A stretch of DNA of 64,000 nt from a virus, in IMG/VR virus record IMGVR_UViG_3300046008_000242, positions 1 to 64,000 of that record; one strand, 5' to 3'. The translations under genes and the position numbers were made by a program. How positions within the stretch are numbered: position 1 is the stretch's first letter; every line of letters begins with the position of its first letter. A model generated the notes under the pieces. It saw only the letters and a program-made list of their open reading frames with translations, searched no databases and was not told where the DNA came from. This document shows positions 1 through 64,000 of this stretch, one piece after another.

Positions 1-82
1 TTTGGTCTGTTTCATTGTCGACCTTGGCTAAAAATTCATCACCATTAACCGTTTTGAACGCTTTTACTGTTTTTACTGTCAT
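1..82 (-). CDS. Hypothetical protein, N-terminal part (runs off the window)
   Basis: An ATG at 82 opens a minus-strand frame that continues past base 1, giving 27 visible residues beginning MTVKTVKAFK. It lies 19 bp downstream of the Hsp20 stop in the same direction, so probably the same operon. Lysine- and valine-rich start; no family can be assigned from so short a fragment. Confidence 0.55.
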   Translation of the reverse strand, partial: MTVKTVKAFKTVNGDEFLAKVDNETDQ

Positions 83-100
83 AATATATATTCTCAATTA

Positions 101-511
101 TTATTCTGATAGGAATTGTTTGGGTTTGATTTCATTCATCAGACCAATTTGAATCTTTTTGGGTTTCAACTCTTCAGGAATCACCTTTTCCAATAAGATA
201 ATCAAGATACCATTTTCCATGTCAGCCGAGACGACCTTAATGTATTCATGTAATTTGAATTGTCTTTTGAAAGATTTGTTTGAGATACCTTTGAAGTAAT
301 ACTCTTGTTCATCTTTATCCGCCTGGAACGAAATCGTCAATTGATTTTTAGAAAACTCAATGTCAATAGCTTCCTTTGGAATACCAGCCAACGCAATTTC
401 AATCATGGTCTTATCTTCATCAATTTTCTTCAAATTGAAATGAGGATACTGATTGTTTTGAGTGTTGGCAATCTCATTGAACAAAAATAATGGGTCTAGT
501 TTGTGTAACAT
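101..511 (-). CDS. Hsp20 / alpha-crystallin small heat shock protein
   Basis: A 136-residue small heat shock protein, an ATP-independent holdase that binds unfolding proteins in the cytoplasm. The alpha-crystallin core is visible from the middle to the end: an ALAGIPKEAI strand pair, then LTISF, FKRQFKL, and the A-X-X-X-N-G-(I/L)-L motif (ADMENGILIILLEK) typical of the family. Hsp20 genes are frequent in T4-like phages of aquatic bacteria. I chose the ATG at 511 because AAGGAG lies just upstream; an in-frame ATG at 535 has no such site. It is followed at short distance by the partial gene at the window edge. Confidence 0.9.
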   Translation of the reverse strand: MLHKLDPLFLFNEIANTQNNQYPHFNLKKIDEDKTMIEIALAGIPKEAIDIEFSKNQLTISFQADKDEQEYYFKGISNKSFKRQFKLHEYIKVVSADMENGILIILLEKVIPEELKPKKIQIGLMNEIKPKQFLSE

Positions 512-566
512 GTATTTCTCCTTAGAAATAAGCAAGAATTGCGTTTAGAACTGTTCTACAACGCAG

Positions 567-665
567 TTAAAATGAAATGAATTCTGGTGACTGTTCCAGA
601 GTCTTCTTATAGTAAAGACAGATGTTATCCTTGAACCACTCACAGATCCTTCTAGATTGATTCAT
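567..665 (-). CDS. Possible 32-residue ORF
   Basis: A short minus-strand frame starting MNQSRRICEWFK fills the gap between the Hsp20 gene and the 56-residue ORF upstream. Composition (charged, with Trp, Tyr and Cys) looks protein-like and the frame lies in the operon direction, but the purine-rich stretch sits directly against the ATG and no homologue is recognised. It could equally be leader sequence. Confidence 0.25.
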   Translation of the reverse strand: MNQSRRICEWFKDNICLYYKKTLEQSPEFISF

Positions 666-677
666 CCTTGTTTTTAT

Positions 678-848
678 TTAGTTCAAAATTTCAATAGAAA
701 CATTTTGAGGTAATACTAAAATTTTATTGTTCGGAAAATTTTCTTTGAATGTTTCCTTATATGATGCAATCAATTCGTTGATTCTCTGTTTTGGTAAATT
801 TTGGGTATCCACCTTCACTACAATAATCGATTCATCTGTTAATTTCAT
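678..848 (-). CDS. Small hypothetical protein, 56 aa
   Basis: This ATG overlaps the TGA of the preceding gene (ATGA arrangement at 845-848), a strong sign of translational coupling. The product starts MKLTDESIIVVKV and alternates hydrophobic beta-strand-like stretches (IIVVKV, KILVLP) with a charged helix. No family recognised. It belongs to the dense run of small genes between the endolysin and Hsp20. Confidence 0.65.
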   Translation of the reverse strand: MKLTDESIIVVKVDTQNLPKQRINELIASYKETFKENFPNNKILVLPQNVSIEILN

Positions 849-1036
849 ACAAGTTCCAATGAATTGGTTTCATCAATAGATTCAGTTTGTAAATTACTCG
901 GTTGTGAGTTAATTTGAGGAACACCTTGTTCTCTAATAATACCAATCAATTCATGAACTTCTTCAAATGGTCGTTTAGCCAGTGCATCTAATACTTGATT
1001 AACTTGGTCTAATTCTAGTTCTAATTTAATTGTCAT
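845..1036 (-). CDS. Small hypothetical phage protein, 63 aa
   Basis: Starts MTIKLELELDQVNQVLDAL, then FEEVHELIGIIREQG. This helix-rich pattern (short strand, then two amphipathic helices with a variable tail) resembles a small protein of unknown function seen in many tailed phages, where it is often encoded among late or accessory genes. The stop overlaps the next ATG and the start is 3 bp from the upstream gene's stop, so it is one of a coupled string. Function unknown. Confidence 0.7.
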   Translation of the reverse strand: MTIKLELELDQVNQVLDALAKRPFEEVHELIGIIREQGVPQINSQPSNLQTESIDETNSLELV

Positions 1037-1039
1037 AAT

Positions 1040-1525
1040 TTATCCTAATTCAATAATAAATGGATTTCTAAATACTGATAATTCTTGATACATCATTGAT
1101 TTAATGTTCTTATCCATAACTGATGCGTCATCGATATAAATTCTATCGACAACCAATCCTCGTAAACGATGGTTAATAACTTGTTCCAAAGTAAATACTC
1201 TATCGATTCCTGGATACAACATCTTACGTAATTCTGATGTTCCTACGATAACAATATCATTACCTTGTTTTAATTCAATGATGGTCTTTGATTTATACGT
1301 ACAACGACCAAGATCTAATTTAAGGATTCTATCTCTTAATGTAAATCGATATAGATCGTGTGACGCATTAAACTTCTCTCTTAACAAGATTGATTGTTTA
1401 ACTAGATTCAGATGTTGATTGAATAATGATTGTTCCTCGATGTTATGATTTGAACCAAACAATGCGTCTAACCATTCTGCGTCTTTCTGAATTTCTGAAT
1501 CAAATTCAACGGTGACTTTAGTCAT
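1040..1525 (-). CDS. Hypothetical protein, 161 aa
   Basis: I place the start at the ATG at 1525 (MTKVTVEFDSE), preceded by AGAGGTCAATGTA, rather than 54 bp upstream. It overlaps the stop of the upstream 75-residue gene by a few bases, consistent with coupling. The sequence has an N-terminal strand, a central helical region and a charged C-terminal half with DLGRCTYKSKTIIEL and VDRIYIDDAS segments. No recognisable family, membrane segment or signal peptide. Confidence 0.7.
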   Translation of the reverse strand: MTKVTVEFDSEIQKDAEWLDALFGSNHNIEEQSLFNQHLNLVKQSILLREKFNASHDLYRFTLRDRILKLDLGRCTYKSKTIIELKQGNDIVIVGTSELRKMLYPGIDRVFTLEQVINHRLRGLVVDRIYIDDASVMDKNIKSMMYQELSVFRNPFIIELG

Positions 1526-1745
1526 TACATTGACCTCTATTCTGATTATATTTAAACTGGGAATCGATAGAATTTTCATTCAATAATTCATAATAATTTA
1601 ATGCATCTTCAAATTTGGTAAAGAATTGACCAGATGAACTAAACCATACATCTCCATAATATTGAGTAATCATAATTACGTAACTATTATCAACTGACGA
1701 TAATTGTACAAGAAATTTACCAACATCTTTTAACATTCTAACCAT
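1518..1745 (-). CDS. Hypothetical protein, 75 aa
   Basis: The start ATG at 1745 (MVRMLKDVGKFLVQLS) overlaps the last codons of the endolysin gene and follows GGAG at good spacing. The body alternates short strands (KFLVQLSS, SYVIMITQYYGDVWFSS) and ends in an asparagine-rich tail. A start at 1736 is also possible. No family recognised. Its overlap with both neighbours makes it very likely a real, coupled gene. Confidence 0.65.
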   Translation of the reverse strand: MVRMLKDVGKFLVQLSSVDNSYVIMITQYYGDVWFSSSGQFFTKFEDALNYYELLNENSIDSQFKYNQNRGQCND

Positions 1746-2208
1746 TACAGACTCCACCGCATTTAATATAAAATGCCAATAATTTATCCATTGGTACTGT
1801 ATGTTGACCGTATCTAGATTTACCAGTTTTTGGATCTGGAAAACTAGCCCAGATATTACAACATTTACCAACGGCGGATTTAATATCACCATTTTCAATA
1901 TCTTGGATAGCCTTACGTTCCTTAATCTGTCTGATGGCAATCTTGTCTTGAGAATCAGGGCTGAAATCTAACAATCCTAATTGACGTTTGTATCCGTCGT
2001 AGTAGCGGGAAAGCAACTGGTAACGTCCAGCAGCACTAGATGATAGAGTTGCGTTTAATTTAATCACCTTTCTTGGATGGTCAGCATATGACTTAAATTG
2101 AGAACCACCTACAATAGTGTTGTACCCTTTGTTTGGGTATCTATCAGTACCTTCCGCATAACTGATTGTATCCAGGAAAGCTCTCATGTTTTTACTAATT
2201 TCACTCAT
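1738..2208 (-). CDS. Endolysin, lambda R-type lytic transglycosylase
   Basis: A 156-residue protein closely resembling the phage lambda R endolysin, which cleaves the MurNAc-GlcNAc bond of peptidoglycan to form 1,6-anhydro-MurNAc. Shared signatures in order: an AEGTD segment near residue 18 holding the catalytic Glu, IVGGSQF, YADHPRK, a GRYQLLSRYYD block, GLLDFSPDSQD, and a CCNIWASFP segment. No signal peptide is visible, so export would need a holin; a holin candidate lies far away at 49060-49260. T4 uses an unrelated lysozyme (gpe), so this is a non-orthologous choice placed beside regA. Confidence 0.92.
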   Translation of the reverse strand: MSEISKNMRAFLDTISYAEGTDRYPNKGYNTIVGGSQFKSYADHPRKVIKLNATLSSSAAGRYQLLSRYYDGYKRQLGLLDFSPDSQDKIAIRQIKERKAIQDIENGDIKSAVGKCCNIWASFPDPKTGKSRYGQHTVPMDKLLAFYIKCGGVCNG

Positions 2209-2223
2209 AATATATGTACCTAA

Positions 2224-2625
2224 TTAATGTCTAATACCAATGGTATATTTTGAAGTTAATTTCCATTCTGATTTTTCTTTATGTGAGATAATCTTAATGT
2301 AATTCATATTACATAAATCTAATTTATCTGATGGAATTTTAATCAGATCCCATTCTTCAAGCAATTTTGCTATAGTATTTCGTCGTCTGATGTCATCATA
2401 AACAATGTCTGTATTCCTTCCGTCGAGGAAGAACAATTCCTTGAAATGTACAATGTAATACAAACCTTGTTTATGTAAGATATGACATGATTGGAATAAC
2501 TCTTTATTCCTTTTGGAGGATATACCAATTCTGGTGAGAGTTTCCTTACATTTTAAGAATGATTCTTCATCAATCAATTCAATTTCCAACATGTCCTTTT
2601 TTGAATATCTATATTCATTATCCAT
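2224..2625 (-). CDS. regA: RegA translational repressor
   Basis: Homologue of T4 RegA, an RNA-binding protein that blocks translation of early mRNAs at their start regions. The family pattern is plain: KETLTRIGI, SCHILHKQGLYYIVHFKELF, RRRNTIAKLLEEWDLI and the C-terminal WKLTSKYTIG. At 133 residues it is slightly longer than T4 RegA because of about 11 extra N-terminal residues; GAGGATTACAT upstream of the ATG at 2625 supports the long form. It follows 62 as in T4 (order 45-44-62-regA). Confidence 0.95.
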   Translation of the reverse strand: MDNEYRYSKKDMLEIELIDEESFLKCKETLTRIGISSKRNKELFQSCHILHKQGLYYIVHFKELFFLDGRNTDIVYDDIRRRNTIAKLLEEWDLIKIPSDKLDLCNMNYIKIISHKEKSEWKLTSKYTIGIRH

Positions 2626-2665
2626 ATGTAATCCTCAATTTGACGTATATCAAATTATTTAAGGA

Positions 2666-3055
2666 TTATTTCGATTTACCACCAGTTTGCATCTTTTGTC
2701 TGATTACATCAAGTTGTTCTTTTGATAATATAGATAGAGCAGTTTCCGCCTTCTTGAAACTGAATTTATAGTATTCTTGTATCAATTTAATGTCATCTGT
2801 TGTTTCTGTCTTCTTAGTCCATTTTGAGAAGCGTTTCTTCTTCTTGATTGAATGAATAAGAAAGTCATTCACCATATTCTTTGATAGATCTGGTTTAGAA
2901 TTCATCTCATTGGCTTGTAACACTGTATCCATGTAATATGACAATCCTCTAAGAACCATGAACGTAGGAAACGCCTTGATAGATTCATCATCAACCAATA
3001 GATCTTCCTTAGTGTTATTGATAGCATCTAAAAAATCAAATAATCCTGTAGCCAT
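2666..3055 (-). CDS. 62: Clamp loader small subunit gp62
   Basis: Product of 129 residues starting MATGLFDFLDAIN. It is recognised as the short (cyanophage-type) gp62 by the FMVLRGLSYYMDTVLQANEMN segment, KKKRFSKWTKK and the C-terminal EQLDVIRQKMQTGGK. With gp44 it forms the gp44/62 clamp loader that opens the gp45 ring and places it on primer-template DNA. It is shorter than T4 gp62 (187 aa). The position directly after 44 and before regA matches the T4 cluster. Confidence 0.88.
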   Translation of the reverse strand: MATGLFDFLDAINNTKEDLLVDDESIKAFPTFMVLRGLSYYMDTVLQANEMNSKPDLSKNMVNDFLIHSIKKKKRFSKWTKKTETTDDIKLIQEYYKFSFKKAETALSILSKEQLDVIRQKMQTGGKSK

Positions 3056-3063
3056 ATAATTCC

Positions 3064-3315
3064 TTATGCATAATAGATAATATGGTCATCATATTCTCGT
3101 TCAATTTTTTCAACCAATTCATCCACGTTTGATGCGTCAGCTAAGAATTTTGTTGAACGAATTTCATATGCATAAAATTTATCATCTTCAAATTCAATCA
3201 CAACAAACAATTCTTTCTCAAGTTCTGATGAGTTTTCTTGTCTGATGTATGAACCATTGAAGTATCCAAACATATATGCCGATAAGATCCAACAGATAAA
3301 GTTAATTATTTCCAT
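3064..3315 (-). CDS. Small membrane-anchored hypothetical protein, 83 aa
   Basis: Inserted between 44 and 62. The N-terminus (INFICWILSAYMFGYFNG) is a single likely membrane segment followed by an acidic soluble domain with a VVIEFEDDKFYAYEI strand pair. The soluble part resembles short phage proteins of unknown function. Spacing to both neighbours is only a few bases, so it is co-translated with the clamp-loader genes. No function can be given. Confidence 0.7.
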   Translation of the reverse strand: MEIINFICWILSAYMFGYFNGSYIRQENSSELEKELFVVIEFEDDKFYAYEIRSTKFLADASNVDELVEKIEREYDDHIIYYA

Positions 3316-3323
3316 TTATTCCT

Positions 3324-4277
3324 CTATTTGAATTGACAAGAACTCATGATTTCAACCATTGATGCCATAAGATTTAACTCACCATCAGCAACAAACGCAG
3401 CCTTATGTTGATAATCCGCCAGAATTAAAATCAACTGTGGAATTGATTGAGGTTCGAAATATGTTGATGCATTATCATAGAAATCTCTAAACAACGTAGT
3501 TGAATCCACGTCATTAGAACCAACCCATTTTCTAACTCCGGTGAAGTTTTTTGCTTTCAATAGACTCGTTAATTCTTTATATGAATCGGCAGATTGATTT
3601 AAAAGAATTCCTGTGTCAATTTTACCAGAAGACGAATATCGTTGGAGTTCATTCAACACTCTTCTGAAATCAGGGAAATGTTTAGTCACCAATTCTGCTA
3701 CAACCTTGGGGTCAAACTCAATTTGTTCTTGTTTAAGAATTTCAGTAGTTCGTTTGAAGAATTGAGCAGCCATTGTTTGCTTCTCATCTTTTTCAATTTT
3801 GAAATCAACACAGACGCATCTCGAATGGAGCGGTTCAATTATTTTATTTTTATAATTTGCGGTTAATATGAATCTACAATTGTTTGAAAATTGCTCCATA
3901 AAGTTACGCATGGCAGGTTGAGTTGAATTTGCGTTAAGATAATCTGCTTCATCAAGAATAACAACTTTGATGCCGTCACCAAAACTAACTGTACTGGCAA
4001 ATTGTAAAATTTCATTACGTAAGATATCGATATTACCATTCATGGAAGCATTAATTTCTAATACTTCCGCTCCAATTTCATTACATAATGCCTTTGCAAT
4101 AGTTGTTTTACCAACGCCTGCACCACCACTTAGTAACATATGAGGAATTTGTCCTTTTGAAAACATATCTTTGAAATCTTTTTTGAGACGTTCCGGTAAG
4201 ATACATTCATCGATATTCATTGGTCTATATTTCTGAACCCATAAAAACTCATCTTCATTTTTTGATAAATCACTCAT
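3324..4277 (-). CDS. 44: Clamp loader large subunit gp44 (AAA+ ATPase)
   Basis: A 317-residue RFC/gp44-type AAA+ ATPase, close to T4 gp44 (319 aa). Visible: WVQKYRPMNIDECILP at the start, Walker A GGAGVGKT at residues 51-58, Walker B VVILDEADYLN, sensor 1 FILTANYKNKI, the SRC motif (HSRC) that completes the neighbouring subunit's active site, and a C-terminal collar helix domain. It hydrolyses ATP to load the gp45 clamp. The gene lies between 45 and the small membrane ORF and is separated from 45 by a terminator-like hairpin. Confidence 0.97.
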   Translation of the reverse strand: MSDLSKNEDEFLWVQKYRPMNIDECILPERLKKDFKDMFSKGQIPHMLLSGGAGVGKTTIAKALCNEIGAEVLEINASMNGNIDILRNEILQFASTVSFGDGIKVVILDEADYLNANSTQPAMRNFMEQFSNNCRFILTANYKNKIIEPLHSRCVCVDFKIEKDEKQTMAAQFFKRTTEILKQEQIEFDPKVVAELVTKHFPDFRRVLNELQRYSSSGKIDTGILLNQSADSYKELTSLLKAKNFTGVRKWVGSNDVDSTTLFRDFYDNASTYFEPQSIPQLILILADYQHKAAFVADGELNLMASMVEIMSSCQFK

Positions 4278-4295
4278 TCATTTCTCCATGACAAA

Positions 4296-4328
4296 ATAAT
4301 GGAGAACAACTTTTACATTGTTCTCCTC
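4296..4328 (-). terminator. Rho-independent terminator-like hairpin after gene 45
   Basis: A perfect 9-bp inverted repeat (4301-4309 / 4318-4326, GGAGAACAA arm) with an 8-nt loop. On the minus strand it is followed by ATTATTTTG. It sits between the stop of 45 and the start of 44, so it may lower transcription of 44/62 relative to the abundant clamp. Confidence 0.6.
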
Positions 4329-4356
4329 AATATATTCTAACTAAAAAATTCTTGTG

Positions 4357-5019
4357 TTAAATAGAGATTAAACTATCTGCCTCAATAGCTACGTAAAAAT
4401 GAATTGGTTTAGATGCATGTTGGAATTTAGAGATTTTCTTACTTGAGATAAACACGTTGTAATCACCAGAGAACAATTTCAACAATTCCACTTTAAGATT
4501 GACCGTGAATGTTTTATCAGTTTCGCCAATTTCAGTTGAATAAGAATTGGCAGATGATACTTTCTTATTACCGATAACCAATGTAATTGTTGAACCATCA
4601 CCGACAAACGAGATATCCGCCACTTTCAATACAGATGCAGTTTTATGGATAACATCAATTTGACTTGCTGGTAAATGGAATTCAATTTCTGGTTCAGGGA
4701 ATTTGATTTCTTTAGTTGGGAATGTTAATACATTTTCTTCTGCAGAGTAGTATTTGATACTATTTTTGCCTTCTTTGATATGTACAAATTTATCATTGAA
4801 TTCTAATTCAGGATCACCGAACAATGATAATGCACCTAAGAATTCATTTACGTCATAGATACCGAATTGTACAGGAAATTCTTCTTGTACAGAAGCATCT
4901 GACATAATGTTTTTTGCTGTTGAGATAGTAGAAAGAGTGCTACCAGCTTTGATTAACAAGTTGCTGTTAATCGATGCGTAGTTTTTTAAGATTGATTTTG
5001 TTTCTGCAGATAATTTCAT
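4357..5019 (-). CDS. 45: Sliding clamp gp45
   Basis: A 220-residue protein with the two-domain PCNA-like pattern of T4 gp45 (228 aa): start MKLSAETKSILKNYASIN, GIYDVNEFLGALSLF, FPEPEIEFHLPASQIDVIHKTASVL and a C-terminal IHFYVAIEAD strand. The trimeric clamp tethers DNA polymerase and, in T4, also activates late transcription. It has its own sigma70-like promoter (5101-5129). Its first 12 codons and leader are duplicated at 6462-6542 beyond the HNH gene. Confidence 0.95.
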   Translation of the reverse strand: MKLSAETKSILKNYASINSNLLIKAGSTLSTISTAKNIMSDASVQEEFPVQFGIYDVNEFLGALSLFGDPELEFNDKFVHIKEGKNSIKYYSAEENVLTFPTKEIKFPEPEIEFHLPASQIDVIHKTASVLKVADISFVGDGSTITLVIGNKKVSSANSYSTEIGETDKTFTVNLKVELLKLFSGDYNVFISSKKISKFQHASKPIHFYVAIEADSLISI

Positions 5020-5155
5020 TTTTTAATTCCAATAATATAGTTCAAATTGTTGTACATGTTCTTTCAAATGTTTTTGTAGAGAACATTGAAACTCTTAATC
5101 ATTATATACTAAAAGTGTAAGAAGGTCAAATCTTATTTTTAACATATGGTAATTC
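4985..5155. repeat. Duplication copy 1: gene 45 start, leader, promoter and downstream-gene tail
   Basis: This stretch carries the first codons of 45, its leader and promoter, and the last codons of the DUF5664-type gene (5126-5155). All of these recur at 6462-6877. The right edge, 5155/5156, is exactly where similarity ends and sequence leading to the plus-strand HNH gene begins. Compared with copy 2 it lacks the tRNA and the 6731-6820 palindrome element. Confidence 0.85.
5101..5129 (-). promoter_or_regulatory. Sigma70-like promoter of gene 45
   Basis: On the minus strand TTGACC (5124-5129) and TATAAT (5101-5106) are separated by exactly 17 bp, near consensus for the host housekeeping sigma factor. 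The predicted start is near 5094, about 75 nt before the gene 45 ATG. The same promoter is duplicated at 6823-6851. Confidence 0.8.
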
Positions 5156-5317
5156 ATGTTATTTGTTGTATTCTCAAATTTTCATCATTCGAACGTAGTT
5201 AATGTAATCCGACTTAACGATTCATTAATATATCTTATTAACATGATTAAACTAAATAAAAATGACAACCGCGAAGTCCACACTTCCGTTGTCTCTAATC
5301 AAACTCACAGGAATTTT

Positions 5318-6355
5318 ATGACCAGCAATAATACATATATCGATAAAATAATCGAATTATCTAACGACAGTCCTCAAACAGCAGAGTACATTCTAATCGT
5401 ATCTAATGCCAGAATCAGAGCATCCACTAAAAAAGAATCAAAGATAATTTTAGGATACACAGAAGAACACCATATATTACCTAGATCATTTAAGATGGGT
5501 GGAGAAACGGATAAATTGAATTATGCATATCTATCTGCAAGAGAACATTACAGATGCCATCAATTGTTAATAGAGATGGGATTAAAACGTAATTTACACG
5601 CTAAGATGATTCAGGCCTTCGGATTGTTATGTACGGATGGTAAACATAAATTTATCACCGAAGAAGAATATCAAGAGTTGAATATATTACTAAGCATTCA
5701 TCATCATATGAAAAATCCAGAATTAAGAGAACAATATTTTAAGAAAACTGGATATTATACCCCATCTCAAAATCCAGAATGTAAAGAAAAGAAGAAACGC
5801 ACCAATTTTAAGAAAACTGGATTCATTAGTAATTTGGCTAATCCAGAATTAAGAGAACAATATTCTCAAAATTATTTGGAGGAAACCGGATATACACATA
5901 ATATGAAAAATCCAGAATGTAAAGAAATGATGAAACATAACTTGGAAATAAAATTTACTAGACCATTAGTTCTACAAATTCAACAAGATATAGAAAAATA
6001 TAATGTCATCGATCCAAGAAAAATTATGGGAATTAATTCCACTGATTGGAGGCAAGCCGATAATGGAAAACTATATGAAGGTTCTATCAAGTTCTATAAA
6101 CATTTAGATGAGCGTAAAATTAAGATAAAAGAGTACGAATGTAGGATAAACGAGATTAATTCCGCATTTAAATCAATAGATGATAAACAATCCTTGATTT
6201 CATGTATCTTAGAAATCAAGGATTTTTATAACATAAAAAATCATACTGTTATAATGGGAACGCGTAGAAACTGGAAGAGATTAAATGTGATAGAATTAAA
6301 AATTGCATTAGAAAAGATATTACAACATACTGTTGATAAATTCTATATCAATTAG
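5318..6355 (+). CDS. HNH homing endonuclease with repeated DNA-binding modules
   Basis: The only convincing plus-strand gene in the window. I start at 5318 (MTSNNTYIDKIIEL) because AGGAATTTT precedes it; an open frame also extends back to 5156. Residues about 50-90 hold the HNH core: EEHHILPRSFKMGG, then KLNYAYLSAREHYRCHQLL. The middle has repeated NUMOD-like modules (KNPELREQYFKKTGY, NPECKEKKK, NPELREQYSQNYLEETGY, KNPECKEMMK) likely to read DNA. It lies between two copies of the gene 45 start, which suggests homing into this junction. Expected to make a sequence-specific break that drives its own copying. Confidence 0.88.
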   Translation: MTSNNTYIDKIIELSNDSPQTAEYILIVSNARIRASTKKESKIILGYTEEHHILPRSFKMGGETDKLNYAYLSAREHYRCHQLLIEMGLKRNLHAKMIQAFGLLCTDGKHKFITEEEYQELNILLSIHHHMKNPELREQYFKKTGYYTPSQNPECKEKKKRTNFKKTGFISNLANPELREQYSQNYLEETGYTHNMKNPECKEMMKHNLEIKFTRPLVLQIQQDIEKYNVIDPRKIMGINSTDWRQADNGKLYEGSIKFYKHLDERKIKIKEYECRINEINSAFKSIDDKQSLISCILEIKDFYNIKNHTVIMGTRRNWKRLNVIELKIALEKILQHTVDKFYIN

Positions 6356-6436
6356 ATTCACAATTACGATATTTCTATAAAATTCATCTCAATTTCATTA
6401 ATCTGTTCCATTTTATGTTGTCTTACGTTAAAATAA

Positions 6437-6496
6437 TCAAGAAGATTTATTTGTAGGACACTTTAAGATTGATTTTGTTTCTGCAGATAATTTCAT
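6437..6496 (-). pseudogene. Truncated gene 45 copy (first 12 codons)
   Basis: The ATG at 6496 begins MKLSAETKSILK, identical to gp45 residues 1-12, then diverges (CPTNKSS) and stops at 6437. The leader in front of it is also nearly identical to that of 45. It is the broken end of the duplicated segment; a 19-residue peptide could be made from the duplicated promoter, but a function is unlikely. Confidence 0.7.
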
Positions 6497-6554
6497 TTTT
6501 TAATTCCAATAATATAGTTCAAAGTGTTGTACATGTTCTATTAAGAGTTATTTG

Positions 6555-6628
6555 TGCGTCGAGAGGAACTCGAATCCCCAACCTATTTATTATGAGTAAA
6601 TTTCACTAACCAATTGTGATATCGACGC
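6555..6628 (-). tRNA. tRNA with CAT anticodon (elongator Met or lysidine-type Ile)
   Basis: A full cloverleaf on the minus strand: acceptor GCGTCGA/TCGACGC (7 bp), T8-A9, D-stem TCAC/GTGA with GG in the loop, anticodon stem ATTTA/TAAAT with loop CTCATAA (anticodon CAT), 5-nt variable loop, T-arm GGGGA-TTCGAGT-TCCTC, discriminator A. CCA is not encoded. The G1-C72 pair argues against initiator tRNA. The acceptor stem continues outside the mature ends as a 20-bp perfect palindrome (6543-6562 / 6622-6641). It is transcribed by the duplicated promoter. Confidence 0.88.
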
Positions 6629-6730
6629 ACAAATAACTCTTTCAAGATTACATATACAGAATAATAAATGTCAAATGTTTTTATAGAGAACATATTATAA
6701 ACTCTTATGATAATCTAGAAAAACATAAAT

Positions 6731-6820
6731 TATATTCTGGTTCTCGTGCGAAATAAACTTGACTCATCGCTGCATATAAAAATATGAGGTTTGCCTCTTT
6801 TACTCATCTACCAGAATATA
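6731..6820 (-). other. 90-bp palindrome-bounded structured element
   Basis: Bounded by an 11-bp perfect inverted repeat (6731-6741 / 6810-6820, arm TATATTCTGGT). Inside on the minus strand are GAGG-CAAA-CCTC and CATAT-TTTT-ATATG hairpins. It starts about where transcription from the 6823-6851 promoter would begin, so it could be a folded 5' leader. The length and 7-bp terminal stem look tRNA-like, but I find no acceptable T-arm or anticodon arm. Confidence 0.45.
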
Positions 6821-6822
6821 CA

Positions 6823-6851
6823 ATTATATATTAAAAATTTAAGAAGGTCAA
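6823..6851 (-). promoter_or_regulatory. Sigma70-like promoter, duplicate of the gene 45 promoter
   Basis: TTGACC (6846-6851) and TATAAT (6823-6828) with a 17-bp spacer on the minus strand, nearly identical to 5101-5129. The -35 box overlaps the stop codon of the gene that ends at 6848. It would transcribe the palindrome element, the tRNA, the 19-codon gene 45 remnant, and then antisense to the HNH gene. Confidence 0.75.
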
Positions 6852-7210
6852 ATCTTATTTTTAACATATGGTAATTCGTTTAGGAACATAAGACAACATA
6901 TTCCGTGTACCAAATGCGATAATCCTGTTTCAGAATCAACAAGTTCGCCGCGTTTCCAAGCCCATATATGACGTTGTGCAGCATCAAAGTAACGCCGTTC
7001 TCCACCCTCCACATACTTCCAATTTTCTCTATCGTACTTCCTTGAACCGTACGTCAATACCTTGGCAACTTCATCTAATGTAATCGGAGGTAACAATCCA
7101 TATTCATTTTTGCCGACATCAAACTTTCTACCAATGGTGTTATCAACTTTTAACACCGTTGATTGCATGCCTTCAATTTGTTCTTTTGTTAGATTATTGA
7201 TTTGTTCCAA
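6848..7210 (-). CDS. DUF5664-type protein (dATP/dGTP diphosphohydrolase-like)
   Basis: A 120-residue helical protein. The segments GRKFDVGKNEYGLLPP, LDEVAKVLTYGSRKYDRENWKYVEGG, RYFDAAQRHIWAWKRGE and SGLSHLVHG (here ETGLSHLVHG) match the family annotated as dATP/dGTP diphosphohydrolase N-terminal or DUF5664, common in phages and thought to act on nucleotide pools; the acidic/His pattern suits metal-dependent MazG-like folds. Its last codons are duplicated at 5126-5155. Enzymatic role is inferred from family naming only. Confidence 0.85.
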   Translation of the reverse strand: MEQINNLTKEQIEGMQSTVLKVDNTIGRKFDVGKNEYGLLPPITLDEVAKVLTYGSRKYDRENWKYVEGGERRYFDAAQRHIWAWKRGELVDSETGLSHLVHGICCLMFLNELPYVKNKI

Positions 7211-7433
7211 CTTTTGCTCCTTTAATAATTTGGATATCGCCTGTTAATACATTTTGGTAAGCCATACCATATTCAACAAATTTATCTGGTTCCATATTAG
7301 ATAATCCTAATGACAATCGATTAACAGGTTCGTCATAGAATTCAATTTTACCTAGATTGGTTTCATGATTAGCAATTCTTCTGGTATCACGATTGTTAAT
7401 AGATTCAAATAAATCTAACATTTTCTGATTCAT
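7194..7433 (-). CDS. Hypothetical protein, 79 aa
   Basis: Starts MNQKMLDLFESINNRDTRR; its 3' end overlaps the start of the DUF5664-type gene by 17 bp, so translation is probably coupled. Contains a GKIEFYDEPVNRLSLGLSNMEPDKFVEYGMAYQNVLTGDIQ segment without a recognised fold. Likely an early accessory protein; function unknown. Confidence 0.7.
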   Translation of the reverse strand: MNQKMLDLFESINNRDTRRIANHETNLGKIEFYDEPVNRLSLGLSNMEPDKFVEYGMAYQNVLTGDIQIIKGAKVGTNQ

Positions 7434-7436
7434 ATT

Positions 7437-7628
7437 CTATTCCTCAATTTGTCCATGATATACAGAAATTTTAATTTTATCGCCATAATTGATTCTTCTC
7501 ATGTAACATCGTTTAACACGTTTCAAATCAATTCTGATTTTCTTCTTTGCAGGAAATCTTGGTTTCTTAATTGGGTGAGTTCCGAAAACAAATTCTAATG
7601 ATGGATGTTGTAATACATTTGATGGCAT
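7437..7628 (-). CDS. Basic hypothetical protein, 63 aa
   Basis: Start taken at 7628 (MPSNVLQHPSLEF), which follows AGAGGAACTTACC; a frame 42 bp longer exists but would overlap the upstream gene. The middle is strongly basic (KKPRFPAKKKIRIDLKRVKR), suggesting nucleic-acid contact, and the end is strand-like (KIKISVYHGQ). No family recognised. Confidence 0.65.
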   Translation of the reverse strand: MPSNVLQHPSLEFVFGTHPIKKPRFPAKKKIRIDLKRVKRCYMRRINYGDKIKISVYHGQIEE

Positions 7629-7641
7629 GGTAAGTTCCTCT

Positions 7642-8247
7642 TTAGTTTGAAATAAATTTAGATTGACCAATATATACAGTACATGATAAAGAATTCACTC
7701 TTACGATTCCTTCTTCGCGCAATTCATGTATGTTTAACTGTTCCATAAAATCTTGTTTGTAACTTGAGTAAATGTTATCAAACGACGGATATGATTTGAA
7801 TACATTATCAATTCTTGATTCGTTTTCATTGTCAAATTTAGTCATTAATACATAACAAATTCTTTCTGGATTGTTTAATGAATTGTTATATCCATTCAAT
7901 ATATGTGCAACAGAATGGACATGTTCATTTGGGACAAACACTTCGAAATCTTCATGGACAATTTCAATATGTTTATTAGATTTGTATACATTTATATTGG
8001 TATAACATTCCAAAGTGATTTTATTGTTTTCATAAACATCATATTTAGTGACACCAGAACCTAATGTTGCAACCCAACTATGATTGGTTAAGTCCACTTG
8101 TTCTTTCCATTTAGGGTTTGTTCCGATGTACATAATCTTATTGGAGATTATATTACGAACAAACACTTCATATCCTTTAGATTCAAATACAGAAACATCT
8201 TGTTCCTTCTTGAACTCTTCAAACAATTCATCTAATATATTTGGCAT
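7642..8247 (-). CDS. Hypothetical protein, 201 aa
   Basis: Starts MPNILDELFEEFKKEQD. Mixed alpha/beta with a central VYENNKITLECYTNINVYKSNKHIEIVHEDFEVFV stretch of alternating strands, then HVHSVAHILNGYN and a helical end. No catalytic motif, membrane segment or signal peptide is apparent. It is part of the early-type run between the repeat cluster and gene 45. Confidence 0.7.
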   Translation of the reverse strand: MPNILDELFEEFKKEQDVSVFESKGYEVFVRNIISNKIMYIGTNPKWKEQVDLTNHSWVATLGSGVTKYDVYENNKITLECYTNINVYKSNKHIEIVHEDFEVFVPNEHVHSVAHILNGYNNSLNNPERICYVLMTKFDNENESRIDNVFKSYPSFDNIYSSYKQDFMEQLNIHELREEGIVRVNSLSCTVYIGQSKFISN

Positions 8248-8293
8248 ATCAACCTCTTGTTAAGTTTAAACAACAAATCTATTCTACTGTAAA

Positions 8294-8698
8294 TCATTTA
8301 GAAAGTAAAGTCTTAATTTCATGAATGAAGACATCTAAATGGTTCTTTGGTATCTCTACTCCGTTACCGCTTGATTCATGGGTAATCAATAAAGTTTCTT
8401 CATTTGGTGAATTGTATATTTGGTAACTATCATAAGTCGTTCTTAATTTAACATAATTACTCTTCCTGTATATTGAAACGTTTTCAACACCTAGTCGTTC
8501 AAATTCATTTACCAGTAAGATTTCAGATTTAATATCCGAAGGTACAATTTCAATATAGACCAGTCCTTTGAAATATCCAACATCCTTATCTTTGTATCTT
8601 ATTACATTGGGATCGTTTTGATTGAATGAATAATGTAATGTTATATCTTTACATTTATCTAATTCAAGAGCAGATACAACAATCTTATCGCAAGTCAT
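8294..8698 (-). CDS. Hypothetical protein, 134 aa
   Basis: Starts MTCDKIVVSALELDKCKDITLHYSF; mostly beta-strand-like with repeated valine/isoleucine runs (YFKGLVYIEIVPSDIKSEILLV) and a short C-terminal helix. The start overlaps the end of the upstream membrane-protein gene by 14 bp. No family recognised. Confidence 0.65.
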   Translation of the reverse strand: MTCDKIVVSALELDKCKDITLHYSFNQNDPNVIRYKDKDVGYFKGLVYIEIVPSDIKSEILLVNEFERLGVENVSIYRKSNYVKLRTTYDSYQIYNSPNEETLLITHESSGNGVEIPKNHLDVFIHEIKTLLSK

Positions 8699-8858
8699 CG
8701 TCTAATCCTTCTAATACGCCAGCACACGATAAACCAACAGAACAAAGGATAATTGCATAAAATTGCCAATGGTAATAAGCTGATTCTTGGAACATAGTGG
8801 ATAATGTATATGATATTGTGGCGATAAAGAACAATTCGGCTATCTTATAACTTTTCAT
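8685..8858 (-). CDS. Small two-helix membrane protein, 57 aa
   Basis: Reads MKSYKIAELFFIATISYTL, then QFYAIILCSVGLSCAGV, and an acidic tail LEGLDDDLR. Two hydrophobic segments are long enough to span the membrane. Both ends overlap neighbouring genes by 14 bp, the signature of a coupled phage gene. Function unknown. Confidence 0.6.
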   Translation of the reverse strand: MKSYKIAELFFIATISYTLSTMFQESAYYHWQFYAIILCSVGLSCAGVLEGLDDDLR

Positions 8859-9054
8859 AAAATTCCCTTACAATAATTGTTTTGAGTTTGACATGGATTG
8901 TTTCGATCATGTCTAACATATGTTCTTCAGTCCATTCATACAGCCATTTAAAAGGAGAACAAAATAATATCGCCAAGAATGATGCAAATGCCATCGGAGA
9001 TATAATTAAAATGTAACAGATGAAATATGTTAGATATTCAAGTTTTCTTCTCAT
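8845..9054 (-). CDS. Small membrane protein, 69 aa
   Basis: Start taken at the ATG at 9054 (MRRKLEYLTYFICYILIIS), 7 bp past the previous stop; a longer frame to 9120 would run deep into the upstream gene. Residues about 8-35 are hydrophobic (YFICYILIISPMAFASFLAILF), followed by a charged helical domain. Basic N-terminus suggests N-in orientation. No homologue recognised. Confidence 0.6.
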   Translation of the reverse strand: MRRKLEYLTYFICYILIISPMAFASFLAILFCSPFKWLYEWTEEHMLDMIETIHVKLKTIIVREFYEKL

Positions 9055-9061
9055 GTTAATG

Positions 9062-9307
9062 TTACTCGAATTTAATGTTATTGTCATTAAGATACTGTAA
9101 TAATTTACATACAGATTCATCTTTACGAAATCTAATCATGTAAAAATTAACTTCATTACCATCAGAATCTTCTTCGATACCAACATATTCTTTAGAACCA
9201 TCAGGAAATGTTAATACATTAGTTGGGACACCTTGTAACGTTTCACCATTAGATAAGATGACGCCATAATCTAAGGTTTGTTGCTTGTTGAATTTCAATA
9301 ATAACAT
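9062..9307 (-). CDS. Hypothetical protein, 81 aa
   Basis: Start at 9307 because GTGGAGGAAAAATA gives a strong ribosome site; that site lies in the last codons of the upstream gene, and the ATG overlaps its TAA by one base. The product (MLLLKFNKQQTLDYGVILS) is strand-rich with an acidic loop EEDSDGNEV and an FYMIRFRKDE segment. Unknown function. Confidence 0.7.
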   Translation of the reverse strand: MLLLKFNKQQTLDYGVILSNGETLQGVPTNVLTFPDGSKEYVGIEEDSDGNEVNFYMIRFRKDESVCKLLQYLNDNNIKFE

Positions 9308-9507
9308 TATTTTTCCTCCACACATTTAATATAACTGATAGAACGTTGAAATTTATTCGACATTCCTTTGTTCCAACTAGATACCTTACGTTGGACGGAC
9401 GACAACTCTGTTTTACATTCAGATAACTTATTAAAATGTTTAATGTTGACAACAGTTGTTTGTTGAGTCAATACATTTATGATGATGTATATTAGAGCGA
9501 TTTTCAT
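9307..9507 (-). CDS. Small protein with N-terminal membrane segment, 66 aa
   Basis: Reads MKIALIYIIINVLTQQTTVV, a plausible uncleaved signal anchor, then a charged soluble tail ending CVEEK. Its last codons carry the ribosome site of the next gene. It is the first gene downstream of the repeat cluster, so it may be transcribed from within or beyond the 9.5 kb intergenic region. Confidence 0.6.
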   Translation of the reverse strand: MKIALIYIIINVLTQQTTVVNIKHFNKLSECKTELSSVQRKVSSWNKGMSNKFQRSISYIKCVEEK

Positions 9508-9580
9508 GTTAACCTCATTTGTTTCGTTAATGATGGGATAATTCTAAATGTAATTTGTATCTTAATAAAGGAATAAGTCC

Positions 9581-9915
9581 TGTATAATAAAGTCGAGGAA
9601 TACACTAGAATATAATAAAGTAATATTAAATGGCATTTAGAACATAACTCAAAGGATCGACATAGTCTATCATAATGGAGTTTCTCGAGAAAGGCAAGAA
9701 GTATCTTTCGTTGTATAATTCATGTTCGACGGATAAGACGTCTATTGGGATATCTTAATCATCGAAGGAATTATCTTAAGATTGTTTCGATGTGTCGAAT
9801 TATCTTAAGATGGATATAATTGTTGAATATGGAACGTAAATTTTACATGACATAGAGTTGATTGGATGATATACAGAACGTTCCACTATAGTGGATTATT
9901 GGACAAATAATGAGG
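9581..9915 (-). repeat. Dispersed intergenic repeat, unit A
   Basis: First of eight related ~330-bp units. Conserved blocks in plus-strand reading: TGTATAATAAAGTCGAGG at the left edge, CATAACTCAAAGGATCGACA near 9645, paired ATCGAAGG/TTTCGAT motifs in the middle, CATGACATAGAGTTGATTGG near 9850, and CCACTATAGTGG followed by GGACAAATAATG at the right edge. No ORF. Strand is tentative, taken from the terminators that follow sister units. Confidence 0.85.
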
Positions 9916-9944
9916 AATATACATTATATTCTATATGAATACAA

Positions 9945-10276
9945 ATAATAAAGTCGAGGAATACACTAGAAACAATGAGTAATAATTAAAACCAATTAAT
10001 GAACCTAACTCAAAGTGTCGACATAGTCTACTATAACGATGTTTTGTCGAAAAGTCAAGAGTTATTCGATTGTTGTATAATTCACATTCGATGATTAAGA
10101 TTACTCTTTCGATACAATAAACATCGAAAGAAACATCTTAAGACTCTTTCGATATGTTATATTACAGTAGACATCCATATTTGGACTATATGCAACGTTT
10201 ATTTTACATGATGTAGAGTTGATTGGAATGTATATTAAAGATTCCATTAAGATTGATTATTGGACAAATAACAGAT
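9945..10276 (-). repeat. Dispersed intergenic repeat, unit B
   Basis: Same block order as unit A: AATAAAGTCGAGGAATACAC, CTAACTCAAAGTGTCGACAT, CTTTCGAT paired with ATCGAAAG (8-bp arms), CATGATGTAGAGTTGATTGG, ATTATTGGACAAATAA. The sequence right of it to 10320 is nearly identical to that next to unit F 30 kb away. No coding frame of note. Confidence 0.85.
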
Positions 10277-10319
10277 GGTTTAATGTTTATTCTTAGATGA
10301 ATAATGATAAATTGTATCC

Positions 10320-10360
10320 AATAAAAATCCCGAAGGAACTTTTGGTTCTCAACGGGATCG
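10320..10360 (-). terminator. Terminator following unit C
   Basis: Inverted repeat ATCCCG (10327-10332) / CGGGAT (10353-10358) with an inner GAAC/GTTC pairing; on the minus strand it ends in TTTTTATTGG. Near-identical to the one at 40290-40333 on the opposite strand. Confidence 0.8.
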
Positions 10361-10409
10361 AAAGATTTTATATGGGAAAATTGATGTAAATGAATGACTA
10401 AGTTATGTT

Positions 10410-10750
10410 AAAATAAGAATATAGAAGACACTAGAATATAATAAAGTAATATTAAAACCACCTAATGGATATAACTCAAAGGATAGACTATGTCGATCAT
10501 AGTGGAGTTTCTATGTTTTCGAAAGGACTCCGAGACGATGTATATTACATACTCGATGTCTAAGATGATTCTTTCGATACCAATAACATCGAAGGGTTCA
10601 TCTTAATAATGTTTCGATATGTTGGATTAACAATAGGTGTCTATATTTGGAGTTTAAACAACGTTAAAAATGTATGACATAGAGTTGATTGCTCCGTATA
10701 TTAAAGATTCCACTAGAGTCCATTAACGAGCAAATAATGGATGTTATAAG
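10410..10750 (-). repeat. Dispersed intergenic repeat, unit C
   Basis: Carries the shared blocks (ATAACTCAAAGG, TCGATACCAATAACATCGAA, GTATGACATAGAGTTGATTG, CCACTAGAGTCCATTAACGA). Distinctive: the 17-bp core at 10482-10498 (GATAGACTATGTCGATC) is exactly inverted relative to the other units. On the minus strand it lies between two terminators (10762-10802 and 10320-10360), so if transcribed it would be an independent ~400-nt RNA. Confidence 0.85.
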
Positions 10751-10761
10751 AAACCTTTAAG

Positions 10762-10802
10762 CAATAAAAATCCTCAACCAACTTTCCAGTCAATTGAGGA
10801 TT
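10762..10802 (-). terminator. Terminator of the HNH/AP2-type gene
   Basis: TCCTCAA (10771-10777) / TTGAGGA (10794-10800) arms; on the minus strand the stem is followed by TTTTTATTGC. It directly follows the stop at 10810. Confidence 0.85.
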
Positions 10803-10809
10803 CATATGT

Positions 10810-11481
10810 TTAATTGTGGGATTCAGCTAATTCTCTCAACAGAGATAATCCATATTCAAATTTGGTCATAACCTTAACCGGTTCTACCATGACAACGGGA
10901 TCCAATTGTAGATTGATTGGTTTATCCGAATCTTTCAACCATCTACTATTTGCTTCGAAGTAATATCCTTTCTTATCTTTAGATTCCACCTTAATGTTAT
11001 TGGTTCCATCGTTATTAAATCCTTCATGTAATCTTGCTCTTGTTTCCTTCAACCATTGAATTGCTTGTTCCTTCTCATCAAGTTTAAAGATCTTCTGAGT
11101 TGGAACCCTGTTAATTGAAACTCTGGCAACATAGAATCCTCTCTTGTCTAATGATAACCCTTTGATTCCAGTTGTTGAATTCTTACTCAATTTTGAATTC
11201 ATCTTATTCTGTTGTCTAGTTGCTTCTCTTAGATTATCCCAACGTAAATCTGACTGATTGTTATTTTTGAAGTCGATTTCATGTTCAGGAAATTTGCCTG
11301 TCATATAAAGCCAAGCCAGACGATGAGCAAGATAAGATGTTCCGTCGATATTGATTTTGGTGTATCCAGTTCTTTTGTCAACAGACCCTTTACGTTTTCT
11401 ATCCAATTTACCAACGATAACGCCAGCTTCTGGTTTGTATTCAAATCTTGCTCTAAATTGTCCTGCCATTAAAATTGCCAT
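10810..11481 (-). CDS. HNH endonuclease with AP2-like DNA-binding region
   Basis: A 223-residue homing-type nuclease. N-terminal HNH_3-like part: KINIDGTSYLAHRLAWLYMTGKFPEHEIDFKNNNQSDLRWDNLREATRQQN, with the characteristic HRLAW, N-N and LR-AT positions (here HEIDFKN, where the usual HIDH is partly altered, so activity is uncertain). Then an AP2-like stretch: TGIKGLSLDKRGFYVARVSIN followed by RVPTQKIFKLDEKEQAIQWLKETRARLH. The C-terminal ~60 residues are unassigned. It has its own CTTTCG/TATAAT promoter and terminator and sits between repeat units C and D. Confidence 0.88.
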   Translation of the reverse strand: MAILMAGQFRARFEYKPEAGVIVGKLDRKRKGSVDKRTGYTKINIDGTSYLAHRLAWLYMTGKFPEHEIDFKNNNQSDLRWDNLREATRQQNKMNSKLSKNSTTGIKGLSLDKRGFYVARVSINRVPTQKIFKLDEKEQAIQWLKETRARLHEGFNNDGTNNIKVESKDKKGYYFEANSRWLKDSDKPINLQLDPVVMVEPVKVMTKFEYGLSLLRELAESHN

Positions 11482-11511
11482 GTTTAAATCCTCTAGTAGT
11501 TAAAGATTTCT

Positions 11512-11540
11512 ATTATATGTTTTAAATTCAAGTTCGAAAG
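11512..11540 (-). promoter_or_regulatory. CTTTCG-17-TATAAT promoter of the HNH/AP2-type gene
   Basis: Minus strand: CTTTCG (11535-11540), 17 bp, TATAAT (11512-11517), about 30 bp before the ATG at 11481. One of six matching sites in this window. Confidence 0.7.
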
Positions 11541-11549
11541 ATAAATCTT

Positions 11550-11592
11550 ATCCAATAAAAATCCAGATTGAGTTTTGACTCTTTCTGGATCG
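11550..11592 (-). terminator. Terminator following unit D
   Basis: ATCCAGA (11561-11567) / TCTGGAT (11584-11590) with inner GAGT/ACTC; followed on the minus strand by TTTTTATTGG. It separates unit D from the promoter of the HNH/AP2-type gene. Confidence 0.8.
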
Positions 11593-11647
11593 AAGGATTT
11601 TATATGGGAATATGTTGTAAATGATAGTCTTAATATGATTAGTTAAT

Positions 11648-11967
11648 GTATAATAAGAGTCTAGATAACAATATAGTAATATTAAGTGACCTAAAGAACA
11701 TAACTCAAAGGATCGACATAGTCTATCATAGTGGAGTTTCTACCATTTCGAAAGGAGTTTAAGACGTTGATAGATACACATTCGATGTTAGATATTACTA
11801 TTTCGATACCAATAACATCGAAGGAATCATCTTAATACTGTTTCGATACTGAGGTGTCTGTAATTGCTCACCACTGCTCGTTTAAATTGTATGACATAGA
11901 GTTGATTGGGTTGTATATTAAAGATTCCACTAGAACCAATTAACGAGCAAATAATGGATGTTATATG
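11648..11967 (-). repeat. Dispersed intergenic repeat, unit D
   Basis: Blocks: ATGTATAATAAGAGTC, ACATAACTCAAAGGATCGAC, TTTCGATACCAATAACATCG, GTATGACATAGAGTTGATTG, ATTAACGAGCAAATAATGGA. It lies between terminators 11980-12018 and 11550-11592 with no gene in between, so it is a free-standing element. GCTCGTTTAAATTG near 11880 can pair with CAATTAACGAGC near 11940, a long-range stem. Confidence 0.85.
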
Positions 11968-11979
11968 AAACCTTTACGC

Positions 11980-12018
11980 AATAAAAATCCTCAACCAACT
12001 TTCCAGTCAATTGAGGAT
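11980..12018 (-). terminator. Terminator of the 12030-12317 gene
   Basis: TCCTCAA / TTGAGGA arms (11989-11995 / 12011-12017), T-rich tail TTTTTATTGC on the minus strand. The hairpin is nearly identical to 10762-10802. Confidence 0.8.
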
Positions 12019-12029
12019 GCTTTATTATT

Positions 12030-12317
12030 TTACTTCCAATCTTTTTCAATAATAGATTGAGCGTCGCTTTTAGTTGATGAATCCGGTAAAGAAGTTATTT
12101 TTTTCCATAATTCTTTAGCTTTAACCATTTTTGGATCTTTACTGGTGACGTCTTTACCAATACCTAACAATGTTTGGAATTTATGCTCGGATTCAAAATC
12201 GTTAGATTCCGCACCAAATGCAATTGATGCTGCTTTCTTAATATCAACACCTTCGACCAATTGTTTACCAGCAAATTCTTCCATTACCAATGCTTGAAAT
12301 TCTTTAAATGTACTCAT
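12030..12317 (-). CDS. Hypothetical protein, 95 aa
   Basis: Start at 12317 (MSTFKEFQALVMEEFAG), preceded by AAGGAAACAAAC; a frame 24 bp longer lacks a better site. The product is helical and charged, with GVDIKKAASIAFGAES and KAKELWKKITSLPDSSTKSDA stretches. It has a dedicated promoter (12399-12427) and terminator, so it is a monocistronic unit. No family recognised. Confidence 0.7.
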   Translation of the reverse strand: MSTFKEFQALVMEEFAGKQLVEGVDIKKAASIAFGAESNDFESEHKFQTLLGIGKDVTSKDPKMVKAKELWKKITSLPDSSTKSDAQSIIEKDWK

Positions 12318-12398
12318 GTTTGTTTCCTTAGTTTGTGTCATTTCTGACGTTAATTTTAAATAAGATTCAATCTTATTTATTGCGTTAAATTCAATTCT

Positions 12399-12427
12399 AT
12401 TATAATCGATTAAGATTATATCGAAAG
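12399..12427 (-). promoter_or_regulatory. CTTTCG-17-TATAAT promoter of the 12030-12317 gene
   Basis: CTTTCG (12422-12427), 17-bp spacer, TATAAT (12399-12404) on the minus strand, overlapping the end of the small ORF 12416-12595. Confidence 0.7.
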
Positions 12428-12595
12428 ACTTTTAATGTATTTATTAAATCTATCTTCATGTATCTGATTATAACAGTAATAACATTTCCAATATCCATTG
12501 AAGATTCCTTTCCTCAATCTATGATATTCTAATGCGTCTGGTCTAATCGATCTACATTCATCTAATGTCTTAAACAAGTAATTTCGATTATCCAT
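12416..12595 (-). CDS. Small cysteine-containing protein, 59 aa
   Basis: Reads MDNRNYLFKTLDECRSIRPD and later GYWKCYYCYNQIHEDRF; the CYYC pair with nearby His could bind zinc, though a second pair is not obvious. The ATG overlaps the last codons of gene 52. The 3' end contains the promoter of the next gene. Similar short ORFs follow topoisomerase genes in other phages only by analogy; function unknown. Confidence 0.55.
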   Translation of the reverse strand: MDNRNYLFKTLDECRSIRPDALEYHRLRKGIFNGYWKCYYCYNQIHEDRFNKYIKSLSI

Positions 12596-13898
12596 ATACG
12601 TTTAATTCATTCAATTCCTTAATATACATCTTGACTGCGGTTGTCTTAGACAAAGTCGAAATCTCCTTATTCAGTTTATCGATATACAAATCCAACTTCT
12701 TAATATCATCCGCAGTCAAATTGTAAATTCTAATCTGTAACAATTCATCAACATTCTCAAATCCTTCAAACATCAATAATGATTCAAGTTCCTTCTTTGA
12801 TTTACTTGAGAACATCTTAGCATTTTCAATATAGAATTGGATAAATCGTTTCTTCTCAACAGACCAATTCAAATCATCTGTCAACATTTCTAATTGCTTG
12901 ATACGTCGTTCATCGTACTTCTTCAATCTAAAATCAACAAAATGTTTAACAATATCTTGAGTGGTTCCAAACACCTTAATCTTACCATTTTCATCCCATA
13001 ACGTTAAGTTCTGGGACATTGGTGATTCTAATTTGAATTTCTTGATAATCTCTTCATGAGATAATTTGTCGATTGGTTTGGTTGTTGTAATAAGGAAGTC
13101 GAATGATTCTTCGGTTGATGTATTCTTGAAATCTTTGATAAATCCATCATCTTGTAATTTAAACAGATGTTTCTTATACGTATCATTGAACATTCCAATA
13201 GGAAGTTCCGTTACATGAATCTTAGTTGGTGATATAATTTCATAACAACCTGTTACAAGGAATTTGGATTCATCCTTTCTAATAGTTCCTCTGAATCCTT
13301 TATACCATGGGAGTAATTCTTCTGGTTGTCTGTTTTCCAAGATGGAAAGGATGTTCTGTTTGATATCATCAGGATTGTAATTTAAGATAGTTGACGCAAA
13401 TCCTGTGCCAACACCAGTTGCTCCGTTGATTAGAACATTTGGTAAGATTGGAATGTAATATCTAGGTTCAATTGATTCACCATCATCTTTTAGAAATTCT
13501 AGGATGACATCATCTTCCTTCTTGAATATCTTACGGAAGACTGATGAGAATTCAGTGAAGATATATCTTGGAGCAGCGGATTCTTTATCAAGTCTTGACC
13601 CAAATTGTCCGTTTGGTAGTAAGTAATTAACATTATTAGACCCTGGATAATTTCTAGCCATGCCAACCAAAGTTGTGTTAAGACTGTCTTCGCCGTGATG
13701 GTAGTTGGAAACTGATGCAATTGAACCAGAAAGTTGCACCACTTTTGCTTCACCAGAGTTCTCGCCGCGTTTAATCATACCATAGATACATTTACGTTGA
13801 GACACTTTGAATCCGTCGATTACGTTTGGAATAGACCGTTGGCAATCATAAATTGAAAAATGGATGAATTCGTCATTGAAAAATTGTTGCACTTTCAT
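12588..13898 (-). CDS. 52: DNA topoisomerase II medium subunit gp52
   Basis: 436 residues, close to T4 gp52 (442). It is the breakage-reunion subunit of the phage type II topoisomerase: start MKVQQFFNDEFIHFSIYDCQRSIPNVIDGFK, QRKCIYGM, the SGSIASVSNYHHGE box, and the catalytic tyrosine Tyr112 in SAAPRYIF. A VGTGFASTILNYNPDDI segment and a coiled-coil-rich C-terminal tower follow. It partners with the gp39 product encoded upstream in the same direction. Confidence 0.96.
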   Translation of the reverse strand: MKVQQFFNDEFIHFSIYDCQRSIPNVIDGFKVSQRKCIYGMIKRGENSGEAKVVQLSGSIASVSNYHHGEDSLNTTLVGMARNYPGSNNVNYLLPNGQFGSRLDKESAAPRYIFTEFSSVFRKIFKKEDDVILEFLKDDGESIEPRYYIPILPNVLINGATGVGTGFASTILNYNPDDIKQNILSILENRQPEELLPWYKGFRGTIRKDESKFLVTGCYEIISPTKIHVTELPIGMFNDTYKKHLFKLQDDGFIKDFKNTSTEESFDFLITTTKPIDKLSHEEIIKKFKLESPMSQNLTLWDENGKIKVFGTTQDIVKHFVDFRLKKYDERRIKQLEMLTDDLNWSVEKKRFIQFYIENAKMFSSKSKKELESLLMFEGFENVDELLQIRIYNLTADDIKKLDLYIDKLNKEISTLSKTTAVKMYIKELNELNVYG

Positions 13899-13906
13899 AT
13901 TTTATC

Positions 13907-14512
13907 CTAAATTACCTTAGAAGAAATTACCATACGTTTCATTAAATGTTTATTTGTTTCGCCCCATATATTAGAAGTTTGTTTAAAATCTTTCCAATGT
14001 TCTGGAGATTTCATCTCAATAAGTTCTTTTGTCTGGAAATCGAAGAAATAAATGTTTAATTCTTTGGCAAAAGCCTTGCTGATACATTTTTCCCAAAATC
14101 GTTTACCATCAAAACTTTGTTCAGAATCTGTGACAATAGTTTTAAAAACAGGTAACAGATATTCAAATAACATTTTAGCAGGAATTCCGTCTAGGTATAA
14201 CTCATCAGGACTAGCCCAAACCGCAGATTGCCAAACGTATTGACCTCCAAGTTGTTTCTTATTATCAACTTTGTAAATCATATTATATGTAATCTGTTGG
14301 ATTTTGTCATCTAAACAGAAATAATTACCACCAGATTTATACATAGATGCGTGTTCATTGATTTTAAAAATCAATTTCTTATGTCTATCTCGTTTCATCT
14401 CAAGATAAAATTCCTTATTACTATTCTTATCTTCTAATTCCACTGGACTCCAATGACCAATCAATTTTGGCATCTCATTTAAAACCTCAACATATTCGCT
14501 AAACGATGACAT
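13907..14512 (-). CDS. Hypothetical protein, 201 aa
   Basis: Lies between gene 52 and the C-terminal part of 39. Starts MSSFSEYVEVLNEMPKLIGHWSP; contains YLEMKRDRHKKLIFKIN and GGQYVWQSAVWASPDELYLDGIPAKMLFEYLLPVF. Aromatic-rich, no signal peptide or clear catalytic motif. A CTTTTA-18-TATAAT sequence just upstream (about 14537-14566) may be its promoter. Function unknown. Confidence 0.7.
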   Translation of the reverse strand: MSSFSEYVEVLNEMPKLIGHWSPVELEDKNSNKEFYLEMKRDRHKKLIFKINEHASMYKSGGNYFCLDDKIQQITYNMIYKVDNKKQLGGQYVWQSAVWASPDELYLDGIPAKMLFEYLLPVFKTIVTDSEQSFDGKRFWEKCISKAFAKELNIYFFDFQTKELIEMKSPEHWKDFKQTSNIWGETNKHLMKRMVISSKVI

Positions 14513-14569
14513 ATTATTCTCCTTTTTATTTCAATTATATTCTTTATTCTTTTCATTTAAAAGATATTT

Positions 14570-15103
14570 CTATTCGATGTTCAACCATTGTTTACGTAAA
14601 TCCGCTGAATCAGAATTCTTGCTGAATGCTAATTTGATTGAATTTGAATCATGAATATCTTCAATTGTATATTGGACCAAGTTCTTATCAGAATTTGCTA
14701 GATATCCTTTGAAATCTTTTGCTGTAGATGTACCTAATCCTTTGAAGTATTTTGATGTAAATTTCTTTGTGTTAGTTGATTTCCATTGGTCAAATTCATT
14801 CTCATTGTAAAATTCTAATATGTCTTTACCAATAGTTACCTTAATCAAAGGGGTTCTGAATCTATAGATGTATCCAAGTTCAAATAATTCAGGCCAGAAC
14901 GTATGGAATATGTTGATTAACAATCCAATGATATGAGATCCATCGCAATTATGAGTTAAAATGTAATTCGTTGAATCTTTATGTCTGACGTAAAATGTAT
15001 GATGGTCTTTGACTGTCAAATCATATGTTGTAATTGTTTTAGTGATTTCTTCAATTTTATCAATATTGCAGATAATGTAATCTTCTAAGTTAAATTCGTT
15101 CAT
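14570..15103 (-). CDS. 39: Split-intein C half fused to topoisomerase gp39 C-terminal part
   Basis: Residues 1-52 are an intein C fragment: block F-like YDLTVKDHHTFYVRHKDS and block G-like YILTHN, ending His-Asn, the residues that cyclise to release the intein. Residue 53 is Cys, the +1 nucleophile. The following 125 residues are gp39 C-extein: CDGSHIIGLLIN, FWPELFELGYIYRFRTPL and KYFKGLGTSTAKDFKGY. Ligation to the N part restores the TOPRIM metal site DADCDGSHI. The ATG overlaps the stop of the endonuclease gene (ATGA). Without splicing this piece is inert. Confidence 0.93.
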   Translation of the reverse strand: MNEFNLEDYIICNIDKIEEITKTITTYDLTVKDHHTFYVRHKDSTNYILTHNCDGSHIIGLLINIFHTFWPELFELGYIYRFRTPLIKVTIGKDILEFYNENEFDQWKSTNTKKFTSKYFKGLGTSTAKDFKGYLANSDKNLVQYTIEDIHDSNSIKLAFSKNSDSADLRKQWLNIE

Positions 15104-16341
15104 AATTTTATTAAAATTCCTTTGTTTAATTTGGCGTGTTCGACAGCTTCGATTATTTTGTCTAATGATATTGATTTAGATGTTTGTTCCCAAATTACAA
15201 TTATACTATAATTTAATTGTAAAATTTTATCTAATCGTAAATCGTCAATAATCCATTTTTCGGAAGCGGATAATTTCAAATTTTTATTAAATTGTTCAGG
15301 ATGCCATATGGATGGATTACAATGCCAATAATCTCCAAAGAATTCAATAATTACATCTTTATCTTTCAATTTAGCGTCAACGGATAGATTTCTAGGTTTG
15401 AAATCTATCTTATATTCTCTTTCCAATTCATACACAGTTTCAATTCTATCTAGAAATCTATCGCTTGATTTCGATTTAGTTGTACCTAATGTAGAACGTT
15501 TTCGATTATCTTTATGTAATTCCCATTTAATCTTACCTTCTTCAACACCAAATTTGTTAATGAAGAATTGTTCATTATTTGCATTATTTTTACTAATTTT
15601 ATCGCATCGTTCATCGTATTTAATTTTACCAATTTCATCACCATATCTAATTTTATAATCTGGTAAAGAAACTGTTTTACCTTCCCAAGAATAATTTGGA
15701 TCGTAAATACAATCAGAAACTTTCATAGATTGAGCTTCTTTGAATGGTATTTTATGAACCATACTCAAGAAAATGGTAGAACCTCCTATTTTTGACCATA
15801 ACAATTTTGAATAAGGTTTTTCAGGCCAAATTTTATTGAATGTTTTTATTTTACATTCTTCGGTATTACAAAAATAATTGATATGAGATCGTTTGAAAGT
15901 TTTATTTTTAAAATCATACTCATATTCTATATTGTTTGCCAATTTATCACAACATCCGCATATTTCATTTTCATTGAATGTATCTTTATCAAGTTCTGTG
16001 AAAAAGGTTTTAACATAATCAGTCAACTCCCCGAATCCACATTTTGAACTTTTTAAATGCACCGCAACATACGTTGAATTAACTTTCATATTCAATTTCG
16101 CATTACAATGTTCGCAAATCCATTCTTCTTTTTCATATGGTTTACTGAAATGGAATTCTTTGGAAGAAGAATTCCATTTTATTTCCTTCAAATTCGATTC
16201 ATATAAAAATTTATCATCTTGGAAATTTTTACATTTATAATGGAAATGTGTTGTACAATAATCTAAAACATTATGATGTTCTGTTATATGTTTCGTCAAA
16301 TTGTCAAATAAATTATTACATTCTAAACATTCACGTTTCAT
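15100..16341 (-). CDS. Vsr-like homing endonuclease in a fractured gene 39
   Basis: A 413-residue nuclease encoded between the two split-intein halves. N-terminal zinc-finger-like modules: CLECNNLFDNLTKHITEHH, ICEHCNAKL and CGCCDKL. A middle module (FGVEEGKIKWELHKDNRK) recurs in other homing proteins. The C-terminal Vsr-like domain shows VDAKLKDKDVIIEFFGDYWH, a CNPSIWHPEQ segment, WIIDDLRLDKILQLNY and VIWEQ. Its start overlaps the stop of the N half and its stop overlaps the start of the C half. This matches the published fractured-gene class in which such a nuclease separates split-intein halves. Confidence 0.93.
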   Translation of the reverse strand: MKRECLECNNLFDNLTKHITEHHNVLDYCTTHFHYKCKNFQDDKFLYESNLKEIKWNSSSKEFHFSKPYEKEEWICEHCNAKLNMKVNSTYVAVHLKSSKCGFGELTDYVKTFFTELDKDTFNENEICGCCDKLANNIEYEYDFKNKTFKRSHINYFCNTEECKIKTFNKIWPEKPYSKLLWSKIGGSTIFLSMVHKIPFKEAQSMKVSDCIYDPNYSWEGKTVSLPDYKIRYGDEIGKIKYDERCDKISKNNANNEQFFINKFGVEEGKIKWELHKDNRKRSTLGTTKSKSSDRFLDRIETVYELEREYKIDFKPRNLSVDAKLKDKDVIIEFFGDYWHCNPSIWHPEQFNKNLKLSASEKWIIDDLRLDKILQLNYSIIVIWEQTSKSISLDKIIEAVEHAKLNKGILIKL

Positions 16342-18101
16342 GATTTCTTTTTTAAAATTTTATCTGTTGATTTTATGTCTTTAAACATAACTTTAATGAT
16401 TTTACCATCTCTCCAAATTACATGTTTATGTTCTGGAGTACCTTCGATAATATCTTCGCCAGAGGTGATTCGAATTACCGTATCTGTTGATTTCATATTG
16501 ACATATTCAACTGGTTTGTATTCATTCAGATGCGTCAACACGTTATCTTCCAATGGATTAACATCAGAGATAAGTTTTTCACCTTTATCCGTCAATACAT
16601 AATGTTCTTCCGTAATACAATCCGCATCAGTGAGGAAACACATCTTACCAAATCTCAATGGACTCATTGGTGTAACTTGTTCACCGAGTTTCAATCCCAT
16701 GATGGTTAAGATACTTTTGAATTCAGTATTCTCCATCAGTTTCTTGGCATCGATATCCGTTACATTTAATGGTTTACCTTTTAATGAAAATACTCCATGT
16801 AATTCAGGATCTCTAGCTGACATAATGGCACTGGAGGCTGAATTCCCCTCTGTTAGGAAGAGGATGCACTTGCTTCTATCTTTCTTCTCATTGGCATCCT
16901 CAAATTTGTCTACTCTAGCTGGATTCAATTTGTCCACAGACTTGTTCAACTTTCTTAATTCAGCATTCTTAAGAGCATTTTCCTTTGCTTCAGCCCAGTC
17001 TAAAATTGATTGTACAATACTTGATTCAATTATCTTTTTGATGAATTTATCGGATACAACAAATGATGTTCCAAATGTTTTTGGTTCATTAATTAGATCT
17101 TCTTTGGTCTGGCTAGAATATCTTGGTCTAACAATGTTACAATTGATGAACAGATTGATATGATTTTTAATCTCTGATGGTTTAATATCAATTTTATGTT
17201 TCTTTGTGATATATGTTCTTAATTTGTTTACAATTTGGTCTGAAATATATCCAACATGATTACCACCGATATAGGTTTCCGTATTATTGACAAACGATAC
17301 ATGAGAGAAACTTCCATCAGATTTGCTTACACCGATTTGCCAATTTTCATTTTGTTCAAAAATGTAATCATCAGTGTATAGTTTGATGTAGTCTTCAAAC
17401 GACTTAATTTCAATACGTTCTTCATTCAGATAAATCTTCAATTTCGAATTACACGCGGCAACATCATATACTCTTTTGACTAATTTGTTATAATTATCCG
17501 AATCAATACCATTCATCCCAAATCTAACAAAATCTGTATCATAAGTGATTTTGGTAAATTTCTTGGTTGATTTTTTAACAACAGGTTCAGTTTTATCTTT
17601 TGAATTGTTTGAATGTGTCTGAGTAAATTCTAATTTACCATCTGCGGTGTTGACAATAAATTGATTTGAGAAGATATTGGTGAGAGCCGAACCTTCTCCA
17701 TTTTGACCAGTTAAGAAGTCATCAGAATCATCATCAAAATTTGAACCTGATTTTAATTCGAAAATCATTTCAGGGATATATTGTTGATGTTCCTTATGTA
17801 TAGCAACAACAATACCACCATTATCTTCTACAGAAATAGTTCCTGTATCTCTGTCCACATTAACTTTAATGGTATTGAGATGCGACCCTTCAGCAGTTTT
17901 AGAAAAATCAACGGAGTTTGAAATAATCTCATCGAAAATCTTAATGAATGCTGGATTCCATGTTAATTCTTTCTTCTTGAATTTTGAATCTTCCAACACA
18001 TATGAATCTGACGTATGTGGATTGATGGAACCGATGTATCTTCCAGGGCGTAATAATACATGTTCAAGGTCGGTAAGTTTTTTAAATTTTTGTTCAATCA
18101 T
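16338..18101 (-). CDS. 39: Topoisomerase gp39 N-terminal part fused to split-intein N half
   Basis: Residues 1-494 are type II topoisomerase large subunit: LLRPGRYIGSINPHT, FDEIISNSVDFSK and SVEDNGGI (GHKL ATPase), GQNGEGSAL, then LFLTEGNSASSAIMSARD and MCFLTDAD of the TOPRIM domain. Residues 495-587 are an intein N fragment starting CITEEHYVLTDKGEKLI (catalytic Cys1) with block B GTPEHKHVIWRDG. The intein cuts between the aspartates of the DxD metal motif, so the enzyme should be active only after trans-splicing; the mature product would be about 619 residues. Upstream TATAAT near 18135 may be its -10 box. Confidence 0.95.
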   Translation of the reverse strand: MIEQKFKKLTDLEHVLLRPGRYIGSINPHTSDSYVLEDSKFKKKELTWNPAFIKIFDEIISNSVDFSKTAEGSHLNTIKVNVDRDTGTISVEDNGGIVVAIHKEHQQYIPEMIFELKSGSNFDDDSDDFLTGQNGEGSALTNIFSNQFIVNTADGKLEFTQTHSNNSKDKTEPVVKKSTKKFTKITYDTDFVRFGMNGIDSDNYNKLVKRVYDVAACNSKLKIYLNEERIEIKSFEDYIKLYTDDYIFEQNENWQIGVSKSDGSFSHVSFVNNTETYIGGNHVGYISDQIVNKLRTYITKKHKIDIKPSEIKNHINLFINCNIVRPRYSSQTKEDLINEPKTFGTSFVVSDKFIKKIIESSIVQSILDWAEAKENALKNAELRKLNKSVDKLNPARVDKFEDANEKKDRSKCILFLTEGNSASSAIMSARDPELHGVFSLKGKPLNVTDIDAKKLMENTEFKSILTIMGLKLGEQVTPMSPLRFGKMCFLTDADCITEEHYVLTDKGEKLISDVNPLEDNVLTHLNEYKPVEYVNMKSTDTVIRITSGEDIIEGTPEHKHVIWRDGKIIKVMFKDIKSTDKILKKKS

Positions 18102-18152
18102 TTTTGTTTCTCAGTTAAATTTGAAAATGAAATTATAATATAGATTGTTATT

Positions 18153-18947
18153 TTAACCAAATAAATCTTCTTCCATGTTTGAGTACATACATTCTGAAAC
18201 TGTATATTCATCAATCCTATTTGGTGAAGAATTACGCATTGTTCTTATGGTGGTCTTATTAAAATTTGGTAAGAAATCATGACTTGTATCGGTATATACA
18301 ATATCATTATTGGAATTAGTAACAAAGTTTATAAATTGCTTGAAATAATCTTCGGAAATGGTTTCATATGAACCTTCCTTTGCTATATATGGTGGATCTA
18401 GAAACATAAATGAATTGTCTGGTAAGTTCAACTCAAAGAAATCTAAATTGTAAATCTCAGCTCTTGATAATCTGGAATTGATTAAATTGAATTCGCGTTT
18501 ATCCAATATCTTACCCCTCTTACCACACCCTTGATTGAATCCATTAGGTCCAAATCTTGCCATACTATTGATGCAAGCATTATACAATGTAAACAAATAG
18601 AATCCTTCTAAATTTGAATCAGTTTTATAATGTTCCATATTGAAGTAATTCCTGAAATTGTAATAGGTTTCTTTCTCTTCAATATCACCAAAATCGCGTT
18701 TAACCGTTAATAATGAATTTTCATATTCAGAATAATCTCCATTTTTAAACGATTTGAAAATAGTTGTAACATTTCTATCTTTATCATTTAAGATATAGTT
18801 GTCAAATTCTTTCTCAAGATTAAGGAAAACCGAACCAGAACCTAAAAATGGTTCAACATAGATTTTCTTGTCAGTCTTGTTAATTTCCCTATTGATTAAA
18901 TCAACATACTTAATCTTTGTTCCCATGTAATTGAAAAACTTTATCAT
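18153..18947 (-). CDS. dam: Dam-type DNA adenine N6-methyltransferase
   Basis: D12-class adenine methyltransferase, 264 residues. SAM-binding FNYMGTKIKY and VEPFLGSGSVFLNL, catalytic DPPY within FMFLDPPYIAKEGSY, and the alpha-family order are clear. Start at 18947 (MIKFFNYMGTK) follows GAGGATGAT; a frame 33 bp longer is less likely. In T4 Dam methylates GATC; the specificity here cannot be read. It lies between uvsW-like and 39 genes and may protect phage DNA or mark it. Confidence 0.93.
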   Translation of the reverse strand: MIKFFNYMGTKIKYVDLINREINKTDKKIYVEPFLGSGSVFLNLEKEFDNYILNDKDRNVTTIFKSFKNGDYSEYENSLLTVKRDFGDIEEKETYYNFRNYFNMEHYKTDSNLEGFYLFTLYNACINSMARFGPNGFNQGCGKRGKILDKREFNLINSRLSRAEIYNLDFFELNLPDNSFMFLDPPYIAKEGSYETISEDYFKQFINFVTNSNNDIVYTDTSHDFLPNFNKTTIRTMRNSSPNRIDEYTVSECMYSNMEEDLFG

Positions 18948-19021
18948 ATCATCCTCTAAGTAATTTATGAAATTATACATCTATTGTTTAGAATAGTAAA
19001 GATAATTATAGATTTTCGATA

Positions 19022-19062
19022 CTCAATAAAAATCCCATCAACTTTTCAATTGATAGGATATA
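19022..19062 (-). terminator. Terminator of the UvsW-like gene
   Basis: CCTATCAA pairs with TTGATGGG (one G-T pair) on the minus strand, followed by ATTTTTATTGAG. It lies just after the stop at 19069 and shows the gene truly ends there. Confidence 0.75.
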
Positions 19063-19068
19063 ATAAAT

Positions 19069-20418
19069 TTACATTTTAATCAATTTCTTAGATTTAATCC
19101 AATTGTTATCAATATCATGTTCTGTTGTTATCAACTTAGACTGGACATTAGAACCATCGCTCAATTTAACCAATTCATTTTCTCCAATTAAAATATACAA
19201 TTCTCCGAACCATATCTTAATCATCCTGTCAGCAGAATTCATTGATGTTCTAATTTCATCACGTTTGGTGTTATCAACAGAACCAGAGATATAATGGATT
19301 TCTCTATCATTACATTTTTCCTTTAACATTTTATGTAATGGAACACCGTGTTTCTCTACATATTGGAATAAGATTAAAGTGGTTTCCTGTTGTGATAATG
19401 CCAGATTAACAATAAATTTATTACGTTTGTCATTCTGGACAATCCAATCTAGTTCCTTCTGGTATTCAGTCTTGGTCATCAATTTCTTTGTATCGGTATC
19501 ATAATCTAACAGGATACATGAAATGTCTAATGATGTTACACTGTTATCATCCATCAATTCTTTGGTTGTAATTACTTTGAATACCTTACCAAACAAGCCT
19601 GTTAATTGTAATTCGGATATATGTTTACCATCTAATGTTCCAGTTGTCCCTATTCTAATGGAAGTGTTTGGCATATTGTTAAGCAATTTTGTTACAACGT
19701 TTGCTTTATATTGGTGGCACTCGTCGCCACAGACTACGTCGAATCCAGCAACAACTGATACATCATGCTGTAGGGTCTGCCATGTGGATATAACGCATTT
19801 CTTCTTGTAATCTTTTAGTAGACCAGAATAAATCCTTGAACAATTTTCTTGTACATTCCAACCATTATGAGACGAATAATCTTCAAAATCTTTATACATC
19901 TGGTCGACTAGCATAGTGCTTGGGACAATCATCAAACAATTCATATCATTTTCAATATACCAACGAATAATTCCGTATAAAATCAAGGACTTACCACTAG
20001 AAGTTGGACTCAAAATTATGATTCTTTTGGATTTTATGGCTTCATGGATAGCTCTTATTTGATAATCTCTTATTTCAATTTTAACTCCACGAGCATGTAT
20101 GTTTAGATTGTTGATATATTGTTCTATTTCAGAATAAGAAACATCTGTTTGTTCTATTACAGTCCCTTCCAATTCAATTTCATAATCGTTTATCTTGGCA
20201 AATTTTTCAATGTATGATAGTAAGCCAACATGAATCTTTTTGGTGGCATGAGAATACAAATATATCTTACCGTCCCACAGTTTATTCTTCCACTTTGGAG
20301 AAAATTGGTAACCCGTTGAAAAGAATGAGAAATATGACGATAATTCTTGTTCAACACCAAAGTCTGAGGTCACATAAAGGAAGGATTCATCTAGTTTTCG
20401 TATTTTGATAATAGTCAT
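19069..20418 (-). CDS. uvsW: UvsW-like helicase with aberrant C-terminus
   Basis: 449 residues. The N domain matches UvsW (YQFSPKWKNKLWDGKIYL), then RDYQIRAI, Walker A SPTSSGKS (137-144), DECH (231-234), motif III GTTGT, and the start of the second RecA domain up to HYISGSVDNTKRDEIR. From about residue 395 the normal motifs V and VI (including the arginine fingers of a QxxGRxxR motif) are absent and replaced by IKIWFGELYILIGENELVKL and a short tail. UvsW unwinds recombination and R-loop structures; this form would lack the residues needed for ATP hydrolysis coupling. A terminator follows, so no second exon lies directly downstream. Confidence 0.88.
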   Translation of the reverse strand: MTIIKIRKLDESFLYVTSDFGVEQELSSYFSFFSTGYQFSPKWKNKLWDGKIYLYSHATKKIHVGLLSYIEKFAKINDYEIELEGTVIEQTDVSYSEIEQYINNLNIHARGVKIEIRDYQIRAIHEAIKSKRIIILSPTSSGKSLILYGIIRWYIENDMNCLMIVPSTMLVDQMYKDFEDYSSHNGWNVQENCSRIYSGLLKDYKKKCVISTWQTLQHDVSVVAGFDVVCGDECHQYKANVVTKLLNNMPNTSIRIGTTGTLDGKHISELQLTGLFGKVFKVITTKELMDDNSVTSLDISCILLDYDTDTKKLMTKTEYQKELDWIVQNDKRNKFIVNLALSQQETTLILFQYVEKHGVPLHKMLKEKCNDREIHYISGSVDNTKRDEIRTSMNSADRMIKIWFGELYILIGENELVKLSDGSNVQSKLITTEHDIDNNWIKSKKLIKM

Positions 20419-20467
20419 GTTTATACAATTTAATTGTTAAGATGACTATATTTATAGGGTTGTCAAA

Positions 20468-20508
20468 CATGAAAAATCCCATAAGACATTACATCTTATG
20501 GGATATAA
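20468..20508 (-). terminator. Terminator of the 20527-20865 gene
   Basis: Perfect 11-bp arms ATCCCATAAGA (20476-20486) / TCTTATGGGAT (20494-20504), followed by TTTTTC on the minus strand. Confidence 0.85.
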
Positions 20509-20526
20509 ATTTGGTTCATCAAATCC

Positions 20527-20865
20527 TTAAAACATATTGTAAGATGTTTTTTTGTCAACAAATACTGGCAAATGTTTCACATTTTCATATAATGCCATAT
20601 AGTCTTCACCTTCCCCCTTGTAATTGCATAATTCGCAAACTAATAATTCTGGATTGTAATCGACGTCAAATTCAGATTTGAAATATTCACAAAATTCTTC
20701 CAAACTGTAATCATCTAACATCATTGAACATAATTCAGACGCTTTGTATGGGGCAGAACGGAACATACTTTGGTACATTTTGTTAGCTTGTTCAAATGTT
20801 CTTGGATCTTTCAATCCTTCTTCAAGGATGTTGAATAATTCAGTTTTGAAATTTGATTGTGACAT
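20527..20865 (-). CDS. Hypothetical protein, 112 aa
   Basis: Starts MSQSNFKTELFNILEEGLKDP; helical and acidic, with a CEYFKSEFDVDYNPELLVCELCNYKG stretch containing a CELC pair. It has its own promoter (20926-20954) and terminator. No family recognised; the cysteine pair alone is not enough to call a zinc site. Confidence 0.7.
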   Translation of the reverse strand: MSQSNFKTELFNILEEGLKDPRTFEQANKMYQSMFRSAPYKASELCSMMLDDYSLEEFCEYFKSEFDVDYNPELLVCELCNYKGEGEDYMALYENVKHLPVFVDKKTSYNMF

Positions 20866-20925
20866 GATAATAACCTCTATAAAATGTTTGATTTAAATTC
20901 ATTGGATTCTTCCAACTTGAAATCT

Positions 20926-20954
20926 ATTATAAAGGTTATCTCAGACATCGAAAG
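20926..20954 (-). promoter_or_regulatory. CTTTCG-17-TATAAT promoter of the 20527-20865 gene
   Basis: CTTTCG (20949-20954) and TATAAT (20926-20931) with a 17-bp spacer on the minus strand, about 60 bp before the ATG. Confidence 0.7.
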
Positions 20955-20961
20955 AAAAATC

Positions 20962-21201
20962 TTAATTTATTTTAATGTTACAATTTTTATTCATATCCCA
21001 CAAATCAAATGTTGGATTATCTTCAGAATAATCACCTTTCTGTAATAATGTACAGAATCCATTCATTTGTTTTGGGTAATGATAATCTATATGATGATAA
21101 GGACAAACATGGTATCTACCATCAATCTTTGTATAACAATGTTCTCCTTCTGGTATACCAATAGACGGAGTATCGACATTAGGATTTCTATCTTGGACAT
21201 C
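20962..21201 (-). CDS. Cys/His-rich ORF without an ATG start, about 79 codons
   Basis: An open frame reading DVQDRNPNVDTPSIGIPEGE, then HCYTKIDGRYHVCPYHHIDY and MNGFCTLLQKGDYSEDNP. Its composition is clearly protein-like and Cys/His spacing suggests metal binding. A TAA lies immediately upstream in frame, and no ATG occurs before the middle. An ATG at 21197 in another frame suggests a missing or extra base near 21190-21200. It may be a frameshifted gene, a sequence error, or use a rare start. Confidence 0.4.
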   Translation of the reverse strand, partial: DVQDRNPNVDTPSIGIPEGEHCYTKIDGRYHVCPYHHIDYHYPKQMNGFCTLLQKGDYSEDNPTFDLWDMNKNCNIKIN

Positions 21202-21230
21202 TTATGTAGTACAGATTCAAGATGAGCCTT

Positions 21231-21479
21231 CTAGGATTCTCTCCATGGTTCAATTACATCACCAGTTCCTATCCTAACTTCACTCCAATCGATTTTAGAA
21301 CAAGACGGACAAATTTGTTCTGTGTTTCTTATAAACTCCCCGTCATGGATGTAATACTCATCTGGATTAGATTCACATTGTTTAATGAATTCTAATTCTT
21401 CCATGTCATAATATGTTTCAGACATGGAATCGCATAATTTACAATATGTATTGACGGTTACCGTTATATTATCTGCCAT
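21231..21479 (-). CDS. Small zinc-ribbon-like protein, 82 aa
   Basis: Reads MADNITVTVNTYCKLCDSMS and later QICPSCSKIDWSEV: two CxxC pairs about 45 residues apart, a typical zinc ribbon. The intervening part is acidic and helical. It is 3 bp from the upstream gene. Possibly a DNA- or protein-binding accessory factor; partner unknown. Confidence 0.65.
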   Translation of the reverse strand: MADNITVTVNTYCKLCDSMSETYYDMEELEFIKQCESNPDEYYIHDGEFIRNTEQICPSCSKIDWSEVRIGTGDVIEPWRES

Positions 21480-21482
21480 AAA

Positions 21483-21737
21483 CTATCTTCTACTCTCTGT
21501 TAATACATGGTTATATAATGTCAAGAAAGTTTCCAATGAATTTCCTTTTTCAATCATGTCATCAATATCCATCGTCAAATCAGTTTCATCTGGTAATTCG
21601 TCTTCGTCCAATTCATAACCAAAGAATTCTCCTAATAATTTTAAAATATGTTCATTATCTTGTTGTGTTATAATTTCACTAGATAATGTTTCTAAAATAT
21701 CATCGTCAAAATCTATACCAATAAATGTATCCATCAT
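21483..21737 (-). CDS. Acidic hypothetical protein, 84 aa
   Basis: Starts MMDTFIGIDFDDDILETL, very acidic (ELDEDELPDETDLTMDIDD). Its start overlaps the stop of the upstream gene. Such strongly acidic small phage proteins can mimic DNA or bind host proteins, but nothing specific is visible. Confidence 0.65.
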   Translation of the reverse strand: MMDTFIGIDFDDDILETLSSEIITQQDNEHILKLLGEFFGYELDEDELPDETDLTMDIDDMIEKGNSLETFLTLYNHVLTESRR

Positions 21738-22210
21738 ACATTCTCTTTATAAGGTGGTCGAACAGATTCAATATCTTCAACATATTGGACATTTAATTTT
21801 CTACAACCCAATAGTCGTTTCATCTTACGTTTAACTGTTGAAATTTTAGTTGTATAATTTAAGTAAAATCCATTAACTCTACCTTGTAAATTAGGAACAT
21901 ATAATGCGTAAGTAGTTTCAATTTTAATCCATCTTGGTTGAAATGTACGTTCGCAATAATACTTGTCGTCCCAAAAGACAACCCGTTCTTTCAATTCAGA
22001 TATCTTACATGATTCGTAACAAGACAAAGTTCTATCCCAATAGATTCTACATTCAGGATCTTTTTCCTTCTGGATATAAAGAATTGCTTGTTTGTTTTTA
22101 AATTGTTTACGATTCCAAGGACAAACTTGGATATGATTATGTTTGTATCTGTACATATCATATGACGGATATTCTCCAGTCAATTCATCAACCTTCTCGA
22201 TAGCAGCCAT
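21734..22210 (-). CDS. Hypothetical protein, 158 aa
   Basis: Starts MAAIEKVDELTGEYPSYDMY; contains several cysteines (QVCPWNRKQF, DPECRIYWDRTLSCYESCKI) and aromatic residues, then a basic KRKMKRLLGCRK stretch. Overlaps the next gene by 4 bp and abuts the previous one. No family recognised. Confidence 0.7.
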   Translation of the reverse strand: MAAIEKVDELTGEYPSYDMYRYKHNHIQVCPWNRKQFKNKQAILYIQKEKDPECRIYWDRTLSCYESCKISELKERVVFWDDKYYCERTFQPRWIKIETTYALYVPNLQGRVNGFYLNYTTKISTVKRKMKRLLGCRKLNVQYVEDIESVRPPYKENV

Positions 22211-22776
22211 TATAGTTCCTCTTTCAATTGTTGTAATTTACGTTCCAATCTTGAAATGACGGCTTGTTTCTTTTTATGTTCTCTATCGTCTTTTGTCTTA
22301 TCCAGTTCGATACGTTTATTGTATTCATCATCTGTTTCGTATCTTGAACGATAAATGACATATTGAATGTTATCATAATATGATTTGTCAATTATTTTAA
22401 CATCAAAATCGCGCGAATGTCTTTGCTTGTATTGTTCCAATCTTGAGATTAAATCTTTTAATGGTTCTTCTTTAATTTCCAAAACATCTTTCATTGTGAT
22501 AATTTTTCTATCAGCATATTTACATAATTCTGTTACAAATTCATTATAATCTGTAATTGATTTTGATATAGTCGGAGTAACCAAACTAATGTAATTTTTG
22601 TTCTTTCCATAGATAATAACCCGACTTTTGGAATTATTGACTTTATTTGTCAATACGTATTCGTTTGGTATCGACGGATTACGTTCAATTTTGAAATGTT
22701 TATATATAGATGCGTCGTTTTCTACGCGTTCTGTTATTTCTTCTAATGTCATTAAAAGTGTATCATTTTGTAACAT
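22210..22776 (-). CDS. Hypothetical protein with C-terminal coiled coil, 188 aa
   Basis: Start at 22776 (MLQNDTLLMTLEEITERVEN) after TTGGAGATAACA; the start overlaps the end of the upstream gene. The N-terminal half is alpha/beta (YVLTNKVNNSKSRVIIYGKN), the C-terminal half is a long charged helix (RLEQYKQRH, KKKQAVISRLERKLQQLKEE), predicted coiled coil. No recognised domain. Confidence 0.7.
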   Translation of the reverse strand: MLQNDTLLMTLEEITERVENDASIYKHFKIERNPSIPNEYVLTNKVNNSKSRVIIYGKNKNYISLVTPTISKSITDYNEFVTELCKYADRKIITMKDVLEIKEEPLKDLISRLEQYKQRHSRDFDVKIIDKSYYDNIQYVIYRSRYETDDEYNKRIELDKTKDDREHKKKQAVISRLERKLQQLKEEL

Positions 22777-23071
22777 TGTTATCTCCAAATAAAATATCAA
22801 TACCTCTACGCAGTTTCAATCTTGGTTTGATTGAATCCATTGTTAATTCATTACCCAATAGAGCATCAGTCATCGTTTCCAATGCGTCTGGTAATGTCAT
22901 TTTAATCATATCTAATGTTTTAACTGAAGAACGTCTTACTCCAGAAATGGTTATATTAACTTCATACAACCCATCATCTAATGGTAGAAATGTAATTGTA
23001 TCATGTTTTCTTGATTTATCGATCGTATACACTGAAGTATATTTGTCGAAGATTGAATTTGAAAATGGCAT
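22763..23071 (-). CDS. Hypothetical protein, 102 aa
   Basis: Start at 23071 (MPFSNSIFDKYTSVYTID), directly preceded by GGAGGATACA; longer frame of 4 residues lacks spacing. Beta-rich beginning (HDTITFLPLDDGLYEVNITI) followed by a helix and a basic KPRLKLRRG segment. No family recognised. Confidence 0.7.
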   Translation of the reverse strand: MPFSNSIFDKYTSVYTIDKSRKHDTITFLPLDDGLYEVNITISGVRRSSVKTLDMIKMTLPDALETMTDALLGNELTMDSIKPRLKLRRGIDILFGDNNVTK

Positions 23072-23086
23072 TGTATCCTCCAATGA

Positions 23087-23371
23087 TTAAGGTAATCTAA
23101 TTCTGGTATTTTCTTCTATCTTATGTAAACAAGTGAATCCCCATTCCAACAACTCTCCAGATTCAATCTCAGTTTCCGAAAAATCATACACATTGATGAT
23201 TTTAGTTTTGTATGTTGGTTCATATTCTCCCAACAATGTCCATTTATCCCAACCAGAACCATATCCGTTGAATCCATATGTTCTGAAGAACCAAGAACCA
23301 TCTTCACCTTGTGCTACATGAACATTACGACCAAATGAATCATGACCGCTGAATAATTGTATAGCTTTCAT
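23087..23371 (-). CDS. Hypothetical protein, 94 aa
   Basis: Start at 23371 (MKAIQLFSGHDSFGRNVHVA), with GAGAGGTTATCAAA upstream. Rich in Gly, Tyr and Trp (FFRTYGFNGYGSGWDKW) then an acidic EIESGELLEWGF. Transcribed from a CTTTCG/TATAAT promoter at 23403-23431. Unknown function. Confidence 0.7.
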   Translation of the reverse strand: MKAIQLFSGHDSFGRNVHVAQGEDGSWFFRTYGFNGYGSGWDKWTLLGEYEPTYKTKIINVYDFSETEIESGELLEWGFTCLHKIEENTRIRLP

Positions 23372-23402
23372 TTTGATAACCTCTCTGTATTGATTAGATT
23401 CT

Positions 23403-23431
23403 ATTATACTAAAATTCAGAAACATCGAAAG
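23403..23431 (-). promoter_or_regulatory. CTTTCG-17-TATAAT promoter of the 23087-23371 gene
   Basis: CTTTCG (23426-23431), 17 bp, TATAAT (23403-23408) on the minus strand, placed right after the terminator of the upstream operon. Confidence 0.7.
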
Positions 23432-23443
23432 ACTTTTCTCTAT

Positions 23444-23482
23444 CCAATAAAAATCCCATTAGACTTTTACATCTAATGGGGT
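23444..23482 (-). terminator. Terminator of the GNAT gene operon
   Basis: CCCATTAGA / TCTAATGGG arms with a TGTAAAAG loop, followed by ATTTTTATTGG on the minus strand; 5 bp after the GNAT stop. Confidence 0.85.
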
Positions 23483-23486
23483 CTTA

Positions 23487-23855
23487 TTATTTCTTTGGTA
23501 ATCTATACATTGTCTGTGAAATCTGGAAATCTTTGTTCTTTCCTTTATTTTCCACAAATCCAAATTTCTTGTAGAACGGAATCAACTTGGATACCTTACC
23601 ACCAAAGTCTTCAGATGGAGTTAATGTGATAATCTGTTTAGATTTATCTGCATAATCAATGATTCTTTTCATCACCTTGGAACCAAGACCTTCTCCTCTT
23701 GATTCCTTTGGTACAATAATCTTCATCAATTCAATCATCTTACCATCTTCCATGATTGATAATTCAACATCCAGTTCCTTTACTGACATCTTCAATGATT
23801 GTAATGATAGGTCGACACCTTCCACCATTTTCCAGTACTCTAAAAAACTTAACAT
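23487..23855 (-). CDS. GNAT-family N-acetyltransferase
   Basis: 122 residues. The acetyl-CoA-binding motif A is visible as KIIVPKESRGEGLGSKVMKR (R-x-x-G-x-G/A-like), followed by a helix and the C-terminal IPFYKKFGFVENKG. The substrate cannot be inferred; phage GNATs may modify host proteins or small molecules. It is 2 bp from uvsY, so it shares that transcript, and ends at a terminator. Confidence 0.85.
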   Translation of the reverse strand: MLSFLEYWKMVEGVDLSLQSLKMSVKELDVELSIMEDGKMIELMKIIVPKESRGEGLGSKVMKRIIDYADKSKQIITLTPSEDFGGKVSKLIPFYKKFGFVENKGKNKDFQISQTMYRLPKK

Positions 23856-23856
23856 G

Positions 23857-24294
23857 TTAATTCCCAGCCATGAATTTCATATGGTCAATACTGTTACGGA
23901 TATCCCATTGTCTTGATTTGATTGCATTCATAATAGATTCAACTAGACCAATCATAATGTTCATGTAATCTATCCTTGCTTCTATCTTGGATAATTCAAC
24001 ATCACCCTTTAGATGTTCGTCCATCTCAGATTTAATGGGTTTTGAGTATTGCCATTGTTCCCATGTATTATCCTGAAGTTCTTGTCTTGTTAATTCACCG
24101 CGATAATATCTGAATCTTAATTGACGCATTGTTGCGTAATCAGTCTTCAGTTTAATCAGTTTCATCCTTGAATCCATCAAAATCCTAACATATTTGGCGT
24201 GTAATTTAGGAGTCTTCAATGATTCATCACCAAGTTTGGCAGAATCAATATCAGAATCAATATCCCACATATCCTGAATTTCTTGTATATTCAT
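23857..24294 (-). CDS. uvsY: UvsY recombination mediator
   Basis: 145 residues, close to T4 UvsY (137 aa). Recognised by overall helical pattern and the C-terminal IMNAIKSRQWDIRNSIDHMKFMAG, which corresponds to the T4 DAIKSRGFAIKHIQDMRAFEAG end. UvsY loads UvsX recombinase on gp32-coated single-stranded DNA. In T4 uvsY also leads into baseplate genes, as here the next genes include a tail-tube-like protein. Confidence 0.9.
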   Translation of the reverse strand: MNIQEIQDMWDIDSDIDSAKLGDESLKTPKLHAKYVRILMDSRMKLIKLKTDYATMRQLRFRYYRGELTRQELQDNTWEQWQYSKPIKSEMDEHLKGDVELSKIEARIDYMNIMIGLVESIMNAIKSRQWDIRNSIDHMKFMAGN

Positions 24295-24299
24295 ATTTC

Positions 24300-24557
24300 C
24301 TAAGACATTTTAAATGATTTAATTTCACTCATTATAGAATCATCTATATCAAACTCTTCTTCCGATAAGACAGCGTAATCGCCATTCATAATTTGTTGTT
24401 CAGTTTTCAACAGTTGGCGTTTGACTTCTATTGGATCCTTGGCATTTTCATTTAAACTAATACCAAAATTCGTCAATCCTTTATTCACTTGGTCTTCAAA
24501 CCACACTTTAAATGCTTCTTCTATTTCATTAGAAGACATCCCATCATAATTTATCAT
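24300..24557 (-). CDS. Hypothetical protein between uvsY and tail gene, 85 aa
   Basis: Starts MINYDGMSSNEIEEAFKVWF; acidic and helical, ending EEFDIDDSIMSEIKSFKMS. In T4 small uvsY.-1/-2 genes occupy this place; this could be their counterpart by position, but sequence similarity is not visible to me. Confidence 0.65.
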   Translation of the reverse strand: MINYDGMSSNEIEEAFKVWFEDQVNKGLTNFGISLNENAKDPIEVKRQLLKTEQQIMNGDYAVLSEEEFDIDDSIMSEIKSFKMS

Positions 24558-24566
24558 AAATTCTCT

Positions 24567-25082
24567 CTATACATTTTCAAATTTGAAAATATGGTATCTA
24601 AATGTAGCAGAACATGTAATGTATTCTACGTCAGTTGAAGTGGTGTTCATTTCCCAACCACCTAGGAATGTTGGTTTCATGTCATGGAAATAAATGGTTT
24701 TGATTACATTATTAGATGACGATAGAATATGTAATGCTCCATCAGAAGATTCATTTAACGGATCTCCTTGGATTACCTTATTATATTGACCATTGAATTC
24801 TGGGAAACCCATCCCAGTCATCCAATTAAAAATAGCCAGATAATTACTTAGATCTTCGTCAACGATAAAATTTACAGTGAAATCAGAATACTCTAACGTA
24901 TCTCCTGTTTCATATATTTTTGAATATGGGGTTGATGCTTCGATGGCAGGTAAGGAAATATCCGGAAGGATTACTGTCTGGGAGAAATAAGAAATTTCAG
25001 GTAACTTATTAATTGTAAATTGGAATCCATTATTCTGGAGTCCATTCATGTTATGTAGATTAGGGGTTGTTAAAAATTTCAT
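24567..25082 (-). CDS. Tail-tube-like / baseplate protein
   Basis: 171 residues. The pattern GFQFTINKLPEISYFSQTVILPDISLPAIEA, then GDTLEYSDFTVNFIVDEDLSNYLAIFNWMTG is typical of gp19/gp54-fold tail tube and tube-initiator proteins in T4-like phages. Found next to uvsY, as baseplate genes are in T4-like genomes. Exact role (tube initiator, baseplate hub or minor tail protein) is uncertain. A second, likely major, tube protein is at 35515-36147. Confidence 0.65.
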   Translation of the reverse strand: MKFLTTPNLHNMNGLQNNGFQFTINKLPEISYFSQTVILPDISLPAIEASTPYSKIYETGDTLEYSDFTVNFIVDEDLSNYLAIFNWMTGMGFPEFNGQYNKVIQGDPLNESSDGALHILSSSNNVIKTIYFHDMKPTFLGGWEMNTTSTDVEYITCSATFRYHIFKFENV

Positions 25083-25112
25083 ACATTTCTCTTTGTTGTT
25101 ATATGAAATTAT

Positions 25113-25355
25113 TTAATCCATTTCAATCCAACCATCTTCCGTTAAAATGCCAATTACATCATCTGTTTCAATCCAAACTTTAGCACCACACGATAATGGT
25201 TTATCTGGTGAATAAACAACTTCACCATTATTAATTTTAACTCGATATCCATATACATTTTCTTTATAGGTTTTACATGTAATAACAGGAGAACGTTCTC
25301 CTGTTTTAGAATTCTTCTTAATTACATGTTGATTTATATGGATTATCTTTTTCAT
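25113..25355 (-). CDS. Conserved small phage/bacterial protein, 80 aa
   Basis: Start at 25355 (MKKIIHINQHVIKKNSKTGE) with AGGAACGAT upstream. The start, the RSPVITCKTYKENVYGYRV middle and the YSPDKPLSCGAKVWIET end belong to a short protein widespread in phages and some bacterial genomes but without known function. Strand-rich. Overlaps the upstream gene by 38 bp. Confidence 0.75.
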   Translation of the reverse strand: MKKIIHINQHVIKKNSKTGERSPVITCKTYKENVYGYRVKINNGEVVYSPDKPLSCGAKVWIETDDVIGILTEDGWIEMD

Positions 25356-25485
25356 ATCGTTCCTGATTCCTTTCATAAAATTCATCAATACCTTCTTCTA
25401 TCTCATGTTCAACAGATTCTTCCTTCTCTGTATGAACATGACATTTTTTAAGTAATGGATTTAATGCTACATGATTTCTGTACAT
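25318..25485 (-). CDS. Small hypothetical protein, 55 aa
   Basis: Start at 25485 (MYRNHVALNPLLKKCHVHTE) following AGAGGATGAT. Resembles short phage proteins with an RNHxAxNPLLRK start; the remainder is very acidic (KEESVEHEIEEGIDEFYERN). Overlaps the next gene's start. Unknown function. Confidence 0.65.
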   Translation of the reverse strand: MYRNHVALNPLLKKCHVHTEKEESVEHEIEEGIDEFYERNQERYEKDNPYKSTCN

Positions 25486-25486
25486 A

Positions 25487-25894
25487 TCATCCTCTCTTGA
25501 GATAAGATGCCAATTTAAATTCAGTTCTAATTTCCAAGAAATGTTCAAACTTCTTAACAAATTTTATGGCAGATAATTCATTATCAAACGTTCTAACAAA
25601 AATATCCATTTCAGTATGCCATACTATATAGATTGGTTTCTCCTTGAAAGTGTATCCTTCTATCTCAAATCCATATTCCTTACTATTTTCCCATAGAATC
25701 ACAATAGGATCTTCGTCTCCAGCGAAATACAAATCATGGAATCCATCTTCATATATCTTATTTCTAGTCCGACCAGAACCCAATACCATATAAGAATAAT
25801 CAGAATCTTCCATACCCGTTAATTCAATATCTAATGTATTGATTACCTCATCTTCTGTTACATCAAATTCTTTACCAACAATTTTAATCTTCAT
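25487..25894 (-). CDS. Hypothetical protein, 135 aa
   Basis: Start at 25894 (MKIKIVGKEFDVTEDEVIN) after TTGGAGAATGAT. Acidic strands and loops (GDEDPIVILWENSKEYGF, YTFKEKPIYIVWHTEMDIFV) and a basic C-terminal helix (AIKFVKKFEHFLEI). First of a series of small accessory genes up to 29135. Unknown function. Confidence 0.65.
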   Translation of the reverse strand: MKIKIVGKEFDVTEDEVINTLDIELTGMEDSDYSYMVLGSGRTRNKIYEDGFHDLYFAGDEDPIVILWENSKEYGFEIEGYTFKEKPIYIVWHTEMDIFVRTFDNELSAIKFVKKFEHFLEIRTEFKLASYLKRG

Positions 25895-25895
25895 A

Positions 25896-26009
25896 TCATT
25901 CTCCAACCAAAGTGAACATCCATAATAATGTAGCAAATGGAATAGCCCCAAATAGAATAAGAATCGTCAATCCAAAGAATTCCCAGTCTATATATTTTTC
26001 ATCATTCAT
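25896..26009 (-). CDS. Tiny membrane protein, 37 aa
   Basis: Reads MNDEKYIDWEFFGLTILILF, then GAIPFATLLWMFTLVGE: one membrane-spanning helix. The ATG overlaps the stop of the upstream gene and its stop is 2 bp from the next start. Reliable mainly because of this packing. Confidence 0.5.
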   Translation of the reverse strand: MNDEKYIDWEFFGLTILILFGAIPFATLLWMFTLVGE

Positions 26010-26217
26010 TTCTAACATCCTCTATTTGTTTATCGATATCTTGTTTATTACCGATAACAATTATATGATTTAATTTTACATAAGGAAAGAGGTCCCCTTG
26101 TTCTTCAAATTCTATTCTAGTCAACAAATCATTTTCATAAATTACGTCAACAATATCTTGTATTCCCAACCAAGTTTCTGTACCATTTAACAGATTAAAA
26201 TACACTCGTCTATTCAT
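26002..26217 (-). CDS. Hypothetical protein, 71 aa
   Basis: Reads MNRRVYFNLLNGTETWLGIQ, then strands and a final KQDIDKQIEDVRNE helix. Two bases from the upstream gene. No family recognised. Confidence 0.6.
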   Translation of the reverse strand: MNRRVYFNLLNGTETWLGIQDIVDVIYENDLLTRIEFEEQGDLFPYVKLNHIIVIGNKQDIDKQIEDVRNE

Positions 26218-26218
26218 A

Positions 26219-26443
26219 TCATTCCTGTCTATTGATAATTGTTTCTACGGCAAACCTTTTGGCTTTTTCAAAACTATAAAATGTACCAATCTTTATTAAA
26301 TTCTCTCTCATACATCCTTCACTAGAATATACAATAAATTTGGATTCTTCTGTTTTCCTAATTAAAAACAACCAACCATTTATATCTTCCGAAATATAAT
26401 GGATACCTCTACGCTTGGAATAAATCTTTGAAAATTTTATCAT
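26219..26443 (-). CDS. Hypothetical protein, 74 aa
   Basis: Reads MIKFSKIYSKRRGIHYISED, with INGWLFLIRKTEESKFIVY and a closing helix FEKAKRFAVETIINRQE. Overlaps the upstream gene by 4 bp (ATGA). Unknown function. Confidence 0.6.
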   Translation of the reverse strand: MIKFSKIYSKRRGIHYISEDINGWLFLIRKTEESKFIVYSSEGCMRENLIKIGTFYSFEKAKRFAVETIINRQE

Positions 26444-27204
26444 TCATCATCTCTTTCATATCCATTCAATTTCATCAGTTTATTTACCAACCAGAAAATA
26501 GAATCTTTGGATATAATTACTCGTTCAGAACCATCCGATATAACAATTGTATCCTCTGTATTCTCATCCACAATTAAAGAATCAATAAACATCACATAGA
26601 TAAATCCCTTTTGTTCAAATATCTTATGCCAAATCAATCCAGTGTATTCTCTAACTGATTCTTTAATCAAATCCAAATGATAATCAAACCCTTCTTCTGA
26701 ATCCATCAATTCTATGTCTTCAAGATTGGAAAATCCAAAAATTGGTTCTTCATTTTGGATATCTATAGCATCAACAATATACGCAGATTCATCTTCTGCA
26801 TCATCCAAAAATAATCGATATACTCTTTTCCCATCAGAATAATCAAAGCCAACAGATTCATCATAATAAAAGTTAATTATCTCAATATCCAATTTCCACA
26901 AATCAGAACCAATTGGATTAACACCGCATACAATTCTTAATGTATCATCCTTTTTAATAATCTCACGTTCCTTGAAATTACATTTATTTTTAAGATAAGA
27001 TAAAATTACATCAATATCTCTTTCTTCTGTTGGTTCAAGGGTTTTAGTGTATTTAGAATTGTAATTCCTAAAATTCAATTCTATTGATTCTCCTTCCATA
27101 TAAACATCGACAATACTCAATCCATTTTTAAACAATAGATTATCATCCCAAGACAACCTATAAGATGACATTATTGATTCGAATGTTAATTGCGATTTTT
27201 TCAT
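26440..27204 (-). CDS. Hypothetical protein, 254 aa (paralogue of 28443-29135)
   Basis: Starts MKKSQLTFESIMSSYRLSWD. Beta-rich and acidic. Its last ~45 residues (SLIVDENTEDTIVISDG followed by a helix ending NGYERDDE) match the end of the 28443-29135 product (AVMIDEHTENVVIGDG...NQEYDKMD), so the two are distant paralogues. Function unknown. Confidence 0.7.
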   Translation of the reverse strand: MKKSQLTFESIMSSYRLSWDDNLLFKNGLSIVDVYMEGESIELNFRNYNSKYTKTLEPTEERDIDVILSYLKNKCNFKEREIIKKDDTLRIVCGVNPIGSDLWKLDIEIINFYYDESVGFDYSDGKRVYRLFLDDAEDESAYIVDAIDIQNEEPIFGFSNLEDIELMDSEEGFDYHLDLIKESVREYTGLIWHKIFEQKGFIYVMFIDSLIVDENTEDTIVISDGSERVIISKDSIFWLVNKLMKLNGYERDDE

Positions 27205-27518
27205 CTATATGATACCTCATCCCATTTAACGGTCATAAAGGCATCAATAGGATTAGTTCGATTTCCAGATATAGAAACATTATATCCTAATTCAACTAAT
27301 TGTTCTTTCAATACATTAAGGCAATGATATAAATCTTTTTGCTCAATAATATCAGAAAAATCTTGCCATCTAAAATCACATCTAAGCTCCGATGAATTAG
27401 ATTTAATCTTCGGTTCTATCTTACGTTCCAACATCTGTACAATCAAAGATTCGATTCGTTCCATCTCCAATTTCTTTTTATTATTACCCAATTCAAATGC
27501 TTGTTTCGCTGTTAACAT
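27201..27518 (-). CDS. Hypothetical protein, 105 aa
   Basis: Starts MLTAKQAFELGNNKKKLEME; N-terminal helix, then DFRWQDFSDIIEQKDLYHCL and VELGYNVSISGNR. The RIESLIVQMLE plus GYNVS pattern resembles small phage proteins of unknown function. Overlaps the next gene by 4 bp. Confidence 0.65.
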   Translation of the reverse strand: MLTAKQAFELGNNKKKLEMERIESLIVQMLERKIEPKIKSNSSELRCDFRWQDFSDIIEQKDLYHCLNVLKEQLVELGYNVSISGNRTNPIDAFMTVKWDEVSYR

Positions 27519-27526
27519 AAATTTCC

Positions 27527-28045
27527 TTAATTGTAAATAATTTCTTCGGATAACATTTCAACAATATCTGTATTAGTTGGTAAAATAGAATGTTCTGTAC
27601 GCCCATTCATATTCCATGTATATCTATCATTTGTTCCCATAAATCTACCAGACACCTTATTATCTGAAATCTTTGTAATTATAACCTTCTTGTTATCTCT
27701 AGTCAAGTAAATACCAGTTCTTGTTATCATCAACTCATTCTCTACTTCCTCAAATAGATAATCTGGTATCTGATTATAATTGTTACTCGGATTTAAGATT
27801 TCATCTATTATGTTATCTATCTGCTTGAAGAATTCAACATGTCTAGATTGCGTTTCAACACCAACAAACTTTATACCCTCAATTTTTGATTTAATATAGT
27901 ATTTCTTGTTGGTCTTAAATGTTCTATATGTATGTCCAATTTCTATCTTAATTGCTGGCGGTATAGATTTACCGCAATCCGCACAGAGCAAATATGTATA
28001 TCTTCCGTCAAACAATTTCTTAAAATCTGCACATTTATGTGTCAT
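27527..28045 (-). CDS. Hypothetical protein with zinc-ribbon-like start, 172 aa
   Basis: Begins MTHKCADFKKLFDGRYTYLL, then CADCGK: a C-x15-CxxC arrangement that could bind zinc. A middle region of strands and helices follows, with a beta-rich C-terminal domain (TGIYLTRDNKKVIITKI, VSGRFMGTNDRYTW). Not assignable to a family. Confidence 0.65.
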   Translation of the reverse strand: MTHKCADFKKLFDGRYTYLLCADCGKSIPPAIKIEIGHTYRTFKTNKKYYIKSKIEGIKFVGVETQSRHVEFFKQIDNIIDEILNPSNNYNQIPDYLFEEVENELMITRTGIYLTRDNKKVIITKISDNKVSGRFMGTNDRYTWNMNGRTEHSILPTNTDIVEMLSEEIIYN

Positions 28046-28055
28046 ATTTTATCCT

Positions 28056-28280
28056 TTAGATTTTATTGTCATCTAATAATTGTTTAAAATTCTCAAATTT
28101 AACACAATTATCCCATGAATCAAAATCATCATAATCTTCAGTGTTCATATACCATGTATTAAATTTACCAGTTTCTTCATCAACATCTTTGAATATACGA
28201 ATATAGTAAGGAGAATGTTCACCAATGTATAATTCTTCCCATACAACAACCAAATCTCCAGCTGTAATTCCATCAATCAA
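28056..28280 (-). CDS. Hypothetical protein, 74 aa
   Basis: Reads MIDGITAGDLVVVWEELYIG; a small beta-barrel-like pattern with acidic loops, ending FENFKQLLDDNKI. First gene of the run controlled by the promoter at 28350-28378. No family recognised. Confidence 0.6.
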   Translation of the reverse strand: MIDGITAGDLVVVWEELYIGEHSPYYIRIFKDVDEETGKFNTWYMNTEDYDDFDSWDNCVKFENFKQLLDDNKI

Positions 28281-28349
28281 ATCTATTGTTCATGATGTCG
28301 TCATTAAATTTTCCAATTTCATACCATATTATTTTAAATGTGTACTATC

Positions 28350-28378
28350 ATTATATACGGATTTACTTTATTCTAAAG
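28350..28378 (-). promoter_or_regulatory. CTTTAG-17-TATAAT promoter for the 28280-25113 gene run
   Basis: CTTTAG (28373-28378) and TATAAT (28350-28355), 17-bp spacer, minus strand. Differs from the window's CTTTCG consensus by one base. Lies in the 160-bp gap between genes, about 70 bp before the first ATG. Confidence 0.55.
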
Positions 28379-28393
28379 AGTTTTCTATGATGA

Positions 28394-28440
28394 AATTTTA
28401 TCCAATAAAAATGGACACAATTAAACATTGCATCCATACA
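28394..28440 (-). terminator. Probable terminator after the 28443-29135 gene
   Basis: GGATGCAAT / ATTGTGTCC on the minus strand (7 of 9 pairs, a 2x2 internal loop) followed by ATTTTTATTGG, the same tail seen at the other terminators here. Confidence 0.55.
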
Positions 28441-28442
28441 AA

Positions 28443-29135
28443 TCAACAAATATCCATCTTATCATATTCTTGGTTCTTAACCAAAATTAATTGCTCGATA
28501 ACATAATCAACCATAAAATCAGGAATGTTGACAAAATTCTTACCATCACCAATCACAACATTTTCTGTATGTTCATCTATCATAACTGCAGTTTGTATAT
28601 TAGCCAACAAATATACCGACCCTTCATCCTCAAAGAAGAAATCTGTATTCAAGCACAATTGTCCCATGATTACATTAGAACCAAATCTAACCGCACTCTC
28701 AACTGACTCTAATGGTCGTTCAAATTCCCAACCCTCGAAAATTGTATAATCATATGAGACGTTCTCTAATGTACCAATATCATGCTCAAAACAATAATCA
28801 AATCTAAACAACTCTTGGTACTGTTTAGATGCATCCCATTCACCAGTCTCAATAAATTTCAATACATCTTCTTTCAACTTATCATAACATTTATGGATCT
28901 TCTTATTGACCAATAAATTTGGGATATCGTGTCGATAACTTGGTGTATGATTAGCTCCCATCAATGTTCCAGAACCAATCACTTCACCGTTTTCGTCGAT
29001 CGCAATATCTCTTCTACCAATAGAAATTTGAATTGTATTATCTTCAGTCAATTCTGAAGCAACAAAATCATTTGGCAAGAATGGTTCTCCGAAATTTTGA
29101 TTTAAAATTTCATTCAATTGTGCATTACTAATCAT
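28443..29135 (-). CDS. Hypothetical protein, 230 aa (paralogue of 26440-27204)
   Basis: Starts MISNAQLNEILNQNFGEPFL. Acidic alpha/beta protein with GRRDIAIDENGEVIGSGTLM and a C-terminal end like that of the 26440-27204 product. Between genes with separate promoters. Possibly an immunity- or SMI1/KNR4-like fold given its length and acidity, but I see no decisive motif. Confidence 0.65.
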   Translation of the reverse strand: MISNAQLNEILNQNFGEPFLPNDFVASELTEDNTIQISIGRRDIAIDENGEVIGSGTLMGANHTPSYRHDIPNLLVNKKIHKCYDKLKEDVLKFIETGEWDASKQYQELFRFDYCFEHDIGTLENVSYDYTIFEGWEFERPLESVESAVRFGSNVIMGQLCLNTDFFFEDEGSVYLLANIQTAVMIDEHTENVVIGDGKNFVNIPDFMVDYVIEQLILVKNQEYDKMDIC

Positions 29136-29147
29136 CTTTTGTTCCTT

Positions 29148-30326
29148 TTAATTTGTTATTGTTTCGCGTTTCTTTAATTTAGAAGCATTCTTATTGTTTC
29201 TAAATTTATAACCTTCTGGCAATTCATACTCATTAGATACATCAAACCATTTTATCTCCTTACTATCATTTATATTAACAATTTGAGCCCATCCTGTATA
29301 ATTTATCTTAGAATTTGCTCTTGCATTCTTTAGTTTTTGTCTATATTCGTCCGTGAATGGTAATCTTCCTTTCTCGTATCCAACCAAATTTTGTATTTCT
29401 TCTAATGTGAATCTATGTTCATGATTTGTTTCTTTATTATGATACCATTCCGTACTATAAAATGGACTACCTTCACCTCTGATACTATCATATTGAGTAG
29501 AAGGAATCCCAGCAACAAATCCTTCTTCAACTTCATCTGGTTTAAAATACCGAATCGTTTCAGTTTCATAATTATAATATGGATTTGTTCCTGTTAATGG
29601 ATTATTTTCACCAGAATGAGATTCTGAACGTTTTTTAATTTGTTCTTCGTCCATTCCAAATCCTCTCAACCATCCTTCTGGTACATTTTCACCATTCTTA
29701 AATCTTCTCGTTTCTAATGTATCTGGATTATGAAAAAATAAATTAGCGGCATTTTTACCATAATTGGATATAATCATCTTTTGTTTAACATCGAAGCACA
29801 TACCTTTAACCCACCCTTCTGGAATTTCATCTTGAAAAAATAATCCATTTAGATTTGTCGTATTTGGATTATGATACCATTGTTTATCGTATGATGGATT
29901 ATTTTCTCCGGTTGACGCTATAGTCAATTTCTCTATCCAACCATCATACGTTCCATTTTCTTTCATACGAATAATTGCTAGATCTTCATCATATTGTCCT
30001 CTAATTCCATTAAAACCACTCCATCCATCTAGACCATCTTCAGGAATAAGATTAGCCCATTCTGATGAATTAACAATATCATATTCTTCTGAAAACGATA
30101 AAGCGAATTCACTAATCGTTTCTGGTTCATAAAACCAATCAGAAGTCCATTCTGTTACTACATTTTTAACGCCATGTTTCTTAATATGTCTAATCCAATA
30201 TGTACCAGAACCTTTATATTTTTCTACATCTTCTGATACGGTCTGACCGAAGTATCTCATATTAGTAACTGAATGACGTTTAATATAAAGACGTCTTGGA
30301 GTAAAGATTTGTTCGTTTGTTTCCAT
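29148..30326 (-). CDS. GIY-YIG-like homing endonuclease with repeat modules
   Basis: 392 residues. The start LYIKRHSVTNMRYFGQTVSE, then YKGSGTYWIRHIKKHG and EFALSFSEEYDIVNSSEWAN is the phage seg-like GIY-YIG variant pattern. The rest has four related modules (WYHNPNTTNLNG..EGWVKG, FFHNPDTLETRR..EGWLRG, YYNYETETIRYF..EGFVAG, WYHNKETNHEHRF) that probably read DNA. It has its own promoter behind the gene 23 terminator and lies downstream of 23, a classic free-standing homing position. Confidence 0.8.
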   Translation of the reverse strand: METNEQIFTPRRLYIKRHSVTNMRYFGQTVSEDVEKYKGSGTYWIRHIKKHGVKNVVTEWTSDWFYEPETISEFALSFSEEYDIVNSSEWANLIPEDGLDGWSGFNGIRGQYDEDLAIIRMKENGTYDGWIEKLTIASTGENNPSYDKQWYHNPNTTNLNGLFFQDEIPEGWVKGMCFDVKQKMIISNYGKNAANLFFHNPDTLETRRFKNGENVPEGWLRGFGMDEEQIKKRSESHSGENNPLTGTNPYYNYETETIRYFKPDEVEEGFVAGIPSTQYDSIRGEGSPFYSTEWYHNKETNHEHRFTLEEIQNLVGYEKGRLPFTDEYRQKLKNARANSKINYTGWAQIVNINDSKEIKWFDVSNEYELPEGYKFRNNKNASKLKKRETITN

Positions 30327-30361
30327 TTTTATATTCTCAAGTAAGGGTTTAATGTGAAATA

Positions 30362-30391
30362 ATTATAATACGATTTAATGGAAAACGAAAG
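30362..30391 (-). promoter_or_regulatory. CTTTCG-18-TATAAT promoter of the 29148-30326 gene
   Basis: CTTTCG (30386-30391) and TATAAT (30362-30367), 18-bp spacer, minus strand; the -35 box lies in the T-rich tail region of the gene 23 terminator. Confidence 0.6.
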
Positions 30392-30393
30392 AC

Positions 30394-30430
30394 AATAAAA
30401 ATCCCGAAAGACTTCCATCCTTCGGGATTT
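30394..30430 (-). terminator. Terminator of gene 23
   Basis: ATCCCGAAGGA pairs with TCTTTCGGGAT (stem 30401-30428) and is followed on the minus strand by TTTTTATTG. A strong stop about 40 bp after the gene 23 TAA. Confidence 0.88.
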
Positions 30431-30468
30431 TATAAATTACATTAGGTTTCTAACGTAACTCCTTGATT

Positions 30469-31800
30469 CTACATAAGATTTGAAATTTTGATTTTTCTAT
30501 AATAATAATTTTTTCCTTGGAACAAACCGGCGGCATCATTACCAGAAACACCAGAATCTAATGTAGCAAACGGATTAGCAACTACACCATAACGAGTAGT
30601 GAAACCAATTTTTGGTTGGAAAGTGTTTGGATCCACCGCGCGACGCAATTCTAAGGGGACGTATGGGCAATACGCTATTCCAAAATCCATCTGACTCACA
30701 CCTTTATACCCAACAACCAAATATTGGTCATTGCTCATGTTGCTTGCATATGGATCGATGAATACTTTATAACGACCATTTAAGACACCAGCAAATGTAG
30801 TAGAAGTGTCGTCAACATTCAAGTTAGTGTTTAATGCAGGAGCGTAATCTAATGCACCAGCCATAGATAAAGCGGAAGCAACGTCAGCAGAACAGATGAT
30901 GAAGTTACCGCGACCACGACGAGTCATTTGACCAACAGCATTTGCTTCGCGTTCAATTTGGAACAACAAGCCTTTGAATTTTTCAACAGACCAACGACCA
31001 TTAGAGTCAACGTCTAAGTCGAATGTACCAGCAACAGCCGTACCATTAGCAGCACCAGTTGTAGCAGACAAATAAACTGTACGGATGATTTCGCGGTTAA
31101 TCTCAGCAAGAATTTCAGTTGATAAGATGTTAACCAATTCCGCCTCAGCGTCCAACCCGTGAACAGCTTGTAAATCTTGAGCCAATTCGTTAGTGTATTC
31201 TGCTTTTAATGCACGAGATTTAGCGATAACATGAGTTTTTTCGATGCTGAATGCCATTTCACCGAATGGATCTGCACCATTTGAACCTAATGCTTCTTTG
31301 TCTGCTGTAGACATACCAACACCAGTGTTCAAACCAGATGCAAATGGATTTGTACCAGTTTGGTTGCCATTAACAGGAGTTGCTGTACCATCGAACAATG
31401 AGTTTAATTTGCCAGATGCTTCTGTGTTTGCTTCATTGTATAATGCTTCTGTTCCACCTTGTGTACCGTAACGCGATTTCATTGCGAAAACTAAACCAGT
31501 TGGTTGATACATTGGTTGGACGCCACAGATGTCATAAGCAATTAATTGTGGCATTGCGCGACGAACTAAGCTGATGAGAATTGGGTCATAACCAGCAACA
31601 CCACCTGTCGCAGCACCCGCACCACCTAATGCGATACCAGCACCACCACCGTTAGCAGGAGCGGCTTCTTTTAAGAAGTTTTCTTGGTTTTCTAATAATT
31701 GAGCAGTAACTTCACGACGGGTTTTATCAACGATTTTCGGAGCACCTTCGTGTTCTAAGATTGGAGCCCATTTTTTAAGTAATTCAGTACGAGTAGTCAT
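30469..31800 (-). CDS. 23: Major capsid protein gp23
   Basis: 443 residues, HK97-fold capsid protein of the T4 type. Visible: YDPILISLVRRAMPQLIAYDICGVQPM, PTGLVFAMKSRYG, EMAFSIEKTHVIAKSRALKAEYT, VHGLDAEAELVNILSTEILAEINREI, and RRGRGNFIICSADVASAL. A likely gp21 cleavage site is LKEA near residue 45, removing the N-terminal propeptide. Shorter than T4 gp23 (521). The order 23-22-21-core-20-19-18 matches T4. Confidence 0.97.
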   Translation of the reverse strand: MTTRTELLKKWAPILEHEGAPKIVDKTRREVTAQLLENQENFLKEAAPANGGGAGIALGGAGAATGGVAGYDPILISLVRRAMPQLIAYDICGVQPMYQPTGLVFAMKSRYGTQGGTEALYNEANTEASGKLNSLFDGTATPVNGNQTGTNPFASGLNTGVGMSTADKEALGSNGADPFGEMAFSIEKTHVIAKSRALKAEYTNELAQDLQAVHGLDAEAELVNILSTEILAEINREIIRTVYLSATTGAANGTAVAGTFDLDVDSNGRWSVEKFKGLLFQIEREANAVGQMTRRGRGNFIICSADVASALSMAGALDYAPALNTNLNVDDTSTTFAGVLNGRYKVFIDPYASNMSNDQYLVVGYKGVSQMDFGIAYCPYVPLELRRAVDPNTFQPKIGFTTRYGVVANPFATLDSGVSGNDAAGLFQGKNYYYRKIKISNLM

Positions 31801-31826
31801 TTTGTATAATTCCTTTTGGTATAATA

Positions 31827-32732
31827 TTAATTGGTATAACGGCTAAGAGCAGCAGCATATGCTGAAACATTTGAATCTACAGTTTGAGGAACAACGATAG
31901 TTTCTTCAGTTAGAACAGGAGAATCAGTTACAGGAGATCCAACGATTGGTTTAGAACCTTTGAAGTAATGTTCCGTGATGGTGTGTAGTTTTGTGCGGAA
32001 TTTATCATTATCCGTGAAAGATAATTCAGAAGCTAATTCGCGGAATTTGTCCGCTTCAACGAGAGTCAATTTAGATGTAAATTCTTCGATGATGGCAGAG
32101 CGTTTTGAAGATTCAATTTCTTTTTTGTATTTGACAGTAGAATCAACAGTTTCTTTCAATTTTAATTTGAGAGATTCATTTTCTTCAGATAATTGTTTTA
32201 CAACATCTAATTGAGTAGAAGGTAAGTCGATGTAACTAGATTCAAATAGACCTTTCATGTTGGTAATGAAACCTTCAACAATTTCAGATTTCAAACCCGC
32301 TTCCACAGAAACTTTATTTTTTTCAACCCAAGATTGAGCTGCGTAATCCAAATAACCATCAATTTGTTCAGATAATACTTCAGCTTGTTTATTGAAAACA
32401 TCTTCATTAACTTTTTGGAAATCAATGAATTTGGTTTCGAAGGTTGTTTCTAAATCTTCAAATTTAGATTCATAGATTGAACTTAATGATTCATGTTTGG
32501 TTTCATAAGTTGATTCCAATTCTGAGTATTTAGATTCATAGATAGATTCTAGTTCATCACTCATTGCTTTAGCTTTATTGACAACAGCAGATTCAAAGAT
32601 CGCTGATGCTTTTGACTTGAATTCTTCAGTGAATTCTTCACCTTCGAATAAGCTGTCAATTGATTCCATAATAGTTTTTCCTGTTGATTCGCCGTTTCGT
32701 AACGACTCTAATAATTTTTGTTCGATAGTCAT
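31827..32732 (-). CDS. 22: Prohead scaffold protein gp22
   Basis: 301 residues; start at 32732 (MTIEQKLLESLRNGES) with GGAGTTTTTG upstream. Almost wholly helical and acidic with repeated YESKYSELESTYETK-like heptads, as expected of the scaffold core that is removed by gp21. C-terminus with VPQTVDSNVSAYAAALSRYT is typical for gp22. Lies between 23 and 21. A TAATAAATA late-like box is at 32764-32772. Confidence 0.9.
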   Translation of the reverse strand: MTIEQKLLESLRNGESTGKTIMESIDSLFEGEEFTEEFKSKASAIFESAVVNKAKAMSDELESIYESKYSELESTYETKHESLSSIYESKFEDLETTFETKFIDFQKVNEDVFNKQAEVLSEQIDGYLDYAAQSWVEKNKVSVEAGLKSEIVEGFITNMKGLFESSYIDLPSTQLDVVKQLSEENESLKLKLKETVDSTVKYKKEIESSKRSAIIEEFTSKLTLVEADKFRELASELSFTDNDKFRTKLHTITEHYFKGSKPIVGSPVTDSPVLTEETIVVPQTVDSNVSAYAAALSRYTN

Positions 32733-32763
32733 CAAAAACTCCATTCTTTATTCATATATCAAT

Positions 32764-32772
32764 TATTTATTA
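32764..32772 (-). promoter_or_regulatory. Late promoter-like box upstream of gene 22
   Basis: TAATAAATA on the minus strand, 32 bp before the gene 22 ATG; resembles the T4 late -10 element TATAAATA and recurs before 18 and 19. Confidence 0.5.
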
Positions 32773-32782
32773 AAGATATTTT

Positions 32783-33436
32783 TCACTTGATAGAATTCAA
32801 GAATCGTTGGAATTGTTCAAGACAGACTTTTTGTCTATCGGGTCTGTTAGAACGTTCTATGATATGTTTAGATTCATCAATTTGTTTCTGGGTAAAGATT
32901 CCATTAACATTGACCCATTCGACGCCTTCCATGATGCCATTAACCCAGCAATCGATACCAGAAGGTTCAGAAACAATATCAATTGTTCTTAGATAGAAAT
33001 CATCTTGGACTTCATTGATGCCATCTTTACGTTGAGATAACGAACCAACACCCCTAGAGGAAACACCAATTTTTACACCTTCGTCTAATAGACATTTGGC
33101 AATATATCCTTTGGGCATCGATTCTAAGATTTTAGCCTTACCGATAACATTATTGCCATCAAATTTTAATTCTGTGATTAGATGAGAAATGTTTTCTGGC
33201 ATTACATTTAATGTATCAGGATGACCTAATTCACCAGTAGAACGATTTTCTTTAATAAGAGTTTGGAAGTTTTTGACTTCACGTTCCATTACATGTTTAG
33301 GATAATTTCTACCATTTCTGTTTGGCGTTTCTGCTTGTAGGAAACACCCTTCAATGTAAAATTGTTTTTTATTGTTGGTTCCGACTTCTTCCGTGATGTA
33401 AGAAACCGATTCCGATAATTCTGTAATTAGTTTCAT
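32783..33436 (-). CDS. 21: Prohead core protease gp21
   Basis: 217 residues, the S77-family serine protease that processes head proteins. Seen: FYIEGCFLQAETPNRNGRNYPKHVMEREV, the histidine in STGELGHPD, and the serine in KIGVSSRGVGSL. Length matches T4 gp21 (212). It directly follows the 142-residue protein gene. Confidence 0.93.
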   Translation of the reverse strand: MKLITELSESVSYITEEVGTNNKKQFYIEGCFLQAETPNRNGRNYPKHVMEREVKNFQTLIKENRSTGELGHPDTLNVMPENISHLITELKFDGNNVIGKAKILESMPKGYIAKCLLDEGVKIGVSSRGVGSLSQRKDGINEVQDDFYLRTIDIVSEPSGIDCWVNGIMEGVEWVNVNGIFTQKQIDESKHIIERSNRPDRQKVCLEQFQRFLNSIK

Positions 33437-33865
33437 TTAAGAACCTATGGTGTTGATATTATCATATACACCTAATGTCGATGTATCATATTTGGTGGTA
33501 TATCCATCTTGCTTTCTAAGACGAATGAAAAGTTCACCGATACCACCAGTGATTCTGATGTGTATATTTTGGTCTTGGGCAACTGGATCTGGGGGACAAG
33601 TAGCACCCGTCATTTCAACCCCACCAGCAATGGTACTAGCACTGAATGTACAAATTTGAACATTGTTTCTGGTTACATAGAATGTAGTTGTTGATTCACC
33701 AGACCATTGGTATCCAGCGATATGAACTTTTTGAGTTCCAGTGAGAACTTCATCTGGCATTTTTAATTCAGATAAGAGAATATCACCTTCATCACCATCA
33801 ACTCCCCAAATTTTAACATAACATTCTTTAGATGTTAATTTTACGAGTTGTTTTTGGAATGCCAT
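33437..33865 (-). CDS. Hypothetical head-region protein, 142 aa
   Basis: Starts MAFQKQLVKLTSKECYVKIW; almost entirely beta-strand-like (TFYVTRNNVQICTF, IHIRITGGIGELFIRLRKQDG). Similar proteins sit between 20/core and 21 in cyanophage-type T4-like genomes, so a virion or head-assembly role is likely. Its ATG overlaps the TAA of the upstream core-protein gene by one base. Confidence 0.7.
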   Translation of the reverse strand: MAFQKQLVKLTSKECYVKIWGVDGDEGDILLSELKMPDEVLTGTQKVHIAGYQWSGESTTTFYVTRNNVQICTFSASTIAGGVEMTGATCPPDPVAQDQNIHIRITGGIGELFIRLRKQDGYTTKYDTSTLGVYDNINTIGS

Positions 33866-34017
33866 TATTCATCTTCTTTATTGAATAGAGTTTTAGCAAT
33901 TTCTTTCTTTTTTTCATCTAGACGTTTGCCAACTTTATCTAACATAATTTTATCGAAAGATTCTTGGATCTGTAATACATCACCATTTTCTAATGCAGTT
34001 AATAATTCGTTTTCCAT
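33865..34017 (-). CDS. Small prohead core protein (gp67/68-like)
   Basis: 50 residues, MENELLTALENGDVLQIQES followed by FDKIMLDKVGKRLDEKKKEI. Helical and charged; a short ORF of this pattern lies between 20 and 21 in many T4-like phages in place of gp67/gp68, minor core proteins that help set head shape. CAAAGGAGACACAAA upstream of the ATG is a good ribosome site. Confidence 0.7.
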   Translation of the reverse strand: MENELLTALENGDVLQIQESFDKIMLDKVGKRLDEKKKEIAKTLFNKEDE

Positions 34018-34032
34018 TTTGTGTCTCCTTTG

Positions 34033-35511
34033 TTATTCTTCTTCGGGTTGTTCAATTTCTAATTCGGGTTTTTCTTTATCCATTTTTTCTTGGATCTCTT
34101 GAATTTCTTCATCAGATTGTTTTAATACATTTTTCTTGACCCAAGAAGTGTCAAAGTATTTACCCACATAAGCGTCAACCACTTGTAATGTTGATAATCT
34201 ATTTTGTAATACATCAGATTCCGATAATTCGGCGAAATGATTATCGTCGTGAAAATCAAATCGTATTTGTTTTTCTATTTTGGAGAAATCTTCATACGTT
34301 ATAATTCCTTTTAGTACGCATTGTAATCTTAATGCTTCCATGAATAATCTTGAGAATTTGGAACGTAATCTAGTGATGAATTTAGAAAATTTAATCTCAT
34401 CTCTAGTTATCTCACCAGCTCTTCCGATAGAAAATGTTTGTTCTGGAATCAATCTTGTAATCGGTACATGAAGAGATCTAAACAATTTATTCTGGAAGTA
34501 GTTCACGTCATCTAGGGCACTTAAATTCGCACCTCCAGGTAGAGTAGTTATCTCAGTAGTTTTTGAATTATCTCTACGAGGCAACCAATAATCTTCCATC
34601 ATGGATTGATTCTGTTTATTATCATTGATTTCACCAGTGGTACTGTTAAAAACCAATTTGTTTCTAAACCTTGCCATCGTGTCTTGAATATATTGGTCAG
34701 CTTTCGCTTTATTAAGATTACCAACATCAATGTAAAATACTCTACGTTCAGGAGCTCTAGATACCCTATAGATTACAAGCGATTCTTCTGTATATTTTAA
34801 TGAATTTACAATTTTGATGGAATTATGTAAATGACTACGTATCATTCCTGTATTATAATCAACGATTCCAGATGTTGCGCAAAATACAGATTCTAATGAA
34901 AGTTTAACGCCACTTTTTGCGTTGGCATTAATTCCAGCATCATTAAACAAGTAATACTGTTCTCCAGATTTCTTAATATCATTGCCATGAGAATCCTTCT
35001 CGACAATCATTTCCTTGACTTTTCTAATCTTCCTAGGATCCACGTATCTTAATTCCTGGATACCTTTTTTTGGATTATCCGTATCCACTACAGCATGAAA
35101 ATAAGCCTTTCCGTCGATATACCATTGTCTGAATGTATCGTATCCTTTATCACTAAAATCATATAGATCTAGGATCTCGGTGAATTCGGATATAAATGCC
35201 TTCTTAACATTTTCAGATAAAGAATCAATATGATTTAGATTTAATGCAACAGGTTGAGCATCAGGAGTCACGGAAATGGCTTCATTAACAATTTCCTCGA
35301 TTGCATTAGAACAATCTGGATATTCTGCGACCTGTCTATATCTTCTGATTAAATCATTTTCATCTTTTACAATTCCATCTAGATCTAAAGATACACCGTA
35401 AAATGAAGAAGTTGATACAATAGAACCATCATCATTAGAAGGTGGTATAAACGAATCCACCTTCTTCATTTTATCGGATTTCTTTTTAATAGAAATACCG
35501 AAAATATCCAT
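34033..35511 (-). CDS. 20: Portal protein gp20
   Basis: 492 residues. Recognised by RYRQVAEYPDCSNAIEEIVNEAI, FRQWYIDGKAYFHAVVDTDNPKKGIQELRYVDPRKIRKV, YRVSRAPERRVFYIDVGNLNKAKA, and the LPGGANLSALDDVNYFQNKLFRSLHVPITRL block, all diagnostic of T4-like portals. It forms the dodecameric ring for DNA packaging and head-tail joining. Acidic C-terminus (EKMDKEKPELEIEQPEEE). Confidence 0.97.
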   Translation of the reverse strand: MDIFGISIKKKSDKMKKVDSFIPPSNDDGSIVSTSSFYGVSLDLDGIVKDENDLIRRYRQVAEYPDCSNAIEEIVNEAISVTPDAQPVALNLNHIDSLSENVKKAFISEFTEILDLYDFSDKGYDTFRQWYIDGKAYFHAVVDTDNPKKGIQELRYVDPRKIRKVKEMIVEKDSHGNDIKKSGEQYYLFNDAGINANAKSGVKLSLESVFCATSGIVDYNTGMIRSHLHNSIKIVNSLKYTEESLVIYRVSRAPERRVFYIDVGNLNKAKADQYIQDTMARFRNKLVFNSTTGEINDNKQNQSMMEDYWLPRRDNSKTTEITTLPGGANLSALDDVNYFQNKLFRSLHVPITRLIPEQTFSIGRAGEITRDEIKFSKFITRLRSKFSRLFMEALRLQCVLKGIITYEDFSKIEKQIRFDFHDDNHFAELSESDVLQNRLSTLQVVDAYVGKYFDTSWVKKNVLKQSDEEIQEIQEKMDKEKPELEIEQPEEE

Positions 35512-35514
35512 AAT

Positions 35515-36147
35515 TTAACTCGCAGATGAAGCTGAATTTTCAAACCCTTCAGAAGGAGAATGAATTGTATTATCTTTGGTTTTGGTTGCTTCACTTGAAT
35601 TTTTGTTATCTTGGTCAACAAAATAATCGTATGTAAATTCTACATCAAATTCTTCGATAGCATTTTCGTTATCGTATCCCAAGGCAATTTCACCAACATT
35701 GGTTGGATATGCATTATGGAATGTATATGTTCTCAACAAACCACCGTTACGATCCATCTGGTCAACATGCAAGATAGCTGAATAAGCAGAATGCGTTAAT
35801 TCACCACCAATAGAATCATTTTCTGAAATCATATAAGACCAATTCTCAAACAATCCACGTAATTCGAATGCATTATTGTTATAGAATGTCAATGTCCAAG
35901 GATTAAATGTTTTTTCACCAGCAAAATTAACTGTCTTACCTCGATATTTTGCTTCAACATTATTGATTGTGTATGATGGAATTGATGCAGCCTTACATAA
36001 AAGCAAATTACCAGTTGTATCAAATGATGTTGGTACAATAGTTGTATCCGCTGCCGCTGTATTCGCTGTAATACCAACTCTATATTGGTTTGCTCTAGCA
36101 CCACCACGTTTTAATTGCGATTTGAAATTTTCAATAGTGTTAGCCAT
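35515..36147 (-). CDS. 19: Tail tube protein gp19
   Basis: 210 residues. Segments NQYRVGITAN, LLCKAASIPSYTINNVEAKYRGKTVNFAGEKTFNPWTLTFYN and LRGLFENWSYMISEND match gp19 tail tube proteins, with a C-terminal extension relative to T4 (163 aa), where NVGEIALGYDNENAIEEFDVEFTYDYF ends the conserved part. Located between 20 and the GIY-YIG insert, with 18 beyond. Confidence 0.93.
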   Translation of the reverse strand: MANTIENFKSQLKRGGARANQYRVGITANTAAADTTIVPTSFDTTGNLLLCKAASIPSYTINNVEAKYRGKTVNFAGEKTFNPWTLTFYNNNAFELRGLFENWSYMISENDSIGGELTHSAYSAILHVDQMDRNGGLLRTYTFHNAYPTNVGEIALGYDNENAIEEFDVEFTYDYFVDQDNKNSSEATKTKDNTIHSPSEGFENSASSAS

Positions 36148-36174
36148 TATTGTTCCTAAGTTTATTTGTTTATT

Positions 36175-37455
36175 TTATTTATTAACAGAAGGACATGGTT
36201 TATAATATCCTTTCGTAAATTGAGGATTCCTTAATAGAAATTCTTCAAATGATAATTGTTCGTTTTCTTCTTTTGTGTATCTAATACTTTTAGAACCATC
36301 GTTATAGTATTTGCATCCAGAACTTTCTCCACACTTTTGTCCTCTAACGAATTCAGGATTCTGAGATAGAAATTCTTCGAATGATAATTTAGATTGTTGT
36401 TTTAAAGTGTATCTGAAATTTGTAATTCCATCTGTGTAATTTTCATATTTAGATGGATCTACAAATAATCCTTTTACAAATTCGAGATTCTGAGATAGAA
36501 ATTCTTCGAATGGTAATTCAGATTGTTGTTCTAATGTATATCTGTAATTTTTGGAACCATCATTATATGTAATCGTTCCAGCAATAGATTTTTCAGATTT
36601 ACATTGTCCTTTCGAAAATTGAAGGTTCTTAGATAGAAATTCTTCAAATGATAATTCAGATTGTTGAATGATTGTATATTTGAAATTGGTATTACCATCA
36701 GTGTACCATTTAGATCCTTTTGAAGTTTTAAAATCTTCACTTCTTCCTTCCATAAATTGAGGATTCAATTCCATAAATTCTTCAAACGACATTTCTAATT
36801 GTTGTTTTGGTGTATATTTTACATCATTGATTCCGTCGTTATACCATTTGAATCCAGCATTCTTTGGACCACCTATTTTACCACCAGATAATCCACCCTT
36901 TCTACAATCCGCAATAAATTTATCAAAATCTCTTTCTTTTCTCGCTTTATTACATTCGCTTGCATATTCTCGTCGTTGTTCTAATGTATATCCAAAGAAT
37001 CCAACACCTTTTAATTTACAAACCGCTGCTCCAATTTTACCACCATTAGAACTTCTTTTTAATAATACATCTCTTGGAGTATTAGCTATACGTCGTTTTG
37101 AATAAAAAGATCGTTGTTCGAATGTCAATGCATGTATTCCAATTTTTCTTTCCACAACAATAGAACCAAATGATACATTACCCTTACCACCAACTACCAA
37201 ATTGTATGTATCTTCTCTATCGATAAAATCTTGGTCTACTATAATCCCTTCCATCCTAAATGCCATTTCCGATGTTGAAAATGCCATCAAAGTATCTCGT
37301 TTAAAATTATTTCTACCGTGTTTCTTTATTGCAGCAGATAAAATCTTATTTGAACCAAAATACCCATCGAATTCCTTCTTAGATGTCTTATGCACACCAA
37401 CGTAAATTTTACCATTAACCAAATTTGTAGTCTTATAAACAATGTATCTAATCAT
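36175..37455 (-). CDS. GIY-YIG homing endonuclease with five tandem C-terminal repeats
   Basis: 426 residues. GIY-YIG domain at the start: IVYKTTNLVNGKIYVGVHKT, then FDGYFGSNKILSAAIKKHG. A middle helix-turn region has GGKIGG-type NUMOD motifs (NGGKIGAAVCKLKG, GGLSGGKIGGPKN). The last half is five ~40-residue repeats with the pattern (W/Y)YNDG..N.RYT..QQ.ELSFEEFL..NP.F..G, probably DNA-reading modules. Inserted between 18 and 19. Its ribosome site is buried in a 16-bp inverted repeat (37459-37534), suggesting restricted translation. Confidence 0.88.
   Translation of the reverse strand: MIRYIVYKTTNLVNGKIYVGVHKTSKKEFDGYFGSNKILSAAIKKHGRNNFKRDTLMAFSTSEMAFRMEGIIVDQDFIDREDTYNLVVGGKGNVSFGSIVVERKIGIHALTFEQRSFYSKRRIANTPRDVLLKRSSNGGKIGAAVCKLKGVGFFGYTLEQRREYASECNKARKERDFDKFIADCRKGGLSGGKIGGPKNAGFKWYNDGINDVKYTPKQQLEMSFEEFMELNPQFMEGRSEDFKTSKGSKWYTDGNTNFKYTIIQQSELSFEEFLSKNLQFSKGQCKSEKSIAGTITYNDGSKNYRYTLEQQSELPFEEFLSQNLEFVKGLFVDPSKYENYTDGITNFRYTLKQQSKLSFEEFLSQNPEFVRGQKCGESSGCKYYNDGSKSIRYTKEENEQLSFEEFLLRNPQFTKGYYKPCPSVNK
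36176..36184 (-). promoter_or_regulatory. Late promoter-like box upstream of gene 19
   Basis: TAATAAATA on the minus strand, about 30 bp before the gene 19 ATG, overlapping the end of the GIY-YIG gene. Confidence 0.5.
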
Positions 37456-37458
37456 ATC

Positions 37459-37534
37459 AATCTCACCTTTAATCTCATAATGTTATTATTACATATATGG
37501 ATTAAAGGTGAACATATTGATTAAAGGTGAGATT
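37459..37534 (-). promoter_or_regulatory. Inverted repeat hiding the ribosome site of the GIY-YIG gene
   Basis: Perfect 16-bp arms (37459-37474 / 37519-37534) plus an extra direct copy of GATTAAAGGTGA at 37500-37511. On the minus strand the right part of the hairpin contains the AGGTGA ribosome site of the gene starting at 37455. RNA reading through from gene 18 would fold it and block translation; no T-run makes it a good terminator. Confidence 0.65.
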
Positions 37535-39747
37535 TATCCTGAAGTGGAAAAAGAAGCAGATTGACGAGTGGCGATAAAATTCAGAGTTATGAAATTGACC
37601 GAATAATTCGGCTTCACGTAAAGATCTGCTACGAAATTATTAGTTTCAATTGTACCAGCGGTATTATTAGTAGAATCGCAGACCACTTTGAAATCATATA
37701 CACCGCGTCTACCTTTGATGTCTTTTAAGAAAGGTTCGACAGCATTTCTGAATTGAGTTCTTGTGAATTCGTCATTCAATTCAAATAATGTATATTGAGC
37801 TGTTTTTTCAATAGATTCTTCTAAGAAGATGAATAACATTCTTGTACCAATTCTATCAAAAGTAGAAGGTTTACTCAATAATGTTTTATCACCATATAAT
37901 ACAGTACCTTGACCTTTGAAAGATACGACTGGATTGATACCACTTGGATATAATGCATCTCTATCAGCTTTGTTTGGATTAACAGCTAATTTGACAACAT
38001 TTTTGATTTGACCTTTAGAGAAACCAGCTGGAGAATCCCATGGTTCATTTACTCTAGCAGCTAGACCAGCAATATCGCCATTTAATGGAACCCAGATGAA
38101 TTTGTCATTGAATCTATCATATTGATATTTGTAACCAGAGTCTAGAACACCCCATGAACTTGAAGGTAGAGTATCTCGGAATTCAATGATTTTGGTGATG
38201 GCAGAAGAAGTGTTGCCAATAATAATTTCATCAGTGATTGCATCAATAGGAGAAATGAACGCAACGCAATTTCTTCTGAATTCAGCTACACTTTGGATAG
38301 CATATTTGGCTACAACAGAAGTTGATTTACCAGTGATTAAGAATTTGAATTTGTATTGTTCTTTATTTTTCAATAGAGAATATGCATCAAGGATATTTGC
38401 TTCTATTACTTCAAAATCATCTTTACCACCAACAAATTGTAAATTGATTGGACGAACTAACGTTTTGAAAGAGGCATCAGCCGGCATATCTTCTAATCTA
38501 GAACCCCAGTTGTGACCAGTTGAACCTAAAGAGGTTGGATGGTCTGTCCAGCGGATATAAGAAGAACTAGAATTGATTACAGATTTATAATACGCAGAGG
38601 TGCCATCTTCTTTTCTTGCGTCAGCAGCTTTAGATAGATAAGAATATTTTTCTAAGATTGAACCTGGAACACCCGTAATTGTACCGTCTTTATCGATAAC
38701 TAGGATATGGATTTCATCTAGAGCATTTGATACATTTCTAGAGGAAGCAAATACAGTTGTTGATGGTTTCTTGAATAAAGCAGAATATTCTTCAGCAATA
38801 GAAACTCTAGTATTCGTCATAGACGCTACAGGAGTTTGAGTTTCCAATGTTAATGTTAAAGATGTATCAGATTCAACAGAAGATACAGTACCGATTACAG
38901 AACCCGCAGAAGATTTAAGGATAGAACCTGGGAAAACTTCTTTGGTGAATAATGTACTTGAACCTGTTACAACTTTAGACGAAGTTACAGAAGTGATTGA
39001 ACCGGTTAATGTACTATAATCAAATGTATTATTGTCTAATACGATGACTCCAATAGAATTACCGATAGAACCTGGGAATTTAGCAATAAATTCACCGACG
39101 TTGGCTTCACCATTTGCGTAATTCGTATCATAAAAATCATCATTATTTACTTTAATAGAAGAACCTGGTAGGATAGTTACGTATCCAGCAACAGAACCAT
39201 TAACAGGAGTAGATACCCCAGCAGAAACTAATGTTGAACCTGCATAATAAGAACCGACAACACCTTTTGTATTATCAACAGATTTTAAGATTAACTTACC
39301 TTTGAATTCAGAAGCAAGAACCAATAAGTTTAATACAACGTCAGCATTGATTGCAGTGGCAATTTCAGCGATAGTGGTTTGTGTAGTTAATGTGAACGTT
39401 TTTTCTGTACCACCAGTTACAGTAAATTTAATCACATCGTTTGTTGCAATTAAAGGTTTAGATACGGCGTTTCTGTTGCCAAGAGTATCCAATCGAACAT
39501 TCAACAAATTATCAGAATACGATAAGAAGTTTAACGCTGTATGGAAATCTCGAGTTACGTTATCTACATTGTTTGGTTTGAAAAATTGTTCTAAAAGAGC
39601 TTTTTCTGAATTGATTGTAGTTGGTTCCATTACAGGACCCCATCTATAAACACCAGCAAATGCCGCTGCTGGAGAAGTAACAGCAACTGTTACCACAGCA
39701 TTGTCGATTTCATTTGACTGGATTCCAGGCGAAATTTGATATGACAT
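37534..39747 (-). CDS. 18: Tail sheath protein gp18
   Basis: 737 residues. Start MSYQISPGIQSNEIDNAVVT, later FAGVYRWGPVMEPTTINSEKALLEQFFKPN, and the conserved C-terminal sheath domain FDRIGTRMLFIFLEESIEKTAQYTLFELNDEFTRTQFRNAVEPFL and DLYVKPNYSVNFITLNFIATR. The contractile sheath drives the tube into the cell. Longer than T4 gp18 (659) because of surface insertions in the middle third. Confidence 0.97.
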   Translation of the reverse strand: MSYQISPGIQSNEIDNAVVTVAVTSPAAAFAGVYRWGPVMEPTTINSEKALLEQFFKPNNVDNVTRDFHTALNFLSYSDNLLNVRLDTLGNRNAVSKPLIATNDVIKFTVTGGTEKTFTLTTQTTIAEIATAINADVVLNLLVLASEFKGKLILKSVDNTKGVVGSYYAGSTLVSAGVSTPVNGSVAGYVTILPGSSIKVNNDDFYDTNYANGEANVGEFIAKFPGSIGNSIGVIVLDNNTFDYSTLTGSITSVTSSKVVTGSSTLFTKEVFPGSILKSSAGSVIGTVSSVESDTSLTLTLETQTPVASMTNTRVSIAEEYSALFKKPSTTVFASSRNVSNALDEIHILVIDKDGTITGVPGSILEKYSYLSKAADARKEDGTSAYYKSVINSSSSYIRWTDHPTSLGSTGHNWGSRLEDMPADASFKTLVRPINLQFVGGKDDFEVIEANILDAYSLLKNKEQYKFKFLITGKSTSVVAKYAIQSVAEFRRNCVAFISPIDAITDEIIIGNTSSAITKIIEFRDTLPSSSWGVLDSGYKYQYDRFNDKFIWVPLNGDIAGLAARVNEPWDSPAGFSKGQIKNVVKLAVNPNKADRDALYPSGINPVVSFKGQGTVLYGDKTLLSKPSTFDRIGTRMLFIFLEESIEKTAQYTLFELNDEFTRTQFRNAVEPFLKDIKGRRGVYDFKVVCDSTNNTAGTIETNNFVADLYVKPNYSVNFITLNFIATRQSASFSTSG

Positions 39748-39790
39748 ATAGGAATTCCTTATTATTGTGTATGGATTGTTTCTTTATTAT

Positions 39791-39799
39791 TATTTATTA
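39791..39799 (-). promoter_or_regulatory. Late promoter-like box upstream of gene 18
   Basis: TAATAAATA on the minus strand, 44 bp before the gene 18 ATG, same word as before 19 and 22. Confidence 0.5.
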
Positions 39800-39833
39800 G
39801 ATTTTGTAAAGGATTCATATTCCTTTAGATTGT

Positions 39834-39854
39834 CGTATAGAAATGTTCTATACG
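39834..39854. promoter_or_regulatory. 21-bp near-perfect palindrome upstream of gene 18
   Basis: CGTATAGAA, ATG, TTCTATACG: 9-bp arms around 3 bases. It lacks a T-run on either strand, so it is more like an operator or RNA hairpin than a terminator. Lies between repeat unit E and the late box of 18. Confidence 0.5.
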
Positions 39855-39910
39855 ATTGTATTTAATGACATTATTTTGTTGTAAAATAAATGATTATATG
39901 TATTTGAATA

Positions 39911-40233
39911 TATCCATTATTTGCTCGTTAATGAGCTCTAGTGGAACGTTTATGATTTATGCAACCAACTCTATGTCATGTATATTTTAGAGTTGTTAAA
40001 ATTGAGTAAAGAGATATCGAAGTAGTCTTGTGTGAATCTTTCGATATCCCAATCATCGAAAGAGACTTATCGATAATCTTAGACATCGAGTGTGTAATAT
40101 ACATGGAAAGATACTCCTTTCGAAATCTCTAATACTCCACTATGATAGACTATGTCGATCCTTTGAGTTATGTTCTTTAGGTCACTTTATATTACTTTTA
40201 TTAACTTAGTGTCTTCTATATTCTTATTTTAAC
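39911..40233 (+). repeat. Dispersed intergenic repeat, unit E
   Basis: Plus-strand reading: ATTATTTGCTCGTTAATGAG, CAACTCTATGTCATGTATAT, CTTTCGATAT with ATCATCGAAAG, CACTATGATAGACTATGTCG, CTTTGAGTTATGTTCTTTAG. These are the reverse complements of the cluster-1 blocks, so the unit is inverted relative to A-D. Followed on the plus strand by a terminator. No gene in it. Confidence 0.85.
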
Positions 40234-40289
40234 GTATTATTTACATTCATTTACAACAACATTCCCATATAAAATCCTTCGACTCCATT

Positions 40290-40333
40290 TCAGATCCCGT
40301 TGAGAACCAAAAGTTCCTTCGGGATTTTTATTG
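40290..40333 (+). terminator. Terminator following unit E (plus strand)
   Basis: ATCCCG (40294-40299) / CGGGAT (40320-40325) with inner GAAC/GTTC, followed by TTTTTATTGG. Points against the direction of all nearby protein genes, and duplicates 10320-10360. Confidence 0.8.
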
Positions 40334-40380
40334 GATACAATTTATCATTATTCATCTAAGAATAAACATTAAACCATCTG

Positions 40381-40691
40381 TTATTTGGAATATCTTCCAC
40401 TCTAATGGAATCTTTAATATACAATCCAATCAACTCTACATCATGTAAAATAAACGTTGCATATTCAACAATTATGATTGTTCCTTGTAAATATAACATA
40501 TCGAAACAGCCTTAAGATGTTCCTTTCGATATCTTAATCATCGAAAGAGTAATCTTAGACATCGAGCTTGTTATAATCAATTAAAGATACTTCTTGCCTT
40601 TTCGATAAAACTCCACTATGATAGACTATGTCGATCCTTTGAGTTATGTTCTAAATGCCATTTAATATTACTAAGGCGTTTATTATACATT
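40381..40691 (+). repeat. Dispersed intergenic repeat, unit F
   Basis: Blocks: TTCCACTCTAATGGAATC, CAACTCTACATCATGTAAAA, CTTTCGATATCTTAATCATC, ACTCCACTATGATAGACTAT, CTTTGAGTTATGTTCTAAAT. Its left flank is nearly identical to the right flank of unit B. It runs up to the end of gene 17, with the last bases overlapping the stop. Confidence 0.85.
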
Positions 40692-42273
40692 AGAAATCAT
40701 ATACTTCAACTTTATCATCATCAAGACCATCATTAATATATCCTACAGGTAACATTTGTTGGTCGATATAATCCATTTGCTGATTATATAATTCTTTCCT
40801 GATATCGATATCTCCCATATCCTTGACGAAAGAAGTTGAACATAACCAACCAAAAATAACTAATGTCATTATCAAATCATCATGATTCGGAGGATCCGCA
40901 GAATAACTACCTTGTCTTTCGATGAACACAGAAAACTCCTGGATAATATCTGGGTCAAATATCAACAATCTCTTCTCCTCAATCAAAGATTTTAACATCA
41001 TACATCCTTGACGTTTAATCTTCTTGTCCATGTTAATACCCACTTCCATTGTCCCAGAAAACGATTCACATGGTATCTGTCCCTTAGGTGTCTTCTTAAT
41101 GGAAATCAAATTCTCGTATTCTAGATCGTCTTGGAGTATCTGCGCCACCTCCTTGGAACAATTAATCTCAACAATAATAAATGCGTAATTGTATTCCTTA
41201 CCAACTCGATATAATATATTAGGATATAACATAGGGGATATCTTATTATCTCTATACTTACCGACTACCTTGTATGGAAAATTGGTTACATCCATAATTG
41301 TAAATGCAGAGTAATCTCCACCTACACCCTTTGATGTATCTGCCGATATAATATATTGATGTCCTGGTATAGCACCTTCCTGTATATCTAATCCATCTCT
41401 AGAATAGATAAAAGGTATTGCTGACATTGATGATATAGAAGATGAATTAATAAGTGTCGCCGATGAACCCAGAAAACTCATCTCCACTTCTTGCATGTAT
41501 TGTAATTCTCCTAACAATTCTTTCTGTTGTTGAGCCCATTTCTCATCTCTATGTGGATGTTCGCTCCAATGAGCAGAAACTGGTATAAATCCATTTATAC
41601 CAAGTTGAGCTTCATTCCAAAATTTCCACCAATGATTATATCCTAATGGAGTAGACGATAAGATAATTTTCGTTGTTTTACCAGAAGAGATGGTGGGATA
41701 CACAGAAGCGAAGAAGGATTCAGCGATAGCATTAGGAATAATTCCGACTTCGTCTACGTACAGTAAATTCACAGATTTACCTCTGATTCCAGACGCGGAA
41801 GTTGCGGAAGAAAACACTTTAGATCCATTTTCCAATTCAAATGAACCTTTATTCCATTCTTTAACCCCTTGTTGTAACCATTTGGGTAATCCTTCAAACA
41901 TATCTTGGATACGAGACATGATTTCTCTACTGGCTGCTGCCTTATTGGCTAAAATGGCAACTGTTTTGGATTTATTGAAAATTACATAATGTAATATGTA
42001 AGATGCAGTAGTAGTAGTTTTTCCACCCTGACGGAAAAGTTGAATGATAGTCCTGTTATTCTCATGCATAGTGGTTATTATTCGTTCTTGATAACCAAAC
42101 AATTCGAAATGTATCAATCCGTAATCTAATGAAACAATCTTACAATAATTTTTTATAAAATAAATCGGATCTTGTTTACATTTAATGTATTCTTCAATCT
42201 GTTCTTGAGTGAAATCTATCGGGGCATTTGTTGATTTTAAATTAGTGTTGCCATTATATGATAACTCAACCAT
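40690..42273 (-). CDS. 17: Terminase large subunit gp17
   Basis: 527 residues; start at 42273 (MVELSYNGNTNLKSTNAPID) after AAGGAATTGACA. ATPase: IIQLFRQGGKTTTTASYILH (Walker A), LLYVDEVG (Walker B), SSTPLGYNHW (coupling). Nuclease: ISADTSKGVGGDYSAF and NHDDLIMTL acidic residues. It cuts concatemeric DNA and pumps it into the head. The start overlaps the stop of the GIY-YIG gene. Shorter than T4 gp17 (610). Confidence 0.96.
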   Translation of the reverse strand: MVELSYNGNTNLKSTNAPIDFTQEQIEEYIKCKQDPIYFIKNYCKIVSLDYGLIHFELFGYQERIITTMHENNRTIIQLFRQGGKTTTTASYILHYVIFNKSKTVAILANKAAASREIMSRIQDMFEGLPKWLQQGVKEWNKGSFELENGSKVFSSATSASGIRGKSVNLLYVDEVGIIPNAIAESFFASVYPTISSGKTTKIILSSTPLGYNHWWKFWNEAQLGINGFIPVSAHWSEHPHRDEKWAQQQKELLGELQYMQEVEMSFLGSSATLINSSSISSMSAIPFIYSRDGLDIQEGAIPGHQYIISADTSKGVGGDYSAFTIMDVTNFPYKVVGKYRDNKISPMLYPNILYRVGKEYNYAFIIVEINCSKEVAQILQDDLEYENLISIKKTPKGQIPCESFSGTMEVGINMDKKIKRQGCMMLKSLIEEKRLLIFDPDIIQEFSVFIERQGSYSADPPNHDDLIMTLVIFGWLCSTSFVKDMGDIDIRKELYNQQMDYIDQQMLPVGYINDGLDDDKVEVYDF

Positions 42274-43417
42274 TGTCAATTCCTTTGAATGTAATATCGA
42301 ATGTTTTATATACATGTTCTGGATTATCGATATAAAATCTGACTTCTTCCATTAGTGTTTCTAAATTTGCGTCGTTTAAAACTTCTGTCCATCCAAATTC
42401 ACCGTAATCGTCTTTTCTGATTAGATGTTTGTATTTGCGTTTTAATAATTGTTCGGTTTGGAATGCATGATTAATGTCTTCCATTTTCTGAAATAAAACA
42501 ACATTAGATGTATCGATGAGTTGTTTGGTATATCGCTTATAGATACTATCTCTAGACGTAATTCCAATTTTAATTTTATCATCGAACCCAACTACATAGA
42601 AATATCCATCATCGGTTAATTCTCTATTCCATAAAGATTTGTAATTTATTTTCGTTTCGACATTTCTGGATTTGAATAATTCAAATGCTTTATCCTCATC
42701 ACCATTTGTTTTACTCAGAGCCCACTCTAACGAACACGAATCTTTTCTTCTATTAGCGTCATCTATTTCTTCTTGTGGTCTAGAATTTAATGTATTTTGC
42801 CATTTATCTTGTCTTTCTTGCCAAATTAAGAACCCTTCTAACATTCCATGTTTTTCTACACATTTATCTAATGAAAAAGTAGATTGACGTTCAGATAGAA
42901 GTTTTAATGATTCTTCTTCAGAATATCCTTGTTTGGTGTAGTATTGAATTGTTGTGTTGTAATTATCATTTTCCGACATAGTCGTTTTGGCTCGTTCTAT
43001 TACGGAACCTATGGACGAAAGTTTTTCTTCATCTGTTAACTCTTCATATTTAACAAATTTCTTGGAAAATGGAGATAATCTACCACCGTGTTGATATGCT
43101 GGATTTTTATCACCTTTGATTCTATTACATTTAGATACACAAACTATCGGTCCATATTTCTCTCTATATTCTAATTGAGTTAATCCATGGACTTTAGGAT
43201 GTTCTGCTAGATCTCTAGTTCTGAACCCACAGACTCCGCATTCAACATATTCGTCTTTATCCATACCGTCTGGAAAACTAATTCTACTACGTTCTATTGT
43301 CGTTTTCCATCTGGCATCGAATGCTGATTTTTTCTTACATTCATCTGAACATAATTTAACGGAAGTGTGATATGGAGTAAATGTTTTGTTGCAATATGTG
43401 CATTGTTTTTCTTTCAT
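42266..43417 (-). CDS. GIY-YIG (T5orf172-like) homing protein with zinc fingers
   Basis: 383 residues. N-terminus has zinc-binding pairs: CTYCNKTFTPYHTSVKLCSD (CxxC...CxxxC) and ECGVCGFRTRDLAEHPKVHG. A middle module GMLEGFLIWQERQDKWQNTL resembles FGVEEGKIKWELHKDNRK in the gene 39 endonuclease. The C-terminal part YFYVVGFDDKIKIGITSRDS, then IYKRY and FQTEQLLKRKYK fits the T5orf172 branch of GIY-YIG. Inserted just upstream of 17 with 8-bp overlap, next to repeat unit G. Confidence 0.85.
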   Translation of the reverse strand: MKEKQCTYCNKTFTPYHTSVKLCSDECKKKSAFDARWKTTIERSRISFPDGMDKDEYVECGVCGFRTRDLAEHPKVHGLTQLEYREKYGPIVCVSKCNRIKGDKNPAYQHGGRLSPFSKKFVKYEELTDEEKLSSIGSVIERAKTTMSENDNYNTTIQYYTKQGYSEEESLKLLSERQSTFSLDKCVEKHGMLEGFLIWQERQDKWQNTLNSRPQEEIDDANRRKDSCSLEWALSKTNGDEDKAFELFKSRNVETKINYKSLWNRELTDDGYFYVVGFDDKIKIGITSRDSIYKRYTKQLIDTSNVVLFQKMEDINHAFQTEQLLKRKYKHLIRKDDYGEFGWTEVLNDANLETLMEEVRFYIDNPEHVYKTFDITFKGIDNG

Positions 43418-43540
43418 GATTTTATATTTTCTTTATTGTAAAATTATACATATAGAAATGTTCTGTCACCCTTGAATAGTCGTTAATGAATATGTACACT
43501 CAGAAATAATATATCCATTAAGAAGTGTATCAATAACATT

Positions 43541-43871
43541 CATTATTTGTACAATAATCCACTCTAGCGGAACGTTCTGTATATCATCCAATCAACTCTA
43601 TGCCATACAATTTAAACGAGCAGTAGTGAGGATTTATAGATGTCCATTGTATGATTGACATATCGAGAGAGTCTTAAACATTTCTTTCGATGTTTAATGT
43701 ATCGATAAGGTCATCTTAAACATCGAATCAATAATTACTGGAGTCTTAAACTCCTTTCGAAATGGTAGGAACTCCATTATGATAGACTATGTCGATCCTT
43801 TGAGTTATGTTCTAAATGGCATTAATATTACTTTAATGTTTTCTAGTGTCTTCCTCGACTTTATTATACAA
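43541..43871 (+). repeat. Dispersed intergenic repeat, unit G
   Basis: Blocks: ATTATTTGTACAATAATCCA, GGAACGTTCTGTATATCATC, CAACTCTATGCCATACAATT, CTTTCGATGTTTAATGTATC, CCATTATGATAGACTATGTC, GAGTTATGTTCTAAATGGCA, CCTCGACTTTATTATACAAC. Followed by a strong plus-strand terminator. Same orientation as E and F. Confidence 0.85.
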
Positions 43872-43911
43872 CATTCATTTAATCAATATTCCCATATAAA
43901 ATACTCGAAAC

Positions 43912-43952
43912 AAAATCCCGTCAGATTTAAAGTTCTGACGGGATTTTTATTG
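43912..43952 (+). terminator. Terminator following unit G (plus strand)
   Basis: Perfect 11-bp stem ATCCCGTCAGA (43915-43925) / TCTGACGGGAT (43934-43944), then TTTTTATTGG. The clearest evidence that the repeat units in this cluster are plus-strand transcription units. Confidence 0.85.
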
Positions 43953-43992
43953 GATACAATTTACATTATTTCAACATATAACATTCCTTAGA

Positions 43993-44090
43993 ACATCCAT
44001 TATTTGCTCGTTAATGGACTCTAGTGGAACGTTCTATATACAGAGCAATCAACTCTATGTCATGTAAAATAAACGTTGTATAATGTCCAA
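43993..44090 (+). repeat. Dispersed intergenic repeat, unit H (truncated)
   Basis: Only the first ~100 bp of a unit: ATTATTTGCTCGTTAATGGA, CTCTAGTGGAACGTTC, CAACTCTATGTCATGTAAAA. It breaks off at the stop codon of the gene ending at 44091, so the remainder was lost or never present. Confidence 0.8.
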
Positions 44091-44489
44091 TTATTTGCCA
44101 TCTACATAGGTTTTATATTCTTCAACAAGAAACGACATAGCTTCTTTACCCTTAGTTGATTTAAAGAAGATAGGAATATGACTGGCGATGACTGGGTCGG
44201 ACAACCATTTTAATTGTTCTGGATTTAAGACAGATGCGGCAAATTCATTTATCTTTTGTTCCAATTCAGAAACAGGAGGTTTAGGTTGTTCTACTGGAGT
44301 AGAGGGTTGTTGAGTATTTAATATCTTTTGTAATTCTTCTTGGACTGATTTTTGTACCATTTCTTGGATATTTGGTGAACTGGGAATTCCTCCTCCAATA
44401 TTATAATGATTATTCGATTGTTGTTGTTTCAATACATCTAATTGTTGTTGGAGAGCATCAATGTTTAACGGAGATAACGGATTGTACAT
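44091..44489 (-). CDS. Hypothetical protein upstream of gene 17, 132 aa
   Basis: Starts MYNPLSPLNIDALQQQLDVL; glutamine-rich helix, proline linker (TPVEQPKPPVSELEQ), then a helical end IASHIPIFFKSTKGKEAMSF. In T4 gene 16 (small terminase) is just before 17, but I see no small-terminase motif; a virion or scaffold role is equally possible. Confidence 0.6.
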   Translation of the reverse strand: MYNPLSPLNIDALQQQLDVLKQQQSNNHYNIGGGIPSSPNIQEMVQKSVQEELQKILNTQQPSTPVEQPKPPVSELEQKINEFAASVLNPEQLKWLSDPVIASHIPIFFKSTKGKEAMSFLVEEYKTYVDGK

Positions 44490-44544
44490 AATATATGTCC
44501 TGTAATGTTTTAGATAAAATTATTTACATGAAATTTTACACAAT

Positions 44545-44571
44545 AAAAAAGGAGCCACTAGAGCTCCTTAG
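44545..44571 (-). terminator. Terminator of the 44638-45558 gene
   Basis: AAGGAGC / GCTCCTT arms (44549-44569), loop TCTAGTG, followed by TTTTATTG on the minus strand with a run of six T including the stem end. Confidence 0.85.
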
Positions 44572-44637
44572 ATAATGACTTTAATCCGTATCTTATTATG
44601 GATACATTTAATTCCTTGTCATTTATGGTTTCAGAAG

Positions 44638-45558
44638 TTAAACTGCAACTTGTCCCATTGAGTTTCCCGTCATTCTACCAGTATTAACAACAGTTTGTGT
44701 CTGAGTTTGGATATGAGCCAAAGCAGCAGCCAAACCACTAGAGATATTGGCAATTTGTTGTTGTTGAGATTGTTGCGCAAGAGCATTTGCCACGGCTGTT
44801 GCATTATTATTGTTATTGATAATAATGTCATGAGATGCTCTATCGTTACGACGATCACCTAATGCTTCAGCTAATTTGTTTTCAGCTACTGTAATCTGAC
44901 GATTTAGATCCGCTGTATTGATATTAGAAATCATATCGCGAGTTCTATCGCCATCTGTTGTAATCGCTTGTAATGTTCTATAAGCTGATTCCAAACCAGT
45001 AACTTCGGCTCTATGTGTTGCATTCAAGTTTGCTACATTAGACGCATTGATTGCATCGCCTAATTGATGGATACCTGAGTTGATGTTATTAGCCAATGCG
45101 TTCATATTACTATTGACATCAGCGGCGAGAGCTGCTTGTCCGGACATAATATTGGCATGACCATTAACATTAGTCAATGTTGAATCCATGATACTAGAAG
45201 TCAAAGCAGTTTGACCTTGTAATGTAGCAACAGTTTGACTTAAATTAGCAGCTGCCACTGCCGCTTGGGTGGCACCAGCAGATGTAGCGATATCCTTACC
45301 AAGATGATTTACGTCTTGTGTTAATATCTGAGTTGAAGTTGCCAATTGTTGTTGATTCAACGCTTGTAATACATCAGCATTGCGATTATGTAACATGCCA
45401 TCTCCATATCCCATCATCCCGTTACCATTTCCGAATCCATTACCCGTTAGACGAGGTAATAAAGAACCTAACAATACAGCACCTAAAGTACCACCACCAA
45501 ACATGCCGTCGTTAGAACCAGTTTGGATAGGTAAGATTGTAGAAGCAACATCAGCCAT
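44638..45558 (-). CDS. Probable virion protein, Gly-rich start and helical body, 306 aa
   Basis: Starts MADVASTILPIQTGSNDGMF, followed by GGGTLGAVLLGSLLPRL and GNGFGNGNGMMGYGDGM. The body is alanine/asparagine-rich helices (AAVAAANLSQTVATLQGQTA, INASNVANLNATHRAEV) and a polar QQSQQQQ stretch. Such proteins are abundant in virions of some T4-like phages but lack a named function. A perfect T4-type late box TATAAATA is 78 bp upstream of the ATG and a terminator follows, so it is a separately expressed late gene. Confidence 0.7.
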   Translation of the reverse strand: MADVASTILPIQTGSNDGMFGGGTLGAVLLGSLLPRLTGNGFGNGNGMMGYGDGMLHNRNADVLQALNQQQLATSTQILTQDVNHLGKDIATSAGATQAAVAAANLSQTVATLQGQTALTSSIMDSTLTNVNGHANIMSGQAALAADVNSNMNALANNINSGIHQLGDAINASNVANLNATHRAEVTGLESAYRTLQAITTDGDRTRDMISNINTADLNRQITVAENKLAEALGDRRNDRASHDIIINNNNNATAVANALAQQSQQQQIANISSGLAAALAHIQTQTQTVVNTGRMTGNSMGQVAV

Positions 45559-45635
45559 TTTAATTCTCCTGGAAAGGATAGAGGATAGGATCCATTTTCA
45601 TGTATCCTTATTTGTAGAAAAGGTATCTACATATT

Positions 45636-45643
45636 TATTTATA
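45636..45643 (-). promoter_or_regulatory. T4-type late promoter box TATAAATA
   Basis: Exact T4 late -10 element on the minus strand upstream of the 44638-45558 gene, in the only sizeable gap before it. In T4 such boxes need gp55 and the gp45 clamp. Confidence 0.7.
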
Positions 45644-45660
45644 AAAATGGAGATTTCAAT

Positions 45661-46470
45661 TTACAATTCTGGACAATATTGGTATTGGATTAAAACGGAT
45701 TTTGTATCCCATTTATCGCCTAGATCTTTGATGATGAATGTCTTACCAGTTTCATCTGATGTATCTAATTCAATTTCTGCATCATGTACAACGAGTTCAT
45801 CTTCAATAGAATCATCGAAATGTCTAACAAGACCAAAATTACCAACTCCATCTAAACCAGAAATTGGAGCATATGTTAATTTGATTTTATCTTTATTGAT
45901 TGTAACAAATTCTTTCTTAGGTTTAGAACCACCTTTCAATGCAACTGAATCTGCGTATTTCATTAGAATTTGTTCTAATTCCGTAATGGAATCAATACGT
46001 TCTTTCATTTCTGATTCAATCAAATCTTTCAACTCATTATCTGATTCTAATCTTTCATCCACTTCTTCTTTCAATTTAGAAGTAGCTGCTTGGTATAATG
46101 ATTTAATTGCTCCTTCGAGGTTTAAATCAGCTGCTTTAAATTCTTCCAAAATCTTTGTTAACATAATAATTGATTGAGGATCTGAATTAGAGATGATACT
46201 GTTGATTTGAGATTGTAATGCATTATCACTAGATAATCTTTCCGACTTCTCCAATTCATCCGCAGATGTTCTTGCATCAATTTCTTCCGAAAATGCAGAA
46301 AGTATTTCTTCTTCAACTTTAATTGCTCTAGATGATTCTTCCAAGATGGTCTTCGATAATTGAATATCAGAAGAAGATCTAATCTCGGCTTCCTCATCAA
46401 CAATTTGTTTAACTCCATCAAACCTAGCATGTAATTTGTGGATATTATTCGAATGGTACTGTACAATTAT
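45661..46470 (-). CDS. Coiled-coil virion-type protein lacking an ATG start
   Basis: The reading frame is open from 46488 to 45661. It codes for a long charged helical part (KQIVDEEAEIRSSSDIQLSK, RLESDNELKDLIESEMKERI) and a beta-rich C-terminal domain (FIIKDLGDKWDTKSVLIQYQ). No ATG or GTG starts the helical region; GGAG at 46479-46482 has ATA at 46470 or ATT at 46467 at suitable spacing, and TTG at 46344 is a late alternative. Probably a tail fibre or whisker-like protein, with a rare start or a base error near 46480. Confidence 0.6.
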   Translation of the reverse strand: MIVQYHSNNIHKLHARFDGVKQIVDEEAEIRSSSDIQLSKTILEESSRAIKVEEEILSAFSEEIDARTSADELEKSERLSSDNALQSQINSIISNSDPQSIIMLTKILEEFKAADLNLEGAIKSLYQAATSKLKEEVDERLESDNELKDLIESEMKERIDSITELEQILMKYADSVALKGGSKPKKEFVTINKDKIKLTYAPISGLDGVGNFGLVRHFDDSIEDELVVHDAEIELDTSDETGKTFIIKDLGDKWDTKSVLIQYQYCPEL

Positions 46471-46546
46471 TTGTATTACTCCGAAAGATTATGTTAGAAA
46501 TTACGTAAGTTCTAACTTCCTGAACAACAATAGAAACTTTTAAACT

Positions 46547-47281
46547 CTATGGATTCATTAATGTTGAGAACCAATAATCTTCAGATAGATTATCAGGAAC
46601 ATCTTCCTTGTTGACGGCAGATGTTCTATAATGTTCACTTTGTATGGGTAAATTAACGTTGACGTGTTTAATGACACTGGATGTTGCTATCGAACCAAAT
46701 AACTCCAATTTTAGTGTGAACGAGAATGTATGGATGATTTCCCTACGAGCAGAAATTTCATTTTCATAATTATCATCTACGGTAACTGAATTTAATATAA
46801 TTGGTACATCCTTAACAACATTCATTTCTGGAACAGCATTTATGGAAATGGTATAATTTGGAGTGAACATCGGCAATATCTTTTCCATTACAACTAGACC
46901 ATCTTCTATGGTTTTTGTAATCAGATATAACGATACATCCAAATTATACGGAACGCCAGAATATTGTATATTTGATGTAAGATTTTGGTTTGTGTTACCT
47001 AATCTATTATTCTTATTGACCTTTCTTGTAGAATCGTATGAATAATTTGTAATCTCAAATGCCAATCTCGGTAATGTAATCTGGGTGTTATTAGTCTGAG
47101 AAGCGTCTTGCTCCGTTCTTGTTACCCATTTTTCTTTGTTAGAATAAGCAATGGGTACATTAACAGTCTGTATTAAATTACCATTGTTGTCCTTACGTTC
47201 TATCTGGATACCAGAAAATAGTTTGCCGAAGGATGCAATGGTCTTCTTAATGATAGCAGGATAATATGATGATTGAAACAT
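46547..47281 (-). CDS. 15: Tail sheath stabiliser gp15
   Basis: 244 residues. Typical gp15 pattern: YYPAIIKKTIASFGKLFSGIQIER, PIAYSNKEKWVTRTE, TLPRLAFEITNYSYDSTRK and GVPYNLDVSLYLITKTIEDGLVVMEKILPMFTP. It caps the tail and joins it to the neck. It precedes gp14 and gp13 genes in the neck module, overlapping 14 by one base. Confidence 0.9.
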   Translation of the reverse strand: MFQSSYYPAIIKKTIASFGKLFSGIQIERKDNNGNLIQTVNVPIAYSNKEKWVTRTEQDASQTNNTQITLPRLAFEITNYSYDSTRKVNKNNRLGNTNQNLTSNIQYSGVPYNLDVSLYLITKTIEDGLVVMEKILPMFTPNYTISINAVPEMNVVKDVPIILNSVTVDDNYENEISARREIIHTFSFTLKLELFGSIATSSVIKHVNVNLPIQSEHYRTSAVNKEDVPDNLSEDYWFSTLMNP

Positions 47282-47934
47282 TAGAATCCCCCGAAAGGAT
47301 CTAATTCTGAAAAAATCGCATCAGTTCCATGAGAGATTAAACTAGAATTATCACCAAATGAATCTGGGGTTTCCACAGGATTAGATGATGTTTCATCATA
47401 CGTCTTCAATGATTCAAATACGTCAATGTTATTATCTCCAGTGGAGAAACGTTCTGATGAGTATTGGAATAATTCAACAGATAATTTATAGACGTAGAGT
47501 TTTCCTAATTGGTAGAATGGATCCTGATGATTAACAAATTTAATCTCAAATAATCCACCAGTCAACGGGAAATAGATTAAATCACCTTCCGCTGGTCTAT
47601 CTGGGATAATGGTCTGACCGTATCTACCAACAAGATTTCTCCATTCTTTCCTTGCGATAACCAATGTTGCAGTCTGTTCAATTGTTAATCCAAATTTAGA
47701 TTGCATATAACTTGAACCCTCAAATCCGTCCACGCTCTCAAAATATGTTACCACAGGATAAGCATTTTTGAATTCGGATAATCTATCTTCACCTAGGATA
47801 TCGTCTTTGGCGACTAACGATCTAGGAATGTATGACATATCTTGACCGTATATGTTAATAGATTCTATAATTATATCTTCAAGTATATCTCTCTCTGGAC
47901 CAGTACCCATTGTAAAATAGGAATTTCTTGGCAT
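47281..47934 (-). CDS. 14: Neck protein gp14
   Basis: 217 residues. Recognised by RNSYFTMGTGPERDILEDII, IYGQDMSYIPRSLVAKDDILGED and the FPLTGGLFEIKFVNHQDPFYQLGKLYVYKLSVELFQYSSE segment. With gp13 it closes the filled head and forms the neck. Between 13 and 15 as expected. Confidence 0.93.
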   Translation of the reverse strand: MPRNSYFTMGTGPERDILEDIIIESINIYGQDMSYIPRSLVAKDDILGEDRLSEFKNAYPVVTYFESVDGFEGSSYMQSKFGLTIEQTATLVIARKEWRNLVGRYGQTIIPDRPAEGDLIYFPLTGGLFEIKFVNHQDPFYQLGKLYVYKLSVELFQYSSERFSTGDNNIDVFESLKTYDETSSNPVETPDSFGDNSSLISHGTDAIFSELDPFGGF

Positions 47935-47943
47935 TTAAAACTC

Positions 47944-48672
47944 CTATCCAATGAATAATGATGCTGGAGATTGTTCATCAACTAATTGTTGTTCCAATTC
48001 CTTCTGTTCAGAATACGCTGTATCGTAAATACTCTGACCATCAATAGAAACACCGCCTGGTAATAACATATTACTGAATTTAGATAAATTAGAACCCCAT
48101 TGTTTCTTAAACAGAGCAGTAACATATAATTTCAACCATGGATCGTTAAACATTCTGGTTTCAATTTCTGGATCTATTAATTGGTATCCATCGATTACAA
48201 TCCAAGAACCAACTGTTAATTTAGACCAATTTGTATCAAGATATAATTTACCATTATTCTTATTGAATCTAATTAATATCTGACCGGCAAGAACATGGTC
48301 AATCAATTGTAGATGATTCATTGTAATCTGATAATCAGACAATGATGCTGTATTAAGATTGGCGATGATATCAAGTCTGTATTGGGTTTCAAAATTCAAT
48401 AATTGGTCGCGAGATGAATAATTGAATGAGAAGATTCTGGTTACACCTCTAACATCGTAAGGTAAATTGATGTATTTGTTATCGAAGTCTTCTTGTGTAA
48501 TCTGATGTTTTAGATACATTCGTTCTAATCCATCATAATGGTACATCGAGTAATATTGTAATGCCTCGTCGATCCTATCTTCAAGTTGTTCATCCGCCAC
48601 ATTAATTTCAATAACAGGAGCACCCAACGTTCTAAGACAGTATTGTTTTAATTGTTCTCTTGATTGAATCAT
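47944..48672 (-). CDS. 13: Neck protein gp13
   Basis: 242 residues. Start taken at 48672 (MIQSREQLKQYCLRTLGAPV), which overlaps the stop of the upstream gene; the frame is open further but only with a TTG. Seen: INVADEQLEDRIDEALQYYSMYHYDG, VRGVTRIF, WIVIDGYQLIDPE and WLKLYVTALFKKQWGSNLSKF, all gp13 hallmarks. Confidence 0.93.
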   Translation of the reverse strand: MIQSREQLKQYCLRTLGAPVIEINVADEQLEDRIDEALQYYSMYHYDGLERMYLKHQITQEDFDNKYINLPYDVRGVTRIFSFNYSSRDQLLNFETQYRLDIIANLNTASLSDYQITMNHLQLIDHVLAGQILIRFNKNNGKLYLDTNWSKLTVGSWIVIDGYQLIDPEIETRMFNDPWLKLYVTALFKKQWGSNLSKFSNMLLPGGVSIDGQSIYDTAYSEQKELEQQLVDEQSPASLFIG

Positions 48673-48914
48673 TTTGGTGTTGTTTCCGATAATGTTTTTA
48701 ACCAAGCCACGGCCAAAGAGATTGCTAGATTGATGATGAAATTAGAAATATCTCCAAATAAGAATTTAATATCATCCATAACCTTTTGATGTTTTTCATG
48801 ATTTGGTAAATCTCTAGATTCCATGTCATTAACAAACATTTTAACATCAGACCATAATTGTTTATCTAATAATAATTTGGCAGCAGAATTGATTGCAATT
48901 GTTTTAATTTTCAT
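48669..48914 (-). CDS. Small helical protein of the lysis-type module, 81 aa
   Basis: Reads MKIKTIAINSAAKLLLDKQL, a helical middle, then IINLAISLAVAWLKTL, a hydrophobic helix near the end. Small proteins of this pattern occur beside holin genes in T4-like phages. Stop overlaps the gene 13 start. A role as an inner-membrane lysis partner is possible but unproven. Confidence 0.6.
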   Translation of the reverse strand: MKIKTIAINSAAKLLLDKQLWSDVKMFVNDMESRDLPNHEKHQKVMDDIKFLFGDISNFIINLAISLAVAWLKTLSETTPK

Positions 48915-49063
48915 TTATATATTCCTACATTGTATACCAACATTTGCTCCTGTTATATTTGAATAATCAGAATCTGTTTGTATGTTATAAATTCTTGGTG
49001 AACATTTTTCTTGGATAGAAGAACATCCTGTTAGGTCAATAACAGGATGATTATCTTTATCAT
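48915..49063 (-). pseudogene. Spanin-like lipoprotein ORF interrupted by one frame change
   Basis: ATG at 49063 overlaps the holin-like gene's stop (ATGA) and reads MIKIIILLLT, then stops at 49031. Shifting back one base at about 49035 continues as LTGCSSIQEKCSPRIYNIQT to a stop at 48915. Together they make a lipoprotein signal peptide with lipobox LTGC and a short periplasmic chain, as in Rz1-type outer-membrane spanins. Either -1 recoding, mutation, or a sequence error. Confidence 0.55.
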
Positions 49064-49260
49064 TTTGAGAACCCTTCGATCTTAGATTCTGGCGCACCTT
49101 CTGCGGTAAACACTGCCAACACCCCAAATATCATTGTTGCCACGTTCATCCAATTATTGTATGTTTCTTCTTGTACATGAAATGTAGTCAATAAAAACAT
49201 AATGGCGATATGCGAACTCGGTTCTCTTAGACGATTGAAAATGTAAATCAATTTGGACAT
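49060..49260 (-). CDS. Holin-like membrane protein, 66 aa
   Basis: Reads MSKLIYIFNRLREPSSHIAI, then MFLLTTFHVQ and WMNVATMIFGVLAVFTAEGA: the REPS start, two hydrophobic segments, and FGVLAVF...EG are typical of small phage holins. It would open the inner membrane for the endolysin at 1738-2208. Stop overlaps the spanin-like start. Confidence 0.7.
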   Translation of the reverse strand: MSKLIYIFNRLREPSSHIAIMFLLTTFHVQEETYNNWMNVATMIFGVLAVFTAEGAPESKIEGFSK

Positions 49261-49307
49261 ATTATTTCCTTTATATTAGATAAAATGTATAATATTCAAT
49301 AATTTGG

Positions 49308-49766
49308 TTAAAGGTCAATAGAAGATAATTCTGCTCGTTTTTCGGTGCGTAAATTTTCAACAAATTTACCAAAATCAATTAACGATTGTTCTTCACCTGG
49401 TTGGAATACATACATTCCTAATGCAACGCCAGTTCCAATTCTAGAAAAATACTGTTCGTCGTCTAATGAATAAACTGCTCTCAATTTTTCATTGAATCTA
49501 GAATCAATTAACGCAACCGTGGCACTATTTTGTTTGATTTTAGATTTAAGAACGGGATCTAATGTAACAGATTCAAACTCAATTTCATCTGATTGTTTAG
49601 GTATATTTGGAACTAATGTGTCTGGGATAAAAATATATTGGAACCCATCAACTTCCGCTAAATGAGTGGGTCTATCGGTTTGTATTTCAAAATTATATTT
49701 AAAATCTAATGTTGTTGTGTTAGGAAATTCTCCAACAATGATTCGTTTATATCTAAAGATAGACAT
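49308..49766 (-). CDS. Hypothetical protein downstream of the DGR, 152 aa
   Basis: Start at 49766 (MSIFRYKRIIVGEFPNTTTL) with AAGGAGAATAA; the start overlaps the end of the RT frame by 61 bp. Strand-rich with a C-terminal helix (LIDFGKFVENLRTEKRAEL). No family recognised; a late or structural role is guessed from position. Confidence 0.65.
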   Translation of the reverse strand: MSIFRYKRIIVGEFPNTTTLDFKYNFEIQTDRPTHLAEVDGFQYIFIPDTLVPNIPKQSDEIEFESVTLDPVLKSKIKQNSATVALIDSRFNEKLRAVYSLDDEQYFSRIGTGVALGMYVFQPGEEQSLIDFGKFVENLRTEKRAELSSIDL

Positions 49767-50482
49767 TTATTCTCCTTATAGTTTAATGGAAATAAAACAT
49801 TCAAAATTCTTCTATAGACTAATGTGATGTTGATTGCCAATCTTGGATTTTTGTTAATAACTTTATTACATAAAGTGTCGAAACTAGATGTATGTAATGC
49901 ATGAGATAATATACTATTCATTGAATTGATATTACCTTGTTTTAATTTTTTATTGAATTTGTATAAAGAATGTTTCCTAATCAATCGAAATGATTTCTTT
50001 GCTCTATATCCCACAAAATTTATACCATTTGACGTCTTTGAAATATTGAATTTCGATAATTCTAGATTCAATTCTGCTCGTATGAATTTCTCAATCAATT
50101 CTTTACATATACGGGATTGTTCCTTAGACAAATTAAATAAAACAAAATCGTCTACATATCTAACGTACATTTTTATTTTTAATACTCGTTTGATATAATG
50201 GTCAACTGGATTCAAATATATCAAAGCAAACACTTGTGATAATAAATTTCCAATTGGAATCCCAACTCTATCTGGATAGACGATAAACAATTTAATAACA
50301 TCCATCAATCGCTTATCTTTAATCTTATTTTCTATCTGTCTAGTTAAAATATCTCTATCTATTCTATAAAAGAATTTCCTAATATCTAACTGGAGGAAAT
50401 AATTATCGTCTTCAGATTTCCTAAGATACTCTTGAACTTTATCCGCAGCTCTATGAGTTCCTTTACCAACTCCTACAACCAT
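49706..50482 (-). CDS. DGR reverse transcriptase, catalytic part
   Basis: The frame carries the RT core: GKGTHRAADKVQEYLRK, FLQLDIRKFFYRID (first catalytic Asp), GIPIGNLLSQVFALIYLNPVDHYIK, MYVRYVDDFVLF (YVDD catalytic box), and LNLSKFNISKTSNGINFVGYRA-type thumb entry (here LELSKFNISKTSNGINFVGYR). These are hallmarks of DGR-type RTs. Its N-terminal part is in another frame (50463-50801); a +1 shift at about 50466-50470 joins them as NYGCRS-GKGTHRAAD. Copies the TR RNA with errors at adenines. Confidence 0.88.
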   Translation of the reverse strand: MVVGVGKGTHRAADKVQEYLRKSEDDNYFLQLDIRKFFYRIDRDILTRQIENKIKDKRLMDVIKLFIVYPDRVGIPIGNLLSQVFALIYLNPVDHYIKRVLKIKMYVRYVDDFVLFNLSKEQSRICKELIEKFIRAELNLELSKFNISKTSNGINFVGYRAKKSFRLIRKHSLYKFNKKLKQGNINSMNSILSHALHTSSFDTLCNKVINKNPRLAINITLVYRRILNVLFPLNYKENKCLSLDINESLLENFLTQQH

Positions 50483-50801
50483 AATTATGGTATATGAATG
50501 TAGAATCAAAAATCGGATATATCACTAGATATATTGCATGTTGAATTATAGTGTCCCTGAAATGTGGTGCAAATATAATTCGTTCTTTTGGTTCATGGAC
50601 AATAAATTGTTTATACTCTCTTGGGATATAAATGCCTGAATGTATCTCATGATGTAATTGAATAATATTGGAACCTAAATTCCTTTCAAAATCCACCACC
50701 ATTTTTTTATTTCTTTTACCACGTTTTGCCCGATAAAATGCATTGAACAATGCGTCAACACTGAAACATTGTTCAAACAAGTTTTTGTATGTCTTAGTCA
50801 T
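50463..50801 (-). CDS. DGR reverse transcriptase, N-terminal part
   Basis: Reads MTKTYKNLFEQCFSVDALFN, AFYRAKRGKRNKK, LHHEIHSGIYIPREYKQFIVHEPKERIIFAPHFRDTIIQHA, and IYPIFDSTFIYHNYGCR, the normal start of a DGR RT, then SW and a stop. The continuation (GKGTHRAAD) is one base away. Whether the phage makes a full-length RT by +1 recoding, uses two chains, or is disabled cannot be told here. Confidence 0.85.
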   Translation of the reverse strand: MTKTYKNLFEQCFSVDALFNAFYRAKRGKRNKKMVVDFERNLGSNIIQLHHEIHSGIYIPREYKQFIVHEPKERIIFAPHFRDTIIQHAIYLVIYPIFDSTFIYHNYGCRSW

Positions 50802-50931
50802 TTAGATTTTCAATTTTCATTACTTAAATAAATGACGTTTGCCAGGTTCGCCATTATGCAGGATAATACACCCCTATTTCTTTTCATTCAGTTCCCTTAA
50901 AGGTCTTCAGCATATTACATTTAGATATAGT

Positions 50932-51031
50932 CGGAGCGAAAACCAACATTGTTGTTGTCATTCGAACGATAGTTGTTCCAGTTACGATAGAAGACTCCAT
51001 CATTAGTGGATTCGTTCCAATTACCAGAAGC
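50932..51031 (-). repeat. DGR template repeat (TR)
   Basis: A 100-bp non-coding copy of the VR at 51521-51620. In coding orientation it would read SGNWNESTNDGVFYRNWNNY, rich in AAC/AAT codons, as usual for TRs. All 16 differences from the VR are at adenines of the TR. Lies between the RT and Avd-like genes, the usual place for the mutagenic RNA. Confidence 0.97.
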
Positions 51032-51051
51032 TATCGGATACATTAAATGCA

Positions 51052-51453
51052 TTACCCTTTTGAATTAGTTTGGTTAATATAAAACCCTATCAATCGTCCA
51101 ATTTCATCCACCATCAATGAAATCCTAGAATAAATTCTAATCGCTTCTGAATCAGTTCTTCCTGTCTTACCGTTTTTATAATGAAAGTATCCCATTTTAA
51201 ATGAGATATTGATAATGCATCGTAATTGTTCGTGTCTGACGTCCAATTTAGTCAAACTTGTTTTATTTTGATACCTTTTCTCACATTCGATTATACCACA
51301 AAGAACGTCATACGCAGATGTCCTAATTTGAGATTGTATTCCATATTTTTCAAAAGATGGGAAATTCGATAACGCGGTATTTAACATAATTATCAAATCT
51401 TCTGTTTTATTGTATAAAATTGATGTGGTTTTATTATTAACTTGTTTATTCAT
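51052..51453 (-). CDS. avd: DGR accessory protein, Avd-like
   Basis: 133 residues, a four-helix-bundle pattern: NKTEDLIIMLNTALSNFPSFEKYG, then SAYDVLCGIIECEKRYQNKTSL, KLDVRHEQLRCIINISFKMGYF and RISLMVDEIGRLIGFYINQ. Avd binds the RT and TR RNA and is needed for mutagenic homing in the Bordetella phage system. Placed between VR gene and TR as is common. Confidence 0.88.
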   Translation of the reverse strand: MNKQVNNKTTSILYNKTEDLIIMLNTALSNFPSFEKYGIQSQIRTSAYDVLCGIIECEKRYQNKTSLTKLDVRHEQLRCIINISFKMGYFHYKNGKTGRTDSEAIRIYSRISLMVDEIGRLIGFYINQTNSKG

Positions 51454-51478
51454 ATTTATTTATGATTCAAATAATTCA

Positions 51479-51500
51479 TGGTGATACTATCGCATCACCA
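51479..51500. promoter_or_regulatory. Hairpin/cruciform downstream of the VR
   Basis: TGGTGAT / ATCACCA, 7-bp arms with an 8-nt loop, 20 bp past the VR. DGRs often need such a hairpin next to the VR for efficient retrohoming. Confidence 0.6.
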
Positions 51501-51509
51501 AACATTTCA

Positions 51510-53585
51510 CTAATAACAGGCGGAGCGAAAACCAACATAGCCGTAGCCATACGAACGATAGTAGTCCCAGCGACGATAGAAGACTCCATCAGAAGTGGAG
51601 CCGTCCCAACTACCAGAAGCCACCGGAAATTGATTAGCTATTGTATAATGGTAATGGTAATCTGAGCCAAATAAATTGGTGCCACCAGCACTTTCGCCAG
51701 TAGACAATGGATATCCTGCACATGTTTTTAGATAATTGGTTTTTGACGCGGAAGCTGTTGCGTTACTTGTACTTATATCAGATGAAAATACTTGATTTGT
51801 TCCATTACCAAAAAGTAATCCAGATCCAGTTGGTGAAGACATAAATCCACTAATCAACTCATAATTGTTGGCTAATCCTGTTGCATTACCCCAAGCATCT
51901 GTTGACCCATTCCAACCTCCAGTTAAGTTGGCTAATGATGCGGAATGTTTTAATACATATTGGTCACCATTAGCAATATTTGATGTATCTGTCGAGGATG
52001 TACCTGCTGCAGTAATACCTAATACCGCTTGATAGATACAACCATTCAAATCGGCAACCCCGCACGATTGTCCATTATGAGTGGTCTTTGCGAATGGAGA
52101 TCCGCTTCCTGTATTCGGTTTATTGGTGGCAGATTCACCTGTTGCTTGCGTATAGATAACCGTCGTATCATTTGTGTCGCGTAATGCATTATTGTTACAA
52201 CCCTTTGGGAAATTGTATGTTGCATCGTACCAAGCACAATATGTCGTTGTTGTGCTTGCCTGCGCATGAGCCAAAGAAAGCATCGCCAATGCGTTGTACA
52301 TGAATATAGACGCAACATTGAATACACCAACACCTCTGGATCTAGATAATACCACAGCATCTGCCAAAATACCAGTGCATCCCGTCATTGCGCTCGAATT
52401 GACATACGATGCAGATGTTGTCAAAGAAATAGGAGCTACATTGGCAACTGATTTACAAGAAGTGGCACCATTTTTACTTGCCAGATACTTGTCGATGAAG
52501 AACCCAGATTTTGTTGCACCACCATCAACGAATGCTCTATGTAGGGCAAATCCTGCAGTATTGGCAGCTGCTTCAGTTGAATATGTGTCGGCTGAAACAA
52601 TATCAATTGCATTGTTCCCATAAGTTGCGTACCGAGTCGACGAAGTGGATCCAATTCTATAATAGAATTTTGGTATCCAACACATAATTGAACCGTCTGA
52701 ATACGTATAATTACCAAAATTGGAAGATGTTGGATCCGCCGACCCAGTTAATGCACTCATACCTGATGGTAATGTAGTTGGATAAGCAGCTACACCAAAT
52801 CCTTGAGATCCTGGAATAAAATTATCTGTAACACATAATACCGAAATAGTTACAGGCGAACTGACATTACCTAGACTATCGATGGCAACAACCGTGAACG
52901 ATAATGTGGCTTGAGAACCTAATGCAGGAGCAGTAAATGTAATAGATTCATTTAATATGATACCCGATGTCTTGCTGAATCCAGAATACTGACTACCACC
53001 AGTTGTCGGAGTAATGGTAAAGGTAATAGGTGTATTTCCTTCAACATCCGTTACTCCAGAAAATACAATGGTATTATTTGTTGTATTTTGCATGGTTTTC
53101 CATGTAGAAGAGCTTGCTCCATTTATGGTTACATTAGATGTAGAAAACGATGGAGCAGTATTGGATGTTGTATTGGCTGTCTTAGAAACTGTTCTGGATT
53201 TATTACCAAGAGAATCAACTGCGATGATAGAAATCGCAATATTACTTGATGCAATGTTGGCCGGAGCAGTCAACGTGACAGTTGCTGAATTGGATGTTGC
53301 TGTTACATTACTGGTGATCCCATTATACGTAACAATGAAACGGTTAATAGAACCGCCAGACAATGATGACGCGGATGAAACTGTGAATGAGAATGGAGTA
53401 TTGACTGCATATCCTGTTCCTAAGATATAAGATGGAGCAGATAACACCAATACAGATTCATCCCAGACTCCATCACCTCTCAATGTTTTTGTTATATCTG
53501 GAGTGCCTGTTCCCAGTTTAGACGTTGGAACAATACCTACGATAGCGTTTGGATCTAAATTTGATATTTGTCTTGCTTTAGACAT
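51510..53585 (-). CDS. DGR target: tail-fibre-like protein with C-type-lectin-type variable end
   Basis: 691 residues. N-terminus ISNLDPNAIVGIVPTSKLGT and GDGVWDES resembles other tail fibres in this window. Then two Ig/cadherin-like domains (FIVTYNGITSNVTATSNSAT, SIIAVDSLGNKSRTV; TFTITPTTGGSQYSGFSKTS, TFVVAIDSLGN-like). The C-terminal third is a formylglycine-enzyme/C-type-lectin-like fold (WIPKFYYRIG, FALHRAFVDGG, FFIDKYLASKNG) ending in the VR: SGSWDGSTSDGVFYRRWDYY and SYGYGYVGFRSACY. Likely receptor-binding protein diversified by the DGR. Late gene direction. Confidence 0.93.
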   Translation of the reverse strand: MSKARQISNLDPNAIVGIVPTSKLGTGTPDITKTLRGDGVWDESVLVLSAPSYILGTGYAVNTPFSFTVSSASSLSGGSINRFIVTYNGITSNVTATSNSATVTLTAPANIASSNIAISIIAVDSLGNKSRTVSKTANTTSNTAPSFSTSNVTINGASSSTWKTMQNTTNNTIVFSGVTDVEGNTPITFTITPTTGGSQYSGFSKTSGIILNESITFTAPALGSQATLSFTVVAIDSLGNVSSPVTISVLCVTDNFIPGSQGFGVAAYPTTLPSGMSALTGSADPTSSNFGNYTYSDGSIMCWIPKFYYRIGSTSSTRYATYGNNAIDIVSADTYSTEAAANTAGFALHRAFVDGGATKSGFFIDKYLASKNGATSCKSVANVAPISLTTSASYVNSSAMTGCTGILADAVVLSRSRGVGVFNVASIFMYNALAMLSLAHAQASTTTTYCAWYDATYNFPKGCNNNALRDTNDTTVIYTQATGESATNKPNTGSGSPFAKTTHNGQSCGVADLNGCIYQAVLGITAAGTSSTDTSNIANGDQYVLKHSASLANLTGGWNGSTDAWGNATGLANNYELISGFMSSPTGSGLLFGNGTNQVFSSDISTSNATASASKTNYLKTCAGYPLSTGESAGGTNLFGSDYHYHYTIANQFPVASGSWDGSTSDGVFYRRWDYYRSYGYGYVGFRSACY
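51521..51620 (-). repeat. DGR variable repeat (VR)
   Basis: Coding last 100 bp of the target gene. Sixteen positions differ from the TR, all at TR adenines, changing about 12 residues (mostly Asn to Ser, Asp, Tyr, Gly or Arg). The invariant GTTGGTTTTCGCTCCG end is the expected initiation-of-homing region. Confidence 0.97.
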
Positions 53586-53599
53586 TATATTTCCTTATG

Positions 53600-53914
53600 T
53601 TATTTGGTTAATGTAACAACACCTGTTGGAGTCACATAATCAATGTTGGCATCTGCTGCAGTCAATGAGTTTACCCCATTACCTTTAACTAATCCATTGA
53701 TGATACCGATTGGAGTTTGATACGCATTGGATGCCGTATAGGCGGCGGAACCTAATGTCCCACCACCACCTATATTCAACGTAGAGTTATCGGTTCCAGA
53801 TAAAGAGATGGAATTATTAACTGTTAATGTTTTGGATGTTGTCCCAGATGAAATAGAAAATCCAGTAGCCAATGACGTTAAGAATTTACCTATTGATTTT
53901 GCTTTACTAGCCAT
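53600..53914 (-). CDS. Tail-fibre-type protein, 104 aa
   Basis: Start at 53914 (MASKAKSIGKFLTSLATGFS) with AGGACAATC upstream. Contains SISSGTTSKTLTVNNSISLS and ADANIDYVTPTGVVTL, the repeat-like phrases of T4-like fibre shafts. Small, possibly a connector or chaperone-type fibre piece for the DGR target just downstream. Confidence 0.65.
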   Translation of the reverse strand: MASKAKSIGKFLTSLATGFSISSGTTSKTLTVNNSISLSGTDNSTLNIGGGGTLGSAAYTASNAYQTPIGIINGLVKGNGVNSLTAADANIDYVTPTGVVTLTK

Positions 53915-54044
53915 ATATGATTGTCCTAATATTAGAATCATAAAGATTTATTAATTGTATTATGTTTATTTACATGTTTTAATGGTGTTGTAGTTCATAA
54001 AGAATGTATTAAGATAATTTTTCATCGTATGGTGGTTACAAAAT

Positions 54045-54455
54045 TTACCATGAAATGACAAAACTCCTGTTTTCTATGGGGATTGAATAACGTCTAGTTT
54101 CAATTGGGACAACATAACGGCGCAAATCGGACGGTAAAAAATCAGAAGTGAAGTAACTTACAACTACATTAACCCCAATCACCCTTTCAAGTGAAAAGAT
54201 TTGCGTTGGGTCAGCAAGTAACGCATTCGTTTCTGCAATCGACAAAACTCTGTTAAAAACAAAGTTCCAATATTGCTTACCGTTTAAGGTTGTAGACCCT
54301 ATTCCAGTCGAAATAACAGTCGTGTTTATGCCGTACTGTAATTTGTTGGAAACACAATCAAAGAAAGCGTTTCCAACTGGAATTATTGCAGACGTTAGTC
54401 CCCTTGTTATTGGGTTTTGCCAAGCTATTCTTTTACCACTCGTTGCTGTATTCAT
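54045..54455 (-). CDS. LamG/concanavalin-like C-terminal fragment, 136 aa
   Basis: Starts MNTATSGKRIAWQNPITRGL. The YWNFVFNRVLSIAET and NALLADPTQIFSLER segment is the closing part of phage LamG-type domains (NRxLSxxE...L..DP.QIF). The preceding jelly-roll is missing, so it may be a truncated adhesin or the remains of a longer gene. Start site is weak. Confidence 0.6.
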   Translation of the reverse strand: MNTATSGKRIAWQNPITRGLTSAIIPVGNAFFDCVSNKLQYGINTTVISTGIGSTTLNGKQYWNFVFNRVLSIAETNALLADPTQIFSLERVIGVNVVVSYFTSDFLPSDLRRYVVPIETRRYSIPIENRSFVISW

Positions 54456-54501
54456 TTGAGAGCTTTCATATTTTCACTTAACAAGAATCTCACCCTAAAT
54501 C

Positions 54502-55383
54502 CTACCGAGTGCTTAGAGTTATCTTAGGGATAGAGCCACCCACAACCCCACTATTTACCACAATCGACAATACATCTCCTTCATCAAAAACAATTCCGCG
54601 CGTTTCATTTGTAAAGAAACTTCCTGAGCCGACAGATGTCACGACATTGTTTGCCCAAGTGAGCGTAGCAAATGTAGTCCCGTTTCTTTTTAAATCCACT
54701 GTTCCACCTGTAGTTGGTGCAGTTGCAGATACCCCTGTGATTACGCCAACTACACAGAAGTTCGTAATTGCGTGGTTAATGGTTTGAGCAGAAAAGTCTA
54801 TATTTGAAAATGTCTTAGAAAAGTTCAAGTCTTGGTCGTTTTTCTGCGTCGCTGGTCTTGGTCTATAGAAAGCCACTTCTTGAGAAATCGAAGTTATAAA
54901 CGGATAACCCGCTGGCATGGATAGTATGCGAATGTTGTTACCGAAATTAGTTGGATTGCAGCTTGTTAACTTGAATGCCACAGTTCCATTATCAAAGTAT
55001 TCGCCCTGAGAGCCGCTAGTGTATTCAAGCGTTCCGTACTGGATACAAATATCATTTGTTGCAATTATATTATCGTAAGCTGATGCTACTACCCCTTCCT
55101 TAGTAGAAATATCCAAGTAAGAACCCTTCGCAGATGCAACTCTCACCCCTCTCAAAATTAAATTATATTTCGAGGCATCTTCAACAATTCTGGGGTATAA
55201 CAAGTACGGTGCTGTTGAGGGTGCTGAATTGGCAACACTTATAGCAGATTGACTTAACTTGCTAACAAACTTTTGCGTGGCTGGATGAATAGAAGGGACG
55301 CTTTCATAGTCACCAAGTAACAGAAGTAAGTTGTTTAAGAGTGTTCTCGACCCAACAACAGTCGGGTGCAAACAATCGCCCAT
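54502..55383 (-). CDS. SGNH-hydrolase tail protein, C-terminal part
   Basis: Begins MGDCLHPTVVGSRTLLNNLL, the Asp-x-x-His-Pro catalytic block that ends an SGNH/GDSL domain, then a beta-rich adhesin-like region (TLEYTSGSQGEYFDNGTVAF, IRILSMPAGYPF, GTVDLKRNGTTFATLTWANN). The rest of the hydrolase is in another frame (55335-56336). The frame is open back through DTAIYPEKCPSVVTSYMGDC to a CCCC run at 55433-55436, where one extra base would join the two. Confidence 0.75.
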   Translation of the reverse strand: MGDCLHPTVVGSRTLLNNLLLLLGDYESVPSIHPATQKFVSKLSQSAISVANSAPSTAPYLLYPRIVEDASKYNLILRGVRVASAKGSYLDISTKEGVVASAYDNIIATNDICIQYGTLEYTSGSQGEYFDNGTVAFKLTSCNPTNFGNNIRILSMPAGYPFITSISQEVAFYRPRPATQKNDQDLNFSKTFSNIDFSAQTINHAITNFCVVGVITGVSATAPTTGGTVDLKRNGTTFATLTWANNVVTSVGSGSFFTNETRGIVFDEGDVLSIVVNSGVVGGSIPKITLSTR

Positions 55384-56336
55384 GTACGACGTAACAACGC
55401 TTGGACATTTTTCAGGGTAAATTGCAGTGTCACCCCTTGTGTGTCAAAAACATAGCAGTTTGAAAACTTATTCTTTAGATTTCTATATGCTAATCGCAGA
55501 CTATCTGAACGCGCTTGACACTGAGCTAAAGTAGTACCAGCCCCTAAATAAGTTGTTACTGTTGCTGAGTCTAAGCACAAATGATTTGGCATCAGCAAGA
55601 TGATGTCTACCTTAGGTAATCTTTGCTTTAACGCTTGAATCGTATTGGCGATTGTTATTTCTAGCCGCGCTTGAGTAGTATTACCAAGTCTAACGTCATT
55701 GATTCCATAACCATAAACAATCAAATCTGGACTAAATTCAACAACTCGTTCAAACCCTGTATTTGTATTTGCTACACCTATCGAATCGAAAAACCCACTA
55801 GCACTTTGTCCATTGCCCCAAAACGCTCCGTTGGTAACTTTGTACATAGGGGTGGACGGAAATCTAGCCACAGAATTTTCATATCTATTGAAAGACATGG
55901 TTATAGTCAATCCAGTTCCATCCGTTAGGGTTGGGTTGATATAAGTAAGGTTTGTAACTGTCAGTGTAGTGGGTGATGGTGTTGAGCTGACAACATAATA
56001 AGAGTTAAGGGTGAACCCATTAACAGCTTGATTGACATACACTATTGTGCCTACTCTAGCGTTATGTGGAGTGATAGATGTCAATAACCCATTTGAGATA
56101 CTCGTTATGATTATACTATCTGGGGTATCTACGGTTACGTTTGTTTGGTCGCGTGTATCTAAGTCATTGATGCAGCGATTCATCGTCACTGAATCACCAA
56201 TCCACGCAATTTTTCTAGGTGTGTTGTTAGGAATTGCCAAGTATCGCTTTAACGCTATTTTGTAGTCATTAGATGGGTCGTCAGAAGTATTGCGAAGTGC
56301 TTTTAATGTCGCTATGTTTATCAAGGATTTATTCAT
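55335..56336 (-). CDS. SGNH-hydrolase tail protein, N-terminal part
   Basis: Start at 56336 (MNKSLINIATLKALRNTSDD), overlapping the upstream TAA. The SGNH signature is RKIAWIGDSVTMN (nucleophile Ser) and DLIVYGYGINDVR (block III GxND), with IILLMPNHL later. After NCYVFDTQG the frame leaves the family pattern and ends in LLRRTWAIVC. Likely an esterase acting on surface polysaccharide acyl groups, split by a single-base shift from 54502-55383. Confidence 0.78.
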   Translation of the reverse strand: MNKSLINIATLKALRNTSDDPSNDYKIALKRYLAIPNNTPRKIAWIGDSVTMNRCINDLDTRDQTNVTVDTPDSIIITSISNGLLTSITPHNARVGTIVYVNQAVNGFTLNSYYVVSSTPSPTTLTVTNLTYINPTLTDGTGLTITMSFNRYENSVARFPSTPMYKVTNGAFWGNGQSASGFFDSIGVANTNTGFERVVEFSPDLIVYGYGINDVRLGNTTQARLEITIANTIQALKQRLPKVDIILLMPNHLCLDSATVTTYLGAGTTLAQCQARSDSLRLAYRNLKNKFSNCYVFDTQGVTLQFTLKNVQALLRRTWAIVCTRLLLGREHS

Positions 56337-56665
56337 TACACTTTCACCCAATTGCTAACTGAGGTTAAATTTCCGTTTGTCCAAGTGAACGTCTGCGTGT
56401 AAGTATTTCCGTTGCTATCCACAAAAGTATCTGTAGCCATATTGCCTGACGCATCGTAAGTAAAGCTATGTGCGGCGATTCCAGTAGGGTCAATAAGCAA
56501 ACCGTCCGAAGCTACAACAGCATCTTCTCCACTCACAATTCTTTGCGTTGATACTGTTCCTGACGTTAAAGCCACACCTAAATCATTTTTTAAGATTAGC
56601 TTAGTGTAAGCTGGAACAAATCCTGTTGATGTTAAGGGTGTTTGAATTAACTGTGATGCACTCAT
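56336..56665 (-). CDS. Tail-associated protein, 109 aa
   Basis: Starts MSASQLIQTPLTSTGFVPAY; beta-rich with AHSFTYDASGNMATDTFVDS and TFTWTNGNLTSVSNW, the short sheets of fibre shafts or adaptor proteins. Higher GC than the head genes. Coupled to the SGNH gene. Confidence 0.65.
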   Translation of the reverse strand: MSASQLIQTPLTSTGFVPAYTKLILKNDLGVALTSGTVSTQRIVSGEDAVVASDGLLIDPTGIAAHSFTYDASGNMATDTFVDSNGNTYTQTFTWTNGNLTSVSNWVKV

Positions 56666-56689
56666 TTAATTTCCATGTCGCTTAAAAGA

Positions 56690-57016
56690 TTATGTTGTTC
56701 GGTATTTAGCTATTTTGAAATAGCCTAAAATTTGAATCGGAATAAAAAGCAACGCACAACCAATAATGGCGACGGCGCTTGTTGTGAAAAGGTTGTCTGT
56801 TGTATCAATGTCATCATCATTCCACCAGGTTTCACGGCAATGATGCTTTTCAATCGGTGCAAATGTTGCGTCGATAATTTCTTGAATCAATCGCCATTCT
56901 TTGCGTGAGAACGCCATATAACCAACGTGACCGCTGATTGTGACATCGACTTCACCACCAGCGATTGTATTGAAAAACTGGTCGATTGAAATTAAAAGAT
57001 TAAGCCAGAATTTCAT
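56690..57016 (-). CDS. Membrane protein of a tail-fibre cassette, 108 aa
   Basis: Reads MKFWLNLLISIDQFFNTIAG, then a soluble middle with EKHHCRETWWNDDDID and a C-terminal hydrophobic stretch SAVAIIGCALLFIPIQIL. Seen next to fibre genes in proteobacterial prophages. Holin-like role possible; a second one is at 49060. Its stop lies 24 bp from the next gene. Confidence 0.6.
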   Translation of the reverse strand: MKFWLNLLISIDQFFNTIAGGEVDVTISGHVGYMAFSRKEWRLIQEIIDATFAPIEKHHCRETWWNDDDIDTTDNLFTTSAVAIIGCALLFIPIQILGYFKIAKYRTT

Positions 57017-57414
57017 AACACCAACGCATCACTAAAAAACAAATCCATATCTGAATCTGTCATTGATAACGCAGTTTGCAATGCTGAAACCAATGGATTA
57101 CTACGTTGAACTTCGGTGGCATATTCCCATTCGATTTGCGCGGCTTGTGACATCGTTGAAATTTGAGTATTAACCGCATCAAGTAAATCCATTGCTAAAA
57201 GTTGCAGCCGCGCTTGACGCATTGAAATTACAGTGATTACAGGAGATTCGATAATTTTCTTTGTAACAACGCCATTTTCATAATAATCACCAATTACCCC
57301 GCCTGTTAAATCTGCATCGGCAACAATGTAATCAGGAAACGCCTCCAGCACTTCTTCTACTGCTGATAAAACTGTATTTACAATAATGCCGTTTTCAATA
57401 ATATGTGTTTTCAT
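57013..57414 (-). CDS. Prophage-type tail-fibre-associated protein, 133 aa
   Basis: Starts MKTHIIENGIIVNTVLSAVE. The C-terminal ISMRQARLQLLAMDLLDAVN, AAQIEWEYATEVQRSNPLVS and LSMTDSDMDLFF is typical of a protein family in proteobacterial prophages placed after tail fibres. Its codon use and GC look unlike the flanking head genes. Possible assembly chaperone. Confidence 0.7.
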   Translation of the reverse strand: MKTHIIENGIIVNTVLSAVEEVLEAFPDYIVADADLTGGVIGDYYENGVVTKKIIESPVITVISMRQARLQLLAMDLLDAVNTQISTMSQAAQIEWEYATEVQRSNPLVSALQTALSMTDSDMDLFFSDALVL

Positions 57415-57416
57415 TT

Positions 57417-58961
57417 TTAATACTCGATTATGATTAGACCTTGACCGCCGTTTTCACCTGCGGATACATTATTTCTCGATGCACCACCCCTCCCATAATA
57501 TGAGAATGGGATACCTGCCAAACCACCTACCGAATAAATAGAATTATCTAATAATCCAATACCCCCACTGAGATTAAGAATGTTACCGCCAGCCCCGACA
57601 CCGCCAGAACCAAGCCCATAAGTTGCACCTCCACCACCCGTTGCAGTAAGAGAGCTGAAAGTAGTTGTGCCGCCATCATTACCTGGTGAATTATTAAAAG
57701 CAGCAATACCAACTCCGCCTATGCCGATAACATACGGTATGACACTTCCAGGTGTAACGCTTAATATCGACACACTTACCCCTGCTCCAGCCCCACCTCG
57801 TTTATCTGGGTAGCTTGATGACTCTGACCTCGAACCACCGCCACCACCACCGCCTACGCAAGTTACTTTTATTTTAGTTACGTCAGCAGGTACTGTCCAT
57901 GACGTACCAGAAGTAAGTAAAACAACGGTTGGTGATGCTGAAATTGTAATATCTCCACTTCCCAACAGATGAACGCCGTTTATCGTTTTAATGGAAGTAC
58001 CAGAAACAAGAGGGGTTTGGTAATCCGTACCTGGAGCAGCTACTGAAAATGCCCCTGTGCCGTTTCCTTTTACTAGACCTGTTAATGTGCCTGCTCCTGT
58101 TCCACCTTTATTAACAGGCAGTGTTGTAAAGGTAGGTTCTTTTGTGTTGTCTACAATTGTGATATTAGCCGACCCGTTGAACGAAACACCGTTAATGTTT
58201 CTTGGCGTAGCCAATGTAGTGGCGGTTGCAACATTTCCCGACGGCGTAACGTAATCCGTCCCTGGTACAGCTATCGTAAGTGCGCCAGTTGTAGTTGTAT
58301 TTTTTAAAAGTCCTGTTGCTAAATTTGATGTTACGGGTGCGGATATATTTCCCGAACCTAAAATTGATTCACCATTGATTGTTTTGATATTTGTACCGGA
58401 AACTAGATTGTCTTGTTTATTGGATAGTAAAAAATCAGATTGAGATATAGAATACGTATTGGCTACATCAAATGTTGATGTATATACAATTTCTATATTA
58501 TCACCCACTGCTGCTCCAGAAGATAAAATGACGCTTGTTCCATTATCCGCAGAATAATCTAATACGTTTAATAATTTAACACCATTAAGATATACATCTA
58601 CAACAGAACTTCCGTAAGCAACATTGAATGTTGTTTGACCAGATGTTGCCGTGAAAATGAATCGTTGGATGGCATTATTTTTCCAAGAACCATCACCACT
58701 TAGATATTTGGATGAATCTGGGGTTCCAGTTCCCAATTTAGATAACGCAATGTTACCAGATAGAGCCAGACTGTCTAATAGAACCCAAGAACCATCGCCC
58801 CGTAAGAATTTAGTGGTATCAGCATCACCGGAACCTAATCTAGAAACATTAACTAATCCAGTTGAGATGTTTGATGCATTAAGATTAGATACACCCGACC
58901 CGTCGCCTAATAAGAAGGAACTAGAATTACCAAGTTTTTTGGTATTTCGTATTGAAGACAT
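57417..58961 (-). CDS. Tail fibre with glycine-rich adhesin tip, 514 aa
   Basis: N-terminus IRNTKKLGNSSSFLLGDGSG then SRLGSGDADTTKFLRGDGSW as in T4-like fibre stems; mid region of repeated VPGTDYVTPSGNVATATTLA-type phrases; the C-terminus is a polyglycine beta domain (VTCVGGGGGGG, GGIGLLDNSIYSVGGLAG, GENGGQGLIIIEY), an arrangement known from phage glycine-rich adhesins. Expected to touch the host receptor. Glycine runs are the low-complexity part. Confidence 0.85.
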   Translation of the reverse strand: MSSIRNTKKLGNSSSFLLGDGSGVSNLNASNISTGLVNVSRLGSGDADTTKFLRGDGSWVLLDSLALSGNIALSKLGTGTPDSSKYLSGDGSWKNNAIQRFIFTATSGQTTFNVAYGSSVVDVYLNGVKLLNVLDYSADNGTSVILSSGAAVGDNIEIVYTSTFDVANTYSISQSDFLLSNKQDNLVSGTNIKTINGESILGSGNISAPVTSNLATGLLKNTTTTGALTIAVPGTDYVTPSGNVATATTLATPRNINGVSFNGSANITIVDNTKEPTFTTLPVNKGGTGAGTLTGLVKGNGTGAFSVAAPGTDYQTPLVSGTSIKTINGVHLLGSGDITISASPTVVLLTSGTSWTVPADVTKIKVTCVGGGGGGGSRSESSSYPDKRGGAGAGVSVSILSVTPGSVIPYVIGIGGVGIAAFNNSPGNDGGTTTFSSLTATGGGGATYGLGSGGVGAGGNILNLSGGIGLLDNSIYSVGGLAGIPFSYYGRGGASRNNVSAGENGGQGLIIIEY

Positions 58962-58973
58962 GATTTATTCCCT

Positions 58974-59309
58974 CTATGCAGGCATTTCTAAAATGGATAA
59001 AATTGCGTCCAAAGAAGATACAGTGTTAGATCTAATCCTCAACGAATCTCCTGAAATTAGAACCAATTTTTGGTCACCACCAATAGGAATATCCGTTGAA
59101 CCAGTTGGTAAAGATGAATTTTTGAAAATATACGTATCCGTTGTTCCATCAAATAATGATAAATCTGCTAGGACAGTTCCTCCTGTTGTGTTTGAAATGG
59201 TCAAACCGATGACAGTGGTTGATGTATTAGGAGGTACGGTGTACGAACCGATTGGAGTAGTGGAAGTACCCACGTTCCGAGAAAGTTTTCTTGTGAATGT
59301 ATTAGCCAT
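58974..59309 (-). CDS. Tail/virion protein, 111 aa
   Basis: Starts MANTFTRKLSRNVGTSTTPI. Two-sheet pattern with VIGLTISNTTGGTVLADLSL, GGDQKLVLISGDSLRIRS and SILEMPA end; in T4-like phages such proteins decorate the tail or neck. No clear named homologue. Confidence 0.7.
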   Translation of the reverse strand: MANTFTRKLSRNVGTSTTPIGSYTVPPNTSTTVIGLTISNTTGGTVLADLSLFDGTTDTYIFKNSSLPTGSTDIPIGGDQKLVLISGDSLRIRSNTVSSLDAILSILEMPA

Positions 59310-59312
59310 TGT

Positions 59313-59516
59313 TTATCCTAATGCTATTGCGTAAATTACTGGATCTTGGATGTTTAAAGCAACTTGCGCCGCAGCTAATGTCGTTGCTCCCGTACCACCA
59401 TTAGAAATAGATACCGTCCCTTCCAATTTATCATTATTTAGATTTTGGAAATTTTGGTCAATTTCAGCATTGGTTAATGGAGATCCCTTCACTAATCTAT
59501 ATGTTAAAGAACTCAT
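59313..59516 (-). CDS. Tail-fibre N-terminal-like protein, 67 aa
   Basis: Starts MSSLTYRLVKGSPLTNAEID and has NFQNLNNDKLEGTVSISNGG, the baseplate-binding start found on many fibre proteins, but stops after 67 residues. Either a stand-alone adaptor or a truncated fibre. Neighbours are fibre genes. Confidence 0.65.
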   Translation of the reverse strand: MSSLTYRLVKGSPLTNAEIDQNFQNLNNDKLEGTVSISNGGTGATTLAAAQVALNIQDPVIYAIALG

Positions 59517-59566
59517 ATGTTATTCCTTTTAAAATGTATACAATTATTTAACATTCAAATACAACA

Positions 59567-59773
59567 TCATAGTTTATTGATAATGGTATGGAGTAGAGAT
59601 TTTATATCAGTCATCTCAGATTGTAATAATGAGACATCTTGTTTCAGAGAATTGACAATTTCCATATTTTGTCTTTCTTTTTTGAATTTAATCATTTCTT
59701 GTACATCAGTTTTGACTATGGCATTGGAATGAGGATCTCGTAACAGAGAATCATCATTTTTAACTTTTAACAT
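59567..59773 (-). CDS. Small coiled-coil virion protein, 68 aa
   Basis: Start at 59773 (MLKVKNDDSLLRDPHSNAIV) with AGGTATTTT upstream; a frame 45 bp longer is unlikely. Ends in a coiled coil (VNSLKQDVSLLQSEM, DIKSLLHTI). Similar short ORFs occur in T4-like baseplate regions. Function unknown. Confidence 0.65.
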   Translation of the reverse strand: MLKVKNDDSLLRDPHSNAIVKTDVQEMIKFKKERQNMEIVNSLKQDVSLLQSEMTDIKSLLHTIINKL

Positions 59774-59826
59774 AAAATACCTATGGATAAAATGGGATGC
59801 AATTATTATGCATCCCATTAGATTTA

Positions 59827-62800
59827 TTAAGATGTTGCGATTGCTCTTAAATTTCTAACTCTAGGAACTTTCGCAGGATTATCCGAATACATGACAACTT
59901 TCACCGCAAACGATTTGAATGAATTGAATGTTGTATCTCCATATACGTAAGATACATTATCCAATTTATATTCATCAATAATAAAATCATCATTGTTCTT
60001 TGAGTAAGATTTTGTACCCGATAATGGAATTAACGTATAATCTTTACCCTTGAAATTAGAATAATCTTCATTGTTAATCATTTTGACATAAACTTCAATA
60101 TCAGTTCCATATTGTCTATTTACATCCAAGATTACTCTTATACCAGTTGCATCAAATCCTTCCGAAAGAGTGACCTTTTTGGTTACGTATTTGGATAACG
60201 CAGAACCATCTAATGGGTCAGTTTCCAATTTAATTAAATCCAATTTAGAATTAATCAGGTTATGGATAAACTTCGTATTCATTGTATGTTTCTGGATAAT
60301 CGGAGATACGTTTCTATCATGTGAAGATAAAATGGTTTTCAATTTAAACGCAGAAGCAGGTTTAGTTCTTTCCGTCAATAAAGTATCCGTGTTATTTTCA
60401 ACATCAACATAATCAATATAATTTCCAGTTAATGAAACAGAATACTTAGAAGAAGTCCCTGGAACAACATTTTCTGGAGAATTAAGATGGATTATATCAA
60501 CTTCAAAATTAGAATTGTTAGGTTTCATCTCAAGGATAACTTCTTGATTTGAATTTATATCGAATTCGCATTTGTATAATTTAAACATTAGATCTTTCAT
60601 CTGGTCTGCATTCCAAGTTCTAGCGTTTTGTGACATAAAGAACGAACCAACAGAACCATCTGGATTATTCTCTGAAATCAATTTACCATCTGAGACATCT
60701 ATTTGACCTAATTCTCCAACAAACACTCTATACTCCTTAGAAGTAGAACCGACAATGATAGAGTATTCTCCTGGAGCAAGATAAACAGGATCCGAGAAAT
60801 TAAACGGCGTTGGTGTTGGTGTTATGATTCCAACCAGAGAACTAGGTATATTAACATCCGAATTGTTTAACTCCACTCTAGAATAGGTTAATTTAGAATC
60901 AGATGACGGATAACCATTTATGGTTTTTCTCATTTCAATCCAAACAGGAATAGTTAGATCTGATGGTTTAGAGTAGAAGAAAATATCAGCCTTACTTAAA
61001 AACAAACCATTTGGAAATTGTTCTGGTGAAATATAGAATGTTTGAGCCACTGGATCCAATGAGAACGGTTTACCCAACGATGTTTTATAAGAACCAATTG
61101 TGGTCTTACCATTAACAACAGCGGAAATCTTAATATCAAAATCCCCATGGTATCCTTTAGATAACGTAACAGTTCCAGAATGTGTATTTCCAGAGAATGA
61201 ATTAACATCTAATGTAGCAGAACCTCTTGAAATTACATTACCAGCAGAAGGAACCGTAACGGATAAAGAAGTTGTTCCAGTGAATCCAGACGGTGATATT
61301 TTTACAGTGTATGGAATATGAAATTCATATTTGTACCCTAATGCCAATTGTTTCTTTTCGGCTGCAGAAATTTCAGAGAATGAAATACTTGGAGTGTATT
61401 CAATTTCTTTATCTTTGTTAAGAATGTTAATCGCTTGCGTCAATTTATTACCAGACGTTGTCGGAGAAACATTCACTGGAATAGTAACGGAACTAGAAGT
61501 GTTTGATTTAATGTTAGAACCATTCACAAATAACGTAATACTAGATCCTTTGTTAACAGAATAATTTGGAGTGAATTTAATTGATATTGTGGCGGAATAA
61601 TATTGACTACCAGAAGAACCACCGACACTGAACGACGGATTAGCTATATTTTTAAATTCAGTAGATACCCCAACAATTTGTACGGAAGTTACGTTGACTA
61701 CATTATCACCAACAGTCCAACCAAATGGTATAACAGTTCCAGATGGCAGATAATTTGTTTCCACTTTAAACGACACTTCTCCAGCAGTTTCAAATACATC
61801 AGATGTTTGTAATGCTGTAATGTTAATTGATGCTGGAGAAGGAGGTGCCTCTTTAACCACCAACGATTTACTAACATCACCAACAGAAAATAATGCAGAA
61901 GAACTGGTTAAGTTGGTAACATTATCATTGATTGCTTTAAATGATGCACTCCATGTATCAACAAATTCCGTTCTCTTTTTAGTGACTGTTCCACTATTAG
62001 AACCACCAACATATTCAACCAATTTTGAATTGTATTTCAACGTGGATAATTCGCCATCTTTTATTGTATCTGTTACAAGAACATTAAACGATTCACCTTC
62101 TACAACCTCATTAACAGTAAGTTCATATTGTTTAAACGATAGATTTCTATATGGGATAGAAGTGTTAATGAAATATGATGTTGAACTTGGGTTAGAAGAT
62201 AAGATACCTGGATCCAATGATTTACCACTAACGGTAACTGTATTAGATTCATTCAAAATCATTTTATCTAATGGGGTGTCGTTTACATAATAGAATGTTT
62301 TGGTTGAATTCCCTTTAGGTACAACATAATCAACAACACCTGGAGAGAGTACAGCACCAGAACCATCCGCATAACATGATTTTATATTGGCATTAGAAAC
62401 AAAGAATGTTAATCTCAAGACTCCACCAGCGTTAGCTACGTTAGATGTAGTCAATGTAATGGTTGAAACTTTTTTCAATGTACCATTACTCAATTTAGTA
62501 CCAACAGCGGTTGCTTGCGTATCCGAATCTGATGTGATAGAGAATGAACCCGTTTCAGTGGTCGATGAAGATACAGTTCTGTTAAATTCAGTAGATACGC
62601 CATTGAAATCTTTAAAGAAGAATCTAACTTCTTTAGATGCACCAGTTATATATCCAGCTGTAATTTTGTAATAGAATGGGAAAGAACGGTTTCCATCGGC
62701 ATCTACGAAATTTTGTAATTTAACAAATCCACTAGCGTCTACCGTCAACGTATTTTGAAATTTATCATAATATGTTATACCAGTTGAGATAACAGCATTT

Positions 62801-64000
62801 GATGCATTATCCCAAATTTTCATTAAGAAATAATCTTCTGATGCATTATTAACCGAAACAGATCCAGATGTTATTTTATCTTGAGTTGTATTGGTTACGT
62901 CTGCTGTTATATTTCTAACACCTTGGGTCGGTAAATTAATATCACCTGTTGTGGAACCATTAGATACAGCAATTTTTATATCGCCAGCCTTACCAGTTTT
63001 GTTTTTAATGTTAACCGATGCAACGCCATAGAATGTAACAGCTGGTGTTATATTACCACTAGAATCAATCGATGTTATACTAGCGGTAGAAGAAACATTA
63101 GATGAATTAACATAATACACATCAATACTAACATCAGAAGAAAGATTTAATGCCCCATAATTAAAAATCTTCAGAACGTGTGCGTCCGTTGAAGCAAAAT
63201 TGTTTGGAGTTATACTCACTAGACCAGTTTCATTTATTGAAACAGATGGGTTAGATGTCGTTAATTTATACGATTTCACCCCAGTTTTCGATACAATAGA
63301 TTTTACAACATTAGAACTAGAAATGTTGGTGTTATCAGTTTTAATTTGGATAACTGTTAAATTGTAAGAATCATTGGCATTTTTAGCATTGGTGTTTAAT
63401 TTAATAGAAACACCGCTGTTGAAATTTGGAATTGAATAATAAAGGGCATTTGATGTACCAAAAGTCGAAACGATATTTGAGTTCGTTGGAGTTACATTAG
63501 CTAATGTATTGTAATTACTCTGAACAACAAAATCGCCAGCGGCTGCAGTCAATACACTATAAGGATCCGACGGTTTAATTAAAATATACGTATTCAATTC
63601 GTCAGCAATGTTACTAGAGATGTTGTAATTTTCTACAACGTTGTATCCCATTGAAACAGGAGATTTACCAGAAACATTACTTAATACAATAGATTCTCTT
63701 AATGAAGGAGCATTCTGTAATTTCAAACTATTTGAACCCGTTACAACACTAGATGTATCCGAATACGTTGATTTGAAACTAACGCAATCCACTTTAATTG
63801 AAGCAGATAACGATGAACTAGAAACCGGAGTAGAAGAATTATTGGTTACATAGATTGTTCTGGTGATGGTTTTATCAGCACTGAAAAAGTCTTCTAATGA
63901 TGTTGGAGTAGAAACTTTAGAACCATTCAAATCCGTTGTGACGTCAATCAAAGAAGAAGAAATGTTATATTTCAACGACGATTGGATAGACGCAGATGCT
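59827..64000 (-). CDS. Giant virion protein (baseplate/tail-fibre type), 3' part
   Basis: At least 1391 residues are visible and the frame is open at the window end, so the start is outside; the TTG at 63975 is not the real start. Many beta-sandwich (Ig/bacterial fibronectin-like) repeats fill the body. The end TTFNSFKSFAVKVVMYSDNP then AKVPRVRNLRAIATS is the closing pattern of large baseplate-wedge or fibre proteins in cyanophage-type T4-like phages, preceded by FDATGIRVILDVNRQYGTDI. Exact equivalent (gp7, gp10 or a long fibre) not determinable. Confidence 0.8.
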   Translation of the reverse strand, partial: ASASIQSSLKYNISSSLIDVTTDLNGSKVSTPTSLEDFFSADKTITRTIYVTNNSSTPVSSSSLSASIKVDCVSFKSTYSDTSSVVTGSNSLKLQNAPSLRESIVLSNVSGKSPVSMGYNVVENYNISSNIADELNTYILIKPSDPYSVLTAAAGDFVVQSNYNTLANVTPTNSNIVSTFGTSNALYYSIPNFNSGVSIKLNTNAKNANDSYNLTVIQIKTDNTNISSSNVVKSIVSKTGVKSYKLTTSNPSVSINETGLVSITPNNFASTDAHVLKIFNYGALNLSSDVSIDVYYVNSSNVSSTASITSIDSSGNITPAVTFYGVASVNIKNKTGKAGDIKIAVSNGSTTGDINLPTQGVRNITADVTNTTQDKITSGSVSVNNASEDYFLMKIWDNASNAVISTGITYYDKFQNTLTVDASGFVKLQNFVDADGNRSFPFYYKITAGYITGASKEVRFFFKDFNGVSTEFNRTVSSSTTETGSFSITSDSDTQATAVGTKLSNGTLKKVSTITLTTSNVANAGGVLRLTFFVSNANIKSCYADGSGAVLSPGVVDYVVPKGNSTKTFYYVNDTPLDKMILNESNTVTVSGKSLDPGILSSNPSSTSYFINTSIPYRNLSFKQYELTVNEVVEGESFNVLVTDTIKDGELSTLKYNSKLVEYVGGSNSGTVTKKRTEFVDTWSASFKAINDNVTNLTSSSALFSVGDVSKSLVVKEAPPSPASINITALQTSDVFETAGEVSFKVETNYLPSGTVIPFGWTVGDNVVNVTSVQIVGVSTEFKNIANPSFSVGGSSGSQYYSATISIKFTPNYSVNKGSSITLFVNGSNIKSNTSSSVTIPVNVSPTTSGNKLTQAINILNKDKEIEYTPSISFSEISAAEKKQLALGYKYEFHIPYTVKISPSGFTGTTSLSVTVPSAGNVISRGSATLDVNSFSGNTHSGTVTLSKGYHGDFDIKISAVVNGKTTIGSYKTSLGKPFSLDPVAQTFYISPEQFPNGLFLSKADIFFYSKPSDLTIPVWIEMRKTINGYPSSDSKLTYSRVELNNSDVNIPSSLVGIITPTPTPFNFSDPVYLAPGEYSIIVGSTSKEYRVFVGELGQIDVSDGKLISENNPDGSVGSFFMSQNARTWNADQMKDLMFKLYKCEFDINSNQEVILEMKPNNSNFEVDIIHLNSPENVVPGTSSKYSVSLTGNYIDYVDVENNTDTLLTERTKPASAFKLKTILSSHDRNVSPIIQKHTMNTKFIHNLINSKLDLIKLETDPLDGSALSKYVTKKVTLSEGFDATGIRVILDVNRQYGTDIEVYVKMINNEDYSNFKGKDYTLIPLSGTKSYSKNNDDFIIDEYKLDNVSYVYGDTTFNSFKSFAVKVVMYSDNPAKVPRVRNLRAIATS

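What the first reader, a model, noticed from the sequence alone, without database searches (positions are those of the whole stretch)
14570..18101. Topoisomerase gene 39 fractured by a split intein with a Vsr-like endonuclease between the halves
Gene 39 is in two pieces. The N piece ends at TDAD and continues as an intein N half starting with Cys and carrying GTPEHKH; the C piece starts with an intein C half ending YILTHN, then Cys. Splicing would rebuild DADCDGSHI, so the intein sits between the metal-binding aspartates of the TOPRIM domain and topoisomerase activity depends on trans-splicing. A 413-residue zinc-finger plus Vsr-like nuclease is encoded between them with ATGA overlaps on both sides. 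Known family basis: published 'fractured gene' split inteins with this nuclease type in metagenomic phage genes (helicase, RNR, terminase). I do not know of a characterised topoisomerase example. T4 itself splits 39/60 near this site with a mobile nuclease, a striking parallel.
Basis: partly seen in the sequence, partly recalled or inferred. Interest (0 to 1): 0.95.

Follow-up and report, generated by a model that had tools for sequence, protein, structure and literature searches.

The report
Split intein in phage topoisomerase gene
A large phage carries the gene for an essential DNA-untangling enzyme in two pieces that almost certainly weld themselves together after translation, with a selfish DNA-cutting gene lodged in the gap; related giant phages have the same break in the same place with different selfish genes, or a restriction system, lodged in it.

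Summary
Gene 39 (type IIA topoisomerase large subunit) is split at TOPRIM DAD|CDG. The N piece ends in a 93-residue intein N half. The C piece starts with a 52-residue intein C half ending ..ILTHN|C. A 413-residue zinc-finger/Vsr-type nuclease lies between them, with ATGA overlaps at both ends. The phage record holds no other copy.

New evidence:
- A related phage (L001, about 80% nt) has the same intein unbroken and without nuclease. It folds as an intein (pLDDT 94; Foldseek to gp41-1, NrdJ-1, AceL).
- Both intein halves are under purifying selection (dN/dS 0.10-0.16).
- Further loci have split inteins at exactly this site. The gap holds a Vsr-type nuclease (L107, L074, L117), GIY-YIG, DUF7487, a CapR-repeat nuclease, an EcoRI-like restriction-modification pair, or nothing.
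- Intein-free alleles exist; one is 87/77% identical to the restriction-modification-bearing one.

Best reading: a "fractured gene" (split intein plus free-standing homing endonuclease) in a topoisomerase. It is a new member of a known kind; closest known is the Aeromonas phage Aes123 PolB split intein with VSR endonuclease. L001 looks like a natural re-fusion. Trans-splicing and homing are inferred, not shown. T4's MobA/bypass cassette hits the same codons.

The parts
16338..18101 (-). gp39 N piece (587 aa): GHKL ATPase, transducer, first part of TOPRIM, plus intein N half
   Evidence: Pfam DNA_gyraseB 1.7e-20, HATPase_c 1.5e-6, Toprim cut off at residue 494; TOP2B 7yq8 E 5.5e-92 over residues 2-494
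16620..18101 (-). N extein (residues 1-494, ends ..TDAD)
   Evidence: alignment to type IIA topoisomerases; intein-free homologues continue DVDG / DADG / DHDG / DQFG here
16341..16619 (-). intein N half (93 aa, Cys1, TPEH block B)
   Evidence: homologous to N halves of the other split loci; 75% identical to the contiguous L001 intein, which AlphaFold2 and Foldseek assign to the intein fold
15100..16341 (-). free-standing nuclease gene, 413 aa, Cys/His pairs at the N side, Vsr-type C-terminal domain
   Evidence: full-length homologues in L107 (38%), L117 (37%), L074 (35%) at the same place; hhalign to Vsr E 4e-6; Foldseek best hit 1vsr, prob 1.00
15103..15474 (-). Vsr-type catalytic domain (residues about 290-413)
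   Evidence: invariant D322, E333, F334, G336, D337, Y338, W339, H340, D366, W384, E385 in 19 relatives; pLDDT mostly 85-96 from residue 290 on
16338..16341 (-). ATGA overlap: stop of N piece / start of nuclease
   Evidence: sequence
15100..15103 (-). ATGA overlap: stop of nuclease / start of C piece
   Evidence: sequence
14570..15103 (-). gp39 C piece (177 aa): intein C half plus rest of TOPRIM and TOPRIM_C
   Evidence: Pfam TOPRIM_C 5.3e-24, PT-HINT 0.0016; TOP2A/B matches from residue 49 or 50
14948..15103 (-). intein C half (52 aa, ends ILTHN; NLxDY opening motif)
   Evidence: alignment A1; Intein_splicing E 4.4e-5 at 14948-15142
14573..14947 (-). C extein (125 aa, starts CDGSHI)
12588..13898 (-). 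gp52, topoisomerase A subunit (intact partner gene)
   Evidence: DNA_topoisoIV 2.1e-95

Best explanation
This is a 'fractured gene': gene 39 of a large T4-like phage is interrupted inside the TOPRIM DxDxD metal site by a class 1 split intein, and a Vsr-type (EDxHD-like) homing endonuclease gene occupies the gap between the intein halves. Shown from sequence: the two topoisomerase pieces, both intein halves with their catalytic residues (Cys1, TxxH, penultimate His, terminal Asn, +1 Cys), a contiguous version in a near relative, and recurrence of the arrangement in distant phages. Inferred: the three genes are translated as a coupled string (ATGA overlaps); the intein halves associate and splice in trans, joining residues 494 and 495 into a 619-residue gp39 with DADCDGSHI restored; the enzyme then assembles with gp52. 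The nuclease is predicted to cut alleles that lack it, either empty gene 39 or the unbroken intein, so that repair copies the module in. Because the break lies inside the catalytic metal site and the C piece is translated behind the nuclease, imprecise loss of the element should kill the topoisomerase.
For: Pieces abut on solved topoisomerases. No other copy of the gene in the 249-kb record. Same intein contiguous in L001 at DAD|C..HN|CDGSHI, predicted at pLDDT 94 and matched by Foldseek to AceL NrdHF, gp41-1, Aes123 PolB1 and NrdJ-1 inteins. dN/dS of intein cores 0.16 and 0.105, against 0.135 for gp52, between window and L001. Same layout with a homologous nuclease in L107, L074/L075 and L117. 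Nuclease domain is Vsr-type. Uninterrupted alleles in LR756502, LR756501, X1 and T4. LR756501 (empty) is 87/77% identical to the intein-bearing L073. A VSR endonuclease inside a split PolB intein is annotated in phage Aes123.
Against: No splicing, ligation or cleavage was observed; all evidence is comparative. T4 gp39/gp60 and Aeh1 NrdA function as unspliced pieces (PMC2988022), so non-covalent assembly remains possible. Nuclease activity is untested. Synonymous sites against L107 are near saturation, so its dN/dS cannot be estimated. Intein-versus-extein tree conflict was not robust to added taxa.
Confidence: 0.88

Rival explanations
1. The two pieces associate without splicing, as T4 gp39 and gp60 do, and the intein halves are vestigial.
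For: T4 and Aeh1 show that phage enzymes in pieces can work unspliced (PMC2988022).
Against: The junction residues Cys1, His-Asn and +1 Cys are kept in the window and the other split loci; dN/dS of the intein cores is 0.10-0.16; the break is inside DxDxD, whereas T4's gp60 starts upstream and carries the whole TDADHDG motif.
Confidence: 0.07
2. Splicing works, but the nuclease is no longer a homing enzyme; the module is inherited vertically as a passenger or has a host-like role.
For: The window-L107 pair shows gp39, intein and gp52 at similar divergence (53-64% identity), consistent with long vertical retention.
Against: The catalytic signature of the nuclease is invariant across 19 relatives; the nuclease is missing in L001 and replaced by other types elsewhere, which is homing-element behaviour.
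Confidence: 0.2
3. Assembly chimera or sequencing artefact that broke an intact intein-containing gene.
For: The source is a metagenomic virus record.
Against: L107 shows the same gene order with 38-64% identical proteins and an ATGA overlap at the nuclease/C-piece junction; further independent loci are split at the same point.
Confidence: 0.01
4. The intein acts mainly as a post-translational switch that delays topoisomerase activity in infection.
For: Insertion in the catalytic metal site makes activity conditional on splicing (inference).
Against: Nothing in the sequence points to a sensor; close relatives of intein-bearing phages lack the intein altogether.
Confidence: 0.05

Closest known systems
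Aeromonas phage Aes123 PolB split intein with VSR endonuclease (GenBank JN377899; structure 9hth)
   Same: N extein-intein N / free-standing VSR-type nuclease / intein C-C extein in a T4-like phage replication gene; nuclease alignable (tblastn 8e-5); intein halves hit 9hth at E 6e-5
   Different: Host gene is DNA polymerase; that intein is cysteine-less with Ser1 (9hth title); nucleases only about 23% identical
'Fractured genes' of Dassa et al. 2009 (helicase, RNR, IMPDH and others; recalled, paper not held)
   Same: Split intein with a free-standing Vsr-like endonuclease gene between the halves, in phage nucleotide-metabolism genes
   Different: Topoisomerase TOPRIM site; no report of a topoisomerase case found in the held literature. 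The 2009 list itself could not be checked.
T4 gene 39 / mobA / gene 60 with 50-nt translational bypass
   Same: Same gene, same TOPRIM motif, mobile nuclease splits the subunit; the bypassed insert follows TDADHDG, three residues from this intein site (PMC3014915; PMC5009743)
   Different: No intein; HNH-type MobA; pieces function unspliced; bypass is a ribosomal, not a protein, solution
Jumbo phage MIJ3 split PolB intein with HNH endonuclease (PMC6892783)
   Same: Split intein plus nuclease gene in a large phage; another phage has a mini-intein in the same gene
   Different: PolB, HNH nuclease
Mycobacteriophage TOPRIM inteins (PMC5050341)
   Same: Intein placed at a TOPRIM active site
   Different: Primase/topoisomerase-like protein; no split intein mentioned in that paper

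Membership tests
Fractured gene (split intein + free-standing homing endonuclease) | Conserved enzyme gene in two pieces whose junctions carry intein N and C halves | tested here: met
Fractured gene (split intein + free-standing homing endonuclease) | Separate endonuclease ORF between the halves | tested here: met
Fractured gene (split intein + free-standing homing endonuclease) | Pieces ligate in trans | not testable with these tools
   needs co-expression and mass spectrometry
Class 1 intein | Cys/Ser1, TxxH block B, His-Asn at C end, Cys/Ser/Thr +1 | tested here: met
   C495 of the N piece, TPEH, THN, +1 C
Class 1 intein | HINT fold | tested here: met
   shown on the contiguous homologue L001, pLDDT 94, Foldseek matches to many solved inteins with TM about 0.73-0.84; for the window by homology (75% identity)
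Vsr-like / EDxHD homing endonuclease | Vsr-type catalytic domain with conserved acidic residues and His | tested here: met
   no Pfam hit for the window protein itself, MTES_1575 in 9 of 19 relatives
Vsr-like / EDxHD homing endonuclease | Site-specific cleavage of the allele lacking it | not testable with these tools
   biochemistry needed
Type IIA topoisomerase large subunit (gp39) | GHKL, transducer and TOPRIM with DxDxD restored after joining | tested here: met
T4 mobA/bypass cassette | 50-nt translational bypass and HNH MobA | tested here: not met
   no bypass is needed, the reading frames are open on both sides of the insertion; nuclease is Vsr-type

The most novel reading that the evidence does not exclude
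The DAD|xDG codons of phage type IIA topoisomerases are a long-lived docking site: one split-intein lineage sits there across T4-like and huge phages, while the gene lodged in its gap is exchanged (Vsr-type, GIY-YIG, DUF7487, CapR-repeat nuclease, a whole EcoRI-like restriction-modification pair, or nothing). In at least one lineage (L001) the split intein has lost its cargo and fused back into a cis-splicing intein.
Probability: 0.55. Interest if true: 0.8.

Novelty: new member of a known kind. Interest (0 to 1): 0.68.

Why it matters
It adds, as far as the held literature shows, the first topoisomerase to the fractured genes, and puts the break in the catalytic metal site. The window, L001 and L107 give a natural trans/cis/trans series of closely related inteins, which makes two questions testable: how split inteins arise or revert, and what a homing nuclease gains by splitting an intein. 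The same few codons also host T4's MobA/bypass cassette, so different mobile strategies converge on one site. New split inteins with long C halves and an unusual opening motif may be useful tools.

Tried and rejected
Pfam found no family for the nuclease itself; its class came from relatives, hhalign and Foldseek. An AU test on nine loci suggested intein/extein tree conflict (p 0.007), but with L107 and L117 added (and the split-proximal residues trimmed) the intein data no longer rejected the extein tree (p 0.29), so I do not claim transfer from it. AlphaFold2 gave a poor model for most of residues 1-220 of the nuclease, so the zinc fingers rest on Cys/His spacing only. The genome contigs pattern scan gave mostly chance matches and one apparently unrelated contiguous intein at the same site (L063). 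Loci L079-L091 proved to be other HINT-type or intein domains. The Dassa 2009 paper is not held. Considered and rejected: chance, artefact, and normal gp39 sequence.

Full report
Observation. The N piece (16338-18101, minus strand) carries GHKL, transducer and the first half of TOPRIM, and stops matching topoisomerases at residue 494. The C piece (14570-15103) matches topoisomerases from its residue 49-53 on. On human TOP2B the N piece ends at residue 564 and the C piece begins at 562, so nothing of the enzyme is missing at the break. The stretches in between, 93 and 52 residues, are intein halves: Cys1, TPEH, THN and +1 Cys are all present. Joined in one query they find the Aes123 PolB1 intein in the PDB at E 6e-5. 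Both ATGA overlaps are real. The phage record (249,362 bp) contains no second large subunit.

A contiguous sister. L001/L002 come from a phage with about 80% nucleotide identity over much of this region. Its gp39 is one 766-residue ORF with the same intein at the same site and no nuclease. AlphaFold2 predicts this intein at mean pLDDT 94, and Foldseek matches solved inteins, including the split inteins AceL NrdHF, gp41-1, Aes123 PolB1 and NrdJ-1. Between window and L001 the intein cores show dN/dS 0.16 (N) and 0.105 (C), like gp52 (0.135). This argues that both halves are still selected for function.

A family at one site. A pattern for HNCDG[ST]HI and profile scans found further topoisomerase genes split at the same residue with homologous intein halves. 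In L107, L074/L075 and L117 a homologous Vsr-type nuclease lies between the pieces on the same strand, with an ATGA overlap to the C piece; nuclease identity to the window is 35-38%. In L076/L077 the gap holds a 390-residue protein that looks GIY-YIG by eye (IIYSYLFSNKYVYVGLT; no Pfam call). In L071-L073 it holds a DUF7487-type, HNH-looking gene on the opposite strand, and in L070 a CapR-repeat nuclease-like gene on the opposite strand. L078 has nothing but 66 bases. In L073 the gap also holds a D12 methyltransferase (5.7e-17) and an EcoRI-family endonuclease (5.3e-15). Several of these phages encode the A and B subunits as one fused protein.

Empty sites. LR756502 (TDADVDG), LR756501 (DEDADG), Xanthomonas phage X1 (DADQFG) and T4 (TDADHDG) have no intein here. 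LR756501 is 87% and 77% identical to L073 on the two sides of the insertion, so the element comes and goes between close relatives. In these four intein-free proteins the +1 residue is V, A, Q or H, so Cys at that position goes with the intein.

Direction of change. In the intein tree window and L001 group together with L107 next (both at 100% support). L107 and all deeper members are split, and the split members share an opening motif in the C half (roughly [IFY]-[ND]-[LIP]-x-x-[YF]) that L001 lacks. The simplest reading is that L001 lost the nuclease and fused the halves. This is inference; re-import of the nuclease region into the window lineage is not excluded.

The nuclease. Its last 120 or so residues are modelled mostly at pLDDT 85-96. 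Foldseek's best match is E. coli Vsr (1vsr, probability 1.00, TM 0.60 on the target). Nineteen relatives share D322, E333, FxGDYWH, D366 and WE. Cys/His pairs at C5/C8, C76/C79, C128/C131 and C158/C163 suggest zinc-binding units, but the model is poor there. GC content of the nuclease gene is 26.9% against 31-34% for gp39 exteins and gp52.

How it most likely works. Translation runs N piece, nuclease, C piece, coupled by the overlaps. The intein halves find each other and splice. The DxDxD site is rebuilt only in the ligated 619-residue protein. The nuclease spreads the module by cutting alleles without it. Splicing, dependence of activity on splicing, and homing are inferred; everything else is read from sequence or computed.

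Compared with what is known. The layout meets the structural definition of a fractured gene; the closest documented case is Aes123 PolB with a VSR endonuclease between intein halves. T4 shows the same kind of invasion handled differently: MobA splits gene 39 from gene 60, and a 50-base insert right after TDADHDG is skipped by the ribosome, possibly as protection from the nuclease (PMC3014915, PMC5009743, PMC2988022). The intein site (after DAD) and the bypass site (after DADHDG) are three residues apart. I found no report of a topoisomerase split intein in the held literature, but the key 2009 paper is not held, so priority is not established.

Verdict. Real, well supported and interesting. 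The window locus is a new member of a known kind; the family-level pattern (cargo exchange, restriction-modification cargo, natural re-fusion) is the more novel part.

Noticed in passing
window 19069-20418 (-) and record G000 87878-88195 (+): UvsW helicase is also in two pieces, about 68 kb apart and on opposite strands: the N part matches UvsW 2oca residues 4-409, the C part 391-498, with no intein C half seen on the C part. The related phage L001 has the same truncated N part.
   Followed up: partly
L073:4591-7690: Between the two topoisomerase halves of a phage contig lie a D12 methyltransferase and an EcoRI-family endonuclease: a restriction-modification pair inside a split-intein gap.
   Followed up: partly
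window 16620-18101 against L001:4198-5694: gp39 is a mosaic: amino-acid identity to L001 is 31-57% for residues 1-360, then 85-95% up to the intein; the step is about 400 bases upstream of the intein.
   Followed up: partly
L001:1669-3417 and L001:9962-11941: The related phage also carries contiguous inteins in UvsW (Walker A, SPTS|C..HN|SGKS) and in the large terminase; the window's UvsW lacks it and its terminase appears to, with a nuclease-like gene (42266-43417) just upstream.
   Followed up: no
record G000 about 195392-195691 (-): A second, contiguous intein with +1 Thr in a gene that looks like UvsX/RecA.
   Followed up: no
L063:136-603: An apparently unrelated contiguous intein at the same DAD|CDG site in a topoisomerase fragment from a Mariprofundus bin.
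   Followed up: no
L086:6835-9671: What looks like a ribonucleotide reductase split at an intein, with a GIY-YIG-like domain fused to the N half, and the next ORF opening with an intein C half.
   Followed up: no
window 13907-14512 and L107:1828-2448: A 201-residue gene of unknown function (phrog_1349) lies between the gp39 C piece and gp52; a weakly similar 206-residue gene lies near gp39 in L107.
   Followed up: no
window 5156-6355 (+), 10810-11481 (-), 36175-37455 (-): Further homing-endonuclease-like genes (the one at 10810-11481 by eye only); the phage is rich in them.
   Followed up: no
L102:505-5268 (Klebsiella phage phiKp_21): An apparent unannotated fractured gene: 842-aa ORF ending in an intein-like N half, a Vsr-type nuclease, then an ORF with ..ILVHN|T; it looks like a B-family polymerase.
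   Followed up: partly
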